Positions 1 through 64,000 of a stretch of DNA of 64,000 bases are shown piece after piece. The position numbers and the translations under genes are program-made. Under the pieces are notes generated by a model. That model saw only the letters and a program-made list of their open reading frames with translations, was not told where the DNA came from and did not search any database. The DNA is from an uncultured Roseateles sp. (GTDB lineage: Bacteria; Pseudomonadota; Gammaproteobacteria; Burkholderiales; Burkholderiaceae_C), in NCBI RefSeq assembly GCF_913777145.1, contig NZ_CAJYPS010000027.1, positions 310,001 to 374,000 on the forward strand. The letters run 5' to 3'. Positions within the stretch are counted from its first letter, which is position 1. Every line of letters begins with the position of its first letter.

Positions 1-828
1 GACGGCGCGCTGCTGAACCGCTACTGGGACGACCGCGACACGCCGCGCGAGGAGTCCTGGCGCGAAGACGTGGAGACCGCCGCAGCGGCCGCCCACCGGC
101 CCGCCGCCGAGGTCTGGCGCGACCTGCGCGCCGGCGCCGAGAGCGGCTGGGACTTCAGCAGCCGCTGGTGCGCCGACCCGGCCCGCATAGAGACCATAGA
201 AACCACCGCGATCGCGCCGGTGGACCTGAACGCGCTGCTGTGCGGGCTGGAGCAGGCGATCGCGGCCGGTGCCGCCCACGCGGGCGAGCCGGCGCTGGCC
301 GCGCAGTTCCAGGCCCGCGCCCAGGCGCGCCAGCAGCTGCTGCAGGCCCGCTTCTGGAGCGGCGACACGCAGGCGGGCCACTTTGCCGATCTGCGCTGGC
401 AAAGCGCCAACGCGACCCGGCCGCTGACCGCCGCCGCGCTGATGCCGCTGTTCCTGGGCCTGGCCACGCGGACCCAGGCCGCAGCCATGGCCGCGCAGAC
501 CGCGCAGCGGCTGCTGGGCGCCAACGGCCTGCTGACCACCGCGCTCGCCAGCGGCCAGCAGTGGGACGCGCCCAATGGCTGGGCGCCGCTGCAGTGGATC
601 GCCGCGCAAGGCCTGGCACGCTACGGCCACGGTGCGCTAGCCACCGAGATCGCCGGCCGCTGGTGCGCCAGCGTGCGCCGCGTGTTCGAGGCCACCGGCC
701 GCCTGCTGGAGAAGTACGACGCCGCCCAGGACCGCCCCGGCGGCGGCGGCGAGTACGAGACCCAGGACGGCTTCGGCTGGACCAATGGCGTCTATGTCGC
801 GCTGCAGGACGGCCTGCTGAAAACCTAG
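1..828 (+). CDS. alpha,alpha-trehalase, C-terminal part (5' truncated by window edge)
   Basis: Frame open from window start; WRDLRAGAESGWDFSSRW, QQWDAPNGWAPLQW and GGGGEYETQDGFGWTNGV match glycoside hydrolase family 37 trehalase signatures. Confidence 0.93.
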   Translation, partial: DGALLNRYWDDRDTPREESWREDVETAAAAAHRPAAEVWRDLRAGAESGWDFSSRWCADPARIETIETTAIAPVDLNALLCGLEQAIAAGAAHAGEPALAAQFQARAQARQQLLQARFWSGDTQAGHFADLRWQSANATRPLTAAALMPLFLGLATRTQAAAMAAQTAQRLLGANGLLTTALASGQQWDAPNGWAPLQWIAAQGLARYGHGALATEIAGRWCASVRRVFEATGRLLEKYDAAQDRPGGGGEYETQDGFGWTNGVYVALQDGLLKT

Positions 829-904
829 GGAGGGTCTGCCAAACCCCGTAGGCCCAAGTCATCGCCGCAGCCGCGCCCGGTTTTGCGCTTAAGCTGCCGC
901 GGCC

Positions 905-1585
905 ATGACCAACGCCCCCCCGCTCAGCCCCGCCACGCTCGCCCGCCTGCTGCCCTTTGCGCTGTTCATGGCGCTGCTGGCGCTGCGCGGCTATCTGCCC
1001 GCCGACCTGGGCGTGGACGCTCGCTGGATCTATGCGCTGCAGACGCTGGCGGTGGGTGGCCTGCTGGCCTGGTTCTGGCGCGACTACGGTGAACTGGCGC
1101 GTCAGAACCTGCCCGATGCGCGCGAGGTGGGCTGGGCGGTCGTCGTGGGCATCGTGGTGTTCGCGCTGTGGGTGCGGCTGGACGCCCCCTGGATGACGCT
1201 GGGCGAGCCCACCGCCAGCTTCGTGCCGCTGCAGGCCGATGGCAGCCTGCACTGGCCGCTGATCGTGTTCCGCCTGGCCGGCGCGGCGCTGGTCGTGCCG
1301 CTGATGGAGGAGCTGTTCTGGCGCTCCTGGCTGATGCGCTGGCTGGAGCGCCCCGGCTTCGAGGGCGTGGACCCGCAGCACGTGGGCCTCAAGGCCATCG
1401 TGCTGTCCACCTTTGTGTTCACGCTGGCCCATACGCTGTGGCTGGCCGCCATCCTGGCGGGCCTTGCCTATGCGCTGCTGTACCGCTGGAGCGGCCGGCT
1501 GTGGACCGCCGTCATCGCGCATGCGGTGACCAACGGCCTGCTGGGCCTGTGGGTCATCGCCAGCCACCGCTGGGAGTTCTGGTGA
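905..1585 (+). CDS. CAAX prenyl protease-related membrane protein (CPBP/Abi-type)
   Basis: Multi-TM protein with MEELFWRSWLMRW, FTLAHTLW and AVIAHAVTN, the EExxxR / H / HxxxN motifs of the CPBP family. Confidence 0.82.
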   Translation: MTNAPPLSPATLARLLPFALFMALLALRGYLPADLGVDARWIYALQTLAVGGLLAWFWRDYGELARQNLPDAREVGWAVVVGIVVFALWVRLDAPWMTLGEPTASFVPLQADGSLHWPLIVFRLAGAALVVPLMEELFWRSWLMRWLERPGFEGVDPQHVGLKAIVLSTFVFTLAHTLWLAAILAGLAYALLYRWSGRLWTAVIAHAVTNGLLGLWVIASHRWEFW

Positions 1586-3483
1586 CCCGACCCGCCAATC
1601 AATTCGCGCTGCTGGGCCAGCGCCGCTTCGCGCCCTTTTTCTGGACCCAGTTCCTGGGCGCCGGCAACGACAACCTGTTCAAGTTCGCGCTGACCGTGCT
1701 GGTGACCTACCAGCTGCCCCAGCCCTGGCTGCCGGCCAGCCATGCGGGCCTGGTCATCGGCGCGCTGTTCATCCTGCCCTTCGTGCTGTTCTCGGCCACC
1801 AGCGGCCAGCTGGCCGACAAGTTCGACAAGGCCCGCGTGATGCAGTGGGTCAAGAGCCTGGAAGTCGCCATCATGGCGCTGGCCGCCTGGGGCCTGGTCC
1901 AGGGTCAGGTCGCGGTGCTGCTGGCCTGCATCTTCCTGATGGGGCTGCACTCCACGCTGTTCGGGCCGGTGAAGTACGCCTACCTGCCCCAGCACCTGAA
2001 TGAACACGAGCTCACCGGCGGCAACGGCATGGTGCAGATGGGCACCTTCGTGTCCATCCTGCTGGGCAACCTGGCCGGCGGCCTCTTGATCGCCACGCCC
2101 TCGCTGGGCGCCGAGGCGGTGGCCTGGGCGGCCTTCGGCCTGGCGCTGCTGGGGCGGCTGTGCGCGCAGGCCATACCGCCCAGCCCGCCGCTGACGCCAG
2201 TGCTGGACATCAACTGGAACCCTTTCACCGAGACCTGGCGCAATCTGCGCATCGCGCACTGCGAGCCGGTGGTGTTCCGCTCACTGCTGGGCATCTCGTG
2301 GATGTGGTTCTTCGGCGCGGTGTTCCTGAGCAACTTCCCGGCCTTCGCCAAGGACGTGCTGCACGGCAACGAGCAGGTGGCCTCGCTGCTGCTGGTGATG
2401 TTCTCGGTCGGCGTGGGGGCCGGCGCGCTCTTGTGCGAGCGGCTGTCGCGCCGCCAGGTGGAAATCGGGCTGGTGCCGGTGGGCGCCATCGGCATGAGCC
2501 TGTTCGCGATCGACCTGGGCCTGGCCTCCGACCACCTGCCGCAGCAGGCACTGATGTCGGCCCAGGCCTTTGTCGCGCAGCCCGCGCACTGGCGCGTGCT
2601 GGCCGACCTGCTGCTGCTGGCGCTGTTCACCGGCCTCTACAGCGTGCCCATGTACGCACTGGTGCAGCTGCGGGCCCAGCCCACGCACCGCGCCCGCATC
2701 ATCGCGGCCAACAACATCCTGAACGCGCTGTTCATGATCGCCAGCAGCCTGATCGCCGGCGCGCTGCTCAGCGCCGGCCTCAGCATCCCGCAGGTCTTCC
2801 TGGGCCTGGGCCTGGCGAATGTGCTGGTGGCCGGCTACATCTTCCTCATCGTGCCGGAATACCTGCTGCGCTTCGTCGCGCTGGTGCTCACGCGCGTCGT
2901 CTACCGCTTCCGCATCACGCACGGCGAGCGGCTGCCGGCCAGCGGCCCGGCCGTGCTGGTGTGCAACCACGTGAGCTATGTGGACGCGGTGCTGCTGATG
3001 GCCGCCAGCCCGCGGCCCATACGCTTTCTGATGGACCACCGCATCTTCCGCCTGCCGGTGCTGGGATGGCTGTTCCGCGCCGCCAAGGCCATCCCCATCG
3101 CGCCGCAGCAGGACGACCCGGCCACCTACGAGGCCGCGTTCGCCACCGCGCGCCAGCTGCTGGCCGAGGGCGAACTGGTGGGCCTCTTCCCCGAGGGCAG
3201 CATCACCCGCGACGGCCAGCTGCAGCCCTTCAAGGGCGGCGTGATGAAGCTGGTCGACGGCCGCCCCGAGCTGCCGGTGATCCCCATGGCGCTGACGAAT
3301 CTGTGGGGCAGCTTCTTCTCCCGCGTGGAGGGCGGCCAGGCCATGGTCAAGCCGCTGCGCCGCGGGCTGTTCAGCCGTGTGGGCTTGAGCGTGGGCGAGC
3401 CGCTGGCCGCCGCGGCGGTGACGCCGCAGGGGCTGCAGCAGCAGGTGCAGGCACTGCTGACGGGAGAGGACCATGGCCGATGA
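1582..3483 (+). CDS. MFS lysophospholipid-transporter-like / 1-acyl-glycerol-3-phosphate acyltransferase fusion (LplT-PlsC type)
   Basis: GTG start overlaps upstream stop; N-terminal MFS (FFWTQFLGAGNDNLFKFAL), C-terminal acyltransferase with NHVSYVDAVLL and FPEGSITRDG. Confidence 0.88.
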   Translation: MTRPANQFALLGQRRFAPFFWTQFLGAGNDNLFKFALTVLVTYQLPQPWLPASHAGLVIGALFILPFVLFSATSGQLADKFDKARVMQWVKSLEVAIMALAAWGLVQGQVAVLLACIFLMGLHSTLFGPVKYAYLPQHLNEHELTGGNGMVQMGTFVSILLGNLAGGLLIATPSLGAEAVAWAAFGLALLGRLCAQAIPPSPPLTPVLDINWNPFTETWRNLRIAHCEPVVFRSLLGISWMWFFGAVFLSNFPAFAKDVLHGNEQVASLLLVMFSVGVGAGALLCERLSRRQVEIGLVPVGAIGMSLFAIDLGLASDHLPQQALMSAQAFVAQPAHWRVLADLLLLALFTGLYSVPMYALVQLRAQPTHRARIIAANNILNALFMIASSLIAGALLSAGLSIPQVFLGLGLANVLVAGYIFLIVPEYLLRFVALVLTRVVYRFRITHGERLPASGPAVLVCNHVSYVDAVLLMAASPRPIRFLMDHRIFRLPVLGWLFRAAKAIPIAPQQDDPATYEAAFATARQLLAEGELVGLFPEGSITRDGQLQPFKGGVMKLVDGRPELPVIPMALTNLWGSFFSRVEGGQAMVKPLRRGLFSRVGLSVGEPLAAAAVTPQGLQQQVQALLTGEDHGR

Positions 3484-3724
3484 CGAACGCGACCACCCGC
3501 TGCTGCGCGGGCTGCTGATCGCCTTTCTGGCCTTCGTCACGCTGGGCGCCGGCGCGGCGGGGCTTTGCGGCGCCGTCTTCACGCTGACCACGCTGTTTCA
3601 GAAAAACGATGGCTACAACATCGTCATCTACGTGATCGCCGTGCCCAGCCTGCTGATAGGCGGCGTGATTGCCTGGCAGTGCGGGCGCGCGCTGTGGCGT
3701 CGCCTGCGCCCGCCGCGCGACTGA
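3473..3724 (+). CDS. small two-TM membrane protein, unknown function
   Basis: 83 aa, overlaps upstream gene end, two hydrophobic segments. Confidence 0.65.
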   Translation: MADDERDHPLLRGLLIAFLAFVTLGAGAAGLCGAVFTLTTLFQKNDGYNIVIYVIAVPSLLIGGVIAWQCGRALWRRLRPPRD

Positions 3725-3731
3725 GGCGGCC

Positions 3732-4529
3732 GTGATCACCGACCCGGCGCTCGCCGCCTGGCTGCACAGCGGCCTCGCCTGGGCCGGCATGGCACTGGGC
3801 GCCGCGATGTGGCGTGCCACGCTCAAACGCCAGCCCGGCGGCGGCGCGTTCGCGCCGGGCAACTTCGCGGTGCTGGTGGGCCTGCTGCTGGGCGCGGCGC
3901 TGGGCAACAAGGCGGTGTTCCTGATCGAGCGGCCCGATGTGGCGCTGGCGCTCTGGCAGGGCCGGGCCCTGTGGCCCGGCCAGAGCATCGTCGGCGGGCT
4001 GCTGGGCGGGCTGATCGGCGTGGAGATCGCGAAGAAGCTGACCGGCCAGACCCGCAGCACCGGCGACGCGATGATTTGGCCCATCGCGGTGGGGCTGGCC
4101 CTGGGCCGCGTCGGCTGCTTTCTGGCCGGCCTGCAGGACGACACCTATGGTCTGCCGACCAGCCTGCCCTGGGGCATGGACTTCGGCGACGGCATCCCGC
4201 GCCACCCCACGCAGCTCTACGAGATCGCCGTCGTGCTGCCGCTGGGTCATGTGCTGCACCGCTCCCGCTTTGCCACGCCGGGCCTGGCGTTCAAGTTCTT
4301 CCTGAGTGGCTACCTGCTGTGGCGCTTCTTCATCGAGTTTCTGAAGCCCGTGCCGGTGGCCTGGCCGCTGGGCCTGTCGGGCATCCAGTGGACCTGCCTC
4401 GCGGCCCTGGTGCTCTACACACCGCTGCTCGCACGCACCTGGCGTGCCGAGCGCCGGGCCGCCCCAAGCCGGCCCGCCGTCCCCTCGGGGGACTGCCCGG
4501 CGTACCCGCCGGGCGAGAGGCACATATGA
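3732..4529 (+). CDS. prolipoprotein diacylglyceryl transferase-like membrane protein
   Basis: GTG start; GQSIVGGLLGG, GRVGCFLAG, RHPTQLYE are Lgt-family motifs, but the canonical GR.GNF.N.E signature is absent. Confidence 0.78.
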   Translation: MITDPALAAWLHSGLAWAGMALGAAMWRATLKRQPGGGAFAPGNFAVLVGLLLGAALGNKAVFLIERPDVALALWQGRALWPGQSIVGGLLGGLIGVEIAKKLTGQTRSTGDAMIWPIAVGLALGRVGCFLAGLQDDTYGLPTSLPWGMDFGDGIPRHPTQLYEIAVVLPLGHVLHRSRFATPGLAFKFFLSGYLLWRFFIEFLKPVPVAWPLGLSGIQWTCLAALVLYTPLLARTWRAERRAAPSRPAVPSGDCPAYPPGERHI

Positions 4530-5968
4530 CCCGCAAGACCCGCCCCTATCTGTTCTACGACACCACGCAGTCGGTCTGCACCAGCTGCCTGCGGCCGGTG
4601 GAGGCCAAGATCCTCATCAAGGACGGCGCCGTCTTCATGGACAAGTGGTGCCCCGCCCATGGCACGGAGCGCGTGCTGGTCAGCGACGACGCCGACTACT
4701 ACCGCCTGTGTCGCGAGGTCTATGTGAAGCCACCGGAGATGCCGCAGCGCTTCGCGACCGCCATGCAATACGGCTGCCCCTACGACTGCGGCCTGTGCCC
4801 CGACCACATGCAGCACAGCTGTCTGTCCCTCATCGAGATCAGCGACCACTGCAATCTGCGCTGCCCCACCTGCTATGCGGGCTCGGGGCCGGAGCGGCTC
4901 ACGCACCGCTCCCTGGCCGAGGTGACGGCGATGCTGGACGCCATCGTCGCCAGCGAGGGCGAGGCCGACGTCGTGCAGATCAGCGGCGGCGAGCCCACGC
5001 TGCACCCGCAGTTCTTCGACATCCTGGATGCCGCGCGCGAGCGGCCCATCAAGCACCTGATGGTCAACACCAACGGCCTGCGCATCGCGCAGGACGCCGC
5101 CTTTGCGGAGCGCCTGGCGCGCTATGCGCCCGGGCTGGAGGTCTATCTGCAGTTCGACTCGCTCAAGCGCGAGGCGCTGATGGACCTGCGCGGTGCCGAC
5201 CTGCGCCGCCCGCACGAGGAGGCGCTGGCTAGGTTGGAGGCGCTTGGCCTCTCGACCACGCTGGTAATGACGGTCAAGCGCGGCGTCAACGACGACGAGA
5301 TCGGCGACGTGATCCGCCACGGGCAGGCTTTCTCCTGCGTGCGTGGCGTGACGCTGCAGCCCATACAGAACGCCGGCCGCGTGCAGGCCTATGACGCGGC
5401 CAAGCACCGGCTCACGGTCAGCGAGCTGCGCCGGCGCATCGCGGAGCAATCGGGCGTGTTCACGGCCGCCGATGTGCTGCCCGTGCCCTGCAACCCCGAC
5501 ACGCTGGCCATGGCCTACGCCATCCGCAGCGACGCGGGCCTGGTGCCGCTGACCCGCTACCTGGACCCGGCCACGCTGCTGGCCGGCGAGCGCAGCACCA
5601 TCGTCTTCGAGGGCGACCCGGCGCTCAAGCACGCGGTGTTCAAACTGTTCTCCACCAACCATTCGCCCGAGAGCGGCGCCAACTGCCTGTCCGAGCTGCT
5701 GTGCTGCCTGCCCCGCATAGACGCGCCGCGCCTGGGCTACCGCGACGTGTTCCGTGTGCTCATCGTGCAGTTCATGGACGCGCAGTCGCTGGACATCCGC
5801 GCGCTGAAGAAAAGCTGCATCCACATCGCCCAGCCCGACGGCCGGCTGATCCCCTTCGAGGCCTACAACCTGTTCTACCGCGACGACCGGGCCGGGCTGC
5901 TGGGCCAGATCCGGCAGGAGCTGAGCCAGGCCCGCACCCAGCGCCTGCAGCGGCTGTCGCCGGCCTGA
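4526..5968 (+). CDS. radical SAM protein, MJ0619/Tes-like multi-cysteine family
   Basis: ATGA overlap with upstream gene; CTSC..WCPAHG, YGCPYDCGLCPDHMQHSC, radical SAM motif CNLRCPTC, SGGEPT. Confidence 0.87.
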   Translation: MTRKTRPYLFYDTTQSVCTSCLRPVEAKILIKDGAVFMDKWCPAHGTERVLVSDDADYYRLCREVYVKPPEMPQRFATAMQYGCPYDCGLCPDHMQHSCLSLIEISDHCNLRCPTCYAGSGPERLTHRSLAEVTAMLDAIVASEGEADVVQISGGEPTLHPQFFDILDAARERPIKHLMVNTNGLRIAQDAAFAERLARYAPGLEVYLQFDSLKREALMDLRGADLRRPHEEALARLEALGLSTTLVMTVKRGVNDDEIGDVIRHGQAFSCVRGVTLQPIQNAGRVQAYDAAKHRLTVSELRRRIAEQSGVFTAADVLPVPCNPDTLAMAYAIRSDAGLVPLTRYLDPATLLAGERSTIVFEGDPALKHAVFKLFSTNHSPESGANCLSELLCCLPRIDAPRLGYRDVFRVLIVQFMDAQSLDIRALKKSCIHIAQPDGRLIPFEAYNLFYRDDRAGLLGQIRQELSQARTQRLQRLSPA

Positions 5969-6117
5969 CGGCGTCGCGGTCGACACGTCCGGCCGAGGAC
6001 GAGTTCACGCCCGCGAGCGCGGCGCAAGGCCGGACGCCACGGCAGCCCCCGGCACGTGGAGAATGCCCCGCATCTGCGCTGCCCAAGCCCGGGTGCCCGC
6101 CGGCCCGGTCAACCGCC

Positions 6118-6978
6118 ATGAAGCTGCTGACTTCCCTCCTCTGCGCCCTCACCGCGATGACCTCCCTCGCGCTGCCGCTGCCCGCGGCCGCGCAGGGCGC
6201 CCAGGGGCCCGAGTACCACTTCTCGCCGGTCAACCAGGCCAATATCGCGACCGCGGCGTCCTACTGGAATCCCATCGTCGCCTATGTGTCCGAGAAGAGC
6301 GGCGTGAAGCTGTCGCTCAAGCTGGGGCGCACCTCGGCCGACACCACCGCCTATGTGCTGGCCCAGGAGGTGGACTTCGCGTTCACCAACCACCTGTTCA
6401 GCCCCGAGCGCGAACAGCTGGGCTGGAAGGTCTTCGGCCGGCGCAACACGCCGGCGCTGCACGGCGTCATCGTCGTGCCGGCCGACTCCCCCATCACCCA
6501 GCTCGCGCAGCTGGAGGGCAAGGAGGTGGGCTTCCCCGGACCCGAGGCCTTCATCGCCTACAAGACCACCTACGCCCAGCTGCTGCAACAGAAGATCCAT
6601 GTGCGTGCGGTGTTCGGCGGCAACATGGACGGCGCCTTCGCCCAGCTGTTCAGCGGCAAGGTCGCGGCGGTGGGCGCGAACTCGCAGCTGGCCGAGGGCT
6701 ACACCAAGCGCGAGGGCAAGGCCTTTCGCACGCTGTGGACCTCGGACGCCTATCACGACCTGGCGCTGATGGTCGCGCCCAAGGTGCCCGAGCGCGACGC
6801 ACAGGCGGTCGCGCGGGCCTTCGTGGGCATGGCCGCCGACCCGCGCGGCCGCGAGATCCTGGCCAGCGCCAACGCGCTCATCGGCCTGCCGCGCGACGCG
6901 GTGTTCATCGCGTCCGACGGCCGCGAGTACGCCGCCTACCGGCGCTTCTATCAGTCCGCCCCGGTCGCGCTGCGCTGA
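6118..6978 (+). CDS. PhnD/SsuA/transferrin-type periplasmic substrate-binding protein
   Basis: Signal peptide MKLLTSLLCALTAMTSLALPLPAAAQ; FGGNMDGAFAQLFSGKVAAVGANS is PhnD-like. Confidence 0.8.
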   Translation: MKLLTSLLCALTAMTSLALPLPAAAQGAQGPEYHFSPVNQANIATAASYWNPIVAYVSEKSGVKLSLKLGRTSADTTAYVLAQEVDFAFTNHLFSPEREQLGWKVFGRRNTPALHGVIVVPADSPITQLAQLEGKEVGFPGPEAFIAYKTTYAQLLQQKIHVRAVFGGNMDGAFAQLFSGKVAAVGANSQLAEGYTKREGKAFRTLWTSDAYHDLALMVAPKVPERDAQAVARAFVGMAADPRGREILASANALIGLPRDAVFIASDGREYAAYRRFYQSAPVALR

Positions 6979-6985
6979 AGCCATC

Positions 6986-9202
6986 GTGCCGCACCGTCTC
7001 GATGCACTGCTGCCCCGCTCGCTGCTGAGCCGGGTGATGCTGCTGTATGTGGCCGCGCTGCTGCTGCTGGTCGCGCTGGGCTTCGGCGCCTTCCTGAGCT
7101 ACGAGATCCGTTCCACGCTGGACGACGCCGAGGCCGGCTCCCGGGCGATGTCGGACCTGCTGACGCCGGCCGTGTCGGAGGCGGCCGTGATCGGCGACTA
7201 CGACACCATCAAGCGCACGCTGGACCGCGTGATCGCCCATCCGCTGTTCGAGCGCGCGGCCTTCATAGACCTCAAGGGCGCCCGCCTCGAGGTGGCCCGC
7301 CAGGACCGGCCCAGCCCCGCGCCGCCGGCCTGGCTGGTGCGGCGCGTGGCCGCGCAGCTGGACACCATCAACGCGCCCATCGTCGTCGGCGGGCGCGACT
7401 ACGGCATCACCCGGCTGCAGCCCTGGAGCGAGCGCATCGCGGCCGACATCTGGCAGGTGCTGCACCTGGGCCTGGCGCTGGCGCTGCTGGGCCTGGCCGC
7501 GGGCGCGGCGCTGGTGTGGTGGCCGCTGCGCCGCGCGCTGGGCCAGCTGGACCGCGTCCGCACGCTGGGCGCCCAGTTGCAGCAGGGCGGCCCGCTGATA
7601 CAACCGGTCGCCACCGGCGGCGCGCCGCTGGAGTTTCAGCAGACCTTCGAGGTCATCAACCAGGTGGCGGCCTCGCTGCAGGCCGAGCGCGCCCAGGCCG
7701 CGGTGACGCTGGCCTCCATCGCCGAGGGCGTGGCCGCGCTGAACCGCGCGGGCGAGGTGGTGCTGGCCAACCCCGTGCTGGGCGAACTGCTGCAGCAGCC
7801 CAGCGCGGCACTGCGTGGCCAGCCCATGAGCCAGCTGCTGCCCGCGCTGGCCGACGCGCTGCAGGTGCCGGGCGAGGGCTGGCGCGGCCGGCGCTTCCCG
7901 CATGGCGAGCAGGTGCTGGAGGCCAGCCTCACGCCCATCGGCGACGAGCAGGGCCAGGCCGCCGGCGCGGTGCTGGTGCTGCGCGACGTGACCGAGCAGC
8001 AGACGCTGGAAAACCGTCTGCGCGCCGAGCTGGACGCGCGCGCCCACGCGATGCAGACCATGAGCGAGCTGCTGGGCTCGGCCGGTGCGCCGGCCGATGC
8101 CGGCCAGGTCAATGCGGTGGAAGCCTTGTCGCGCCAGGTGGGCGATCTGGTCGTGCGGCTGCGCCGCCAGGCCGACCAGCTGCACGCCATCTTCAACCTC
8201 AGTCCCGATGGCTTCATCTCCTTCGACGCCGGGCACCGCGTGCAGTACGTGAGCCCCGCCTGCTCCATGCTGACCGCGCTGGCCGACAGCCAGGTGCTGG
8301 GCCAGGACGAGGCCGGGCTGGAGGCCCTGCTGCAGGGCCGCATGGAGCATGGCGACACCCAGCGCCCGCTGCGCCTGAGCGAGCTGCGCGACGCGCCGCG
8401 CACGCTGCAGATGGCCCGGCCCATGCCGCGCATGCTGAGCCTGGCGCTGCACGACGGCGGCAGCATAGGCACCACGCAGATGCTGCACATCCGCGACGTC
8501 AGCCAGGAGTTCGAGGTCGACCGCCTGAAGAGCGAGTTCCTGACCACCGCCGCCCACGAGCTGCGCACGCCCATGACCAGCATCCTGGGCTTCTCCGAAC
8601 TGCTGCTGCACCGCCGGCTGGCGCCCGAGCAGCAGACCGACCTGCTACAGCGCGTGCACCGCCAGAGCCAGGCCATGGTGGAGATCCTCAACGAGCTGCT
8701 GGACCTGGCCCGCATCGAGTCGCGCCGCGCGCTGGACTTCGAGTTCAGCCCGCAGGAGCTGGGGGCACTGGCGCGCCAGGTGGCCACGGACTTCGGCGTG
8801 CCCGAGGGCCGTGAGCCGGTGGAGCTGGTGCTGCCCGACGAGGCGCTGTGGGTGCATGTGGACCCCAGCAAGCTGGGCCAGGCGCTGCGCAACCTGCTGT
8901 CCAACGCCTACAAGTACTCGCCCCAGGGCGGCCCGGTGGCGCTGCGCGTGCGGCCGCTGGACGGCGGCCTGGTAGCGCTGGAGGTGGAGGACCGCGGCAT
9001 GGGCATGACGCCCGAGGAGCTGGAACGCGTGACCGAGCGCTTCTTCCGCGCCGACAAGTCGGGCGCCATCCCGGGCTCCGGTCTGGGCATGTCCATCGTG
9101 AAGGAGATCGTGGGCCTGATGGGTGGCCAGCTGCAGCTGGCCAGCGTGCCGCAACGCGGCACCTGCGTGACGGTGCAACTGCCGCTCGTGCCGGCCCCTT
9201 GA
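6986..9202 (+). CDS. membrane PAS-domain sensor histidine kinase
   Basis: N-terminal TM, second TM, PAS regions, HisKA H-box TAAHELRTPMTSI, HATPase NLLSNAYKYS and GSGLGMSIVKEIV. Confidence 0.92.
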   Translation: MPHRLDALLPRSLLSRVMLLYVAALLLLVALGFGAFLSYEIRSTLDDAEAGSRAMSDLLTPAVSEAAVIGDYDTIKRTLDRVIAHPLFERAAFIDLKGARLEVARQDRPSPAPPAWLVRRVAAQLDTINAPIVVGGRDYGITRLQPWSERIAADIWQVLHLGLALALLGLAAGAALVWWPLRRALGQLDRVRTLGAQLQQGGPLIQPVATGGAPLEFQQTFEVINQVAASLQAERAQAAVTLASIAEGVAALNRAGEVVLANPVLGELLQQPSAALRGQPMSQLLPALADALQVPGEGWRGRRFPHGEQVLEASLTPIGDEQGQAAGAVLVLRDVTEQQTLENRLRAELDARAHAMQTMSELLGSAGAPADAGQVNAVEALSRQVGDLVVRLRRQADQLHAIFNLSPDGFISFDAGHRVQYVSPACSMLTALADSQVLGQDEAGLEALLQGRMEHGDTQRPLRLSELRDAPRTLQMARPMPRMLSLALHDGGSIGTTQMLHIRDVSQEFEVDRLKSEFLTTAAHELRTPMTSILGFSELLLHRRLAPEQQTDLLQRVHRQSQAMVEILNELLDLARIESRRALDFEFSPQELGALARQVATDFGVPEGREPVELVLPDEALWVHVDPSKLGQALRNLLSNAYKYSPQGGPVALRVRPLDGGLVALEVEDRGMGMTPEELERVTERFFRADKSGAIPGSGLGMSIVKEIVGLMGGQLQLASVPQRGTCVTVQLPLVPAP

Positions 9203-9206
9203 GCGC

Positions 9207-9731
9207 TCAGGCGTCGGGACGGCCGCGCACGCGCCGCCACCAGCGCCTCAGCCCGGCCTTCAGCGCGCGGGCGCTGCGCCACACGGCGCTGGCGCGCACC
9301 CAGGCCAGCAGCTCGGCCTTCCAGGCGGTCCAGCGCTCATAGAGCCGCGCAAACCAGCCCAGACGCATCAGCGCCGGCTGGATCAGGTGGAACAGCCAGG
9401 CCAGCAGCGCGGTGCCGCCCACCTTGGCCGCGATCACCACGCCCACACCCAGCAAGACCCGGCCCTTGGCCACCAGCCACACGGCACCCAGCTTGATCGG
9501 CAGGATCAGCAGGCTGGGCAGCAGCAGCACGATCAGCGCGCCATAGGGTGGCAGCGTGGAGAGCCGGCGCTCCAGCCAGCGCAGCGGCAGCTTGGACGCC
9601 AGCCACGCGAACGCACGCCTCAGGGGCTCCCAGCCCCATTCCTCGAACAGGATGAGCAGCGCAAACAGGATCCGGAAGATCCAGCGCAGCGGCCACAGCA
9701 ACAGCTTGATCACGGCCCCAGTGTGCCGCAT
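9207..9731 (-). CDS. membrane protein, unknown function
   Basis: 174 aa with hydrophobic segments and Arg-rich C-terminus; fills the gap between neighbouring genes. Confidence 0.7.
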   Translation of the reverse strand: MRHTGAVIKLLLWPLRWIFRILFALLILFEEWGWEPLRRAFAWLASKLPLRWLERRLSTLPPYGALIVLLLPSLLILPIKLGAVWLVAKGRVLLGVGVVIAAKVGGTALLAWLFHLIQPALMRLGWFARLYERWTAWKAELLAWVRASAVWRSARALKAGLRRWWRRVRGRPDA

Positions 9732-9768
9732 GCCCGAGGGGCCGCCAGCGAAGCGGCGCCCCGCGCGT

Positions 9769-10548
9769 TCAGCGGGCCTTGCGGCGGCGCGCGGCGGCCA
9801 GACCCAGCAACGCGGCGCCGGCCAGCGCGAAGCTGGCGGGCTCGGGCAGCTCGGTGATGTTCAGGTCGTCCACCAGCACCGCATCGCCGGCGTCCAGATT
9901 GGCGGTGCGAAAGCCCAGCGCGCTGAAGGAGCTGAGGCCGGAGGAGCCGTTGAACACCGCGTCCGCGCCGCTGAGGCTGCTCATCTCGTCGGCGGTCGGG
10001 TTCACCCACAGCGAGTAGCGGTTGTAGCTGCTGGCGCCGCCCGCTTTTTCCAGCAGCGCGAACAGGTGGTAGGTCGTGCCCACGCTCATCGCGGTGGAGA
10101 AGCTGCCGCTGCTGCCGCTGGTGCGCACGAACAGGTCCGCGCCGTTGCAGCCGGCCAGGCCGTCGCAGTTGCCCTTGACGCCGATGTTGGGGCCGGTCGA
10201 GTTGCCGAACCACAGCGCGACGAAGTCGTTGTTGTCGATGGTGCCGCTGCTGAACTGCAGCGTGAAGTCCACCAGCACGCGCTTGGCGCTGAGGGTGCTG
10301 CCCAGCGTGCGGGACGCGGCGCTGGCATTGTCGGCGCCGCTGAAGCGCAGCGCCTGGCCGGACGAGCCGCTCACCACGGACACGCTGCTGGAACCGCTCC
10401 AGGCACTGGCCCAGCCCTGGCCGCCCGACTGGCCGCTGAGGCTGCCGACCGTGGCCGTGTTGAGGTTGTCCGACGCCACCAGGCCGGCCTGGGCCGAGCC
10501 CATGGCGCCCAGCAGGGCGGTCAGAACCAGTGTGCGTGCGAATGCCAT
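9769..10548 (-). CDS. PEP-CTERM sorting domain-containing secreted protein
   Basis: Signal peptide MAFARTLVLTALLGAMGSAQA; C-terminus LPEPASFALAGAALLGLAAARRRKAR. Confidence 0.88.
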   Translation of the reverse strand: MAFARTLVLTALLGAMGSAQAGLVASDNLNTATVGSLSGQSGGQGWASAWSGSSSVSVVSGSSGQALRFSGADNASAASRTLGSTLSAKRVLVDFTLQFSSGTIDNNDFVALWFGNSTGPNIGVKGNCDGLAGCNGADLFVRTSGSSGSFSTAMSVGTTYHLFALLEKAGGASSYNRYSLWVNPTADEMSSLSGADAVFNGSSGLSSFSALGFRTANLDAGDAVLVDDLNITELPEPASFALAGAALLGLAAARRRKAR

Positions 10549-10732
10549 GTCGTCGTCCTTGTCAGCTCGGCCGCCAGGCGCGCGATGCGCCCAGCTTCGT
10601 GACGACATTCTGTGGGGCCTGGGGCCAGCTGTTGCGCGCCGCCTCCACCGGCTCGCGGGGGCTGGAGCCCCCCTCATCCGGGCGTTACCGCGACATGCGT
10701 GGGAGCCGCCCGCGGCAGGGCAGGCAGCCCGG

Positions 10733-12755
<2,023 letters not shown>

Positions 12756-12792
12756 CGGTCGGCACGTGAGGGCCGGCGCCGACAATGGCGCG

Positions 12793-13389
12793 ATGTCCCT
12801 GACCCTGGCCGCGCCGGCGCGGCACGAACTCGTCATCAAAAAGAGCCGCTTTCTCGGCTGCGTGGAGCCCTGCGCGGACCGCGCCGCCGCGCTGGAACGC
12901 GTGGCCCAGCTGCGCGCCGAGCACCCCGGTGCCGCCCATGTGTGCTGGGCGCTGCTGGCCGGTGGCCATTCGGCGGCCAATGACGACGGCGAGCCCGGCG
13001 GCACGGCCGGCCGCCCCATGCTGGACGTGCTGCGCCACCAGGGGCTGGACGGCGTGCTGGCCACCGCGGTGCGCTATTTCGGCGGCGTCAAGCTGGGCGC
13101 CGGCGGCCTGGTGCGCGCCTACACCGATTGCATCGCGCAGGCGCTGCTGACGGCCGACAAGATAGAGCGCGTCGCCCAGGCCGAGCTGGACTGCAGCCTG
13201 CCCTATGCGCAGGAGGGCCTGGTGCGCCGCCTGCTGGACGAGGCCGGTGCCACGCTGCTGGCGGTGTCGCATGGCGCGCTGGTGCGCATGCGCTTCGGCC
13301 TTGCGGCGACGCAGGCCGCGGCACTGCGCGAGCGCATCAGCGAGGCCACGGCCGGCCGCGCCGGCTGGCACGAGCGGCCCGATCTCTGA
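12793..13389 (+). CDS. IMPACT/YigZ family protein
   Basis: NDDGEPGGTAGRPMLDVL and VRYFGGVKLGAGGLVRAYTD signatures. Confidence 0.93.
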   Translation: MSLTLAAPARHELVIKKSRFLGCVEPCADRAAALERVAQLRAEHPGAAHVCWALLAGGHSAANDDGEPGGTAGRPMLDVLRHQGLDGVLATAVRYFGGVKLGAGGLVRAYTDCIAQALLTADKIERVAQAELDCSLPYAQEGLVRRLLDEAGATLLAVSHGALVRMRFGLAATQAAALRERISEATAGRAGWHERPDL

Positions 13390-13392
13390 GGC

Positions 13393-14469
13393 TCAGCCCT
13401 GACGGGCCAGCAGCATCGCGTCGCCGTAGCTGAAGAAGCGGTAGCGCTGCGCGATCGCATGGCGGTACAGCGCCATCACGGGCTCGTAGCCCGCGAAGGC
13501 GCTGACCAGCATCATCAGCGTGCTCTTGGGCAGGTGGAAGTTGGTCAGCAGCCGGTCCACCACGCGGAACTCGAAGCCCGGCGTGATGAAGATGTCGGTC
13601 TCGCGCGCGCCCACCTGCAGCAGCTCGCCCGTGCCGGCCTGGTGCGCGGCCAGCGCGGCGGACTCCAGCGTGCGCAGCGTGGTCGTGCCCACCGCGACGA
13701 TGCGGCCGCCGGCCGCGCGCGTGGCCGCGATGCGCTGGGCCGTCTCGGCCGGCACCTGGCACCACTCGCTGTGCATCTTGTGGTCGGCGATCTGCTCCAC
13801 CCGTACCGGCTGGAAGGTGCCCGCGCCCACATGCAGCGTCACATGGGCCGTGGCCACGCCGCGCGCGGCCAGCGCGGTCAGCACGCCCTCGTCGAAGTGC
13901 AGCGCCGCGGTGGGCGCGGCCACCGCGCCGGGCTCCTTGGCGAACACCGTCTGGTAGCGGCGCTCGTCGTCGGCGTCGTCCGCGTGGGCGATGTAGGGCG
14001 GCAGCGGCACATGGCCATGGCGCTGCAGCAGCGCGAAGGCATCGCCGTCAAAGCGCAGGTGGAAGAGGCCGTTGTCCGGCCCGCAGCGGCCCAGCACCTC
14101 GGCGTCGAAGGCCTCGGCAAAGCGCACGCGGCTGCCGGGCTTGGGGCTCTTGCTGGCGCGCAGGTGCATCCACACCTCGCGCGCGACGCCGCCGTCGCCG
14201 GCCGGCAGCACGCGCTCCACCAGCCCCTCCACGCCACCGCCCGAGGCCTTGTGGCCATAGAGGCGCGCCTTGATGACCTGGGTGTTGTTGAACACCAGCA
14301 GGTCGCCCGGCTGCAGCAGCGCGGGCAGCTCGCGGAACACGCGGTCCACGGGCGTGGCACCCAGGCCATCCAGCAGGCGCGATGCGCTGCGCTCGGCCGC
14401 CGGGTGCTGGGCGATCAATTCGGGGGGAAGGTCGAAATCGAAGTCGGCGACCGTGTAGGAGCGGGACAT
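13393..14469 (-). CDS. queA: S-adenosylmethionine:tRNA ribosyltransferase-isomerase
   Basis: [72 protein letters not shown]. Confidence 0.97.
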
Positions 14470-14616
14470 GGAGCTGTGCCGGGCTGGACCGGCCCGGGCC
14501 TGAAATGAGCGCCGCATTGTCCCATCCGCGCCGGCGCAGCCCCTGCCCGGCTTGACCCAGCGCAAGCCGCGCGGGCCCGGTCGGTGTGAGCATGGAGGCC
14601 ACACCAGGAGAGCCGC

Positions 14617-14988
14617 ATGAGCACCGCCCTCACCCCCGGCCAGCACGCATTGCTGGACAACGCACTGCGCCTGCAACGCCAGCGCGTGGAGCAGGCGCTG
14701 CAGGCCCAGCTGCAGGGCACGGACCGCATCACGCATGCGCAGCAGCTGCTGGCCGACGATGCCCGCGAGCTGCCCGCCCACGAGGACGAACGCGAGGTCG
14801 ACCAGGCGCGCAGCGACCAGCTGCTGGCCGAGCTGCGCGCGCTGGACGACGCGCTGCAGCGCCTGCGTACCCCCGGCTATGGCCGCTGCGTGGACTGCGG
14901 CGCGGTCATCCCCTTCGATCGCCTGCAGCTGCAGCCCCAGGCCCTGCGCTGCACCGACTGCCAGGCGGCCCAGGAGGCCGCCGCCTGA
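14617..14988 (+). CDS. TraR/DksA-type zinc-finger protein
   Basis: [30 protein letters not shown]4 zinc finger. Confidence 0.88.
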
Positions 14989-15010
14989 ACCCAACCCCAC
15001 GGAGGTTTCC

Positions 15011-15385
15011 ATGTTCCATGCCGTCGTTCATCTTGACCATCACCAGGCCCAGGTGCTGCAGTTCAACGCCCAGGAGGTGCACAGCGACCGCATCGAGGCG
15101 CACCGCCACGTGAGCCGCCAGCACGGCGGCCAGGACCGCGCCGAGCAGGCCTTCTTCGCCGAGCTGTGCCTGGCGCTGCAGAGCGTGCAGGAGGTGCTGG
15201 TGACCGGCTCCCACCAGGTGCTGGCCACGCTGCGCCACTACATCGAGGCCCACCAGCCCCAGCTGCAGCCGCGCATCGCCGGCTACCAGACCGTGGACCA
15301 CCCCAGCCCCGGCCAGCTGCTGGCGCTGGCGCGCGAGTTCTTCGTGAAGCACGACCGCATGGCCGGCGTGCCGACGCCGACCTGA
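15011..15385 (+). CDS. small His/Gln-rich protein, possible translational-machinery (eRF1-like) protein
   Basis: ATG preceded by GGAGG; 124 aa. Confidence 0.65.
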
Positions 15386-15432
15386 GGCCGCTCAGGGCGC
15401 GTGGGCCGGCCGGCCCGCGCGCCCGGCACTGC

Positions 15433-16257
15433 TCAGCGCCCCTCGAGCTTGGACAGCACCTGGTCCGTGGTCATGACCGCATTGGCGATGTAGCGAAAAT
15501 TGACCAGCGCGCTCAGATAGCCGTCGCCGTCAGGCAGCTTGGGGCCGGCCACCGCATCCCGCACCACCACGACCTCGAAGCCGCGCTCCAGGAACTCGCG
15601 CAGGTGCGACTCCACGCACAGGTTGGACGCCATGCCGGCGAGCACGATCTTGTCCACCCGCTGCTTGCGCAGCTGCAGCATCACGTCGTTGCTCTGCGGG
15701 CCGTAGAGCTTGTGTGGCGCGGCGATGATGGTGCGGCCGTCCTCGATGTAGGGCTTGAGCTCGTCGATGAACTCGGCACCGGAATCCTTGAAGCCCTGCA
15801 GCGTCAGCGCGCCCTGGCGGTCGAACATGCCCAGCTTGTGCTGCACGGTCTCGGCCGGTGCCTCGAAGCCCCACCGGTGGTCGTGGGGGTAGTAGTAGTG
15901 CGGCGAGATCGCGACCGGCAGGCCGGCCTTCTTGAACCCGGCGAGCAACTGGCCCAGGTGAGGCACCAGCTGCTGCTCGGTGACGCTCTCGCCGACGATG
16001 GGCCAGCCCTTGCCCTTGGGGCTCATGAAGTCCACCTGCGGGTCGATGATGACCAGGGCCGTGCGGCTGGCGTCCCACTTGAAGCTCGACGGCGGCAGCG
16101 CGGGGCTCGCCGGGTCGGCATAGGCGGCCGGCGTGTTGGACTGGGCCTGCGCCTGCGGCACCAGGGCGGCAAAGCCGGACAGCACGGCCATGCAGGCCAG
16201 CGAAACCGAGGCCACCGCATGGCGCGGCAGCAGGGATGAAAGGCGGGTGTGGTTCAT
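15433..16257 (-). CDS. isochorismatase/cysteine hydrolase family protein, putatively exported
   Basis: ALVIIDPQVDFMSP, KIVLAGMASNLCVESHLREFLERGFEVVVVRDA; N-terminal signal-like segment. Confidence 0.9.
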   Translation of the reverse strand: MNHTRLSSLLPRHAVASVSLACMAVLSGFAALVPQAQAQSNTPAAYADPASPALPPSSFKWDASRTALVIIDPQVDFMSPKGKGWPIVGESVTEQQLVPHLGQLLAGFKKAGLPVAISPHYYYPHDHRWGFEAPAETVQHKLGMFDRQGALTLQGFKDSGAEFIDELKPYIEDGRTIIAAPHKLYGPQSNDVMLQLRKQRVDKIVLAGMASNLCVESHLREFLERGFEVVVVRDAVAGPKLPDGDGYLSALVNFRYIANAVMTTDQVLSKLEGR

Positions 16258-16346
16258 GAAGAACTCCGTGGGTTGTTGATGTTGGAACGATAGAAACCCA
16301 CAGGTTCGGTTCCGTACACTTTCCGTTCTGCATCGGCGCCATCGGC

Positions 16347-17207
16347 GTGCCGGGCCTCTTGGAACGGACCATGGCTCAACAGCTCGACCACTTGCTGCAG
16401 GCGCTTCAGATGAGGGCCGGCCGGTTCGAGGCCCTGCAGCCCGCCGCCGACTGGCAGCCGCTGACGACCACCGACTGGCCGGAGCTGCTGCTGGTGGTGC
16501 TGGACGGCGAGCTGGGCCTGCACTGCCCCTACACCGGGCGCCACAGCCTGGACGTGGGCTCCCTGGTCGCGCTGCGCTGCCCCAGCGTGATGGTGCGCGA
16601 CCTCTCGGGGCTGGACCAGGCCCCGGCCCGCATCGCCTACGGCGGCATCGAGGCGCTGCTGCCGGACGGCAACCCCTGGATCACGGACGACGGCGCGCTG
16701 ATGCGCACCAGCATCGCCGAAAGCGACCTGCTGCGCACCGTGCAGGGTGAGCTGCTGCAGGAGTCCGGCTCCCCGGCGCCGGGCTCGGGTGTCGTGGTGG
16801 ACTGCATCGCCAAGCGCATGTTCACCACGCTGATGCGCCAGCAGGTGACGCTGCCGCAGCTGTCGGCCAAGGCGCGCCGCCTGAGTCGCGTGCTCGACGC
16901 GCTGCGCGCCGACCTGTCGCGCCAGCGCACGCTCGACGAACTGGCCGACCTGGCCGGCATGAGCCGAACCGCCTTCCACCAGGCCTTCTGCGAGGCCTAT
17001 GGCGAATCACCGCTGGGCTGCCTGACCCGGCTGCGCATGGAGCGCGCGCAGACCCTGCTCAAGGGCACGGACCAGGCCATCAAGGCCATAGGCCTGGGCC
17101 TGGGCTACAAGAGCCGCAGCAGCTTCTGGTCGGCGTTCAAGGCCGCGACCGGCCAGGATCCGACCAGCTTCCGGGCCCAGTCCCGCACACCCCTGCAGCC
17201 CGGTTGA
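16347..17207 (+). CDS. AraC family transcriptional regulator (start GTG 16347 or ATG 16371)
   Basis: LADLAGMSRTAFHQAFCEAYGESPLGCLTRLRMERAQTLL ... IGLGLGYKSRSSFWSAFKAATG AraC HTH. Confidence 0.9.
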   Translation: MPGLLERTMAQQLDHLLQALQMRAGRFEALQPAADWQPLTTTDWPELLLVVLDGELGLHCPYTGRHSLDVGSLVALRCPSVMVRDLSGLDQAPARIAYGGIEALLPDGNPWITDDGALMRTSIAESDLLRTVQGELLQESGSPAPGSGVVVDCIAKRMFTTLMRQQVTLPQLSAKARRLSRVLDALRADLSRQRTLDELADLAGMSRTAFHQAFCEAYGESPLGCLTRLRMERAQTLLKGTDQAIKAIGLGLGYKSRSSFWSAFKAATGQDPTSFRAQSRTPLQPG

Positions 17208-17255
17208 GCGCCGCGCGCTGCCTACACTGCGGCGCCCTCCGTCCCCGGCTCCCAC

Positions 17256-18344
17256 ATGAGGCCTGACCCCGCTGCATCACCACCGCATCCCCCGCCCCAC
17301 TCGCTGACGCTGATCCCGCACGAAGGCCCGCCTCCCGAGGGGTTGTGGGCCGCGCCGCTGCACATCGCGGCCCGCCGGCTCGCGCACCCCGAGGGCTGGC
17401 TCTACCAGTGGCCGGGCTTCTATGCGGAAGCGGATTTCCAGGGCGACACCGCCTGGCTGCGCCTGGGGCCGGGCCGCGTACGGCTGCGGCTGTGGGTGGA
17501 CGGCACCGCGTGGCCAGACACCGTCACGAGCACCCCCGGCCTGCACCGTCTGCAAGGCCTGACCCCGGGCCGCCACCGGCTGCGCGTGGAGGTGCTAGGC
17601 GAGTACCGCGACGGGCCCCGGCTGTTCGGCGGCCTGTGGCTGGCGGCCGGCGCGCACGCCTGGGCGCCGGCACCCCGGACACGGCAAATGGAGTTCATCG
17701 GTGACTCCCACACCGTGGGCTATGGCAACACGGCCGACCAGCTCGTGTGCAGCGACGAGGAGGTCTGGCACCGCACCGACCCCACGCTGGCCTACGGCCC
17801 GCAGCTCGCGGCCCGCTTGGATGCCGACTACCGCCTCACCGCCATCTCCGGCCGCGGCGTGGTGCGCAACCACGACGGCCATGCCGCACCCACGCTGCCC
17901 GAGGTCTGGGATCAGGGGCTGGCCGACCCCGCCAGCCCGCGCGACGAGGCGGGCCACGCCTGGCGGCCCCAGGTACTGGTGGTGGCGCTGGGCACCAACG
18001 ATTTCTCCACCCCGCTGCGCGCGGGCGAGCGCTGGCCCTCGCGCGCCGCGCTGCAGGCGGACTACCGCCGGCACTACGCCGCCTTGCTCGCCGCGCTGCG
18101 CCAGCGCCATCCGCGGGCGCTGCAGGTCGTGTGGGCCAACGAGCATTTCGACGGCGAGATCCAGGCTCAGGCCCTGGCCGTGGTGCAGCTGCGCCAGGCG
18201 GCCAGCGACGAGCGCGTGCACTTCCTGCCCATCAGCGGCCTGGCCATGAGCGGCTGCCGCTGGCACCCGTCCAGTGCCGATCACCGCGAGGTGGCGGCGC
18301 GGCTGGAGACGCTGCTGCATGGGGTGGACGGGGCGTGGGGCTAG
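17256..18344 (+). CDS. SGNH/GDSL hydrolase, carbohydrate esterase family 2-like
   Basis: EFIGDSHTVGYGN, ALGTNDFSTPL, C-terminal HPSSADH catalytic blocks with N-terminal jelly-roll-like region. Confidence 0.83.
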   Translation: MRPDPAASPPHPPPHSLTLIPHEGPPPEGLWAAPLHIAARRLAHPEGWLYQWPGFYAEADFQGDTAWLRLGPGRVRLRLWVDGTAWPDTVTSTPGLHRLQGLTPGRHRLRVEVLGEYRDGPRLFGGLWLAAGAHAWAPAPRTRQMEFIGDSHTVGYGNTADQLVCSDEEVWHRTDPTLAYGPQLAARLDADYRLTAISGRGVVRNHDGHAAPTLPEVWDQGLADPASPRDEAGHAWRPQVLVVALGTNDFSTPLRAGERWPSRAALQADYRRHYAALLAALRQRHPRALQVVWANEHFDGEIQAQALAVVQLRQAASDERVHFLPISGLAMSGCRWHPSSADHREVAARLETLLHGVDGAWG

Positions 18345-18401
18345 GGAGGCCCATGGGCGCAGAATCATCCGCCTCGGTCCGGCATCACCCAGGAAGCGTC
18401 G

Positions 18402-18803
18402 ATGGCAAGCTCACCCCAGGTTCATCCGCAGCAAGGCTGCGTCGTGTTCGCCAAGGACAAGGCGCGGGTCTCGCGCTTCTACCAGCAGGCGCTGGGGCTG
18501 GTCGCCGAGGAGTCGGAGCCCTCGCACGACCTGCTGTGCGGCAACGGCTACGAGGTGGTCGTGCACAGCATCCCCAGCCGTCACGCGACGCTGATACAGA
18601 TCGCCCAGCCGGTTCAGCCGCGCGAGGACACGCCCATCAAGCCCAGCTTCGTCGTCGCCGACCTCGAGGCCGTCCGCCTCGCGGCCGCGAACACGGGCGG
18701 CCATCTGCGGTCGCTGGAAAGCGCCTGGCGCCTCCGCGGCTTCATCGTGCTGGACGGCTGGGACCCGGAGGGCAACGTGCTGCAGTTCAAGCAGCCCGAG
18801 TAG
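18402..18803 (+). CDS. VOC (glyoxalase/dioxygenase) superfamily protein
   Basis: FAKDKARVSRFYQQALGL and C-terminal WDPEGNVLQFKQ. Confidence 0.85.
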   Translation: MASSPQVHPQQGCVVFAKDKARVSRFYQQALGLVAEESEPSHDLLCGNGYEVVVHSIPSRHATLIQIAQPVQPREDTPIKPSFVVADLEAVRLAAANTGGHLRSLESAWRLRGFIVLDGWDPEGNVLQFKQPE

Positions 18804-18834
18804 GGCCACGCGCCCGTCGCCCCCAGGGGGGCAC

Positions 18835-19215
18835 TCAGGGCCGCGCCAGCTGCCAGACCTTGTTGACGCCGTCGCCCGTGCGGTCGCCGGGCTTCTGGTC
18901 CTTGACCCAGAAGTACAACGGCTTGCCCTTGTAGGCCCACTGCTTGCTGCCGTCGTCGCGCACGACCACACTCCAGTCACCCTGGGCGGCGGCATCGGTG
19001 CCGGCGGCCAGCGGCGGCCAGTTGGTGGCGCAGGGGCCGTTGCAGACGCTCTTGCCGGCGCCGGCCGGGTCGCGGTCAAAGGTGTAGAGGCTCATGCCGT
19101 TGGCGCCCACCAGCACGCCGTCCACCGGCTTGGCCGGCGCGGGCGGCAGGGTGGCGGCGCAGCCGGCGGCCAGCAGCATCACGGACAGGGTGGACAGGAC
19201 TTTCAGCTTCAGCAT
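18835..19215 (-). CDS. lipoprotein with COG4315-type secreted repeat
   Basis: Lipobox LLAAGCA; SLYTFDRDPAGAGKSVCNGPCATNWPPL and YKGKPLYFWVKDQKPGDRTGDG. Confidence 0.87.
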   Translation of the reverse strand: MLKLKVLSTLSVMLLAAGCAATLPPAPAKPVDGVLVGANGMSLYTFDRDPAGAGKSVCNGPCATNWPPLAAGTDAAAQGDWSVVVRDDGSKQWAYKGKPLYFWVKDQKPGDRTGDGVNKVWQLARP

Positions 19216-19303
19216 CACGGCGCTCCTGAGTGGTAGTGGATATCCGGTGGACGGGCCCTGCGGCGGTTTATTCCATCGCCCCGCGCCGGTCGACAATCGC
19301 GCC

Positions 19304-21409
19304 ATGCCCGAGGCCGCCCCGCCCCCCGCCGCCAAACCTGCCCCCCCCAAGACCAAGTCCGCGCCGCAGAAGGCGATGGAGAAGCTCGGCCTGCTGCGCG
19401 ACATCGACCTGGCGCTGCACCTGCCGCTGCGCTACGAGGACGAAACCCGGCTCACGCCCATGGCCCAGCTGCGCGAGGGCGAGCCGGCCCAGGTGGAGGG
19501 CGTGGTGGTGGACAGCCAGATCGAACTGCGCGGCCGCCGCCAGCTGCTGGTGCGGCTGCGCGATGCGGGCGAGCCCGAGCGACATGGCGCCACGCTGCTG
19601 CTGCGCTTCCTGAACTTCTATCCCTCGCAGCAGAAGCAGATGAGCGCCGGCACGCGGCTGCGGGTGCGCGGCGAGGCGCGCGTGGGCTTCTTCGGCCGCG
19701 AGATGGTGCACCCGGTCGTGAAGGTGGTGGACGAGCACACGCCGCTGGCGCAAGCTCTGACCCCCGTCTACCCCGCCAGCGCCCAGCTGCCCCAGGCCTA
19801 TCTGCGCAAGGCGGTGGCCGCGGGCCTGGCGCGCGCCGACCTGCGCGAGCTGCTGCCCGGCGGCAGCGTGCCGCGCGGCCTGCCGCCGCTGAAGGAGGCG
19901 CTGCACTTCCTGCACCACCCGCCCCCCGGCGTGCCGCTGCACACGCTGGAGAACCACAGCCACCCGGCCTGGCAGCGGCTCAAGTTCGAGGAGCTGCTGG
20001 CCCAGCAGCTGTCGCAGTTGCAGGCGCAGCGCGAGCGCGCGGCGCTGCGCGCACCGGTGCTGAAGGCCGGCCCGGGCGGGCTGCACGAACAGCTGCTGGC
20101 CGCCCTGCCCTTTACGCTGACCGGCGCGCAGCAGCGCGTCGTCGAGGAGATCGCGCAAGACCTGGCCCGGGCGCAGCCCATGCACCGGCTGCTGCAGGGC
20201 GACGTGGGCTCGGGCAAGACCGTGGTGGCGGCGCTGGCCGCGGCGGTGGCGATCTCGGCCGGCTGGCAGTGCGCGCTGATGGCACCCACCGAGATCCTCG
20301 CGGAGCAGCATTTCCGCAAGCTGGTGGGCTGGCTGGAGCCGCTGGGCCTGAAGATCGCGTGGCTGACCGGCAGCGTCAAGGGCAAGGCCCGCCAGGCCAT
20401 GCTGGACGCCGCCGCCAGCGGCGAGGCGCAACTGGTGGTGGGCACGCATGCGGTGATCGAGGACAAGGTGCAGTTCGCCAAGCTGGGCCTGGCCGTCATC
20501 GACGAGCAGCACCGCTTCGGCGTGGCCCAGCGCCTGGCACTGCGCCACAAGCTGCGCGAGCACCACAGCGGCGACGGCCTGCCGCTGGAGCCGCATCTCC
20601 TGATGATGAGCGCCACGCCCATCCCGCGCACGCTGGCCATGACCTACTACGCGGACCTGGACGTCTCCACCATCGACGAGCTGCCGCCGGGGCGCACACC
20701 CATCGTCACCAAGGTGTTCACCGACGCGCGCCGCGACGACGTGATCGACAAGATACGCATGGCGGTGGCGGACGGCGCCCAGGTCTACTGGGTCTGCCCG
20801 CTGGTGGAGGAGAGCGAGGCCATAGACCTGCGCAACGCCACCGAGACCCATGCCGAGCTCAGCGCCGAGCTGGCCGGCACCGCGGTGGGCCTGCTGCACG
20901 GCCGCATGTCGCCCGGGGACAAGGCCGCGGTGATGGCGCAGTTCTCCAGCGGGCAGACCAGCGTGCTGGTGGCCACCACGGTCATCGAGGTGGGTGTGGA
21001 CGTGCCCAATGCCAGCCTGATGGTGATAGAGCATGCGGAGCGCTTCGGCCTGGCCCAGCTGCACCAGCTGCGCGGCCGCGTGGGGCGCGGCGCCAAGGCC
21101 AGCGTGTGCGTGCTGATCTACACGCCGCCGCTGTCGGAGACCGGCAAGTCGCGCCTCAAGGCCATGGCCGAGACGACGGACGGCTTCGAGATCGCGCGCC
21201 GCGACCTGGAGATCCGCGGCCCCGGCGAGTTCATGGGCGCGCGCCAGAGCGGCGCCGACCTGCTGCGGTTTGCCGACCTGCAGGCCGACACCGAGCTGCT
21301 GCAGGCCGCGCGCGAGCTGGCGCCACAGCTGCTGGACCAGCACGCCGACGCAGCCCGCCGGCACGCAGCCCGCTGGCTGGGCACCAAGGCGGAGTTCCTC
21401 AAGGCCTGA
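19304..21409 (+). CDS. recG: ATP-dependent DNA helicase RecG
   Basis: LQGDVGSGKTVVAALA, DEQHRFGVAQR, MSATPIPRTLAMTYYADLDVSTIDELPPGR, QLHQLRGRVGRG. Confidence 0.97.
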   Translation: MPEAAPPPAAKPAPPKTKSAPQKAMEKLGLLRDIDLALHLPLRYEDETRLTPMAQLREGEPAQVEGVVVDSQIELRGRRQLLVRLRDAGEPERHGATLLLRFLNFYPSQQKQMSAGTRLRVRGEARVGFFGREMVHPVVKVVDEHTPLAQALTPVYPASAQLPQAYLRKAVAAGLARADLRELLPGGSVPRGLPPLKEALHFLHHPPPGVPLHTLENHSHPAWQRLKFEELLAQQLSQLQAQRERAALRAPVLKAGPGGLHEQLLAALPFTLTGAQQRVVEEIAQDLARAQPMHRLLQGDVGSGKTVVAALAAAVAISAGWQCALMAPTEILAEQHFRKLVGWLEPLGLKIAWLTGSVKGKARQAMLDAAASGEAQLVVGTHAVIEDKVQFAKLGLAVIDEQHRFGVAQRLALRHKLREHHSGDGLPLEPHLLMMSATPIPRTLAMTYYADLDVSTIDELPPGRTPIVTKVFTDARRDDVIDKIRMAVADGAQVYWVCPLVEESEAIDLRNATETHAELSAELAGTAVGLLHGRMSPGDKAAVMAQFSSGQTSVLVATTVIEVGVDVPNASLMVIEHAERFGLAQLHQLRGRVGRGAKASVCVLIYTPPLSETGKSRLKAMAETTDGFEIARRDLEIRGPGEFMGARQSGADLLRFADLQADTELLQAARELAPQLLDQHADAARRHAARWLGTKAEFLKA

Positions 21410-21462
21410 GGACGGAGTCGCCACCGGGCTGCCGATAATCCGGGCCAGCAACACCCGCCCCC

Positions 21463-22638
21463 ATGCCCTACGAACTGCTCTGCAGCCTCCAGTTCGCGCT
21501 CTACGGCGCCTGCTGGGCGCTGGCCGCCTGGCTGATCCCCGAGGAACGCCCCGCGCTGCTGCACTGGGCGGCCAATGGCGCGCTGCAGGCGCTGGCCGGC
21601 TTCATGGCGATGCAGGCGCTGGCTCAGGGGCAGCTGCCGCCCACCATCTGCCTGGCAGCCGCGCTGCTGGGTGCGACGGTATCGGTGCGCGGCATCGATC
21701 AATTCCTGCACGGCCGCGCACGCGACGACCGCTGGGGCCTGGCGCTGGCCCTGCCCGCGCTGGCCGCACTGGGAGCGCTGGACCTGGGCCTGGCGCCGGG
21801 TGCCGAGCGCATGCGCTGGCAGGGCCTGGCCTACACGCTGGGCATGGCGGGGCTGCTGCTGTTCTACGCCTGGCGCTGCTGGCCCGAGCTGCGGCGCAGC
21901 CAGGGCCGCGCGGCCGCCATCATCGTGCTGGCGCCTCAGTGGGTGACGGGTCTTGCGGCGCTGGCGTCCGTGTGGCCGCGTCTGACGCTGGACGCCGAAC
22001 ACATGGCGCTGATGCGCGAGGGCAGCCGCCTGCCGGGTGCGGTGGCGTCGCTGATCACCGGCGGCGTGTTCAACCTCAGCTACCTGGTGCTGCTGATGGG
22101 CCGCCTGCTGGGCCGGCTGCGCGAGCATGCGCGCACCGACCACCTCACCGGCGTGCTGAACCGCCGCGCCATCGAGGCGGCGCTGCAGGCCTCGTGGCAG
22201 CGCCAACGCCGCAAGGACACCGGCCTGGCCGTGGTGTTGGTGGACGTGGACCACTTCAAGCAGATCAACGACCGTTTCGGCCATGCGGCCGGCGACCAGG
22301 TGCTGGCGCAGGTGGCCACCAGCCTGCAGCAGCAGATCCGCCCCTACGACCACCTGGGCCGCTGGGGCGGGGAGGAGTTCCTGCTGGTGCTGCACGACCA
22401 GCCGGGCGACAGCGCGCTGCGCACCTGCGAGCGACTGCGCGAGGCCATCGCGCAGTCCACGCTGGCACTGCCAGGCGGGAAGGTCACGGCCAGCCTGGGC
22501 CTGGCGGTTGCGCAGCGCGGCGAGGTCTCGGCCCAGGGTCTGGTGCAGCGCGCCGATGCGGCGATGTACCGCGCCAAGGCCGAGGGCCGCGACCGCACCT
22601 GCCTGGCCGAGCCCGCGGCCCTGGCCCAGGCCGCCTGA
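21463..22638 (+). CDS. membrane diguanylate cyclase (GGDEF)
   Basis: Six or more TM segments then DHLTGVLNRRAIE, DVDHFKQINDRFGHAAGD, GRWGGEEFLLVL (GGEEF). Confidence 0.93.
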   Translation: MPYELLCSLQFALYGACWALAAWLIPEERPALLHWAANGALQALAGFMAMQALAQGQLPPTICLAAALLGATVSVRGIDQFLHGRARDDRWGLALALPALAALGALDLGLAPGAERMRWQGLAYTLGMAGLLLFYAWRCWPELRRSQGRAAAIIVLAPQWVTGLAALASVWPRLTLDAEHMALMREGSRLPGAVASLITGGVFNLSYLVLLMGRLLGRLREHARTDHLTGVLNRRAIEAALQASWQRQRRKDTGLAVVLVDVDHFKQINDRFGHAAGDQVLAQVATSLQQQIRPYDHLGRWGGEEFLLVLHDQPGDSALRTCERLREAIAQSTLALPGGKVTASLGLAVAQRGEVSAQGLVQRADAAMYRAKAEGRDRTCLAEPAALAQAA

Positions 22639-22676
22639 GCCACGCGGCGGCCACCCGGCTCAGCGCCGCCGGGCGC

Positions 22677-22868
22677 TCACTTGCAGCTGAAGCTCTTGGT
22701 GTTCACTTCCTTCACATTGCCGGCGCCGCAGGTGGCGATTGCGCGCTCGCTCATGCGCTCCAGGTCGCTCATGTCGGGGCGGTTGCTGCCGGGCGCGATC
22801 ACGCAGGCGGTGCACAGCGTGGCGGCCACCAGGGCCAGGGAGAACGAGGCGATGCGGGCAGTGGTCAT
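22677..22868 (-). CDS. small exported lipoprotein-like protein
   Basis: 63 aa; signal with TLCTAC lipobox-like; two further Cys. Confidence 0.6.
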   Translation of the reverse strand: MTTARIASFSLALVAATLCTACVIAPGSNRPDMSDLERMSERAIATCGAGNVKEVNTKSFSCK

Positions 22869-23004
22869 GCGAAGTCCTGAATGGAAAAGGGTGTCACGAA
22901 GAAGCCCAGCTTAGGGCGGCGGCCATGTGGCGCCCAGCGGCGGGCGACAGGCTGCCATCCGGCCGGGATGAACTGCGGCCGCGTGCGACGGCCCGGTGTG
23001 CGCC

Positions 23005-23739
23005 TCACAGCTCCAGGCGCTCTCTCAGCAGCTTGGCCTGGCGGCGCGAGACGTCCACCAGGTGCCCGTCGCGCAGCGTCACGCGGTAGCCCTCGTTGCT
23101 GGCGGGCGCGATCGCCTGTATCCAGCGCAGGTTGATCAGGTGGCTGCGGCTGGCGCGGAAGAACAGCTGGGGGTCAAGTCTTTCCTCCAGCGCGCTGAGC
23201 GTGCGGTTGAGCAGCGGGCGCTGGCCGTCGAACCAGGCCTGGGCGTAGTTGCCACAGGCCTCGAAGCCGGCCACATCACCCAGGCGCACGAACCAGCAGC
23301 GCTCGCCGTCGCGCAGAAAGACCATGTCGTCCGCGCCCTTGAGCGGCCCGCCCACGGCAGGGCTGGCCGGGCTGACCAGGGGCGCCGGCCGCAGCCGGGC
23401 CTGCGCCTTGGCCAGCGCGGCCTCCAGCCGGGCCGGGTCTATGGGCTTGAGCAGGTAGTCCAGCGCATTGCGCTCGAAGGCGGCCAGCGCGTGCTGGTCG
23501 TAGGCGGTGGTGAACACCACCAGCGGCACATGCTCCAGCTGGTCCAGCAGGTCGAAGCCGGTGGCGCCGGGCAGCTCCACGTCCAGCAGCAGCAGCTCCG
23601 GCCGCAGCTGCTCGATGGCACTGCGTGCCGCCTCCAGCTCGGCGGCCTCGCCGACGATGTCGGCCTCGGGAATGGCGGCCAGCAGCGTGCGCAGCTCCTG
23701 GCGGGCCAGGCGCGAGTCCTCGACGATGAAGATCCTCAT
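23005..23739 (-). CDS. LytTR-type response regulator
   Basis: Receiver DVELPGATGF; C-terminal LytTR FFRASRSHLINLRWIQAI. Confidence 0.92.
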   Translation of the reverse strand: MRIFIVEDSRLARQELRTLLAAIPEADIVGEAAELEAARSAIEQLRPELLLLDVELPGATGFDLLDQLEHVPLVVFTTAYDQHALAAFERNALDYLLKPIDPARLEAALAKAQARLRPAPLVSPASPAVGGPLKGADDMVFLRDGERCWFVRLGDVAGFEACGNYAQAWFDGQRPLLNRTLSALEERLDPQLFFRASRSHLINLRWIQAIAPASNEGYRVTLRDGHLVDVSRRQAKLLRERLEL

Positions 23740-24791
23740 GCGTTCAGTTCCACGGTGACAGTGACGCGGCCGGCCTCGGCCGCGATCTGGCAGGCCGCGC
23801 CCTCGCCGCCCGCGCGCGCCAGGCGCTCACGCAGATGGGCCAGGCCCAGGCCGGTGCCGGTCGAAGTGCCGGGCGCCCAGCTGCCGGGGTTGCTCACGAT
23901 GATGGACAGGCGGGCACCGTCGCGGTGGATCGCGATGCCCAGCTCGCCGCCGCCGGGCGTGCGTGCGATGCCGTGCTTGATCGCGTTCTCCACCAGCAGC
24001 TGCAGCAGCATGGGCGGCAGACTGGCGCCGTCCAGGCCCGCGCCCAGCTGCCAGTCCACGCGCAGCCTGTCCTCGTGGTGCAGCTGCTCCAGCGCGATGT
24101 AGTCGCGCACCACGGCCAGCTCGTCGGCCAGCGGCACGCGCTCCTTGGCGCTGTGCGTGAGCGTGTGCCGCAGCGTGTTGGACAGGCGGCTGAGCATCTC
24201 GCGGGCGCGCGCCGGGTCTTCGTTGATGAGGGCGCGCAGGTTGTTCAGCGCGTTGAACAAAAAGTGCGGGTTGATCTGGCTGCGCAGCACCTGCAGCTCC
24301 AGCTCGCGGGCAGCGGCCTCGGCCTGCCACTTGGCGATCTCGCCCAGGCGCCAGCGCTGCAGCCATTGCCAGCCGCCCCACACGGCCAGCCACAGCCACA
24401 GCATGATGCTGGTGTTCAGCGTGTAGCCCAGCAGCACGCCCAGGCCGCGCGGCGTGGTGGGCGCAAAACTCAGCAGGCCCAGCGCCTGGCCGGCATGGTT
24501 GACCAGGTAGATCACGAATTGCAGCGCCAGCGCGGCCAGCGGCGGCGCCAGCAGCAGGCGCGGCAGCAGGCGGGCGGGTGGCAGGTCCAGCCAGGCGCCG
24601 CGCAGCGCCAGCGCGCGCAGGCCCTCGCTGGCGGCCCACAGGCCGGCGGCCACCAGGCCCATCACGAAGATCACTGAACCGCTGGGCCGCTGGAAGGCCG
24701 CGATCATGGCCAGCGACAGGCCCGCATAGCCGCCCCAGACCAGGGCCTGCACCACCTGACGCCGTCGCACGCTGCCGCCTCCCGCTGCCAT
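23736..24791 (-). CDS. LytS/YehU-type sensor histidine kinase
   Basis: LRSQINPHFLFNALNNLRALI; LLVENAIKHGI; overlaps the LytTR regulator start. Confidence 0.92.
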   Translation of the reverse strand: MAAGGGSVRRRQVVQALVWGGYAGLSLAMIAAFQRPSGSVIFVMGLVAAGLWAASEGLRALALRGAWLDLPPARLLPRLLLAPPLAALALQFVIYLVNHAGQALGLLSFAPTTPRGLGVLLGYTLNTSIMLWLWLAVWGGWQWLQRWRLGEIAKWQAEAAARELELQVLRSQINPHFLFNALNNLRALINEDPARAREMLSRLSNTLRHTLTHSAKERVPLADELAVVRDYIALEQLHHEDRLRVDWQLGAGLDGASLPPMLLQLLVENAIKHGIARTPGGGELGIAIHRDGARLSIIVSNPGSWAPGTSTGTGLGLAHLRERLARAGGEGAACQIAAEAGRVTVTVELNA

Positions 24792-24810
24792 CTGTTGTGG
24801 GTCTTTTCGA

Positions 24811-25719
24811 TCAGGGCTGGGCGATGAAGCCGCGCACCTGGGCCACCAGCCAGGCGGCATCGTCCCACATCAGGAAGTGGTAGCCGCGCTCGCTCATGAC
24901 CAGCGTCAGCTGGGGCGCGCCGGCGTACTGCTGCTCGAAGATGCGGCGGGTGCTGTCCAGCGTGCCGCCCATGGGTTCATAGGCCGCCCAGGCGCCCAGC
25001 ACCAGCGTGGGCAGCGTGAGGCGTGGCAGCTGGGGGCGCAGGTCGTCGGCCCACAGCTCGGCCATGGCCTGGGCGGAGGTCTGCTGATCGCTGGCCTCGC
25101 TCCAGCCGGCCACCTGGGCGACACGCGCCGGGTCGCGGCTCATGCCCTGGGCGCTCTGGCGGGCGCCGGCCTTCCATTGCTCGGGGCTGGCCTGGCTCAT
25201 GCGGGTGCGCAGGTCGGCCGCCATCGCCTTCGCGGCCTCGGGCGTGGCGCCGCGCAGCCCGCCCAGAAAGGGCAGCGAGTCCACGATGACCAGGCGGCTG
25301 AAGCGCCCGGGGCTTTGCACGGCCAGCTTCATCGCCAGCACGCCGCCCAGGCTGTGGCCCATGAGCACCGGCTGCTTGAGGCCACGCTGATCTGCATAGG
25401 CCAGCAGGCGGTCGCGCATCGCGTCGAGAAACACCGCCTCGCGCACCGCCGGCGCGCCGGCAAAGCCGGGCAACTGCACGATGTGGCACTGCACGGCCGG
25501 CTGCAGCGCGGCGCAGGTCTCGGTCCAGGTGCTGGCGGCGCTGTTCAGGCCCGGGATCATGATCACCGGCCGGCCCTGGCCGACCACCTCGACCTGCAGG
25601 TCGCGAAAGCTCACGGTCTCGGCGCGGCCGTGGCCGCTGAACAGTGCGGTGGCAATGCCCACGGCGGCGGCGAACAGGCCCATGCGGGAGGTCTTGCAGA
25701 AGAGCATCACGGTCTCCAT
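24811..25719 (-). CDS. alpha/beta hydrolase, exported
   Basis: Signal segment; VIMIPGLNSAASTW; nucleophile elbow GHSLGG; C-terminal GYHFLMWDDAAW. Confidence 0.87.
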   Translation of the reverse strand: METVMLFCKTSRMGLFAAAVGIATALFSGHGRAETVSFRDLQVEVVGQGRPVIMIPGLNSAASTWTETCAALQPAVQCHIVQLPGFAGAPAVREAVFLDAMRDRLLAYADQRGLKQPVLMGHSLGGVLAMKLAVQSPGRFSRLVIVDSLPFLGGLRGATPEAAKAMAADLRTRMSQASPEQWKAGARQSAQGMSRDPARVAQVAGWSEASDQQTSAQAMAELWADDLRPQLPRLTLPTLVLGAWAAYEPMGGTLDSTRRIFEQQYAGAPQLTLVMSERGYHFLMWDDAAWLVAQVRGFIAQP

Positions 25720-25831
25720 CGGGTTGGCGATGGACGCATGCTGCCCAGACCCCCGAGCGGCGGGGGCGGCTGAATGACGAACGGCGACCGCCCAGGGCGA
25801 GCGGCGGGCAGGCCGGACGGGCAGCGGCGCT

Positions 25832-26548
25832 CTACTTCAGCCTTTGCACCCAGTACACCAGCACCTCGGTGCGCGGCCGGATGTCGCTGCTGCTGTAGCT
25901 GTAGGTGGGCACGACATTGATTGCGTCCAGCGTGTTCAGGCCCGAGATGATGCGGCCGAACACCGTGTAGCCGGGGCTGGACGGGCCCTGGTAGTCCAGC
26001 GAGCGGTTGTCCACCACGTTGAAGAAGAACTGGCTGGTGGCCGAGTCGGGCTCGCTGCGGCGCGCCATCGCCAGCGTGCCGCGCAGGTTGGACAAGCCGT
26101 TGCTGCTCTCCAGCGGAATGGGCGCATACAGCGGCGTCTTGGCCCACATGCCGGGCGCGTAGCCGCCGCCCTGCACGACGAAGTCGCGGTCCACGCGGTG
26201 GATCAGCGTGTTGCTGTAAAAGCCCGCGGCGATGTACTTGTAGAAGTTGGCCACGGTCTGCGGCGCATAGCTGTCGTAGAGCTCCACGACGATCTCGCCG
26301 CTGCTGGTCAGCAGGCAGGCCGTGGGCCAGGCGCTCTGGGCCGACGCGGCCAGGCCGGCCGGGCTGCAGGACTGCGTGGGCGCCTGCGGTTGCGGGTTGG
26401 GCTGGGGCTGCGGCGGCTGACCGCTGCCGCCCCCGCCGCCGCCGCCGACCTCGAAGCCCACCTCCACGCCGCCGCCGCAACCGGACAGGGACAGCAGCAG
26501 GCCCAGTGCGGGCAGCCAGCGGGCCAGGGGGAAAGGAGTGAGCGGCAT
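25832..26548 (-). CDS. cyclophilin-type peptidyl-prolyl isomerase lipoprotein
   Basis: Lipobox [48 protein letters not shown]. Confidence 0.92.
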
Positions 26549-26717
26549 GCAGATCTCCGGCAGGGGGGTCGGACCTTGCGCTCAACGCCCACGCGGCCGG
26601 CTTGTTGACCGGGCTTACAGCTGCTTACCTCGCGGTCGATGGGCAGACCCTGGCTATAGTGCGCGCCGGCTGCCCCTGGGCAGCCTTTCTTTCACCTCTC
26701 ACCCGTTCGAGCTGTTC

Positions 26718-27188
26718 ATGTCCCAGACCCCGTCCCGCCGCCTCGCCCTGCTGCTCGCCCTCGGCGCCAGCCTGACCCTTGCCGCCTGCGGCGGTGGCGG
26801 TGGCGGTGGTGACAGCGGCTCCGCCGACCCCTATGGCTGGGCCGGCGTGACCGCGCTGAGCAGCACCGACAGCGTCGTGGGCACCGGCGCCAGCGCCGAT
26901 GCGAACAAGCAGGCCACCGTCACCTACACCGGCTGGCTCTACAACAAGAACGCCGCCGACCTGAAGGGCAGCAAGTTCGACAGCAATGTGGGCGGCCAGC
27001 CCTTCACCTTCACCGTGGGGGCCGGTCAGGTCATCAAGGGCTGGGACCAGGGCGTCGCCGGCATGAAGGTGGGCGGCAAGCGCACCCTCATCATCCCGGC
27101 CAGCCTGGGCTATGGCAGCAGCGGCTACGGCCCCATCCCGGGCGGCGCCGCGCTGGTGTTCGACGTGGAACTGACCGCGGTCAAGTAA
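26718..27188 (+). CDS. FKBP-type peptidyl-prolyl isomerase lipoprotein
   Basis: Lipobox [78 protein letters not shown]. Confidence 0.94.
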
Positions 27189-27203
27189 GCCGCGGCCGGG
27201 CGC

Positions 27204-29941
<2,738 letters not shown>

Positions 29942-30076
29942 CCTGACCCCGCGGGGTCTTGCCGACCCTCCCTAGACCTGCAGCCCACGACTACACAAGC
30001 CTGGTGATGGCGCGCCGCGGGGCGCTGCCGAGCATGCGGCCCTGCGCCAGACCGGCGCGCCCTGTGCGAGGTCACC

Positions 30077-32893
30077 ATGCTGCTCCCTGTTTCACGCCCC
30101 TCCCTGCCCACCGTGCCCGCGCTGCTGGGCGCTCCCCTGCTGGCCAGCCTGGGCCTGCTGAGCGCCTGTGGCGGCGGCGGCTCGTCCGCCGATGTCGCCA
30201 CGCCGCCGCCGGTCACGCCCAGTGCCGCCATCGCCATCGACGGCCGCGCGGTGGACGGCCCGCTGGCCGGTGCCACGGCCTGCTATGACCTGAACGACAA
30301 CGGCAGCTGCGACAGCGGCGAGCCCAGCTCCGCGCCCACCGGCGCGGACGGCAGCTTCAGCCTGTCGGTGGCCGCGGCGGACGCCGGCCGCCACCGCATC
30401 GTCGTGATGGTGCCGGCCACCGCGGTCGACGCCGCGACCGGCGCGGCGGTGGGCACGGCCTATGTGCTGCAGGCGCCCGCCACCGGCACGGCCACGGCGC
30501 ACAGCGTCTTCGTGAGCCCGCTGACCACGCTGGTGCAGGGCCATGTGGATGCCACCGGCGCCAGCCTGGCCGAGGCGGTGAGCCTGGTCACCGCGCAGGC
30601 GGGGCTGGGGATGTCACCGCTGGCCGACTTCACCGCCGCCAGCGGGCCCGAGGCCCAGCAGGCCGCGCTGGTGGCCCGGCTGGTACAGGCCACGCGCCTG
30701 GCCCAGGCCGAGCTGCTGAAGCCGCTGGCCGGCCAGACCGATCTCAGCGGCGCGGCCATCGCCGAGGCCGACCTGCAGAAGCAGCTCAGCAGCGCGCTGA
30801 TCGCCGCCCTGCCCCATATCGCCGGCAAGAGCGCCGAGCCGGCCCTCAGCGGCGCCAGCGGCAGTGCGCTCACCAGCGCGCTGGCCGAGGCCGCGCAGGC
30901 GGTGATCGCCCAGGCCGGCCTGGATGCCGACAGCGCCAAGGCCGCGATAGGCACGGCCCGCCTGCCGGCTGACACCAGCCCGGCCAGCGCCACGGCCACC
31001 GCCCAGCTCACCGCGCTGCGTTATGTGGACGCGAACAACTGGTTCATGCGCAGCCTGCAGAGCAGCGTGGCCGACAACACGCCCGACGCGGCCGGCCTGG
31101 TGCGCTATGCGCCGGTCTACCTGCAGAGCCAGAGCAGCGGCTTCAGCGCCGCCGGCGTGACCCAGGGCTGGGCCCACGGCAGCAGCTATGCGCGCCGCGG
31201 CGATCTGCACTGGAACGGCGGCGCCTGGCAGGCCTGCCGCCTGGGCGACCGCGGCAGCAGCACGCTGCGCGACGCCCAGGGGCGCGCCAGCTACAACTAC
31301 TGCGACGGCATAGAGAAGGGCCGCACCTGGCGCAGCGCGGTGGATCTGGCCGGCCTGCGCATCGCCGACGTGTTTCGCGACCGCATCCGCCCCTACCCCG
31401 GCGGCACCCAGGGCGTGGCCTATGCCAGCTGGGGGCCGAGCGACCTGGGCCTGTTCGGCAGCGCCAGCTTCCCCACCGGCGCCAAGCTGCACTACCAGAC
31501 CAACACCGTCACCGAGACGGCGCTGGCCTACGACCCGCAGCCCGGCAATGTCGCCACCGCCTACGAGCCCGCGGTCGCGGCCGGGGGTGACAGCCGCAGC
31601 ACGGCCGGCCTGGCCTGCGCGGGCACGACCAGCGCCAGCGCGCTGGCGACGCTGGAGGACCTGGTCGCCCGCAATCCCGGCAAGCCCTGCGTGTTCGCCA
31701 AGGCGGTCAGCGGCAGCGATGCCAGCCTGGACCCCAACGAATGGTGGAGCAACTCCACCGCCAGCCTGGCGGTGCTCAGCGATGCGGCCACCCGCCCGGC
31801 CGGCACCGGCGCCTGGTACAGCACCGACCTGCGGCTGCGCGTGGCCTTCGAAGGCGGCGACAGCAAGACCACGCGTTACTACAGCTGCCTGTCGCGCGCC
31901 AGCAGCGGCAGCGCCCGCAACTGCAGCCTGGTGGGCAGCGGCAGCTACAAGGTCCAGACCCTGGGCGACGCCCGGGTGATGAGCTTCAGCGGCCTGCCCG
32001 CGCTGATGCAGAAGGCGGGCTTCCAGCGCGTGTTCGTGGAACGCGGCGGCCAGGTCTACCTGGGCTTCCAGACGCTGGCCGGTGCCAGCACCAGCCAGCT
32101 GCGCCTCAACCTGGAGGCCGCCAACGCGGTGCTGGCCGCACTGCCCGGCATGCCGGCGATCAACCCCACCACCCGGCATGCCGACCTGCCGGCCGCCAGC
32201 CAGGCCGCGCTGGCCACCGCGCGCGGCGTGTGGTTCATCGCGGCGGACGACGGCAGCGAGCTCAGCGTGCTGCGCATCGGCGAGGCCGGGCGCTACCTGC
32301 TGGGCGCCATGGGCCCGCAGCAGACCGCCAGCCGCGAACAGAGCGGCCACGAGCTGGGCTGGATGGATTACGACGCCGCGACCCAGACCTTCCGCGCGCT
32401 GGTGGAGGGCAACTCGGAGCTGGGCCGGGGCCTGATGCTGCGCAGCCTGGAGGAACAGCGCAGCGAGCGGCTCGCCATCAGCGCCAGCGCGCTGAGCAGC
32501 AGCCTGGGCGACCGGCTGACCCGGCTGCCCAACGAGCCGGGCGGCCTGGTGGGCCTGTGGGCCGTGGGCTCGGCCACCGAGCTCAACACCCAGCACTTCG
32601 CCTTCCTGCCCAATGGCCGTGTGCTGATGATCGACCCGCTGGGCGACACCCAGCCCGGCGCCTGCCTGAGCCAGCGCAAGGGCCCGCCCGGCGCCGAGTA
32701 CGCCCGCTACAGCTATGACGCCACCAGCGGCGCGCTGACCGTGTTCGACAAGCAGTACGACACCAATGGCTGCGCCGGCTTCTTCGACCAGGGCGCGCAG
32801 GTCACGCTGACGCTGCGACTGGCCGGCGACGGCCAGAGCGCCACGGTCACCGCGCCCGACGGCGACTTCATGCTCTACCGCATCGCACCCTGA
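30077..32893 (+). CDS. large (938 aa) lipoprotein, unknown function
   Basis: Lipobox LGLLSACGGGGSSAD; N-terminal Ca-binding-like loop YDLNDNGSCDSGEP; no family recognised. Confidence 0.8.
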   Translation: MLLPVSRPSLPTVPALLGAPLLASLGLLSACGGGGSSADVATPPPVTPSAAIAIDGRAVDGPLAGATACYDLNDNGSCDSGEPSSAPTGADGSFSLSVAAADAGRHRIVVMVPATAVDAATGAAVGTAYVLQAPATGTATAHSVFVSPLTTLVQGHVDATGASLAEAVSLVTAQAGLGMSPLADFTAASGPEAQQAALVARLVQATRLAQAELLKPLAGQTDLSGAAIAEADLQKQLSSALIAALPHIAGKSAEPALSGASGSALTSALAEAAQAVIAQAGLDADSAKAAIGTARLPADTSPASATATAQLTALRYVDANNWFMRSLQSSVADNTPDAAGLVRYAPVYLQSQSSGFSAAGVTQGWAHGSSYARRGDLHWNGGAWQACRLGDRGSSTLRDAQGRASYNYCDGIEKGRTWRSAVDLAGLRIADVFRDRIRPYPGGTQGVAYASWGPSDLGLFGSASFPTGAKLHYQTNTVTETALAYDPQPGNVATAYEPAVAAGGDSRSTAGLACAGTTSASALATLEDLVARNPGKPCVFAKAVSGSDASLDPNEWWSNSTASLAVLSDAATRPAGTGAWYSTDLRLRVAFEGGDSKTTRYYSCLSRASSGSARNCSLVGSGSYKVQTLGDARVMSFSGLPALMQKAGFQRVFVERGGQVYLGFQTLAGASTSQLRLNLEAANAVLAALPGMPAINPTTRHADLPAASQAALATARGVWFIAADDGSELSVLRIGEAGRYLLGAMGPQQTASREQSGHELGWMDYDAATQTFRALVEGNSELGRGLMLRSLEEQRSERLAISASALSSSLGDRLTRLPNEPGGLVGLWAVGSATELNTQHFAFLPNGRVLMIDPLGDTQPGACLSQRKGPPGAEYARYSYDATSGALTVFDKQYDTNGCAGFFDQGAQVTLTLRLAGDGQSATVTAPDGDFMLYRIAP

Positions 32894-32903
32894 GCCACAG
32901 CAA

Positions 32904-32931
32904 GGGACGGCCGGCCCGCGCCGGCTGTCCC
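32904..32931. terminator. GC-rich hairpin just after the 938-aa lipoprotein gene (no U-tract)
   Basis: GGGACGGCCGGC-CCGC-GCCGGCTGTCCC, 12-bp stem with one G-T pair. Confidence 0.5.
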
Positions 32932-32997
32932 GAGGTCGGCGCGGCGCCCCACCCCAAAGTGGGATGACAGTGCCGAGCCCCGGGACGGATGATTCAG

Positions 32998-35262
<2,265 letters not shown>

Positions 35263-35300
35263 CGCGCCCACCCCGGGGCCGGCTGCGGCTGGCCCCTGCC

Positions 35301-35340
35301 CCAGGCCCGGCGCGTCCGCGTGGCCGGGCCTGGCTTTTTC
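35301..35340 (+). terminator. intrinsic terminator after katG
   Basis: Perfect 11-bp inverted repeat CCAGGCCCGGC (35301-35311) / GCCGGGCCTGG (35323-35333) followed by CTTTTTC. Confidence 0.85.
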
Positions 35341-35354
35341 TCGAGGAGCACCCC

Positions 35355-35456
35355 ATGAAACTGACCCAACGCATCCTCGGCGGCGTCATCTTCGCCGCCG
35401 GCCTGGCCCTGAATGCCGGCCAGCTGGGTGACTGGCTGCGCTACAGCACCTCTTGA
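35355..35456 (+). CDS. 33-aa small ORF MKLTQRILGGVIFAAGLALNAGQLGDWLRYSTS (candidate small membrane protein)
   Basis: GAGGAG Shine-Dalgarno-like sequence ahead of ATG; hydrophobic core; below the supplied ORF track cutoff. Confidence 0.5.
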   Translation: MKLTQRILGGVIFAAGLALNAGQLGDWLRYSTS

Positions 35457-35625
35457 TTGACGTTGTGGCGGGGGCGGCCACAACGACACAATGGGTCGTC
35501 AGCGGGCGAGGCCGCCGGCCCCTGGCCGGCGCTGAGCACCAGGCACAGCGAGCAGATCCCGCCGGCGGCGGGGCCAGCCCCGGCGGCCCGGCCGACGGTG
35601 CACTCCCCCAGGAAGGCACCCATCC

Positions 35626-37176
35626 ATGCGCGTCAACGAGCCCGTCACCCAGCGCGAATACCGCGTCCCGCCCCAGCTGCTGCTGGTCTCCACGACCGAC
35701 ACCCAGGGCCGCATCACGCACTGCAACCCGGCCTTCGTGGACACCAGCGGCTACAGCTACGACGAACTGATGGGCCAGCCGCACAACATCGTGCGCCACC
35801 CCGACATGCCACCCGAGGCCTTCAAGGACATGTGGCAGACCATAGGCCGCGGCCGCCCCTGGACCGGGCTGGTGAAGAACCGCCGCAAGAACGGCGACCA
35901 CTACTGGGTGCGCGCCAACGTGACGCCGGTGCAGGACCAGGGCCGCATCGTCGGCTACATGTCCGTGCGCGAAGCCCCCAGCGAGGCCGAGGTGCGCGAG
36001 GCCGAGGCGCTCTATGCGACGCTGGCCGCGCAGCGCCAGGGCCGGGCCCGCATTCGCCTGCATGCGGGCCGCGTGCGCGGCACCGGCTGGCGCGACCTGC
36101 CGCAGCGCGTGCACCGCCTGAGCCTCAGCCAGCGCCTAGCCGCCGGCCTGCTGCTGATGCTGGCGGTGGGCCTGGCCGCCGGCTGGCAGGCCGGCTCGAT
36201 CGGCAGCGCGCTGCTGGTGACCGGCCTGCAGCTGCTGACCGGGCTGGGCGTGCTCGCCTGGTTCCATGCCAGCATCCAGCGCCGCCTGGACCAGGCCGAG
36301 CTGGCCGCCAACAGCCTGGCCGCCTGCAATCTGCGCCAGACCATAGAGCCGCTGCATCCCCACCCGCTCAGCGGGCTGACGCGGGCGCTGGGGCAGATCC
36401 AGGTCAATCTGCGCGCCGTCATCGGCGATGCGCGCACCGAGGTGGACGGCACGGCCACCGTGACCGACGAACTGGCCCGCGGCGGGCACGACCTGGCCCA
36501 GCGCACCGAGCTGCAGGCCGGCGCGGTACAGAAGACCGCCGCGTCCATGGAGCAGATCGCCGGCACCGTGCAGCAGACCGCCGGCACCGCGGTGCAGGTG
36601 GCCGAGCAGGGCCAGCGCGCGGCCGACACCGCGCAGGGCAGCGGCAGCGCGGTCGCCACGGTCAACGAGGCCTTCCAGGGCATAGAGACCTCGTCGCGGC
36701 GCGTGGCCGACATCGTGCAGGTCATCGAAGGCATCGCGTTCCAGACCAACATCCTCGCGCTCAACGCCGCGGTGGAGGCGGCGCGCGCCGGCGAGCAGGG
36801 CCGCGGCTTCGCGGTGGTGGCCGGCGAGGTGCGCGCGCTGGCCCAGCGCAGCGCCGGCGCGGCTAAGGAGGTGCGCGAGCTCATCACCGCATCCACCGAC
36901 CAGGTGGCCGACAGCTCACAGCGCATGCAGCGCGTGAACGCCGCGATTGCGCAGACCGTGGACGAGGTCGGCCAGATGGGTCGGCTGGTGCAGCACATCA
37001 GCCAGGCCGCGCGCGAGCAGTCGGCCGGCATCGCCGACGTGAACCGCGCGGTCGCCGAGCTGGATCACATGACGCAGGAAAACTCCGCGCTGGTCGAGCA
37101 GACCGCCGCGGTCGTGGACACGCTGCAGCAGCGCTCGGTGACGCTGAAGCGCTCGCTGCAGGTGTTCCGGATATGA
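35626..37176 (+). CDS. Aer-like PAS methyl-accepting chemotaxis protein
   Basis: [46 protein letters not shown] hairpin [32 protein letters not shown]. Confidence 0.94.
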
Positions 37177-37183
37177 ACCCAGC

Positions 37184-37203
37184 GGGGCTTACGCAAGCCC
37201 CTT
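37184..37203 (+). terminator. candidate short intrinsic terminator after the MCP gene
   Basis: GGGGCTT-ACGC-AAGCCCC-TT. Confidence 0.45.
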
Positions 37204-37290
37204 CCGAGTTACCACCGTAACCCGTGGTGGCAGGGCTTGCGACGTACAGTGCAGACCTGTCCCCCGGACCGCAATCGAAGGAGAAATCGA

Positions 37291-37791
37291 ATGGCCAAGA
37301 GCAGCAAGTCCGTCAGCACGGCAATCAACATCGGCATCAGCGAAAAGGACCGCGCCACCATCGCGGCCGGCCTGTCCAAGCTGCTGGCCGAGACCTACAC
37401 GCTGTACCTGACGACGCACAACTTCCACTGGAACGTCACCGGCCCGATGTTCAACTCGCTGCACGCGATGTTCATGGCCCAGTACACCGAACTGTGGAAC
37501 GCGGTGGACCCCATCGCCGAGCGCATCCGCTCGCTGGGCCACGCCGCGCCGGGCAGCTACGCCCAGTTCGCCAAGCTCAGCGGCCTGCCCGACGCCCCGG
37601 CCACGCCGCCCAAGGCGATGAAGATGGTGGAGCTGCTGACCGAAGGCCACGAGGCCATCGCGCGCACCGCCCGCAGCCTGTTCCCGCTGGTCGAGAAGGC
37701 CGGCGACGAACCCACCGCCGACCTGCTGACGCAGCGACTGACGGTGCACGAGCAGACCGCGTGGATGCTGCGCAGCCTGATGGAAGACTGA
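37291..37791 (+). CDS. dps: Dps family ferritin-like DNA-protection protein
   Basis: LYLTTHNFHWNVTGPMFNSLHAMFMAQYTELWNAVDPIAERIRSLG. Confidence 0.94.
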   Translation: MAKSSKSVSTAINIGISEKDRATIAAGLSKLLAETYTLYLTTHNFHWNVTGPMFNSLHAMFMAQYTELWNAVDPIAERIRSLGHAAPGSYAQFAKLSGLPDAPATPPKAMKMVELLTEGHEAIARTARSLFPLVEKAGDEPTADLLTQRLTVHEQTAWMLRSLMED

Positions 37792-37924
37792 GATCCCCGC
37801 TGGTGTCGCGCCCGCTGCACTTGATGCAGCGGGTGGCACCGTTGGCCCCGTTGTCGCACAGGCTGGGTGCCTCGCACCTAGTCTGCGTGCGGACCGATAC
37901 GAGTCCGTCACGGGAGTTCGACAC

Positions 37925-38494
37925 ATGAGGTATTCCACCATCGCCGCCGCCCTCGGGGTTGGCGTACTCGCCACCGCGCTGGCCAAGCCTGCAGGCCTGC
38001 CCGCAGGCTGGCTGAAAACGGGCGACGCCACGACCTGCGAGGGCCAGGTCGTGCCGGCACAGGGCGCGCCCAGCCCCAAGGTCTTCAGTCTGGACTGCAA
38101 GGCGGGCACCACCGGCTTCTCGACGCTGATGCAGCAGGTGGCCGGCACGGATTACGCGGGCAAGCGCGTACGCCTGAGCGCCCAGGTGCGAGCGGACCAG
38201 CTCGCCGCCTGGGGCGGGCTGTGGATGCGCGCCGACATCGGCCAGCATGCCGCCGCCTTCGACAACATGTACAACCGGCCGCTGCGCGGCAGCTTCGACT
38301 GGCAAACCGCCCAGGTCGTGCTGGACATTCCGGCCGACGCCACCCAGCTCAGCTTCGGCTTCCTGCTCAACGGCGCGGGCCAGCTGCAGGCCACGGCCTT
38401 CCGGCTGGAGATCGTGGACCAGACCGTGGCCACCACCGGCGAGAACGGCGCGCCGGTGCTGCGCCGGCAGCCCCAGGACCTCACGCCGCCTTGA
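37925..38494 (+). CDS. secreted protein of unknown function
   Basis: Signal-like N-terminus; ORF ends overlapping the downstream kinase TTG start (TTGA). Confidence 0.65.
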   Translation: MRYSTIAAALGVGVLATALAKPAGLPAGWLKTGDATTCEGQVVPAQGAPSPKVFSLDCKAGTTGFSTLMQQVAGTDYAGKRVRLSAQVRADQLAAWGGLWMRADIGQHAAAFDNMYNRPLRGSFDWQTAQVVLDIPADATQLSFGFLLNGAGQLQATAFRLEIVDQTVATTGENGAPVLRRQPQDLTPP

Positions 38495-39516
38495 ACGCCC
38501 CCCACCAAGTCGCGCTGGGCAGCGAGCTGGCTCAGGCGCTGCGGGAAGAGGGCATGGGCTGGCAGCGCCCGGGTCCGCTGCTGGCGGGCCTGCTGCTGTT
38601 CGCGCTGACCGCCGTCTGGTGGCGAGGCCATCCCGCCTGGGCACTGTCACTGGGCCTGTGGGCGGGCCATGCGCTCACCGACGGCTTGTGCGGCCTGCTG
38701 GCGGGTCGTCGGCGCTTCACGCTGCTGTTGCTGCCGCCCGCCTGGCTGACGGGCTCGTTGCTGGGCTGGGCACTGGAACAAGCGCTGACCGCCGAGACCA
38801 TGGACCCGGCGCAGCGCCTCACCCGCCTCTGGCTGCACCTGGGCTTTGGCGCTGTCTTGCTGGCGCTGCCGCTGCTGCAGGGCCTGCGCCGCGTGCGTGC
38901 AGTGCGGCGCGTGGAGCAGGAACGCGCCCGGCTGAGGGCCGAGCTGCAGCGGCTGCAGGCGCAGATCGAGCCGCACTTCCTGTTCAACACGCTGGCCACG
39001 CTGCGCAGCTTCGTGCGCCAGGGCTCCGCTCAGGCCCTGCCGTTGCTGGACGCCCTCAGCGCCATGCTGGAGACCACGCTGGAGCGTGTGCGCCAGACCG
39101 AAAACTCGACACTGGGCCAGGAATGCGAGGTCGTGAGCCACTACCTGTCCATCATGGCCTTGCGGCTGGGGCCTCGGCTGCGCTATCGCCTGGACGTGGA
39201 CGAGGCGCTGCGGGACCTGCCGCTGCCGCCGCTGATGCTGCAGCCCCTGGTGGAGAACGCCATCAAGCATGGCATCGAACCCTGTGAGGCCGGTGGCGAG
39301 CTGCTGCTGCAGGCCAGGCACGAGAAGGGCCTGCTGCGCTTGAGCATCACCAACAGCGGCCAGCCCCTGGAGGCTGCCGGCACCACCGGCCACGGACTGG
39401 CACTGGTCAATCTGCGTCAGCGCCTGCAAGCCCTGCATGGCGACCTGGCCGGCCTGCAACTGACCCGCACGGCCCAGGGCCTCACCGAGGCCGTGCTCAT
39501 CCTGCCCGCCCCATGA
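38491..39516 (+). CDS. LytS-type sensor histidine kinase (start TTG 38491 or ATG 38554)
   Basis: LQAQIEPHFLFNTLATLRSF; LMLQPLVENAIKHGI. Confidence 0.9.
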   Translation: MNAPHQVALGSELAQALREEGMGWQRPGPLLAGLLLFALTAVWWRGHPAWALSLGLWAGHALTDGLCGLLAGRRRFTLLLLPPAWLTGSLLGWALEQALTAETMDPAQRLTRLWLHLGFGAVLLALPLLQGLRRVRAVRRVEQERARLRAELQRLQAQIEPHFLFNTLATLRSFVRQGSAQALPLLDALSAMLETTLERVRQTENSTLGQECEVVSHYLSIMALRLGPRLRYRLDVDEALRDLPLPPLMLQPLVENAIKHGIEPCEAGGELLLQARHEKGLLRLSITNSGQPLEAAGTTGHGLALVNLRQRLQALHGDLAGLQLTRTAQGLTEAVLILPAP

Positions 39517-40217
39517 CCACCGCCCTGATCGCCGACGACGAGCCCCATCTGCTGGAAGAGCTGGAGCAGCAGCTGAACCTGGCCTGGCCCGACCTGCAGA
39601 TCGTGGCCCGCGCCGGCACGGGCACCGAGGCGCGCCGCCTGCTCGACGAACACCGCCCCGACATTGCCTTCCTCGATATCCGCATGCCGGGCATAGACGG
39701 CCTGGGCCTGGCAGCGCTGGCGCCGGCCGGCACGCGTGTGGTGTTCGTCACCGCCCATACCGAGCATGCGCTGCAGGCCTTCGACCGCGGGGCGACGGAC
39801 TACCTGCACAAGCCGGTCACCCCGGCGCGGCTGGCGGCCACGGTGCAACGCCTGCAGGCCGCGATGGCATCCACTGGCAGTGCCCGGCCAGTCCTGCGCT
39901 TCCTGCAGGCCTGGACCGGCCACACGCTGAAGCTGCTGGCCGTGGAGCAACTGGCCGCGCTGCGCTCCGAGCTGCGTCACACCCGCGCACTGAGCCAGCA
40001 CGGCGAACAGCTGCTGCTGCGCACACCGCTGGGCGAGCTACAGCAGACGCTGGACCCGGAGCTGTTCTGGCAGATCCACCGGGGCTCGGTGGTCAACGCC
40101 CGGGCGATCGAGCGCGTGGAGCGGCGCGAGGACGGCGAGCTCTGGGTCCACGTGCGGGGGCTGGCGCAGGCGCTGCCGGTCAGCCGCAGTCATCGGCAGC
40201 GGTTTCGCGGCATGTAG
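39513..40217 (+). CDS. LytTR-type response regulator
   Basis: Receiver FLDIRMPGIDGL; LytTR FWQIHRGSVVNARAIERVE; overlaps kinase end. Confidence 0.92.
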   Translation: MTTALIADDEPHLLEELEQQLNLAWPDLQIVARAGTGTEARRLLDEHRPDIAFLDIRMPGIDGLGLAALAPAGTRVVFVTAHTEHALQAFDRGATDYLHKPVTPARLAATVQRLQAAMASTGSARPVLRFLQAWTGHTLKLLAVEQLAALRSELRHTRALSQHGEQLLLRTPLGELQQTLDPELFWQIHRGSVVNARAIERVERREDGELWVHVRGLAQALPVSRSHRQRFRGM

Positions 40218-40226
40218 GCCCAGGCC

Positions 40227-40721
40227 TCACGAGCCGCGGCGCAGGTTCACCTCGCCCCTGCTCTCGAAGCGCAGCGTGCCCAGCAGGCCGCCGCCCAGCT
40301 TGCCGCGCAGCACATAGGGCAGGCGCGGACCGGCCTCGTCGCCGTGGCGGGCCAGGCCCAGCAGCTGGCGCACCATGGACAGGCCGGACACGCTGACCGG
40401 CACGGCCAGCGTGGTCTCGCCGAAGCGCGGCAGCGTGCCGCGCGCCGCGCTCACGCCGCTCGCAAAGGGCGCATCGCGCAGCTCCACATCGAAGGACAGG
40501 CCGTCGTACGAGATGTCGATGTCGTTGGGGTTCTGCACCCGCAGCTTGACCAGGAAGCGCAGCTCCAGGCCCTCGCCGGGCAGGCTCTCCAGGCCCACCA
40601 GCTCGACCTTGGGCGGGTCGCGGTGCGGCAGCAGCGCGGCACAACCGGACAGGCCGGCCGCCAGCGCAGGCAGCATCAGCCGGCGCAGGCCGGCACGGCG
40701 GGAACAGGGGGTCACGGGCAT
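40227..40721 (-). CDS. LEA14-like (LEA type 2) lipoprotein
   Basis: Lipobox AGLSGCA; LRVQNPNDIDISYDGLSFDVELRDAPFASGVS. Confidence 0.85.
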   Translation of the reverse strand: MPVTPCSRRAGLRRLMLPALAAGLSGCAALLPHRDPPKVELVGLESLPGEGLELRFLVKLRVQNPNDIDISYDGLSFDVELRDAPFASGVSAARGTLPRFGETTLAVPVSVSGLSMVRQLLGLARHGDEAGPRLPYVLRGKLGGGLLGTLRFESRGEVNLRRGS

Positions 40722-40848
40722 GCGAGGTACTCCAGCCGGACCGACGGGCCCGGACGGGGTCAACGATAATCCAGCCCCGTCCGCCGACCTGCCCCGCCCC
40801 TCGCGGGCCCCCGCCGGTCCGCGCCCGTTCTCCTGCCGCCCACATCCC

Positions 40849-42465
<1,617 letters not shown>

Positions 42466-42518
42466 GCCTCGGGTGTTGACGCCGCCGCGCCCTCAAACCC
42501 CAGGCAGGCGCCGCTGAC

Positions 42519-43292
42519 GTGAGGTCGGAGCGCGCGCCGCTGCGGCTGGACCGCCGCCAGTGCTGCCTGGTGCTGGCGGCCGGCGGCGTGCCGGTGCTCG
42601 CGGCGCCCGCCGAGCTGCAGGCCTTCACCGAGAACCTGCCGCCGCTGAACTACCTGGAGGACGGCCAGGCCCAGGGCTTCAGCTGCGAGCTGCTGCGCCT
42701 GGTGGCCGCCGAGGCCGGGCTGCCACTGCGCATCGAGGTGCTGCCCTGGCAGCGCGCGGTACAGGAAGCGGCGCGCCAGCGCGAGGGCCTGCTGTTCTCG
42801 CTGACCCGGCTGCCCGAGCGCGAGGCGCAGTACCAGTGGGTGGGGCCGATCTCGCAGCGCCGCATCCTCATTTACCGGCTCAAGGGCCGCGGCGACGTGC
42901 AGCCCGCCAGCCTCGCGCAGCTGGGCGCGCAGCGCATAGGCGTGGCGCGCGACTCCGCCGCCGCGATGCAGCTGCAGGCCGCGGGCCTGAACCCCGACAC
43001 CAACCTGGAGCTGGGGCTGGACGATGTGCACAACCTGCGCAAGCTGCTGGCCGGGCGCATGGAGCTCATCGTGCTGCTGGACTGGGCCGCCGCCTGGCAT
43101 CTGCGCCGGCTGCAGCTGCCGCCGGACACGCTGGTGCCGGTGCTGCCGCTGGATGTGGACAAGAGCTACTGGTACGGCCTGCCGGCCGGCGCCGACCCGG
43201 CGCTGGCGCGGCGCCTGCAGGACGCGCTGGACCGCCTCAAGCGCGACGGCCGCTACGAGCGGCTGCGCCAGCGCTATCTGGGCGGCGCCTGA
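42519..43292 (+). CDS. periplasmic solute-binding protein (SBP family 3-like)
   Basis: FTENLPPLNYLEDGQAQGFSCELLRLVAAEAG; IEVLPWQRAVQEA; YGLPAGADPALARRLQDALDRL. Confidence 0.82.
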   Translation: MRSERAPLRLDRRQCCLVLAAGGVPVLAAPAELQAFTENLPPLNYLEDGQAQGFSCELLRLVAAEAGLPLRIEVLPWQRAVQEAARQREGLLFSLTRLPEREAQYQWVGPISQRRILIYRLKGRGDVQPASLAQLGAQRIGVARDSAAAMQLQAAGLNPDTNLELGLDDVHNLRKLLAGRMELIVLLDWAAAWHLRRLQLPPDTLVPVLPLDVDKSYWYGLPAGADPALARRLQDALDRLKRDGRYERLRQRYLGGA

Positions 43293-43297
43293 GGCGG

Positions 43298-43810
43298 ATG
43301 GCGATGGACTGGTTCTCGCCGGCCCAGTGCCTGGGCTATGTCGCCTTCGTGCTGGGCGTGGGCTGCTTCCTGCAGACCGACGACCGGCGCTTCAAATGGT
43401 TCATGGCGGGCGAATGCCTGGCCTATGTGCTGCACTTCGGCCTGCTGGGCAACCCCACGGCCGTGGCCAGCTCGCTGATCTCGCTGACCCGCTCCCTGCT
43501 GTCGCTGCGCACCCGCTCGCGCTGGGTCGCGGCGGCGGTGATCGCGGCCAACCTGGGCATGGGCCTGGCGCTGGCCCACCGGCCCAGCGACTGGCTGCCG
43601 CTGGCGGCCTCCTGCCTGGGGACGCTCGCGCTGTTCACGCTGCAGGGCGTGGCGATGCGGCTGCTGATGCTGTGCGGCACCGGGCTGTGGATCGCCAACA
43701 ACCTCATCGTCGGCTCCATAGGCGGCACCGCGCTGGAGCTGGTCATCGCGGTGATCAACCTGAGCACCATCGTGCGCCTGCTGCGCCGGCCCGCCAACGC
43801 GGCGGGCTGA
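43298..43810 (+). CDS. YgjV-family inner-membrane protein
   Basis: LGYVAFVLGVGCFLQTDDRRFKWFMAGECLAYVLHFGLLG, multi-TM. Confidence 0.75.
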   Translation: MAMDWFSPAQCLGYVAFVLGVGCFLQTDDRRFKWFMAGECLAYVLHFGLLGNPTAVASSLISLTRSLLSLRTRSRWVAAAVIAANLGMGLALAHRPSDWLPLAASCLGTLALFTLQGVAMRLLMLCGTGLWIANNLIVGSIGGTALELVIAVINLSTIVRLLRRPANAAG

Positions 43811-43816
43811 AGCCGC

Positions 43817-44035
43817 TCAGCGTCGGCGCGCGATACGGCGGCTCACCAGCAGCAGGCCGGCCAGCCACAGCGCGGCCGTGGCGGGCTCGGGCACCGGCAG
43901 GGGCTAGCGGCTGAGCCAGGTGGCGGCGTTCTGCACATGGGCAAAGAATTCTTCACCGCTGGTGGGCCTGAACGCGGCGAAGGTGTCCCGCCCGCAGCAG
44001 CGCAGCTCGGCGGCGGGCCTGAGAGAACAAGACGG
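43817..44035 (-). pseudogene. remnant of a PEP-CTERM protein gene, in-frame TAG before the sorting motif
   Basis: Reverse strand reads ...LRCCGRDTFAAFRPTSGEEFFAHVQNAATWLSR*PLPVPEPATAALWLAGLLLVSRRIARRR*; TAG at 43906-43904; upstream part lost against the neighbouring gene. Confidence 0.65.
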
Positions 44036-44038
44036 ACG

Positions 44039-45082
44039 TCATGCGAGCTCCTGGCGCAGCCCGGGCGCCGCAGCGCCGGGCAGGCAGCCCAGCGCGGTCA
44101 GCGTGGCCGCCACCGCCTCGTCCAGCGGCGTGTGCGCGACGCCGCCCGCAAGGGCCAGCTGCGCCTGAAGCCGGCGGCCGTCCAGCCGCAGCGGCCTGCG
44201 CCACAGATAGCGCATCTCGCGCAGCTCGCGAAACAGCGGCAGCAGCGGCGCGCCCAGCGTCACCGCCCACCACGGAAAGCCCGCGACGCGCGGCAGCCGG
44301 CCGGTCTGCTGCTGCACCACGCGCTGGATGGCCGCGGCCATCTGGCCGCCGTCCGCATCCCAGTGGCCATCGAAATGAAAGCGCGCGAACGCGTCCAGCC
44401 GCTCGCGCTGCGCGAGCAGGCGCACCACGGTCTGCGCCACGTCCGGCAGATAGGCCCACTGATGCCCCACGCCCGCGCGGCCCGGCTGCTGGATGCGCGT
44501 GACCGGCCGCCCCGGCTGCACCAGGCCCTGCGAGAACCAGTTGTTGGCCGCGCGCGGGCCGAAGAAGTCGCCGCAGCGCAGGATGAGCACGCGGATCTCG
44601 CCCGCCTCGGCCGCCTGCTGCAACCGCTGCTCCAGTTCGACGCGTATCGCGCCCTTGCGCGTCAGCGGCCGCTGCGGCGCGTCCTCGGCCGGCGCCGGGC
44701 CGGCGTCGGGCCCGTAGTTGTAGACCGTGCCGGGCAGCACCACCGTGGCCCGCTGCTCCCGCGCCGCGGCCAGCGTGCTGTCCAGCATGGGCAGCACCAG
44801 CTCGCTCCAGCGCCGGTAGCCCGGCGGGTTCACCGCATGCACGATGACGCTGCAGCCCTGGGCCGCGGCGCGCACCTCGGCCTCGTTCATCGCATCGCCG
44901 CGCAGCCACAGCAGGCCGTCGGCCCGCTCCGAGGGCGCAGCGAGGCCACGCTTGAGCGCGCGCACCTGCCAGCCGGCGTCGCGCAGCTGGCGCGCCAGCT
45001 CGCCGCCCACGCCACCGCTGGCGCCCAGCACCAGCACCGTCCGGTCACGCCGGGCCTCGGGGGAAGACATCGTTTCGTTCAT
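44039..45082 (-). CDS. NAD(P)-dependent epimerase/dehydratase family protein
   Basis: TVLVLGASGGVGGELARQLRDAGWQVRAL Rossmann motif; GTVYNYGPDAG. Confidence 0.9.
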   Translation of the reverse strand: MNETMSSPEARRDRTVLVLGASGGVGGELARQLRDAGWQVRALKRGLAAPSERADGLLWLRGDAMNEAEVRAAAQGCSVIVHAVNPPGYRRWSELVLPMLDSTLAAAREQRATVVLPGTVYNYGPDAGPAPAEDAPQRPLTRKGAIRVELEQRLQQAAEAGEIRVLILRCGDFFGPRAANNWFSQGLVQPGRPVTRIQQPGRAGVGHQWAYLPDVAQTVVRLLAQRERLDAFARFHFDGHWDADGGQMAAAIQRVVQQQTGRLPRVAGFPWWAVTLGAPLLPLFRELREMRYLWRRPLRLDGRRLQAQLALAGGVAHTPLDEAVAATLTALGCLPGAAAPGLRQELA

Positions 45083-45125
45083 GCCGCACTCCTGAAAGGG
45101 ATGAAGGCATTCTGGAAAGCGCCGT

Positions 45126-45142
45126 GCCATTTTAAAATTGCC
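45126..45142. promoter_or_regulatory. AT-rich dyad between divergent LysR and epimerase genes, candidate LysR operator
   Basis: GCcATTTTAAAATtGC, near-perfect dyad in a GC-rich background. Confidence 0.5.
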
Positions 45143-45172
45143 GAACATCAGCCAGCAGCCATACATTTATGC

Positions 45173-46084
45173 ATGGACACGACGATTGACTGGGCGTGGT
45201 ACCGCTCGCTGCTCGCCGTGCTGGACGAGGGCTCGCTGTCGGGCGCGGCGCGCGCACTCGGCCTGACCCAGCCCACGGTGGGCCGCCACATCGCCGCACT
45301 GGAGGCGGCGCTGGCCCAGCCGCTGTTCACCCGCTCACCCAGCGGCCTGCTGGCCACCGACGCCGCGCGCGCGCTGCGCCCCTATGCCGAGGCCATGCAC
45401 AGCACGGCCGCGGCGCTGGAGCGGGCCGCACGCAGCCAGGGGCGCGGTGCGGACGGCGGCGTGCAGGGCGTGGTGCGCGTGACCGCCAGCGAGGTGGTGG
45501 GCGTGGAGCTGCTGCCGCCGCTGCTGGCCGCGCTGCGGGAGCAGCACCCGGCGCTGGTGGTGGAGCTGGTGCTGAGCAATCGCGTGCAGGACCTGCTGCA
45601 GCGCGAGGCCGACATCGCGGTGCGCATGACGCCGCCGCAGCAGGCGCAGCTGGTGGCACAGCGCGTGGGCGTCATCGAGCTGGGCCTGCATGCGCATGAG
45701 CGCTACCTGGCCCGCCACGGCAGGCCCGAGTCACTGGACGCGCTGGATGGCCATGCGCTGATCGGCTTCGACCAGCCCAGCGACTACCTGCGCCGGCTGG
45801 CGCGCCAGTTCAAGTTGCAGCGCGAGCACTTCGCGCTGCGCGCCGACAGCGACCTGGCCCAGCTCGCGCTGCTGCGCGCGGGCGCGGGCCTGGGCTTTTG
45901 CCAGGTGCCGCTCGCGCGGCAAGACCCGACCCTGCAGCGCGTGCTGCCCCAGGCCATCAGCATCCCGCTGGAAACCTGGGTCACGATGCACGAAGACCTG
46001 CGCAACAGCCCGCGCTGCCGCGTGACCTTCGATGCGCTGGTGGCCGGGCTGGGCCGTTACATCAACGCAGCGGCCCGGCCCTGA
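45173..46084 (+). CDS. LysR family transcriptional regulator
   Basis: SLLAVLDEGSLSGAARALGLTQPTVGRHIAALEAALAQPLFTRS. Confidence 0.93.
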   Translation: MDTTIDWAWYRSLLAVLDEGSLSGAARALGLTQPTVGRHIAALEAALAQPLFTRSPSGLLATDAARALRPYAEAMHSTAAALERAARSQGRGADGGVQGVVRVTASEVVGVELLPPLLAALREQHPALVVELVLSNRVQDLLQREADIAVRMTPPQQAQLVAQRVGVIELGLHAHERYLARHGRPESLDALDGHALIGFDQPSDYLRRLARQFKLQREHFALRADSDLAQLALLRAGAGLGFCQVPLARQDPTLQRVLPQAISIPLETWVTMHEDLRNSPRCRVTFDALVAGLGRYINAAARP

Positions 46085-46091
46085 ACCGCAC

Positions 46092-47033
46092 TCAGAACTT
46101 GGTCGTGTAGTTCACCGGCAGCCAGCTGTAGCTCTTGCCGTTGGGCAGCACGCGGCCTATGCCCGGGAAGGGGATGTGGGCCACGGCCACCAGATAGCCC
46201 TGCTTGGCGGCGTCCGCAAAGGCCTTCTGGCGCTGCGGCATCGCGAGCTTGGAGTCGGTATCGAAGGCGATGGTCACGGTCGGGTCGGGGAACTGCACCG
46301 AGGCCACGTGCATCAGATCGCCCCAGACGGCCAGCTTCTGGCCCTTGCTCTCCACCACGTAGAGCGTGTGGCCGGGCGTGTGGCCGGGCGCGGCGGCGGC
46401 GCGCACGCCGGGCACCAGCTCCACATCCCCGCTGAAGGGCTTGATGCGGCCGGCGTCCTGGTAGGGCTTGAAGGCCGCGGCGGCGGCCGGGAAGAAGCCC
46501 TTGTGGCCTTCGGGCGCCTTGGCCTCGTTGGCCGGGTTGAGCCAGTAGTCCACATCGGCCTGGGCCATGCGCACCACCGCGTTGGGGAACACGATCTTGC
46601 CGCCCTCCACCAGACCGCTGACATGGTCGGGGTGGACGTGGGTGATGTAGATCTCGTCGACCTGCTCGGGCTGGTAGCCCGCGGCCTTGAGGTTGGCCAC
46701 CAGCTTGCCCAGCGTGGGGCCGAACACGCCGGCCGCGCCGGTGTCTATCAGCACCAGCTTGGCGCCGGTGTTGACCAGGTAGCCGTTCACCGAGGTCTCG
46801 ACCGGCGCGTCCAGATGCGCCTTGTGCAGCGCCTTCACGACCTCGCCCGGCTTGCCGTGCAGCAGCTGGTCCATGGGCAGCTCGACGGTGCCGTCGGACA
46901 GCGCGGTGATCTCGAAGTCGCCCAGCATCATCCGGTAGTAGCCCGGGGCCTGGTTCTTTTGCATGGGGCCGGCGGCGAGCGCCGGGACGGACAGGGCCAG
47001 CGCCAGGGCGGCGGGCAGCAGACGTTGCAGCAT
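46092..47033 (-). CDS. exported MBL-fold metallo-hydrolase
   Basis: Signal MLQRLLPAALALALSVPALAAG; metal motif ITHVHPDHVSG; AAPGHTPGHTLYVVE. Confidence 0.92.
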   Translation of the reverse strand: MLQRLLPAALALALSVPALAAGPMQKNQAPGYYRMMLGDFEITALSDGTVELPMDQLLHGKPGEVVKALHKAHLDAPVETSVNGYLVNTGAKLVLIDTGAAGVFGPTLGKLVANLKAAGYQPEQVDEIYITHVHPDHVSGLVEGGKIVFPNAVVRMAQADVDYWLNPANEAKAPEGHKGFFPAAAAAFKPYQDAGRIKPFSGDVELVPGVRAAAAPGHTPGHTLYVVESKGQKLAVWGDLMHVASVQFPDPTVTIAFDTDSKLAMPQRQKAFADAAKQGYLVAVAHIPFPGIGRVLPNGKSYSWLPVNYTTKF

Positions 47034-47246
47034 GGAGTTCTCCAATGGGGGTGGTGGCTGAGGCCGCGGCAGGATAACGAGCCCGTGCCTGGGGGCGCAG
47101 CCCACTTTTGGCCATGCTGCGTTGTCTGTTCGGTAGACAGTCGCCCCGTCCGACTGACTGCCAAACGGACGCTGACACCGCTGACAGCCGCCGCAGCAGG
47201 CCCAAACTCCAGGGTTTACGCGGACCTTCTTGCCACCGCGGGCGGC

Positions 47247-47262
47247 AGGCATGGCTTTTGCG
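47247..47262 (+). promoter_or_regulatory. candidate sigma-54 (-24/-12) promoter for the TonB-dependent receptor
   Basis: aGGCATGgcttTTGCg: GG (47248-47249), N10, GC (47260-47261), close to TGGCAC-N5-TTGC, about 46 bp before ATG. Confidence 0.6.
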
Positions 47263-47307
47263 CCTGAGGGCCTGGCTTCAAACATCAGACCAACAGGAGA
47301 CAAAGCC

Positions 47308-49518
47308 ATGCCCCGACGCCCCCTGGCGCGCTCGCGCCTGCATTTCGCCGTCCTCACCGCCCTGGGCGGCGGTGCCCTCAGCCCCCTGCCCGCGCTGGCC
47401 CAGGCCGCCGCGGCCTCGGAAGCCAAGCCCGCGGTCGCGACGCTGGAGGCCGTCAAGGTGACGGCGCGCAAGCGCGAGGAGTCGCTGCAGGATGTGCCGG
47501 TGGCGGTCACCGCGCTGTCCGCCGAGCGGCTGGACACGCTGGGCATCAAGGACCTCGGCGACCTGCAGGGCCAGGTGCCCAACCTCACCATCTACGCGGC
47601 GCGCGGCAGCAACACCACCATCACCACCTTCATACGCGGCGTGGGCCAGGCCGACCCGCTGTGGGGCGTGGACCCGGGCGTGGGCATCTACTTCGACGAC
47701 GTCTACATCGCACGACCCCAGGGCGCGCTGCTGGACGTCTACGACGTGCAGCGCGTGGAGGTGCTGCGCGGCCCGCAGGGCACGCTGTACGGCAAGAACA
47801 CCGTGGGCGGCGCGGTGAAATACGTGTCCAAGCCCCTGCCCACGCAGACCGAGGGCTCGGTGACGCTGGCGGTGGGCAACTACGGCACGGTCAACGCCAA
47901 GGCCGCGGCCGGCACCGCGGTGGATGATGGCCAGTTGCGCTTCCGCCTGGCCGGCGCCTCGCTGAACCGCGAGGGCTTCGGCAGGAACCTCACCGACGGC
48001 AGCCCGGTGTCCGACCAGGCGACGATGAGCGGCCGGCTGTCGGCCGGCTGGTTCCCCACCGGCAGCAGCTTCAGCCTGCAGGCCTCGGTGGACCACACCG
48101 AGGACGACTCCCACATGCGCGGCTTCCAGCGCCTGGCGGTGAACCCGTCCGATCCGGCCAAGACGCCGCCCAGCACCGGCCGCTACGACATCGCCAGCGG
48201 CATGCCCAACGCCAACCACACGCGCAGCGAAGGCGAATCGGTCACCGCGACCTGGGGCGTGACGCCGGACTGGACGCTGAAGTACATCGCCGCACACCGC
48301 GAGTCGCGCACCGACACGTCCATAGACTTCGACGGCCTGCCGGCCAAGATCGCCGATGTGCGCGCGACCTACATCGACAGCTCCGACAGCCACGAGCTGC
48401 AGGCCGCCTACGAAGGCGCGAACAGCTCCGGCGTGCTGGGCCTGTACTACTTCGACGGCCGCGCCGGCGGCACGGTGCGCAACAACTTCTTCAACCTCAG
48501 CTTCGGCACCACCAACGGCACGGTCTACACCGAGGGCAAGGCCATCTACGGCGACTGGAGCTGGCGCCTGACGCCGCAGTTCAGCGTCAGCACCGGCCTG
48601 CGCTACACCGATGAGAAGAAGCGCGCGGTGGTGCTGAACCAGGCCTTTGCGAACGACAGCTTCAGCGGCACGCCGCTCGCGATCGCGGCCAATTTCGACA
48701 AGACCCGCTCGGTGACCAACACCTCGCCGCGGCTGTCGCTGGAATACAAGCTCAGCGACGCCGTGAAGCTCTACACCACCGCCTCGCGCGGCTTCAAGAG
48801 CGGCGGCTACAACATCCGCGCCAACACGCTGTCCTTCCCCGCCTCGTCGCGCCCCTTCGACGACGAGAAGCTGGACTCGCTGGAGGTGGGCGCCAAGATG
48901 GTGCTGGACGGCGGGCGCCTGGAGCTCAACAGCGCGCTGTTCCACAACAAGTACAAGAACGTGCAGCTGTCGGTGTTCACCAGCTACACCCAGCCCAACG
49001 GCCTGCCCGGCTTCTTCGGCGACTTCACCAACGCCGGCAAGGCCACAGTGGACGGCGCGGAGCTGGAGTTCCTGTGGATGCCCAGCCCCGCCTGGCGCCT
49101 CAGCGGCAACCTGTCGGGCATCCACGCGAAGTACGACGAGTACATCGACCGCGGCGTCAACGTGGCGGACCAGAAGAAGTTCTCCAACACGCCCAAGTTC
49201 CAGGCTGCGCTCAACATCGAGCACAACGCGCAGGCGCCCTTCGGCGGGCTGCTGCGCTCGCGCCTGGGCGTGAGCTACCGCAGCAAGGTCTACCCGACCA
49301 CCGACCTGTCGGAGTCGCTGGCGCAGAGCGGCTACGCGCTGCTCAACGCCGGCCTGATCTGGGAGAAGAGCAGCCGCCTGAGCTTCTTCCTGCAGGGCGC
49401 CAACCTCACGAACAAGGCCTACAAGACCGACGGCTACAACATCGCGTCGCTGGGTGTGCTGGACGCCTTCTACGGCCCGCCGCGCACCGTCACCGTGGGC
49501 GGCACCTACAAGTTTTGA
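47308..49518 (+). CDS. TonB-dependent outer-membrane receptor
   Basis: LEAVKVTARKREESLQDVPVAVTALSAERL plug, VEVLRGPQGTLYGKNTVGGAVKYVSK, C-terminal TVGGTYKF. Confidence 0.96.
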   Translation: MPRRPLARSRLHFAVLTALGGGALSPLPALAQAAAASEAKPAVATLEAVKVTARKREESLQDVPVAVTALSAERLDTLGIKDLGDLQGQVPNLTIYAARGSNTTITTFIRGVGQADPLWGVDPGVGIYFDDVYIARPQGALLDVYDVQRVEVLRGPQGTLYGKNTVGGAVKYVSKPLPTQTEGSVTLAVGNYGTVNAKAAAGTAVDDGQLRFRLAGASLNREGFGRNLTDGSPVSDQATMSGRLSAGWFPTGSSFSLQASVDHTEDDSHMRGFQRLAVNPSDPAKTPPSTGRYDIASGMPNANHTRSEGESVTATWGVTPDWTLKYIAAHRESRTDTSIDFDGLPAKIADVRATYIDSSDSHELQAAYEGANSSGVLGLYYFDGRAGGTVRNNFFNLSFGTTNGTVYTEGKAIYGDWSWRLTPQFSVSTGLRYTDEKKRAVVLNQAFANDSFSGTPLAIAANFDKTRSVTNTSPRLSLEYKLSDAVKLYTTASRGFKSGGYNIRANTLSFPASSRPFDDEKLDSLEVGAKMVLDGGRLELNSALFHNKYKNVQLSVFTSYTQPNGLPGFFGDFTNAGKATVDGAELEFLWMPSPAWRLSGNLSGIHAKYDEYIDRGVNVADQKKFSNTPKFQAALNIEHNAQAPFGGLLRSRLGVSYRSKVYPTTDLSESLAQSGYALLNAGLIWEKSSRLSFFLQGANLTNKAYKTDGYNIASLGVLDAFYGPPRTVTVGGTYKF

Positions 49519-49580
49519 AGCCCCTCGTCCGTTCGCGCCCCGCTGAACGCGGGCGATCACAGCCGGTCCCCCTGGGGGAC

Positions 49581-49617
49581 GGCGATGCTTGCGGCCTAGA
49601 GCCGCAAGCACATCGCC
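49581..49617. repeat. inverted repeat/hairpin after the TonB-dependent receptor
   Basis: GGCGATGcTTGCGGC-CTAGA-GCCGCAAgcACATCGCC, imperfect. Confidence 0.5.
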
Positions 49618-49703
49618 ATGCAGGGCCGGCTTGGGAGCGGCCCGGCGCTCGGCCCGACTGCGCAGGCTCGGCGCCATCTCTGGCGCGGTACATTCCGCCC
49701 GCC

Positions 49704-51182
49704 ATGCCCCTGTCCAGAAACCAGACACCGCCGCCCGCCATCCCGCAGGATGTCGAGGCGCTGCTGCGCCTGGCCGCTCAGTCCATGTTCGACGTGCTGG
49801 CCCGCTCCACCGAGGGCATGATGGTGGTGGACCGCGAGCATCGCATCGTGTGGATCAGCGAGGGCTACAAGCGCTTCCTGCCGGCGCTGGGCTTTGCGGA
49901 CGAGACCGAGTTCGTCGGCCGCCGCGTCGAGGATGTGGTGCCCAACACGCAGATGCTGCAGGTGCTGGAGACCGGCAAGCCGGTGCTGGTGGACCTGCTC
50001 ACCAACAAGGCCGGCACCTTCCTGGTCAGCCGCCTACCGCTGCGCAGCGAGGCCGGCGAGGTGATAGGCGCGCTGGGCCTGGTGCTGCTGGACCACCCCG
50101 AGACGACGATGCAGCCGCTGATCACCAAGTTCGCGCGGCTGCAGCAGGAGCTGGAGGACACGCGCCGCCAGCTGGCCGCGCAGCGCCGGCCCAAGTACAC
50201 CATCACCAGCTTCATAGGCGCGAGCCCGGCGGCGCTGGAGGTCAAGCGCCAGGCGCGCCGCGTCGCGCAGACCGATTCCACCGTGCTGCTGCTGGGCGAG
50301 ACCGGCACCGGCAAGGAGCTGCTGGCCCACGCCATCCACGCGGCCTCGCGGCGCGCGCACAAACCGCTGGTCAGCGTCAACATCGCGGCCGTGCCCGAGA
50401 CGCTGCTGGAGGCCGAGTTCTTCGGTGTCGCGCCCGGCGCCTACACCGGCGCCGACCGCAAGGGGCGCGACGGCAAGTTCAAGCTGGCGGACGGCGGCAC
50501 GCTGTTCCTGGACGAGATCGGCGACATGCCGCTGGCGCTGCAGTCCAAGCTGCTGCGCGTGCTGCAGGAGCAGGAGCTGGAGCCGCTGGGCTCCAACACC
50601 GTGCTGCGGGTGGATGTGCGCGTGATCGCCGCCACCAGCCGCGACCTGGCGGCCATGGTGGCCGCCGGCAGCTTCCGCGCCGACCTCTACTACCGCCTCA
50701 ACGTGCTGCCCATCCGCGTGCCAGCGCTGCGCGAGCGCGCCGACGACATCGAGGCGCTGGCCGAGGCGCTGGGCGAGGACATCGCGCGGCGCAGCGGCAT
50801 GCCGCCCAAGCTGCTGAGCCCCGACGCGCTCGAATGGCTGCAGCGGCAGTCCTGGCCCGGCAACATCCGCGAGCTGCGCAACACGCTGGAGCAGGTCAGC
50901 CTGATGAGCGACGACCTGCAGCTGTGCGCCCGCCACTTCCGCAGCGAGCCGCCGGACGACTTGCCGGCCGAGCCGGTGCGCCCGGAGGTGGCGCCACCGC
51001 CGCAGCCAGGGTCAGGCATTGCCCCACTGCCCGAGCTGATCGAGGCGCTGGAGCGCGACGCCATCCGCCGCGCGCTGCAGGCCACCGGCGGCAACCGCAT
51101 GGCCACGGCCCGGCTGCTGCAGATCTCCCGGGCCTCGCTGTACGACAAGCTGGCCCGCTGGCCTGAACTTTTGGGGCACTAA
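49704..51182 (+). CDS. PAS-domain sigma-54-dependent Fis-family transcriptional activator
   Basis: [53 protein letters not shown]-terminal Fis [25 protein letters not shown]. Confidence 0.95.
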
Positions 51183-51307
51183 GGTCTTTCCACGGAGACG
51201 CTGGCGCGACGCCTGAGCTGAACCTAGCATCCGCCCACCCCATGGGCTGGATGCCACCCGCTGCCGACGCAGCGGCGTGCCGGCGGGGTCAACTCAAGGA
51301 GGCTTGC

Positions 51308-52870
51308 GTGAAGAAGCTGATGCTGGCCACCCGGCTGCGCCTGGCGGTGGTGTTGATCGTGCTGGCCTTCATGGCCCTGGTGGCGGTGCTCACGCAGCGC
51401 TCCACCGACAGCCTGATGGCCGTGAAGATGCAGGCCACCGTGGACCAGGTGCTGCAGGTCGAGCGCGCCGTCGAGGCGCTGCACGAGAAGGTGCGCAGCG
51501 GGGCCCTCAGCGAGACCCAGGCCAAGGCCGAAGCCGCGGCCATGGTGGGCAAGATCCGCTACGCGGGCAACGAATACCTCTGGATCAACGACATGGGGCC
51601 GCGCATGGTGATGCACCCCATCAAGCCCGAGCTCAACGGCCAGGACCTGCGCGGCAACAAGGACCCCAACGGCACGGCGCTGTTCGTGGAGATGGTGAAC
51701 GTGGTGAAGGCGCAGGGCCACGGCTTCGTGGACTACATCTGGCCCAAGCCCGGCTCCACCGATCCCGAGCCCAAGCGCTCCTACGTGAAGGGCTTCGCGC
51801 CCTGGGGCTGGGTCATAGGCTCGGGCGTCTACGTGGACGACGTGAAGGCCGTGGCACGACGCGACGCCTGGGTGGCGCTGGGCCTGGTGCTGCTGGTGGG
51901 CGCGTTAGGGCTGCTGGGCGTGGAGCACCTGGTGCGCGGCATGCGCCGCCGCCTGGACGGCATGCGCGAGACCGTGGCGGCCGTGGCCGCAGGCGACCTG
52001 CGCAGCGCGATCGAGCCCGGCCAGCCCGATGAGCTGGGCCTGGTGCTGCGCGAGGTGCTGGACATGCAGCAACGCCTGACCCTGATCGTGCACACCATAC
52101 GCCAGGCCACCGAATCCATAGGCGTGGCGTCCAACGAGGTGGCCCAGGGCAGCCAGGACCTGTCCTCGCGCACCGAGCAGGCGGCGGCCAATCTGCAGCA
52201 GACCGCCGCGTCCATGCAGGAGCTGACCGGCCAGGTCCAGCAATCGGCCCAGGCCGCGGGCCAGACCCGCGCGCTGGCCGACAGCGCCAGCGGCGAGGCC
52301 CACAGCGGCGCCGAGGTGATGAGCGCGGTGCAGCAGACCATGGACGGCATCGCAGCCTCCAGCCGCAAGATCGCCGACATCATCGCGGTCATCGACGGTG
52401 TGGCCTTCCAGACCAACATCCTGGCGCTGAATGCCGCGGTCGAGGCCGCGCGCGCCGGCGAGCAAGGGCGCGGCTTCGCGGTGGTGGCCAGCGAGGTGCG
52501 CGGCCTGGCCCAGCGCTCCGCGCAGGCGGCGCGCGAGATCAAGCAGCTGATCACCGAGTCGGTGGAGCGCGTGCAGACCGGCAGCCAGCAGGTGGGCCGC
52601 GCCGGCCAGTCCATGTCCGACATCCTGCAGGCCGTGGGCCGCGTGACCACCACCGTGGGCGAGATCAGCCAGACCAGCGCCGGCCAGTCCGACGGCATCG
52701 CGCAGATCAATCTCGCGATCGCCACGCTGGACGGCATGACCCAGCAGAACGCCGCGCTGGTGGAACAGACCGCGGCCGCCGCCGAGGCGTTGCGCCAGCA
52801 GGCCCGCGCGCTGAACGACACGGTGGCGGTGTTCAAGATTCAGGCAGGCGCCGGTTCGGCGGCGTATTGA
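51308..52870 (+). CDS. methyl-accepting chemotaxis protein with single Cache domain (GTG start)
   Basis: AAGGAGG SD before [28 protein letters not shown] (sCache); [32 protein letters not shown]. Confidence 0.94.
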
Positions 52871-53034
52871 AATCAGACAGTCCGGGGCGCGACGCCTCGG
52901 CCGAGGTCGCCATGAGCGCGCTCCAGGCGCCCAAAGCTCGCGTTTACCCGGAGCGTCAGACCCGCGGCATGGAGCTTGCGTAAGCGAGCATGCCATGTGC
53001 CCGCCAAGAGGCACATCACCGCAGGAGACAACCC

Positions 53035-54249
53035 ATGACGCAAGCCCCGCGTTGGCGCCTCGCCACCGCTGCCCTCGCCCTGGCCGGCCTCGGCCTGGCC
53101 ACGCTGGCCGCACCCGCCCTGGCCCAGGGCAAGGACATCCGCATCGCCCACGTCTACAGCAAGACCGGCCCGCTGGAGGCCTATGGCAAGCAGACGCAGA
53201 TCGGGCTGATGATGGGCCTGAACTACGCCACCGGCGGCACCATGACCGTGGCCGGCCGCAAGCTGGTGGTGCTGGAGAAGGACGACCAGGGCAAGCCCGA
53301 CGTGGGCAAGAGCCTGCTGGCCACGGCCTACGGCGACGACAAGGCCGATCTGGCCGTGGGCCCCACGTCCTCGGGCGTGGCGCTGGCCATGCTGCCGGTG
53401 GCCGAGGAGTACAAGAAGATCCTGCTGGTGGAGCCCGCGGTGGCCGACTCCATCACCGGCGAGAAATGGAACAAGTACATCTTCCGCACCGGCCGCAGCT
53501 CCAGCCAGGACGCGCTGGCCAATGCGGTGGCGTCGGACGTGCCAGGTCTTTCCATCGCCGTGCTGGCGCAGGACTACGCCTTCGGCCGCGACGGCGTGAA
53601 GGCCTTCAAGGAGGCGCTCAAGAAGGCCAAGGTCGTGCATGAGGAATACCTGCCCACGGCCACCACCGACTTCACCGCCGGCATACAGCGCCTGGTGGAC
53701 GCGCTCAAGGACAAGCCCGGCCCCAAGGTGATCGCGGTCGTGTGGGCCGGCGCCACCACGCCCTTCCCCGCACTGGCCGCGCTGGACCTGCAGAAACGCT
53801 ATGGCATCGCCGTGGGCTCGGGCGGCAACATCCTGCCGGCCATGGCGAGCTACAAGCAGTTCCCGGGCATGGAGGGCGCGACCTACTACTACTTCGGCAT
53901 CCCCAAGAACCCGGTCAACGAGTGGCTGGTGGCCAACCACTACAAGCAGTTCAAGGCCCCGCCCGACTTCTTCACCGCCGGCGGCATGAGTGCGGGCATC
54001 GCGATCGTGGAGGCGCTGAAGAAGACCGGCGGCGACACGGCGACGAACAAGCTCATCAAGACCATGGAGGGCCTGAGCTTCGAGACGCCCAAGGGCCGCA
54101 TGACCTTCCGCGCGGAAGACCACCAGGCGATGCAGTCGATGTACCACTTCAAGATCAAGGTGGACCCGGCCTTCCCGTGGGGCGTGCCGGAGCTGGTGCG
54201 GGAGATCAAGCCAGAGGAAATGGCCGTCCCCATCCGCAACAAACGATAG
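53035..54249 (+). CDS. Liv-type ABC transporter substrate-binding protein (set 1)
   Basis: Signal peptide; IRIAHVYSKTGPLEAYGKQTQIGLMMGLNYATGG; periplasmic-binding type 1 fold pattern. Confidence 0.93.
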   Translation: MTQAPRWRLATAALALAGLGLATLAAPALAQGKDIRIAHVYSKTGPLEAYGKQTQIGLMMGLNYATGGTMTVAGRKLVVLEKDDQGKPDVGKSLLATAYGDDKADLAVGPTSSGVALAMLPVAEEYKKILLVEPAVADSITGEKWNKYIFRTGRSSSQDALANAVASDVPGLSIAVLAQDYAFGRDGVKAFKEALKKAKVVHEEYLPTATTDFTAGIQRLVDALKDKPGPKVIAVVWAGATTPFPALAALDLQKRYGIAVGSGGNILPAMASYKQFPGMEGATYYYFGIPKNPVNEWLVANHYKQFKAPPDFFTAGGMSAGIAIVEALKKTGGDTATNKLIKTMEGLSFETPKGRMTFRAEDHQAMQSMYHFKIKVDPAFPWGVPELVREIKPEEMAVPIRNKR

Positions 54250-54291
54250 GGCTCGGCTACTGCGCGAGCGCTGCACGTCGTTGCGGGTCCT

Positions 54292-54334
54292 CCCATGAAT
54301 CCTCACGACCAGGAAGGTCGTTCCGGTTCATGGG
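54292..54334. repeat. nested hairpin between SBP1 and livG1
   Basis: CCCATGAA-tcctc-ACGACC-aggaa-GGTCGT-tccgg-TTCATGGG; 8-bp and 6-bp stems perfect, symmetric 5-nt internal loops. Confidence 0.8.
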
Positions 54335-54370
54335 GCTCCCTGCCTCGCCCAGCGGGCTCGTCCTTCGGCT

Positions 54371-54401
54371 GGCACAAACAGTCCTCAGGACTGTTTGTGC
54401 C
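54371..54401. repeat. 31-nt perfect palindrome between SBP1 and livG1
   Basis: GGCACAAACAGTCCT-C-AGGACTGTTTGTGCC; related copy at 63196-63227. Confidence 0.88.
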
Positions 54402-54471
54402 CCGCCTCAGCGCCTAGTCCTGCAACCGCTCGCTACGCCTCGATACGGCTTTCCGCGCTGAACAACGCCTC

Positions 54472-55227
54472 ATGCTCGAAACCAAGAACCTGACGATCCG
54501 CTTCGGCGGCCATGTGGCCGTCGACGCGGTGTCGTGCGCCTTCCAGCCCGGCACGCTGACCGCCATCGTGGGCCCCAATGGCGCGGGCAAGACCACCTAC
54601 TTCAACCTGATCTCGGGCCAGTTGCCGGCGAGTGCCGGCGAGGTGTGGCTGGACGGGGAGAACCTGTCCGCGCTGTCCGCCCCCGAGCGCACGCGGCGCG
54701 GCCTGGGGCGGGCCTTTCAGCTGACCCAGCTGTTCGCCCACCTGACGGTGCTGGAGAACGTGCGCCTGGCCGTCCAGGCCCGCCACGGCCAGGGGCTGAG
54801 GCTGTTCTCGACCTGGCTGTCGCACCGTACGCTGATCAGCGAGGCCGAGGCCATCCTGGCGCGCGTGCGGCTGGCCCACCGCGCCACCGACCTGGCCGCC
54901 AGCCTGCCGCATGGCGACCAGCGCAAGCTGGAAGTGGCCCTGCTGATGGCGCTGAATCCCAAGGTCTATCTGTTCGACGAGCCCACGGCCGGCATGAGCG
55001 TGGACGAGGTGCCAGTGGTGCTGGATCTCATCCGTGCGCTCAAGGCCGAGAAGCGCCACACGCTGCTGCTGGTGGAGCACAAGATGGACGTGGTGCGCGA
55101 GCTGGCGGACCGCATCATCGTGCTGCACCAGGGCCGGCTGGTGGCCGACGGCGACCCGGCCGAGGTGATCGCCTCGCCCATCGTGCAGCAGGCCTACCTG
55201 GGGCTGGCCGAGGAGGCCACGCCATGA
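54472..55227 (+). CDS. livG: Liv-type ABC transporter ATP-binding protein (LivG-like, set 1)
   Basis: Walker A GPNGAGKTT, FDEPTAGMS, LVEHKMDVV. Confidence 0.94.
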   Translation: MLETKNLTIRFGGHVAVDAVSCAFQPGTLTAIVGPNGAGKTTYFNLISGQLPASAGEVWLDGENLSALSAPERTRRGLGRAFQLTQLFAHLTVLENVRLAVQARHGQGLRLFSTWLSHRTLISEAEAILARVRLAHRATDLAASLPHGDQRKLEVALLMALNPKVYLFDEPTAGMSVDEVPVVLDLIRALKAEKRHTLLLVEHKMDVVRELADRIIVLHQGRLVADGDPAEVIASPIVQQAYLGLAEEATP

Positions 55228-55955
55228 ACCTTGTTGAATTGAGCGGCGTGCACACGCATGTGGGCGCGTATCACATCCTGCACGGCGTGGACCTGGCCGT
55301 GCCCCAGGGTCAGGTCACCATGCTGCTGGGCCGCAATGGCGCGGGCAAGACCAGCACGCTGCGCACCTTGATGGGCCTGTGGACCGCGAGCCGTGGCACG
55401 GTGCGCTTCAAGGGCGAGGACCTCACGCGGCTGGCCACGCCCGACATCGCGGCGCGCGGCATTGCCTATGTGCCCGAGACCATGGGCATCTTCGGCGAGC
55501 TGAGCGTGGCCGAGAACCTGCTGCTGGCCGCGCGTCGCGCCAAGAGGCTGGCCGATCTGGACGCCCAGCGGCTGGACTGGCTGTTCGACCTGTTCCCCGC
55601 GCTCAAGACCTTCTGGCAGCACCCGGCCGGCAAGCTCAGCGGCGGGCAAAAACAGATGCTGGCCATCGCCCGCGCCATGATCGAGCCGCGCGACCTGCTG
55701 GTGATCGACGAGCCCAGCAAGGGCCTGGCGCCGTCCATGGTGCTGAACCTGATCGCCGCGCTGAAGGCCCTCAAGGCCACGCAGACCACGGTGCTGCTGG
55801 TGGAGCAGAACTTCCGCGTGGCCGAGGCGCTGGGCGACCAGGTGGCGGTGATGGACGACGGGCGCATCGTGCATGCAGGCGCGATGGCGGATCTGATTGC
55901 GGATGCGGACCTGCAGCAGCGGCTGCTGGGCTTGTCGTTGGGGGCGCATCAATGA
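55224..55955 (+). CDS. livF: Liv-type ABC transporter ATP-binding protein (LivF-like, set 1)
   Basis: ATGA overlap; GRNGAGKTSTLRTLMGL, KLSGGQKQMLAIARAM, IDEPSKGLAP. Confidence 0.94.
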   Translation: MNLVELSGVHTHVGAYHILHGVDLAVPQGQVTMLLGRNGAGKTSTLRTLMGLWTASRGTVRFKGEDLTRLATPDIAARGIAYVPETMGIFGELSVAENLLLAARRAKRLADLDAQRLDWLFDLFPALKTFWQHPAGKLSGGQKQMLAIARAMIEPRDLLVIDEPSKGLAPSMVLNLIAALKALKATQTTVLLVEQNFRVAEALGDQVAVMDDGRIVHAGAMADLIADADLQQRLLGLSLGAHQ

Positions 55956-56021
55956 GTGCCTCGTGCCGGTGGGGCTGCATTGACGATAAAGGTCTTCCCT
56001 CGTCGAATGAGGCAGATCATC

Positions 56022-56615
56022 CTGCTCTTGCTGCGAGCCTTTGGACTCGCAGCACCGCCGCGGGAATCCGCCCCGCGAGGGCGGGTAACTTTTCTCTGTC
56101 GCGCCAGAGAAAAGTCACCAAAAGAGGAGCGCTAATTCCACAGCCACTGCGAGCCCGCTTGATCGGGAGCAGCGGCCTGGAGGACAGAGGCGAGCCGCTG
56201 CGCTCTCGCGGTGGACTTGTGACGAGCACCAGCCATCGCACCTTCGCGCCGACTAAGGCGCGGCTGCACGCCGGCGCCTGCGGATGCGAATACAAAACCC
56301 AGGACCGCGCCGCCCGGGCGGCGCTGCATTGGTATTTGCTCGTGAGCACGGCGTGCAGCCGCGCGTTGAACGGCGCAGAGGTTCGAGCCCACCGGGCGAT
56401 GACAAGTCCACCGCGAGCGCGCAGCGGCTCGCTTCAGCGCACACGGCCAGCGTCCGTTGAATTGGTGGACCGCGCAGGAGATCCCGAGCGCGGTGCGGTT
56501 CAGCGCATCTTCTTTGGTGACTTTCTTCTGGGCGCGACCAGAAGAAAGTTACCCGCCCGCCGGGGCGGATTCCCGGCGCGGTGCCGCGAGTTCAAAAGGC
56601 TTGTTGCAAAAGCAG
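56022..56615. repeat. ~594-bp nested palindromic intergenic element, copy A
   Basis: Outer arms ~100 bp in inverted orientation, each with an inner hairpin (GGGTAACTTTTCTCTG/CAGAGAAAAGTCACC); inner inverted pairs; centre GCGCCGCCCGGGCGGCGC at 56307-56324. Confidence 0.9.
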
Positions 56616-56703
56616 GCCGCCCGTACGGTGCCGCGAGTCGCAAAGGCTCATTGCAACAGCAACCCCACACCGTGGCTCCAACAAACCCATCCGGCGCCGA
56701 GAC

Positions 56704-57678
56704 ATGAAACTCGACCCCAAACCCCTGGCCCTGCTGGCCACCCTGATGCTGCTCGCCCTGCCCCTCACCGGCAGCCCCAGCACCTGGGCCAACCTCACGC
56801 TGGCCGGCCTGGCCATGGGCCTCATCATCTTCGTGATCGCGTCCGGCCTCACGCTGGTGTTCGGGTTGATGGACGTGCTGAACTTCGGCCACGGCGTGTT
56901 CATCGCGCTGGGCGCCTTCACCGCCACCACGGTGATGGCGACGCTAAGCCCCTGGGCCGGCAGCCCTGACGTGTTGCCCAACCTCGCGGTGCTGGCCCTG
57001 GCCTGCAGCGCCGGCATGGCGGTGGCCGCCGCCGTGGGCGTGGTATTCGAGCGCGTGCTGGTGCGGCCGGTCTATGGCCAGCATCTCAAGCAGATCCTCA
57101 TCACCATGGGCGGCATGATCATCGGCGAGGAGCTGATCAAGGCCACCTGGGGCGCGCAGCTGATCCCGCTGCCGCTGCCCGAGTCGCTGCGCGGCATCTT
57201 CCTGCTGGGCGACGTGGCCGTGGAGAGGTTCCGCGTGCTGGCCTGCGTGATCGGCCTGGCGGTACTGGTCGCGCTGCTGCTGGTGCTGAACCGCACCAAG
57301 ATCGGCCTGCTGATACGCGCCGGCGTGCAGGACCGCGAGATGGTCGAGGCGCTGGGCTACCGCATACGGCGGCTGTTCGTCGGCGTGTTCGTGGCCGGCG
57401 CCGCGCTGGCCGGCCTGGGCGGCGTGCTGTGGGCGCTGGTGCAGCAGGGCGTGGAGCCGCAGATAGGCGCCAAGGTCAACCTGCTGCTGTTCATCGTCAT
57501 CATCATCGGCGGCCTGGGCTCCACCGTGGGCTGCCTGGTGGGCGCGCTGCTGGTGGGCCTGGTGGCCAATTACGTGGGTTTCATCGCGCCCAAGGCCGCG
57601 CTGTTCTCCAACATCGCCTTGATGGTGACCGTCCTGATGTGGCGCCCGCAAGGCCTCTACCCGGTCGGAGCCAAGTGA
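56704..57678 (+). CDS. livH: Liv-type ABC transporter permease (LivH-like, set 1)
   Basis: GLTLVFGLMDVLNFGHGVFIALGAF; FVIIIIGGLGSTVG-type region near C-terminus. Confidence 0.94.
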   Translation: MKLDPKPLALLATLMLLALPLTGSPSTWANLTLAGLAMGLIIFVIASGLTLVFGLMDVLNFGHGVFIALGAFTATTVMATLSPWAGSPDVLPNLAVLALACSAGMAVAAAVGVVFERVLVRPVYGQHLKQILITMGGMIIGEELIKATWGAQLIPLPLPESLRGIFLLGDVAVERFRVLACVIGLAVLVALLLVLNRTKIGLLIRAGVQDREMVEALGYRIRRLFVGVFVAGAALAGLGGVLWALVQQGVEPQIGAKVNLLLFIVIIIGGLGSTVGCLVGALLVGLVANYVGFIAPKAALFSNIALMVTVLMWRPQGLYPVGAK

Positions 57679-58760
57679 TGCTGCGCGCCCTGCTCTCCCA
57701 CGACCTGCCGCGCAGCAAGCCGCTGGCGGTGCTGCTGATGGCCTGCTTCATCGGCCTGCTCGGCGCGCCGTTTCTGTTCCCGGGCACGCAGGCGCTCAAC
57801 GTCGCGGCCAAGGTGCTGGTCTTCATCCTGCTGGTGGCCAGCTACGACCTGCTGCTGGGCTACACCGGCATCGTCAGCTTCGCCCACACCATGTTCGTCG
57901 GCATAGGCGCCTATGGCATCGCGATCGCGTCCACGCGGCTGGGGCCGGACTGGGGCTCGCTGGCCCTGGGCCTGGCCGCGGCGCTGGGCTTGAGCGCGGT
58001 GCTCGCGCTGGCCATGGGCCTGGCCAGCCTGCGCGTGAAGGCCATCTTCTTCGCGATGATCACGCTGGCCGTGGCCTCAGCCTTCATGACGCTGTGCTCC
58101 CAGCTCAGCGACTTCACGGGCGGCGAGGACGGTCTGAACTTCCAGCTGCCCGAGCTGCTGCGCCCCGCCACCGAGTTCGCCGAGGAGCCGGTGCTGGGCG
58201 TGATGCTGGACGGCCGGCTGCTGAGCTACTACCTGCTGTTCGCCGCGGTGACCGCGCTGGTGCTGCTGCTGCTGCGCATCGTGAATTCGCCCTTCGGCCG
58301 CGTGCTGCAGGCGATACGCGAGAACGAGTTCCGCGCCGAGGCGATCGGCTACCGGGTCGTGGTCTACCGCACCGGCGCCAACGTGATCGCCGCGCTGCTG
58401 GCCTGCTGCGGCGGCGCGCTGCTGGCGATCTGGCTGCGCTACACCGGCCCCGAGACCGCGATGAGCATGGAGATCATGCTGGACCTGCTGCTCATCGTCG
58501 TCATCGGCGGCATGGGCTCCATCTACGGCGCGGTCATAGGCAGCGTGCTGTTCATCGTCGCGCAGAACTACCTGCAGGCGCTGCTCAGGGCCGCGGGCTC
58601 GCTGGTGGACGGCGTGCCGGTCCTGAGCACGCTGGTCTCGCCCGACCGCTGGCTGCTGTGGCTGGGCCTGCTGTTCGTGCTCGCGGTCTACCACTTCCCC
58701 GGCGGCGTGGTGGGCCGGCTGCGGCTGGCCGCCTGGACCCGAGGGAGTCGTCGCCCATGA
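57678..58760 (+). CDS. livM: Liv-type ABC transporter permease (LivM-like, set 1)
   Basis: GYTGIVSFAHTMFVGIGAYGIAI; AIRENEFRAEAIGY; IVVIGGMGSIYGAVIG. Confidence 0.94.
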   Translation: MLRALLSHDLPRSKPLAVLLMACFIGLLGAPFLFPGTQALNVAAKVLVFILLVASYDLLLGYTGIVSFAHTMFVGIGAYGIAIASTRLGPDWGSLALGLAAALGLSAVLALAMGLASLRVKAIFFAMITLAVASAFMTLCSQLSDFTGGEDGLNFQLPELLRPATEFAEEPVLGVMLDGRLLSYYLLFAAVTALVLLLLRIVNSPFGRVLQAIRENEFRAEAIGYRVVVYRTGANVIAALLACCGGALLAIWLRYTGPETAMSMEIMLDLLLIVVIGGMGSIYGAVIGSVLFIVAQNYLQALLRAAGSLVDGVPVLSTLVSPDRWLLWLGLLFVLAVYHFPGGVVGRLRLAAWTRGSRRP

Positions 58761-59632
58761 GCCCCCCACCCACCGCGATGCGTTCGCGCTACCTCAGCTG
58801 CCTGGGCCGGGAGCTGCACCTCACCGAATGGGGCGATGAGGCCGCGCCCGCGGTCATCGCCTGGCACGGCCTGGCCCGCACCGGCCGCGATTTCGACGAC
58901 TTCGCCGCCGCCCTGAGTCCGCGCTGGCGCGTGATCTGCCCCGACACGCTGGGCCGCGGCCTGTCGCAATGGGCGGTGGAGCCCGCGAATGAGTACTGCC
59001 TCAGCTTCTACGTGGAGCAGGCCGAGGCGCTGCTGGACCAGCTCGGGCTGGCCAAGGTGCACTGGGTGGGCACCTCCATGGGCGGCGCCATCGGCACGCT
59101 GGGCGCGGCCACGCGGCTGCGCGGCCGCATACGCCGCCTGGTGCTGAACGACAACGGCCCCGAGCTGGCCGCGCCGGCGCTGGCCCGCATCAAGACCTAT
59201 GCGGCCAACCCGCCCAGTTTCGGCACCGTGAGCGCGCTGGAGACCTATTTCCGCGAGATCTACGCCAGCTTCGGTCTGCTGTCCGACACCCAGTGGCGCG
59301 CGCTGACCGAGGCCTCGCTGCGCCGCCTGCCCGACGGCCGCGTGACGCCGCACTACGACCCGGCCATGGCCGCCCAGTTCGACCACCACCCCGACGACTA
59401 CCAGCTGTGGGCCGCCTGGGACAGCCTGGACCTGCCGGTGCTGTGCCTGCGTGGCGAACAGTCCACGCTGCTGACCCCGGAGACCGCCCAGGCCATGCGC
59501 GAGCGCGGCCCGCGCGCGGCCGTGGCCACCATCGCCGGCTGCGGCCATGCGCCCGCGCTCAATACCGCGGAGCAGATCGCACTCATCGAACGCTTTCTCG
59601 CCGCTGACAGCCCTGCGCCGTCGCGTGCGTAG
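58757..59632 (+). CDS. alpha/beta hydrolase
   Basis: WHGLARTGRDFDDFAAAL, GTSMGG nucleophile elbow, C-terminal GCGHAPAL; overlaps livM end. Confidence 0.92.
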   Translation: MSPPPTAMRSRYLSCLGRELHLTEWGDEAAPAVIAWHGLARTGRDFDDFAAALSPRWRVICPDTLGRGLSQWAVEPANEYCLSFYVEQAEALLDQLGLAKVHWVGTSMGGAIGTLGAATRLRGRIRRLVLNDNGPELAAPALARIKTYAANPPSFGTVSALETYFREIYASFGLLSDTQWRALTEASLRRLPDGRVTPHYDPAMAAQFDHHPDDYQLWAAWDSLDLPVLCLRGEQSTLLTPETAQAMRERGPRAAVATIAGCGHAPALNTAEQIALIERFLAADSPAPSRA

Positions 59633-59700
59633 ATGTCCGTAGCCCCAGCGCCTCGCGCAGGCCCTAGAGTCGCCCCCAAAACCGCCACGTGCTGAAAGCC

Positions 59701-60471
59701 ATGAGCGAATACATCCTGGAGACGCAAGACCTGACCAAGGAGTTCAAGGGCTTCACCGCCGTGGACTCGGTCAACCTGCGCGTGCAGCGCGGCCACATCC
59801 ACGCGCTGCTGGGCCCCAACGGCGCGGGCAAGACCACCTGCTTCAACCTGCTGACCAAGTTCCTGACGCCCACGCGCGGGCGCATCGCGTTCAACGGCGT
59901 GGACATCACCGGCGAGAGCTCGGCGCAGATCGCGCGCCGCGGCGTGATCCGCAGCTTCCAGATCTCGGCCGTGTTCCCGCACCTGACGGTGCTGGAGAAC
60001 GTGCGCATAGGCCTGCAGCGCTTCACCGGCACCAGCTTCCATTTCTGGCGCGGGCTGTCGGGGCTGCAGAAGCTGGACCACCGCGTGCTGGAGTTGCTGG
60101 AGCTGGTGGACCTGCGCGACATGGCGGGTGTGAAGGCCGCCGACCTGCCCTACGGCCGCAAGCGCGCGCTGGAGATCGCCACCACGATGGCGATGGAGCC
60201 GCAGCTGATGCTGCTGGACGAGCCCACGCAGGGCATGGGCCACGAGGACGTGGACCGCGTGACCGAGCTGATCAAGCGCGTGGCCGAGGGGCGCACGGTG
60301 CTGATGGTGGAGCACAACATGCGCGTGGTCTCGCGCATCGCCGACCGCATCACGGTGCTGGCCCGCGGCGCGGTGCTGGCCGAGGGCGACTACGCGACGG
60401 TGTCCAAGCATCCGGCGGTGCTGGAGGCTTACATGGGCACGGAAGCGACCGAGTTGCAGGGGGCGCATTGA
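59701..60471 (+). CDS. livG: Liv-type ABC transporter ATP-binding protein (LivG-like, set 2)
   Basis: GPNGAGKTTCFNLLTKFL; LLDEPTQGMGHEDV; MVEHNMRVV. Confidence 0.94.
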   Translation: MSEYILETQDLTKEFKGFTAVDSVNLRVQRGHIHALLGPNGAGKTTCFNLLTKFLTPTRGRIAFNGVDITGESSAQIARRGVIRSFQISAVFPHLTVLENVRIGLQRFTGTSFHFWRGLSGLQKLDHRVLELLELVDLRDMAGVKAADLPYGRKRALEIATTMAMEPQLMLLDEPTQGMGHEDVDRVTELIKRVAEGRTVLMVEHNMRVVSRIADRITVLARGAVLAEGDYATVSKHPAVLEAYMGTEATELQGAH

Positions 60472-60531
60472 TGGGCGCGGCGGGCTGCGTTGGTGCCGAG
60501 CAGTTGGGATCAGCGCTATGTGGCGGGAAGG

Positions 60532-61124
60532 CTGCTCTTGCGACGGACCTTTGGACTCGGAGCACCGCGCCGGGATTCCGCCCCGGCGGGCGGGTAACTT
60601 TCTTCTGGTCGCGCCCAGAAGAAAGTCACCAAAGAAGATGCGCCGAACCGCACGCCGCTCGGCCCCCGCGACCCAGTCCACCACTCCGACAAGCATTTGT
60701 CTCGCGCGTAGAAGCGAGCCGCTGCGCTCTCGCGGCGGACTTGTCATCGCCCGATGGACTCGAACCTGTGCGCCGTCCGACGCGCGGCTGCACGCCGTGC
60801 TCACGAGCAATCCGAATGCAGCGCCGCTCGGGCGGCGCGGTCCTGGGTTTTGCATTGACACCCTCAGGCGTCGGCGTGCAGCCGCGCCTTAGCCCGCGTG
60901 AAGGGGCTATGGCTGGCGCTCGTCACAAGTCCACCGCGAGAGCGCAGCGGCTCGCCTCGAGCCTGACGCCGGGCACTCTCGATCAAGCGGGCGCGCAGTG
61001 GCTGTTGAATTGGCGCCTCTTCTTTGGTGACTTTCTTCTGGCGCGACAGAAGAAAGTTACCCGCCCTCGCGGGGCGGATTCCCGCGGCGGTGCTCCGAGT
61101 TGCAAAGACTCACGGCAAGAGCAA
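60532..61124. repeat. ~593-bp nested palindromic intergenic element, copy B (inverted relative to copy A)
   Basis: Reverse complement of copy A aligns along its length, e.g. GCGGCTGCACGCCGTGCTCACGAGCAA, GGTCCTGGGTTTTG, CACAAGTCCACCGCGAGAGCGCAGCGGCTCGCCTC, GGGCGGATTCCCGCGGCGGTGCT. Confidence 0.9.
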
Positions 61125-61197
61125 CCGCTCAAAACCGCGGGCTCAAGTCCAAAGGCTCTTCGCACGAGCACCCCGACACACCCAGCAGGCTGACACC

Positions 61198-61911
61198 ATG
61201 GCCACCCCCGCCCTCGACATCCAGAACCTCCACGCCTGGTACGGCGAAAGCCACATCCTGCATGGCCTCAGCATCAGCGTGCAGCCCGGCCAGGTCGTCA
61301 CGCTGCTGGGCCGCAACGGCGCCGGTCGCACCACCACGCTGCGGGCCATCATGGGCCTGACCGGCGCGCGCAAGGGGTCCATCAAGGTGCATGGCCAGGA
61401 GACCATCCACCTGTCCACCCACCGTGTCGCGCAGCTGGGCCTGGGCTACTGCCCCGAGGAACGCGGCATCTTCGCCAGCCTCACCACCGAGGAGAACCTG
61501 CGCCTGCCGCCGCTGCTCAAGAGCCGGCGCGGCAAGGTGATGAGCGAGACCGAGATCTACGCGATGTTTCCCAACCTCGCGGAACGCCGCCACAGCCCCG
61601 GCACGCGGCTGTCGGGTGGCGAGCAGCAGATGCTGGCGGTCGCGCGCATCCTGCGCACCGGCGCCGACATCCTGCTGCTGGACGAGATCTCCGAAGGCCT
61701 GGCCCCGGTCATCGTGCAGGCCCTGGCGCGCATGATCCGCGAGCTGAAGAAACAGGGCTTCACCATCGTGATGGTGGAGCAGAACTTCCGCTTCGCCGCC
61801 CCGCTGGCGGACCACTTCGTCGTCATCGAGCACGGCGAGGTCGTGCTGTCCTTCCCCGCCGCCGAGCTGAGCCGCCACCAGGCCCAGCTCGACGAGCTGC
61901 TCAGTGTCTGA
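61198..61911 (+). CDS. livF: Liv-type ABC transporter ATP-binding protein (LivF-like, set 2; Walker A Lys to Arg)
   Basis: LLGRNGAGRTTTLRAIMGL, RLSGGEQQMLAVARIL, LLLDEISEGLAP. Confidence 0.94.
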   Translation: MATPALDIQNLHAWYGESHILHGLSISVQPGQVVTLLGRNGAGRTTTLRAIMGLTGARKGSIKVHGQETIHLSTHRVAQLGLGYCPEERGIFASLTTEENLRLPPLLKSRRGKVMSETEIYAMFPNLAERRHSPGTRLSGGEQQMLAVARILRTGADILLLDEISEGLAPVIVQALARMIRELKKQGFTIVMVEQNFRFAAPLADHFVVIEHGEVVLSFPAAELSRHQAQLDELLSV

Positions 61912-61936
61912 TTCGCACCCACTCAGGAGACAAACC

Positions 61937-63142
61937 ATGAAAGCGATTCGCACCACCCTGGCCACGGCCACCCTCGCCGCCTGCGCCTGCGGCGCCCAGG
62001 CCCAGATCTCGGGCGACGTGATCAAGATCGGCTTCCTGACCGACATGTCCAGCGTCTACGCGGACATCGACGGCGCCGGCGGCGTGGAGGCCATCAAGAT
62101 GGCCATCGCCGACATGAAGGGCAACATCGCCGGCAAGAAGATCGAGTTCATCTTCGCGGACCACCAGAACAAGGCCGACGTGGCCTCGGCCAAGGCGCGC
62201 GAGTGGATGGACACGCAGGGCCTGGACCTGCTGATAGGCGGCACCAACTCCGGCGCCAACCTGGCCATGGCCACGGTGGCGGCCGAGAAGAAGAAGCCCT
62301 TCATCTCCATTGGCGCGGGCAGCTCGGCCCTGACCAACGACAAGTGCACGCCCTACACCATCCACTACGCCTACGACACGGTGGCTCTGGCCAACGGCAC
62401 GGGCGCGGCGGTCACCAAGGCCGGGGGCAAGAGCTGGTACTTCCTGACCGCCGACTACGCCTTCGGCCAGGCACTGCAGGCCGACACCTCGGCCGTGGTC
62501 ACCAAGAGCGGCGGCACGGTCAAGGGCGCGGTCAAGCACCCGCTGAACGCCAGCGACTTCTCCAGCTTCCTGCTGCAGGCTCAAGGTAGCGGCGCACAGA
62601 TCCTGGGCCTGGCCAATGCCGGCGGCGACACCATCAACGCGATCAAGGCGGCCAACGAGTTCGGCATCACCAAGAGCATGAAGCTCGCCGGCCTGCTGAT
62701 GTTCATCAACGACGTGCACTCACTGGGCCTCAAGACCACCGAGGGCATGTACCTGACCGACTCCTGGTACTGGAACCAGAGCGCCGAGGCGCGCGCCTGG
62801 AGCCGCCGCTTCTTCGAGAAGATGAAGCGCATGCCCTCGTCGCTGCAGGCGGCCGACTACTCGGCGGTCACGCATTACCTGAAGGCGGTGGAAGCGGCCA
62901 AGACCGACGATGCCGACAAGGTGATCGCGCAGATGAAGGCCACGCCCATCAACGACTTCTACACCAAGGGCAGCATCCGCAAGGAAGACGGTCGCGGCAT
63001 CCACGACATGTTCCTGCTGCAGGTGAAGTCCCCCAAGGAGTCCACCGAGCCCTGGGACTACTTCAAGGTGGTCACGCGCATCCCGGGCGAGGAAGCGTTC
63101 ACCAAGCTGGCGGATTCGAAGTGCCCGCTGGTGAAGAAGTAA
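61937..63142 (+). CDS. Liv-type ABC transporter substrate-binding protein (set 2)
   Basis: Signal peptide; VIKIGFLTDMSSVYADIDGAGGVEAIKMAIADM; DYAFGQALQAD. Confidence 0.93.
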   Translation: MKAIRTTLATATLAACACGAQAQISGDVIKIGFLTDMSSVYADIDGAGGVEAIKMAIADMKGNIAGKKIEFIFADHQNKADVASAKAREWMDTQGLDLLIGGTNSGANLAMATVAAEKKKPFISIGAGSSALTNDKCTPYTIHYAYDTVALANGTGAAVTKAGGKSWYFLTADYAFGQALQADTSAVVTKSGGTVKGAVKHPLNASDFSSFLLQAQGSGAQILGLANAGGDTINAIKAANEFGITKSMKLAGLLMFINDVHSLGLKTTEGMYLTDSWYWNQSAEARAWSRRFFEKMKRMPSSLQAADYSAVTHYLKAVEAAKTDDADKVIAQMKATPINDFYTKGSIRKEDGRGIHDMFLLQVKSPKESTEPWDYFKVVTRIPGEEAFTKLADSKCPLVKK

Positions 63143-63195
63143 ACCACCCCCTACCGGCTTCGCCGTGCCAAAGCCGGAGGCTTTGTCCTTCAGCA

Positions 63196-63227
63196 GGCAC
63201 AAAGAGTCCTCAGGACTCTTCGTGTCC
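63196..63227. repeat. imperfect palindrome related to 54371-54401, after SBP2
   Basis: GGCACAAAGAGTCCT-C-AGGACTCTTCGTGTCC, with shared flanks (GTCCTTC.GC before, GCCTCAG after). Confidence 0.82.
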
Positions 63228-63254
63228 GGCCTCAGTCCCCTCAAGGGGGCGCAC

Positions 63255-63293
63255 CCAGCGGCCCGGCAAAGCCGGTTCCGCGGGTGCCGCTGG
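63255..63293. repeat. nested hairpin between SBP2 and livH2
   Basis: CCAGCGGC-[CCGGC-AAA-GCCGG]-ttccgcgggt-GCCGCTGG. Confidence 0.7.
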
Positions 63294-63351
63294 AGGAGTC
63301 GGGCGCGCTGCGCGCGGCCCTTCAATGCGCTGATGCAACCACAAGACTGAC

Positions 63352-64000
63352 ATGACCGAACTCTTCGGTATCCCCCTCCCCGCCCTGTTGGGCCAGCTGC
63401 TGCTGGGCCTGGTGAACGGCTCGTTCTACGCGATGCTGTCGCTGGGCCTGGCGGTGATCTTCGGCATGCTCAACATCATCAACTTCGCCCACGGGGCGCT
63501 GTACATGATGGGGGCCTTCTTCGCCTGGATGGGGCTGGAGTACCTGGGGCTGAACTACTGGGTCATGCTGGGCCTGGCGCCGCTGGCGGTGGGCCTCATC
63601 GGCATCATCATCGAGCGCACCATGCTGCAGTGGCTCTACAAGCTGGACCACCTCTACGGCCTGCTGCTGACCTTCGGGCTCACGCTGGTCATCGAGGGCG
63701 TGTTCCGCAGCTTCTACGGCGTGTCCGGCCAGCCCTACCAGGTGCCGGACCAGCTCGCCGGCGCCACGAATCTCGGCTTCATGATCCTGCCCAACTACCG
63801 CGGCTGGGTGGTGGTGGCCTCCCTCGTGGTGTGCTTCGCGGTGTGGGCGCTGATCGAGAAGACCTCGCTGGGCGCCAAGCTGCGCGCGGGCACCGAGAAC
63901 CCCAAGCTCGTGCAGGCCTTCGGCATCAACGTGCCGCGCATGGTGACGCTGACCTATGCCGGCGGCGTCGCGCTGGCCGCCTTCGCGGGCGTGCTAGCTG
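63352..64000 (+). CDS. livH: Liv-type ABC transporter permease (LivH-like, set 2), truncated by window end
   Basis: MTELFGIPLPALLGQLLLGLVNGSFYAMLSLGLAVIFGMLNIINFAHGALYMMGAF, open to window end. Confidence 0.93.
   Translation, partial: MTELFGIPLPALLGQLLLGLVNGSFYAMLSLGLAVIFGMLNIINFAHGALYMMGAFFAWMGLEYLGLNYWVMLGLAPLAVGLIGIIIERTMLQWLYKLDHLYGLLLTFGLTLVIEGVFRSFYGVSGQPYQVPDQLAGATNLGFMILPNYRGWVVVASLVVCFAVWALIEKTSLGAKLRAGTENPKLVQAFGINVPRMVTLTYAGGVALAAFAGVLA

Follow-up and report, generated by a model that had tools for sequence, protein, structure and literature searches.

The intergenic DNA between livF1 and livH1 of an uncultured Roseateles sp., lying in a 64-kb window (the whole 64,000-nucleotide stretch of DNA that was analysed), contains a member of a real, multi-copy and apparently unnamed repeat class, no description of which was found in the open-licence literature by name or by DNA string. 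Our preferred reading, held at about even confidence, is that the element is a non-autonomous mobile foldback repeat, similar to an oversized REPIN or MITE and composed of two inverted triplex-hairpin units; we favor it because there are multiple copies, sites that are empty or occupied, near-identical copies at different loci, and a covariation that involves three strands. The element provides a system in which to ask how 0.6-kb palindromes spread, stay uniform, and survive where genomes usually destroy long palindromes.

Architecture of the element

The element consists of two inverted units of ~120 nt, each with a terminal box, a G+C hairpin and a triplex-type hairpin, positioned around further nested inverted repeats (Table 1). 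All of the palindromic parts named in a first-pass annotation are present, including the outer arms with their own local hairpins, the second and third inner pairs, and the centre. The gap, given there as ~594 bp, is 748 bp from the livF stop to the livH ATG, of which the element fills ~593 bp. The outer arms pair as 56040-56105/56531-56596, 56104-56133/56502-56531, and 56023-56043/56641-56661, and the second and third inner pairs are 83% and 82% complementary, respectively. The single-strand fold of copy A, proposed in the annotation as a check, has an energy of -419.5 kcal/mol, far below that of 20 dinucleotide shuffles (-288 +/- 6.7 kcal/mol; z = -19.6), and a 15-mer hairpin word occurs eight times in the window (four per copy) compared with 0.01 expected. 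Aligned copies have the common ends GGTTGCTTTTGC..GCAAAAGCAACC, which constitute terminal inverted repeats, and tandem repeats of the terminal units are frequent outside the element.

Table 1. Positions of the two copies in the window and of the component parts of copy A
Feature	Position	Strand	Comment
Copy A, giant nested palindrome	56022-56615	.	between livF1 and livH1
Left terminal box CTGCTCTTGC..GAGCCTTTGGACTCGCAGCACCG	56022-56060	+	family consensus GGTTGCTTTTGC..GAGCCTTTcgACTCGGTGCACCG
Left G+C hairpin, then AACTTTTCTC	56066-56086	+	terminator-like, facing livF traffic; compensatory changes, helix 1
Left triplex-type hairpin	56084-56126 (stem 56084-56119)	- (sense strand)	third strand AAAAGAG adjoining
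Inner stem 2, 5' side	56174-56220	+	inverted repeat; helix 3
Inner stem 3, 5' side	56236-56273	+	inverted repeat; helix 4
Central 18-bp perfect palindrome GCGCCGCCCGGGCGGCGC	56307-56324	.	helix 5; hairpin with compensatory changes in relatives
Inner stem 3, 3' side	56349-56386	+	inverted repeat
Inner stem 2, 3' side	56402-56448	+	inverted repeat
Right triplex-type hairpin	56508-56553	+	third strand TCTTCTTT 56508-56515; hairpin GGTGACTTTCTTCTGGGCGCGACCAGAAGAAAGTTACC 56516-56553
Right G+C hairpin	56551-56570	-	terminator-like on minus strand; helix 7
Right terminal box and tandem second copy	56579-56661	+	box to 56614; second copy 56626-56661, 83% identical
Copy B	60527-61120 (about)	- (reverse orientation relative to copy A)	between livG2 and livF2; ~85% identical to copy A

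Four overlapping open reading frames have no match in Pfam or NCBIfam, in agreement with the earlier statement that no protein family explains the element, and a coding function was rejected on these grounds. The copies differ by many indels while the stems are kept. Several spurious ORFs cross each copy, and the element probably gives rise to false predictions of small proteins.

Copies in the genome and its relatives

The element was predicted to be multi-copy, and this is borne out. The 4.39-Mb genome contains six full-length copies, with the other five being 83-89% identical to copy A, and there are matches in 18 of 20 congeners (the Roseateles/Pelomonas group), one of which has ~20 full copies; the family is multi-copy with its pairing conserved, and not the single-copy occurrence that the annotation had named as the contrary outcome. 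The genome also contains solo arms and several half elements extending from near the centre to one end (C12, C13, C22, C27:413715, and C34:188542), which recur and give the appearance of palindromes resolved at their centre. At one of the full copies (L003, C27 ~185760) the upstream flank has a different hairpin, CCCACTTTCTG..CAGAAAGTGGG, that together with a G+C hairpin adjoins the copy and probably represents a further related repeat family.

In named genomes, an exact-pattern scan identified carriers in Roseateles caseinilyticus, R. puraquae and several Pelomonas strains, and also among bins with the label Rubrivivax or Methylibium. A separate genus (G146) has this architecture around an interior of unrelated sequence; there, the arms at locus L203 are 68, 64, and 35 nt long and 84-91% complementary, and the DNA fold has a z of -23.9. 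In genera G127, G075, and G025 a second, inverted hairpin is located upstream of the matched hairpin. Using a strict pattern, units were found in 12 of 150 sampled genomes from other families of the order and in 8 of 274 from other orders of the class, with no matches to the reversed control pattern in the same 150 and 274 genomes. One genome from another order of the class has two inverted units ~440 bp apart (G397:C1:616048-616530), and the palindromic layout may extend well outside Burkholderiales. No Rfam family matches the element or unit; a borderline match to 5_ureB_sRNA (L150 972-1269; 40.6 bits, cut-off 40) lies outside the unit. Distant blastn searches of phage and plasmid records gave no match to the element, and a phage or plasmid origin was rejected on this basis.

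Conserved pairing is mainly local

In an alignment of 30 copies, pairing holds in 97.9% of cells and both partners have changed at 12 pairs; the alignment scores 0.104 for covariation, compared with 0.051 when shuffled and no more than 0.046 when slid. As for the covariation between paired arms that the annotation proposed to look for, pairing is conserved, but the double changes are almost all in the local hairpins (the G+C hairpins, the triplex hairpins, and the centre), and where alleles differ the arm-to-arm pairs of the outer hairpins are G-U or broken, with the local pairs intact. Arm-to-arm pairing is mainly a consequence of the two arms being copies of a single unit, and the giant hairpin was downgraded as the conserved structure. 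The long inner stems hardly vary and are therefore of little use as evidence for or against pairing. Outside these stems, species-specific complementary arms are retained in some copies, and others are chimeric. The best-supported structure is that of local triplex-motif hairpins in each arm, and not one giant hairpin.

The hairpin units covary over three strands

The outer hairpins are intrastrand-triplex motifs of the form TCTTCTTTGGTGACTTTCTTCT..AGAAGAAA, with the order, in the sense of the right arm, of third strand, GGTNAC, pyrimidine strand, loop, purine strand, and GTNACC. Two alleles prevail in the genus, TTTCTTCT and TTTTCTCT, each with its matching third strand in nearly all arms, and within one element the allele of the left arm is often not that of the right. 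Among 65 distinct units drawn from many families and representing 8 alleles, the third strand mirrors the hairpin pyrimidine strand perfectly over the variable positions in 61, and the two strands match at 255 of 260 variable positions compared with 161 in shuffles (none of 20,000 being as high), or at 43 of 48 compared with 26 for the 12 distinct allele pairs alone, although these are not exact probabilities because units that are related do not count as independent observations. A mirror relation is a requirement of parallel Hoogsteen pairing (T-A-T and C-G-C triads), and template switching yields inverted repeats, not mirror repeats. Given the many alleles, common descent alone seems an unlikely cause of the three-strand agreement, and the unit is predicted to form a triplex. 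The six-base foot GGTNAC/GTNACC pairs too and has no linker to the third strand, such that the foot would have to open into a loop for a full triplex to form; paired-foot and triplex states may alternate.

On the sense strand, the variable foot pair is T-A in 19 units, G-C in 9, A-T in 1, G-T in 26, T-G in 8, and G-A in 2, and neither A-C nor C-A is present among the 65. The genus alignment has G-U in 29 of 30 at the right-arm hairpin, where plus is the sense strand, and A-C in 29 of 30 at the left arm when read on the antisense strand. As G-T is tolerated and A-C is absent, the folded molecule under constraint is presumably one particular single strand, of either RNA or DNA. Between co-directional genes, 11 units are sense and 13 antisense, some of them being arms of palindromes with a degenerate partner, and at the order-level loci alone there are four of each; in this small sample the absence of an orientation preference weakly favors DNA over mRNA as the folded strand.

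A broader proposition, which we regard as doubtful, is that these units represent a widespread, unnamed selfish foldback class of Gammaproteobacteria (in the GTDB sense, including Burkholderiales), in which some machinery would recognise an intrastrand triple helix on one DNA strand. If true, the three-strand covariation would be evolutionary evidence that the triplex, and not the hairpin alone, is selected in bacterial DNA; to our knowledge, no earlier work has demonstrated selection acting on the third strand. Because the third strand varies with both hairpin strands, the idea is testable with matched and mismatched triples.

Insertion sites and within-species uniformity

The distance from the livF stop to the livH ATG is 0, 0, 2, and 49 bp in four congeners, corresponding to an empty site, and the same point is occupied in twelve other measured congeners, with 378-748 bp. 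Two congeners (G017 and G018) have repeats of different sequence at this position, which is therefore a recurrent insertion site. The G017 repeat (L236 ~891-1500) has a related layout, with the pair CACTTCTTTGG..CCAAAGAAGT and TTTTTGCCTTCTTTTTGG..CAAAAAGAAGG as outer hairpins, and resembles a sister family; the different-sequence repeat in the G018 gap (L230) is at the same insertion point. No target duplication is apparent in 61 copies, nor at the livF-livH site.

Mean identity among copies within a genome is 0.83, and for the same liv locus across species it is 0.71, no higher than for different loci (0.73). The six copies in the Roseateles genome form one clade with 100/100 support, two copies at different loci of one genome (L074 and L079) are near-identical (0.995), and the close relatives G007 and G009 have orthologous copies in common. 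This within-species uniformity would reflect either concerted evolution or repeated replacement, which the data do not separate.

Most congeners have the element at matching liv sites, which could be due not to jumps but to old vertical inheritance with gene conversion and occasional loss, and the lack of a linked transposase and of a target duplication counts against mobility. If the element is a mobile foldback repeat, as we prefer, the unit would be read as one folded single strand containing the third, pyrimidine, and purine strands, most likely as ssDNA exposed during replication, and machinery encoded elsewhere would copy or insert the element without obvious target duplication. We infer that mobility proceeds through a single-stranded intermediate. 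Recombination between copies and arms would keep each species' family uniform, the placement behind genes described below would result from insertion bias or from selection against promoter regions, and a role in liv operon readthrough would be secondary at most.

Gene context and possible roles in transcription or topology

Using a simple codon-position gene finder to assign gap classes, the 83 element-bearing gaps include 55 co-directional, 27 convergent, and 1 divergent, and 243 background gaps from the same loci include 165, 18, and 60 (25%), respectively; the scarcity of divergent gaps has a binomial p of ~2e-9, in a count that is not fully independent as the same site can recur among the loci of one species. 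A previous count, from different loci, agrees with placement behind genes. Like REPs and terminators, the elements are concentrated behind genes and keep away from promoter regions. The intergenic, non-coding, REP/BIME-like nature first suggested for the element is supported.

Placement behind genes and the enrichment in convergent gaps (27/83 compared with 18/243) are also in keeping with transcription punctuation, with the element acting as a two-way terminator or attenuator and as an mRNA 3'-end hairpin between cistrons, where a G+C hairpin followed by UAACUUUYYUC at each entrance would cut readthrough both ways and protect the upstream mRNA. Terminator-like signals do face the traffic at both entrances (4 found, 0.7 expected), the G+C hairpins have compensatory changes, and the tolerance of G-T is compatible with RNA. 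However, the T tract is interrupted and in other families is not adjacent to the G+C hairpin, and the element splits livF from livH, which are adjacent in relatives without it and therefore probably co-transcribed. Furthermore, the units have no orientation preference, and a length of 600 bp and a mirror third strand are more than a terminator requires; we consider this role unlikely. The annotation's related suggestion of an RNA role in readthrough may hold, but in the small sample available the units have no orientation preference relative to co-directional genes.

Less probable again is a DNA-topology site downstream of genes, either a cruciform or H-DNA sink or a site for gyrase or a nucleoid protein, as proposed for BIMEs. 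The combination of a nested palindrome and a homopyrimidine mirror repeat would suit such a site, as would the gathering of elements behind or between converging genes, where supercoils build up. However, the G-T/A-C asymmetry leaves one strand only well paired, which is unexpected if a two-strand cruciform is selected, a protein site was not identified, and the copy number is low, at ~6 to 20 full copies.

Search for a mobiliser

Y1/IS200-type transposase genes are present in all 20 congeners, but the RAYT-type transposase that the annotation proposed to search for was not found as a neighbour; neither the element nor its arms is present within ~1.5 kb of 30 PF01797 (Y1) loci from the 20 congeners at E values up to 10, and a RAYT neighbour was rejected for these 30 loci. 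No arm-flanked transposase was seen. The sole candidate is a 324-aa transposase gene inserted into an element copy in R. caseinilyticus (L085 ~485-1660), which from its protein sequence, judged by eye, we take to be IS5-like; it was rejected as an autonomous parent, being an insertion inside a copy, and the repeat itself is therefore a target for insertion sequences. A GTAG-type tag is absent from the hairpin foot in the aligned units, in which the conserved foot is GGTNAC/GTNACC. Although the inverted doublet of intergenic, strand-asymmetric hairpin units, the lack of a visible target duplication, and the Y1 genes in 20/20 congeners recall a classical REP/RAYT system in which a genomic Y1 transposase mobilises the units, we regard this as the least probable explanation, with none of the 30 Y1 loci having the element or arms, no GTAG tag at the foot, and units several times longer than REPs.

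Comparison with known systems

The element has inverted unit pairs at fixed spacing, and there are sites with and without it. Because a GTAG tag, a neighbouring RAYT, and a target duplication were not found, we do not file it as a REPIN or a classical MITE, although it may nonetheless work like one of these. Enterobacterial BIMEs are mosaics of palindromic units behind genes that avoid promoters; the element shares this layout behind genes but differs in its unit, size, and internal order. REPINs and REP doublets with their RAYTs (PMC3116915, PMC2817692, PMC3733652) similarly have two inverted hairpin units in a larger foldback, and REPINs are likewise non-autonomous, intergenic, and present in many copies with a species-dependent family sequence. 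In contrast, the element is ~600 bp and not roughly 100, has neither a GTAG tag nor a RAYT beside any copy examined, has a unit in which a triplex-type hairpin is accompanied by a mirror third strand, and has an interior that itself consists of nested palindromes. MITEs and Correia-like elements (PMC2229807) are also non-autonomous foldback sequences with inverted-repeat ends located beside genes, but no target duplication was seen and no cognate IS ends were identified for our element, and its inverted repeat spans most of its length and not the ends alone.

Potential intrastrand triplexes have been catalogued in bacteria, and the PIT, BoxC, and TM_ECO motifs (Holder et al. 2015, PMC4666352), which are linked to genome instability, are dispersed in intergenic DNA as the element is, and have the same succession of third, pyrimidine, and purine strands along one strand (class IV; the complement is class II). 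TM_ECO is G/C-rich and short, whereas the motif here is A/T-rich in its triplex part and has a pairing GGTNAC foot, three-strand covariation, and a place as the arm of a giant palindrome; the text of PMC4666352 does not mention the element family. By layout the nearest systems are REPINs and MITEs, and by motif they are the intrastrand triplex motifs (PMC4666352).
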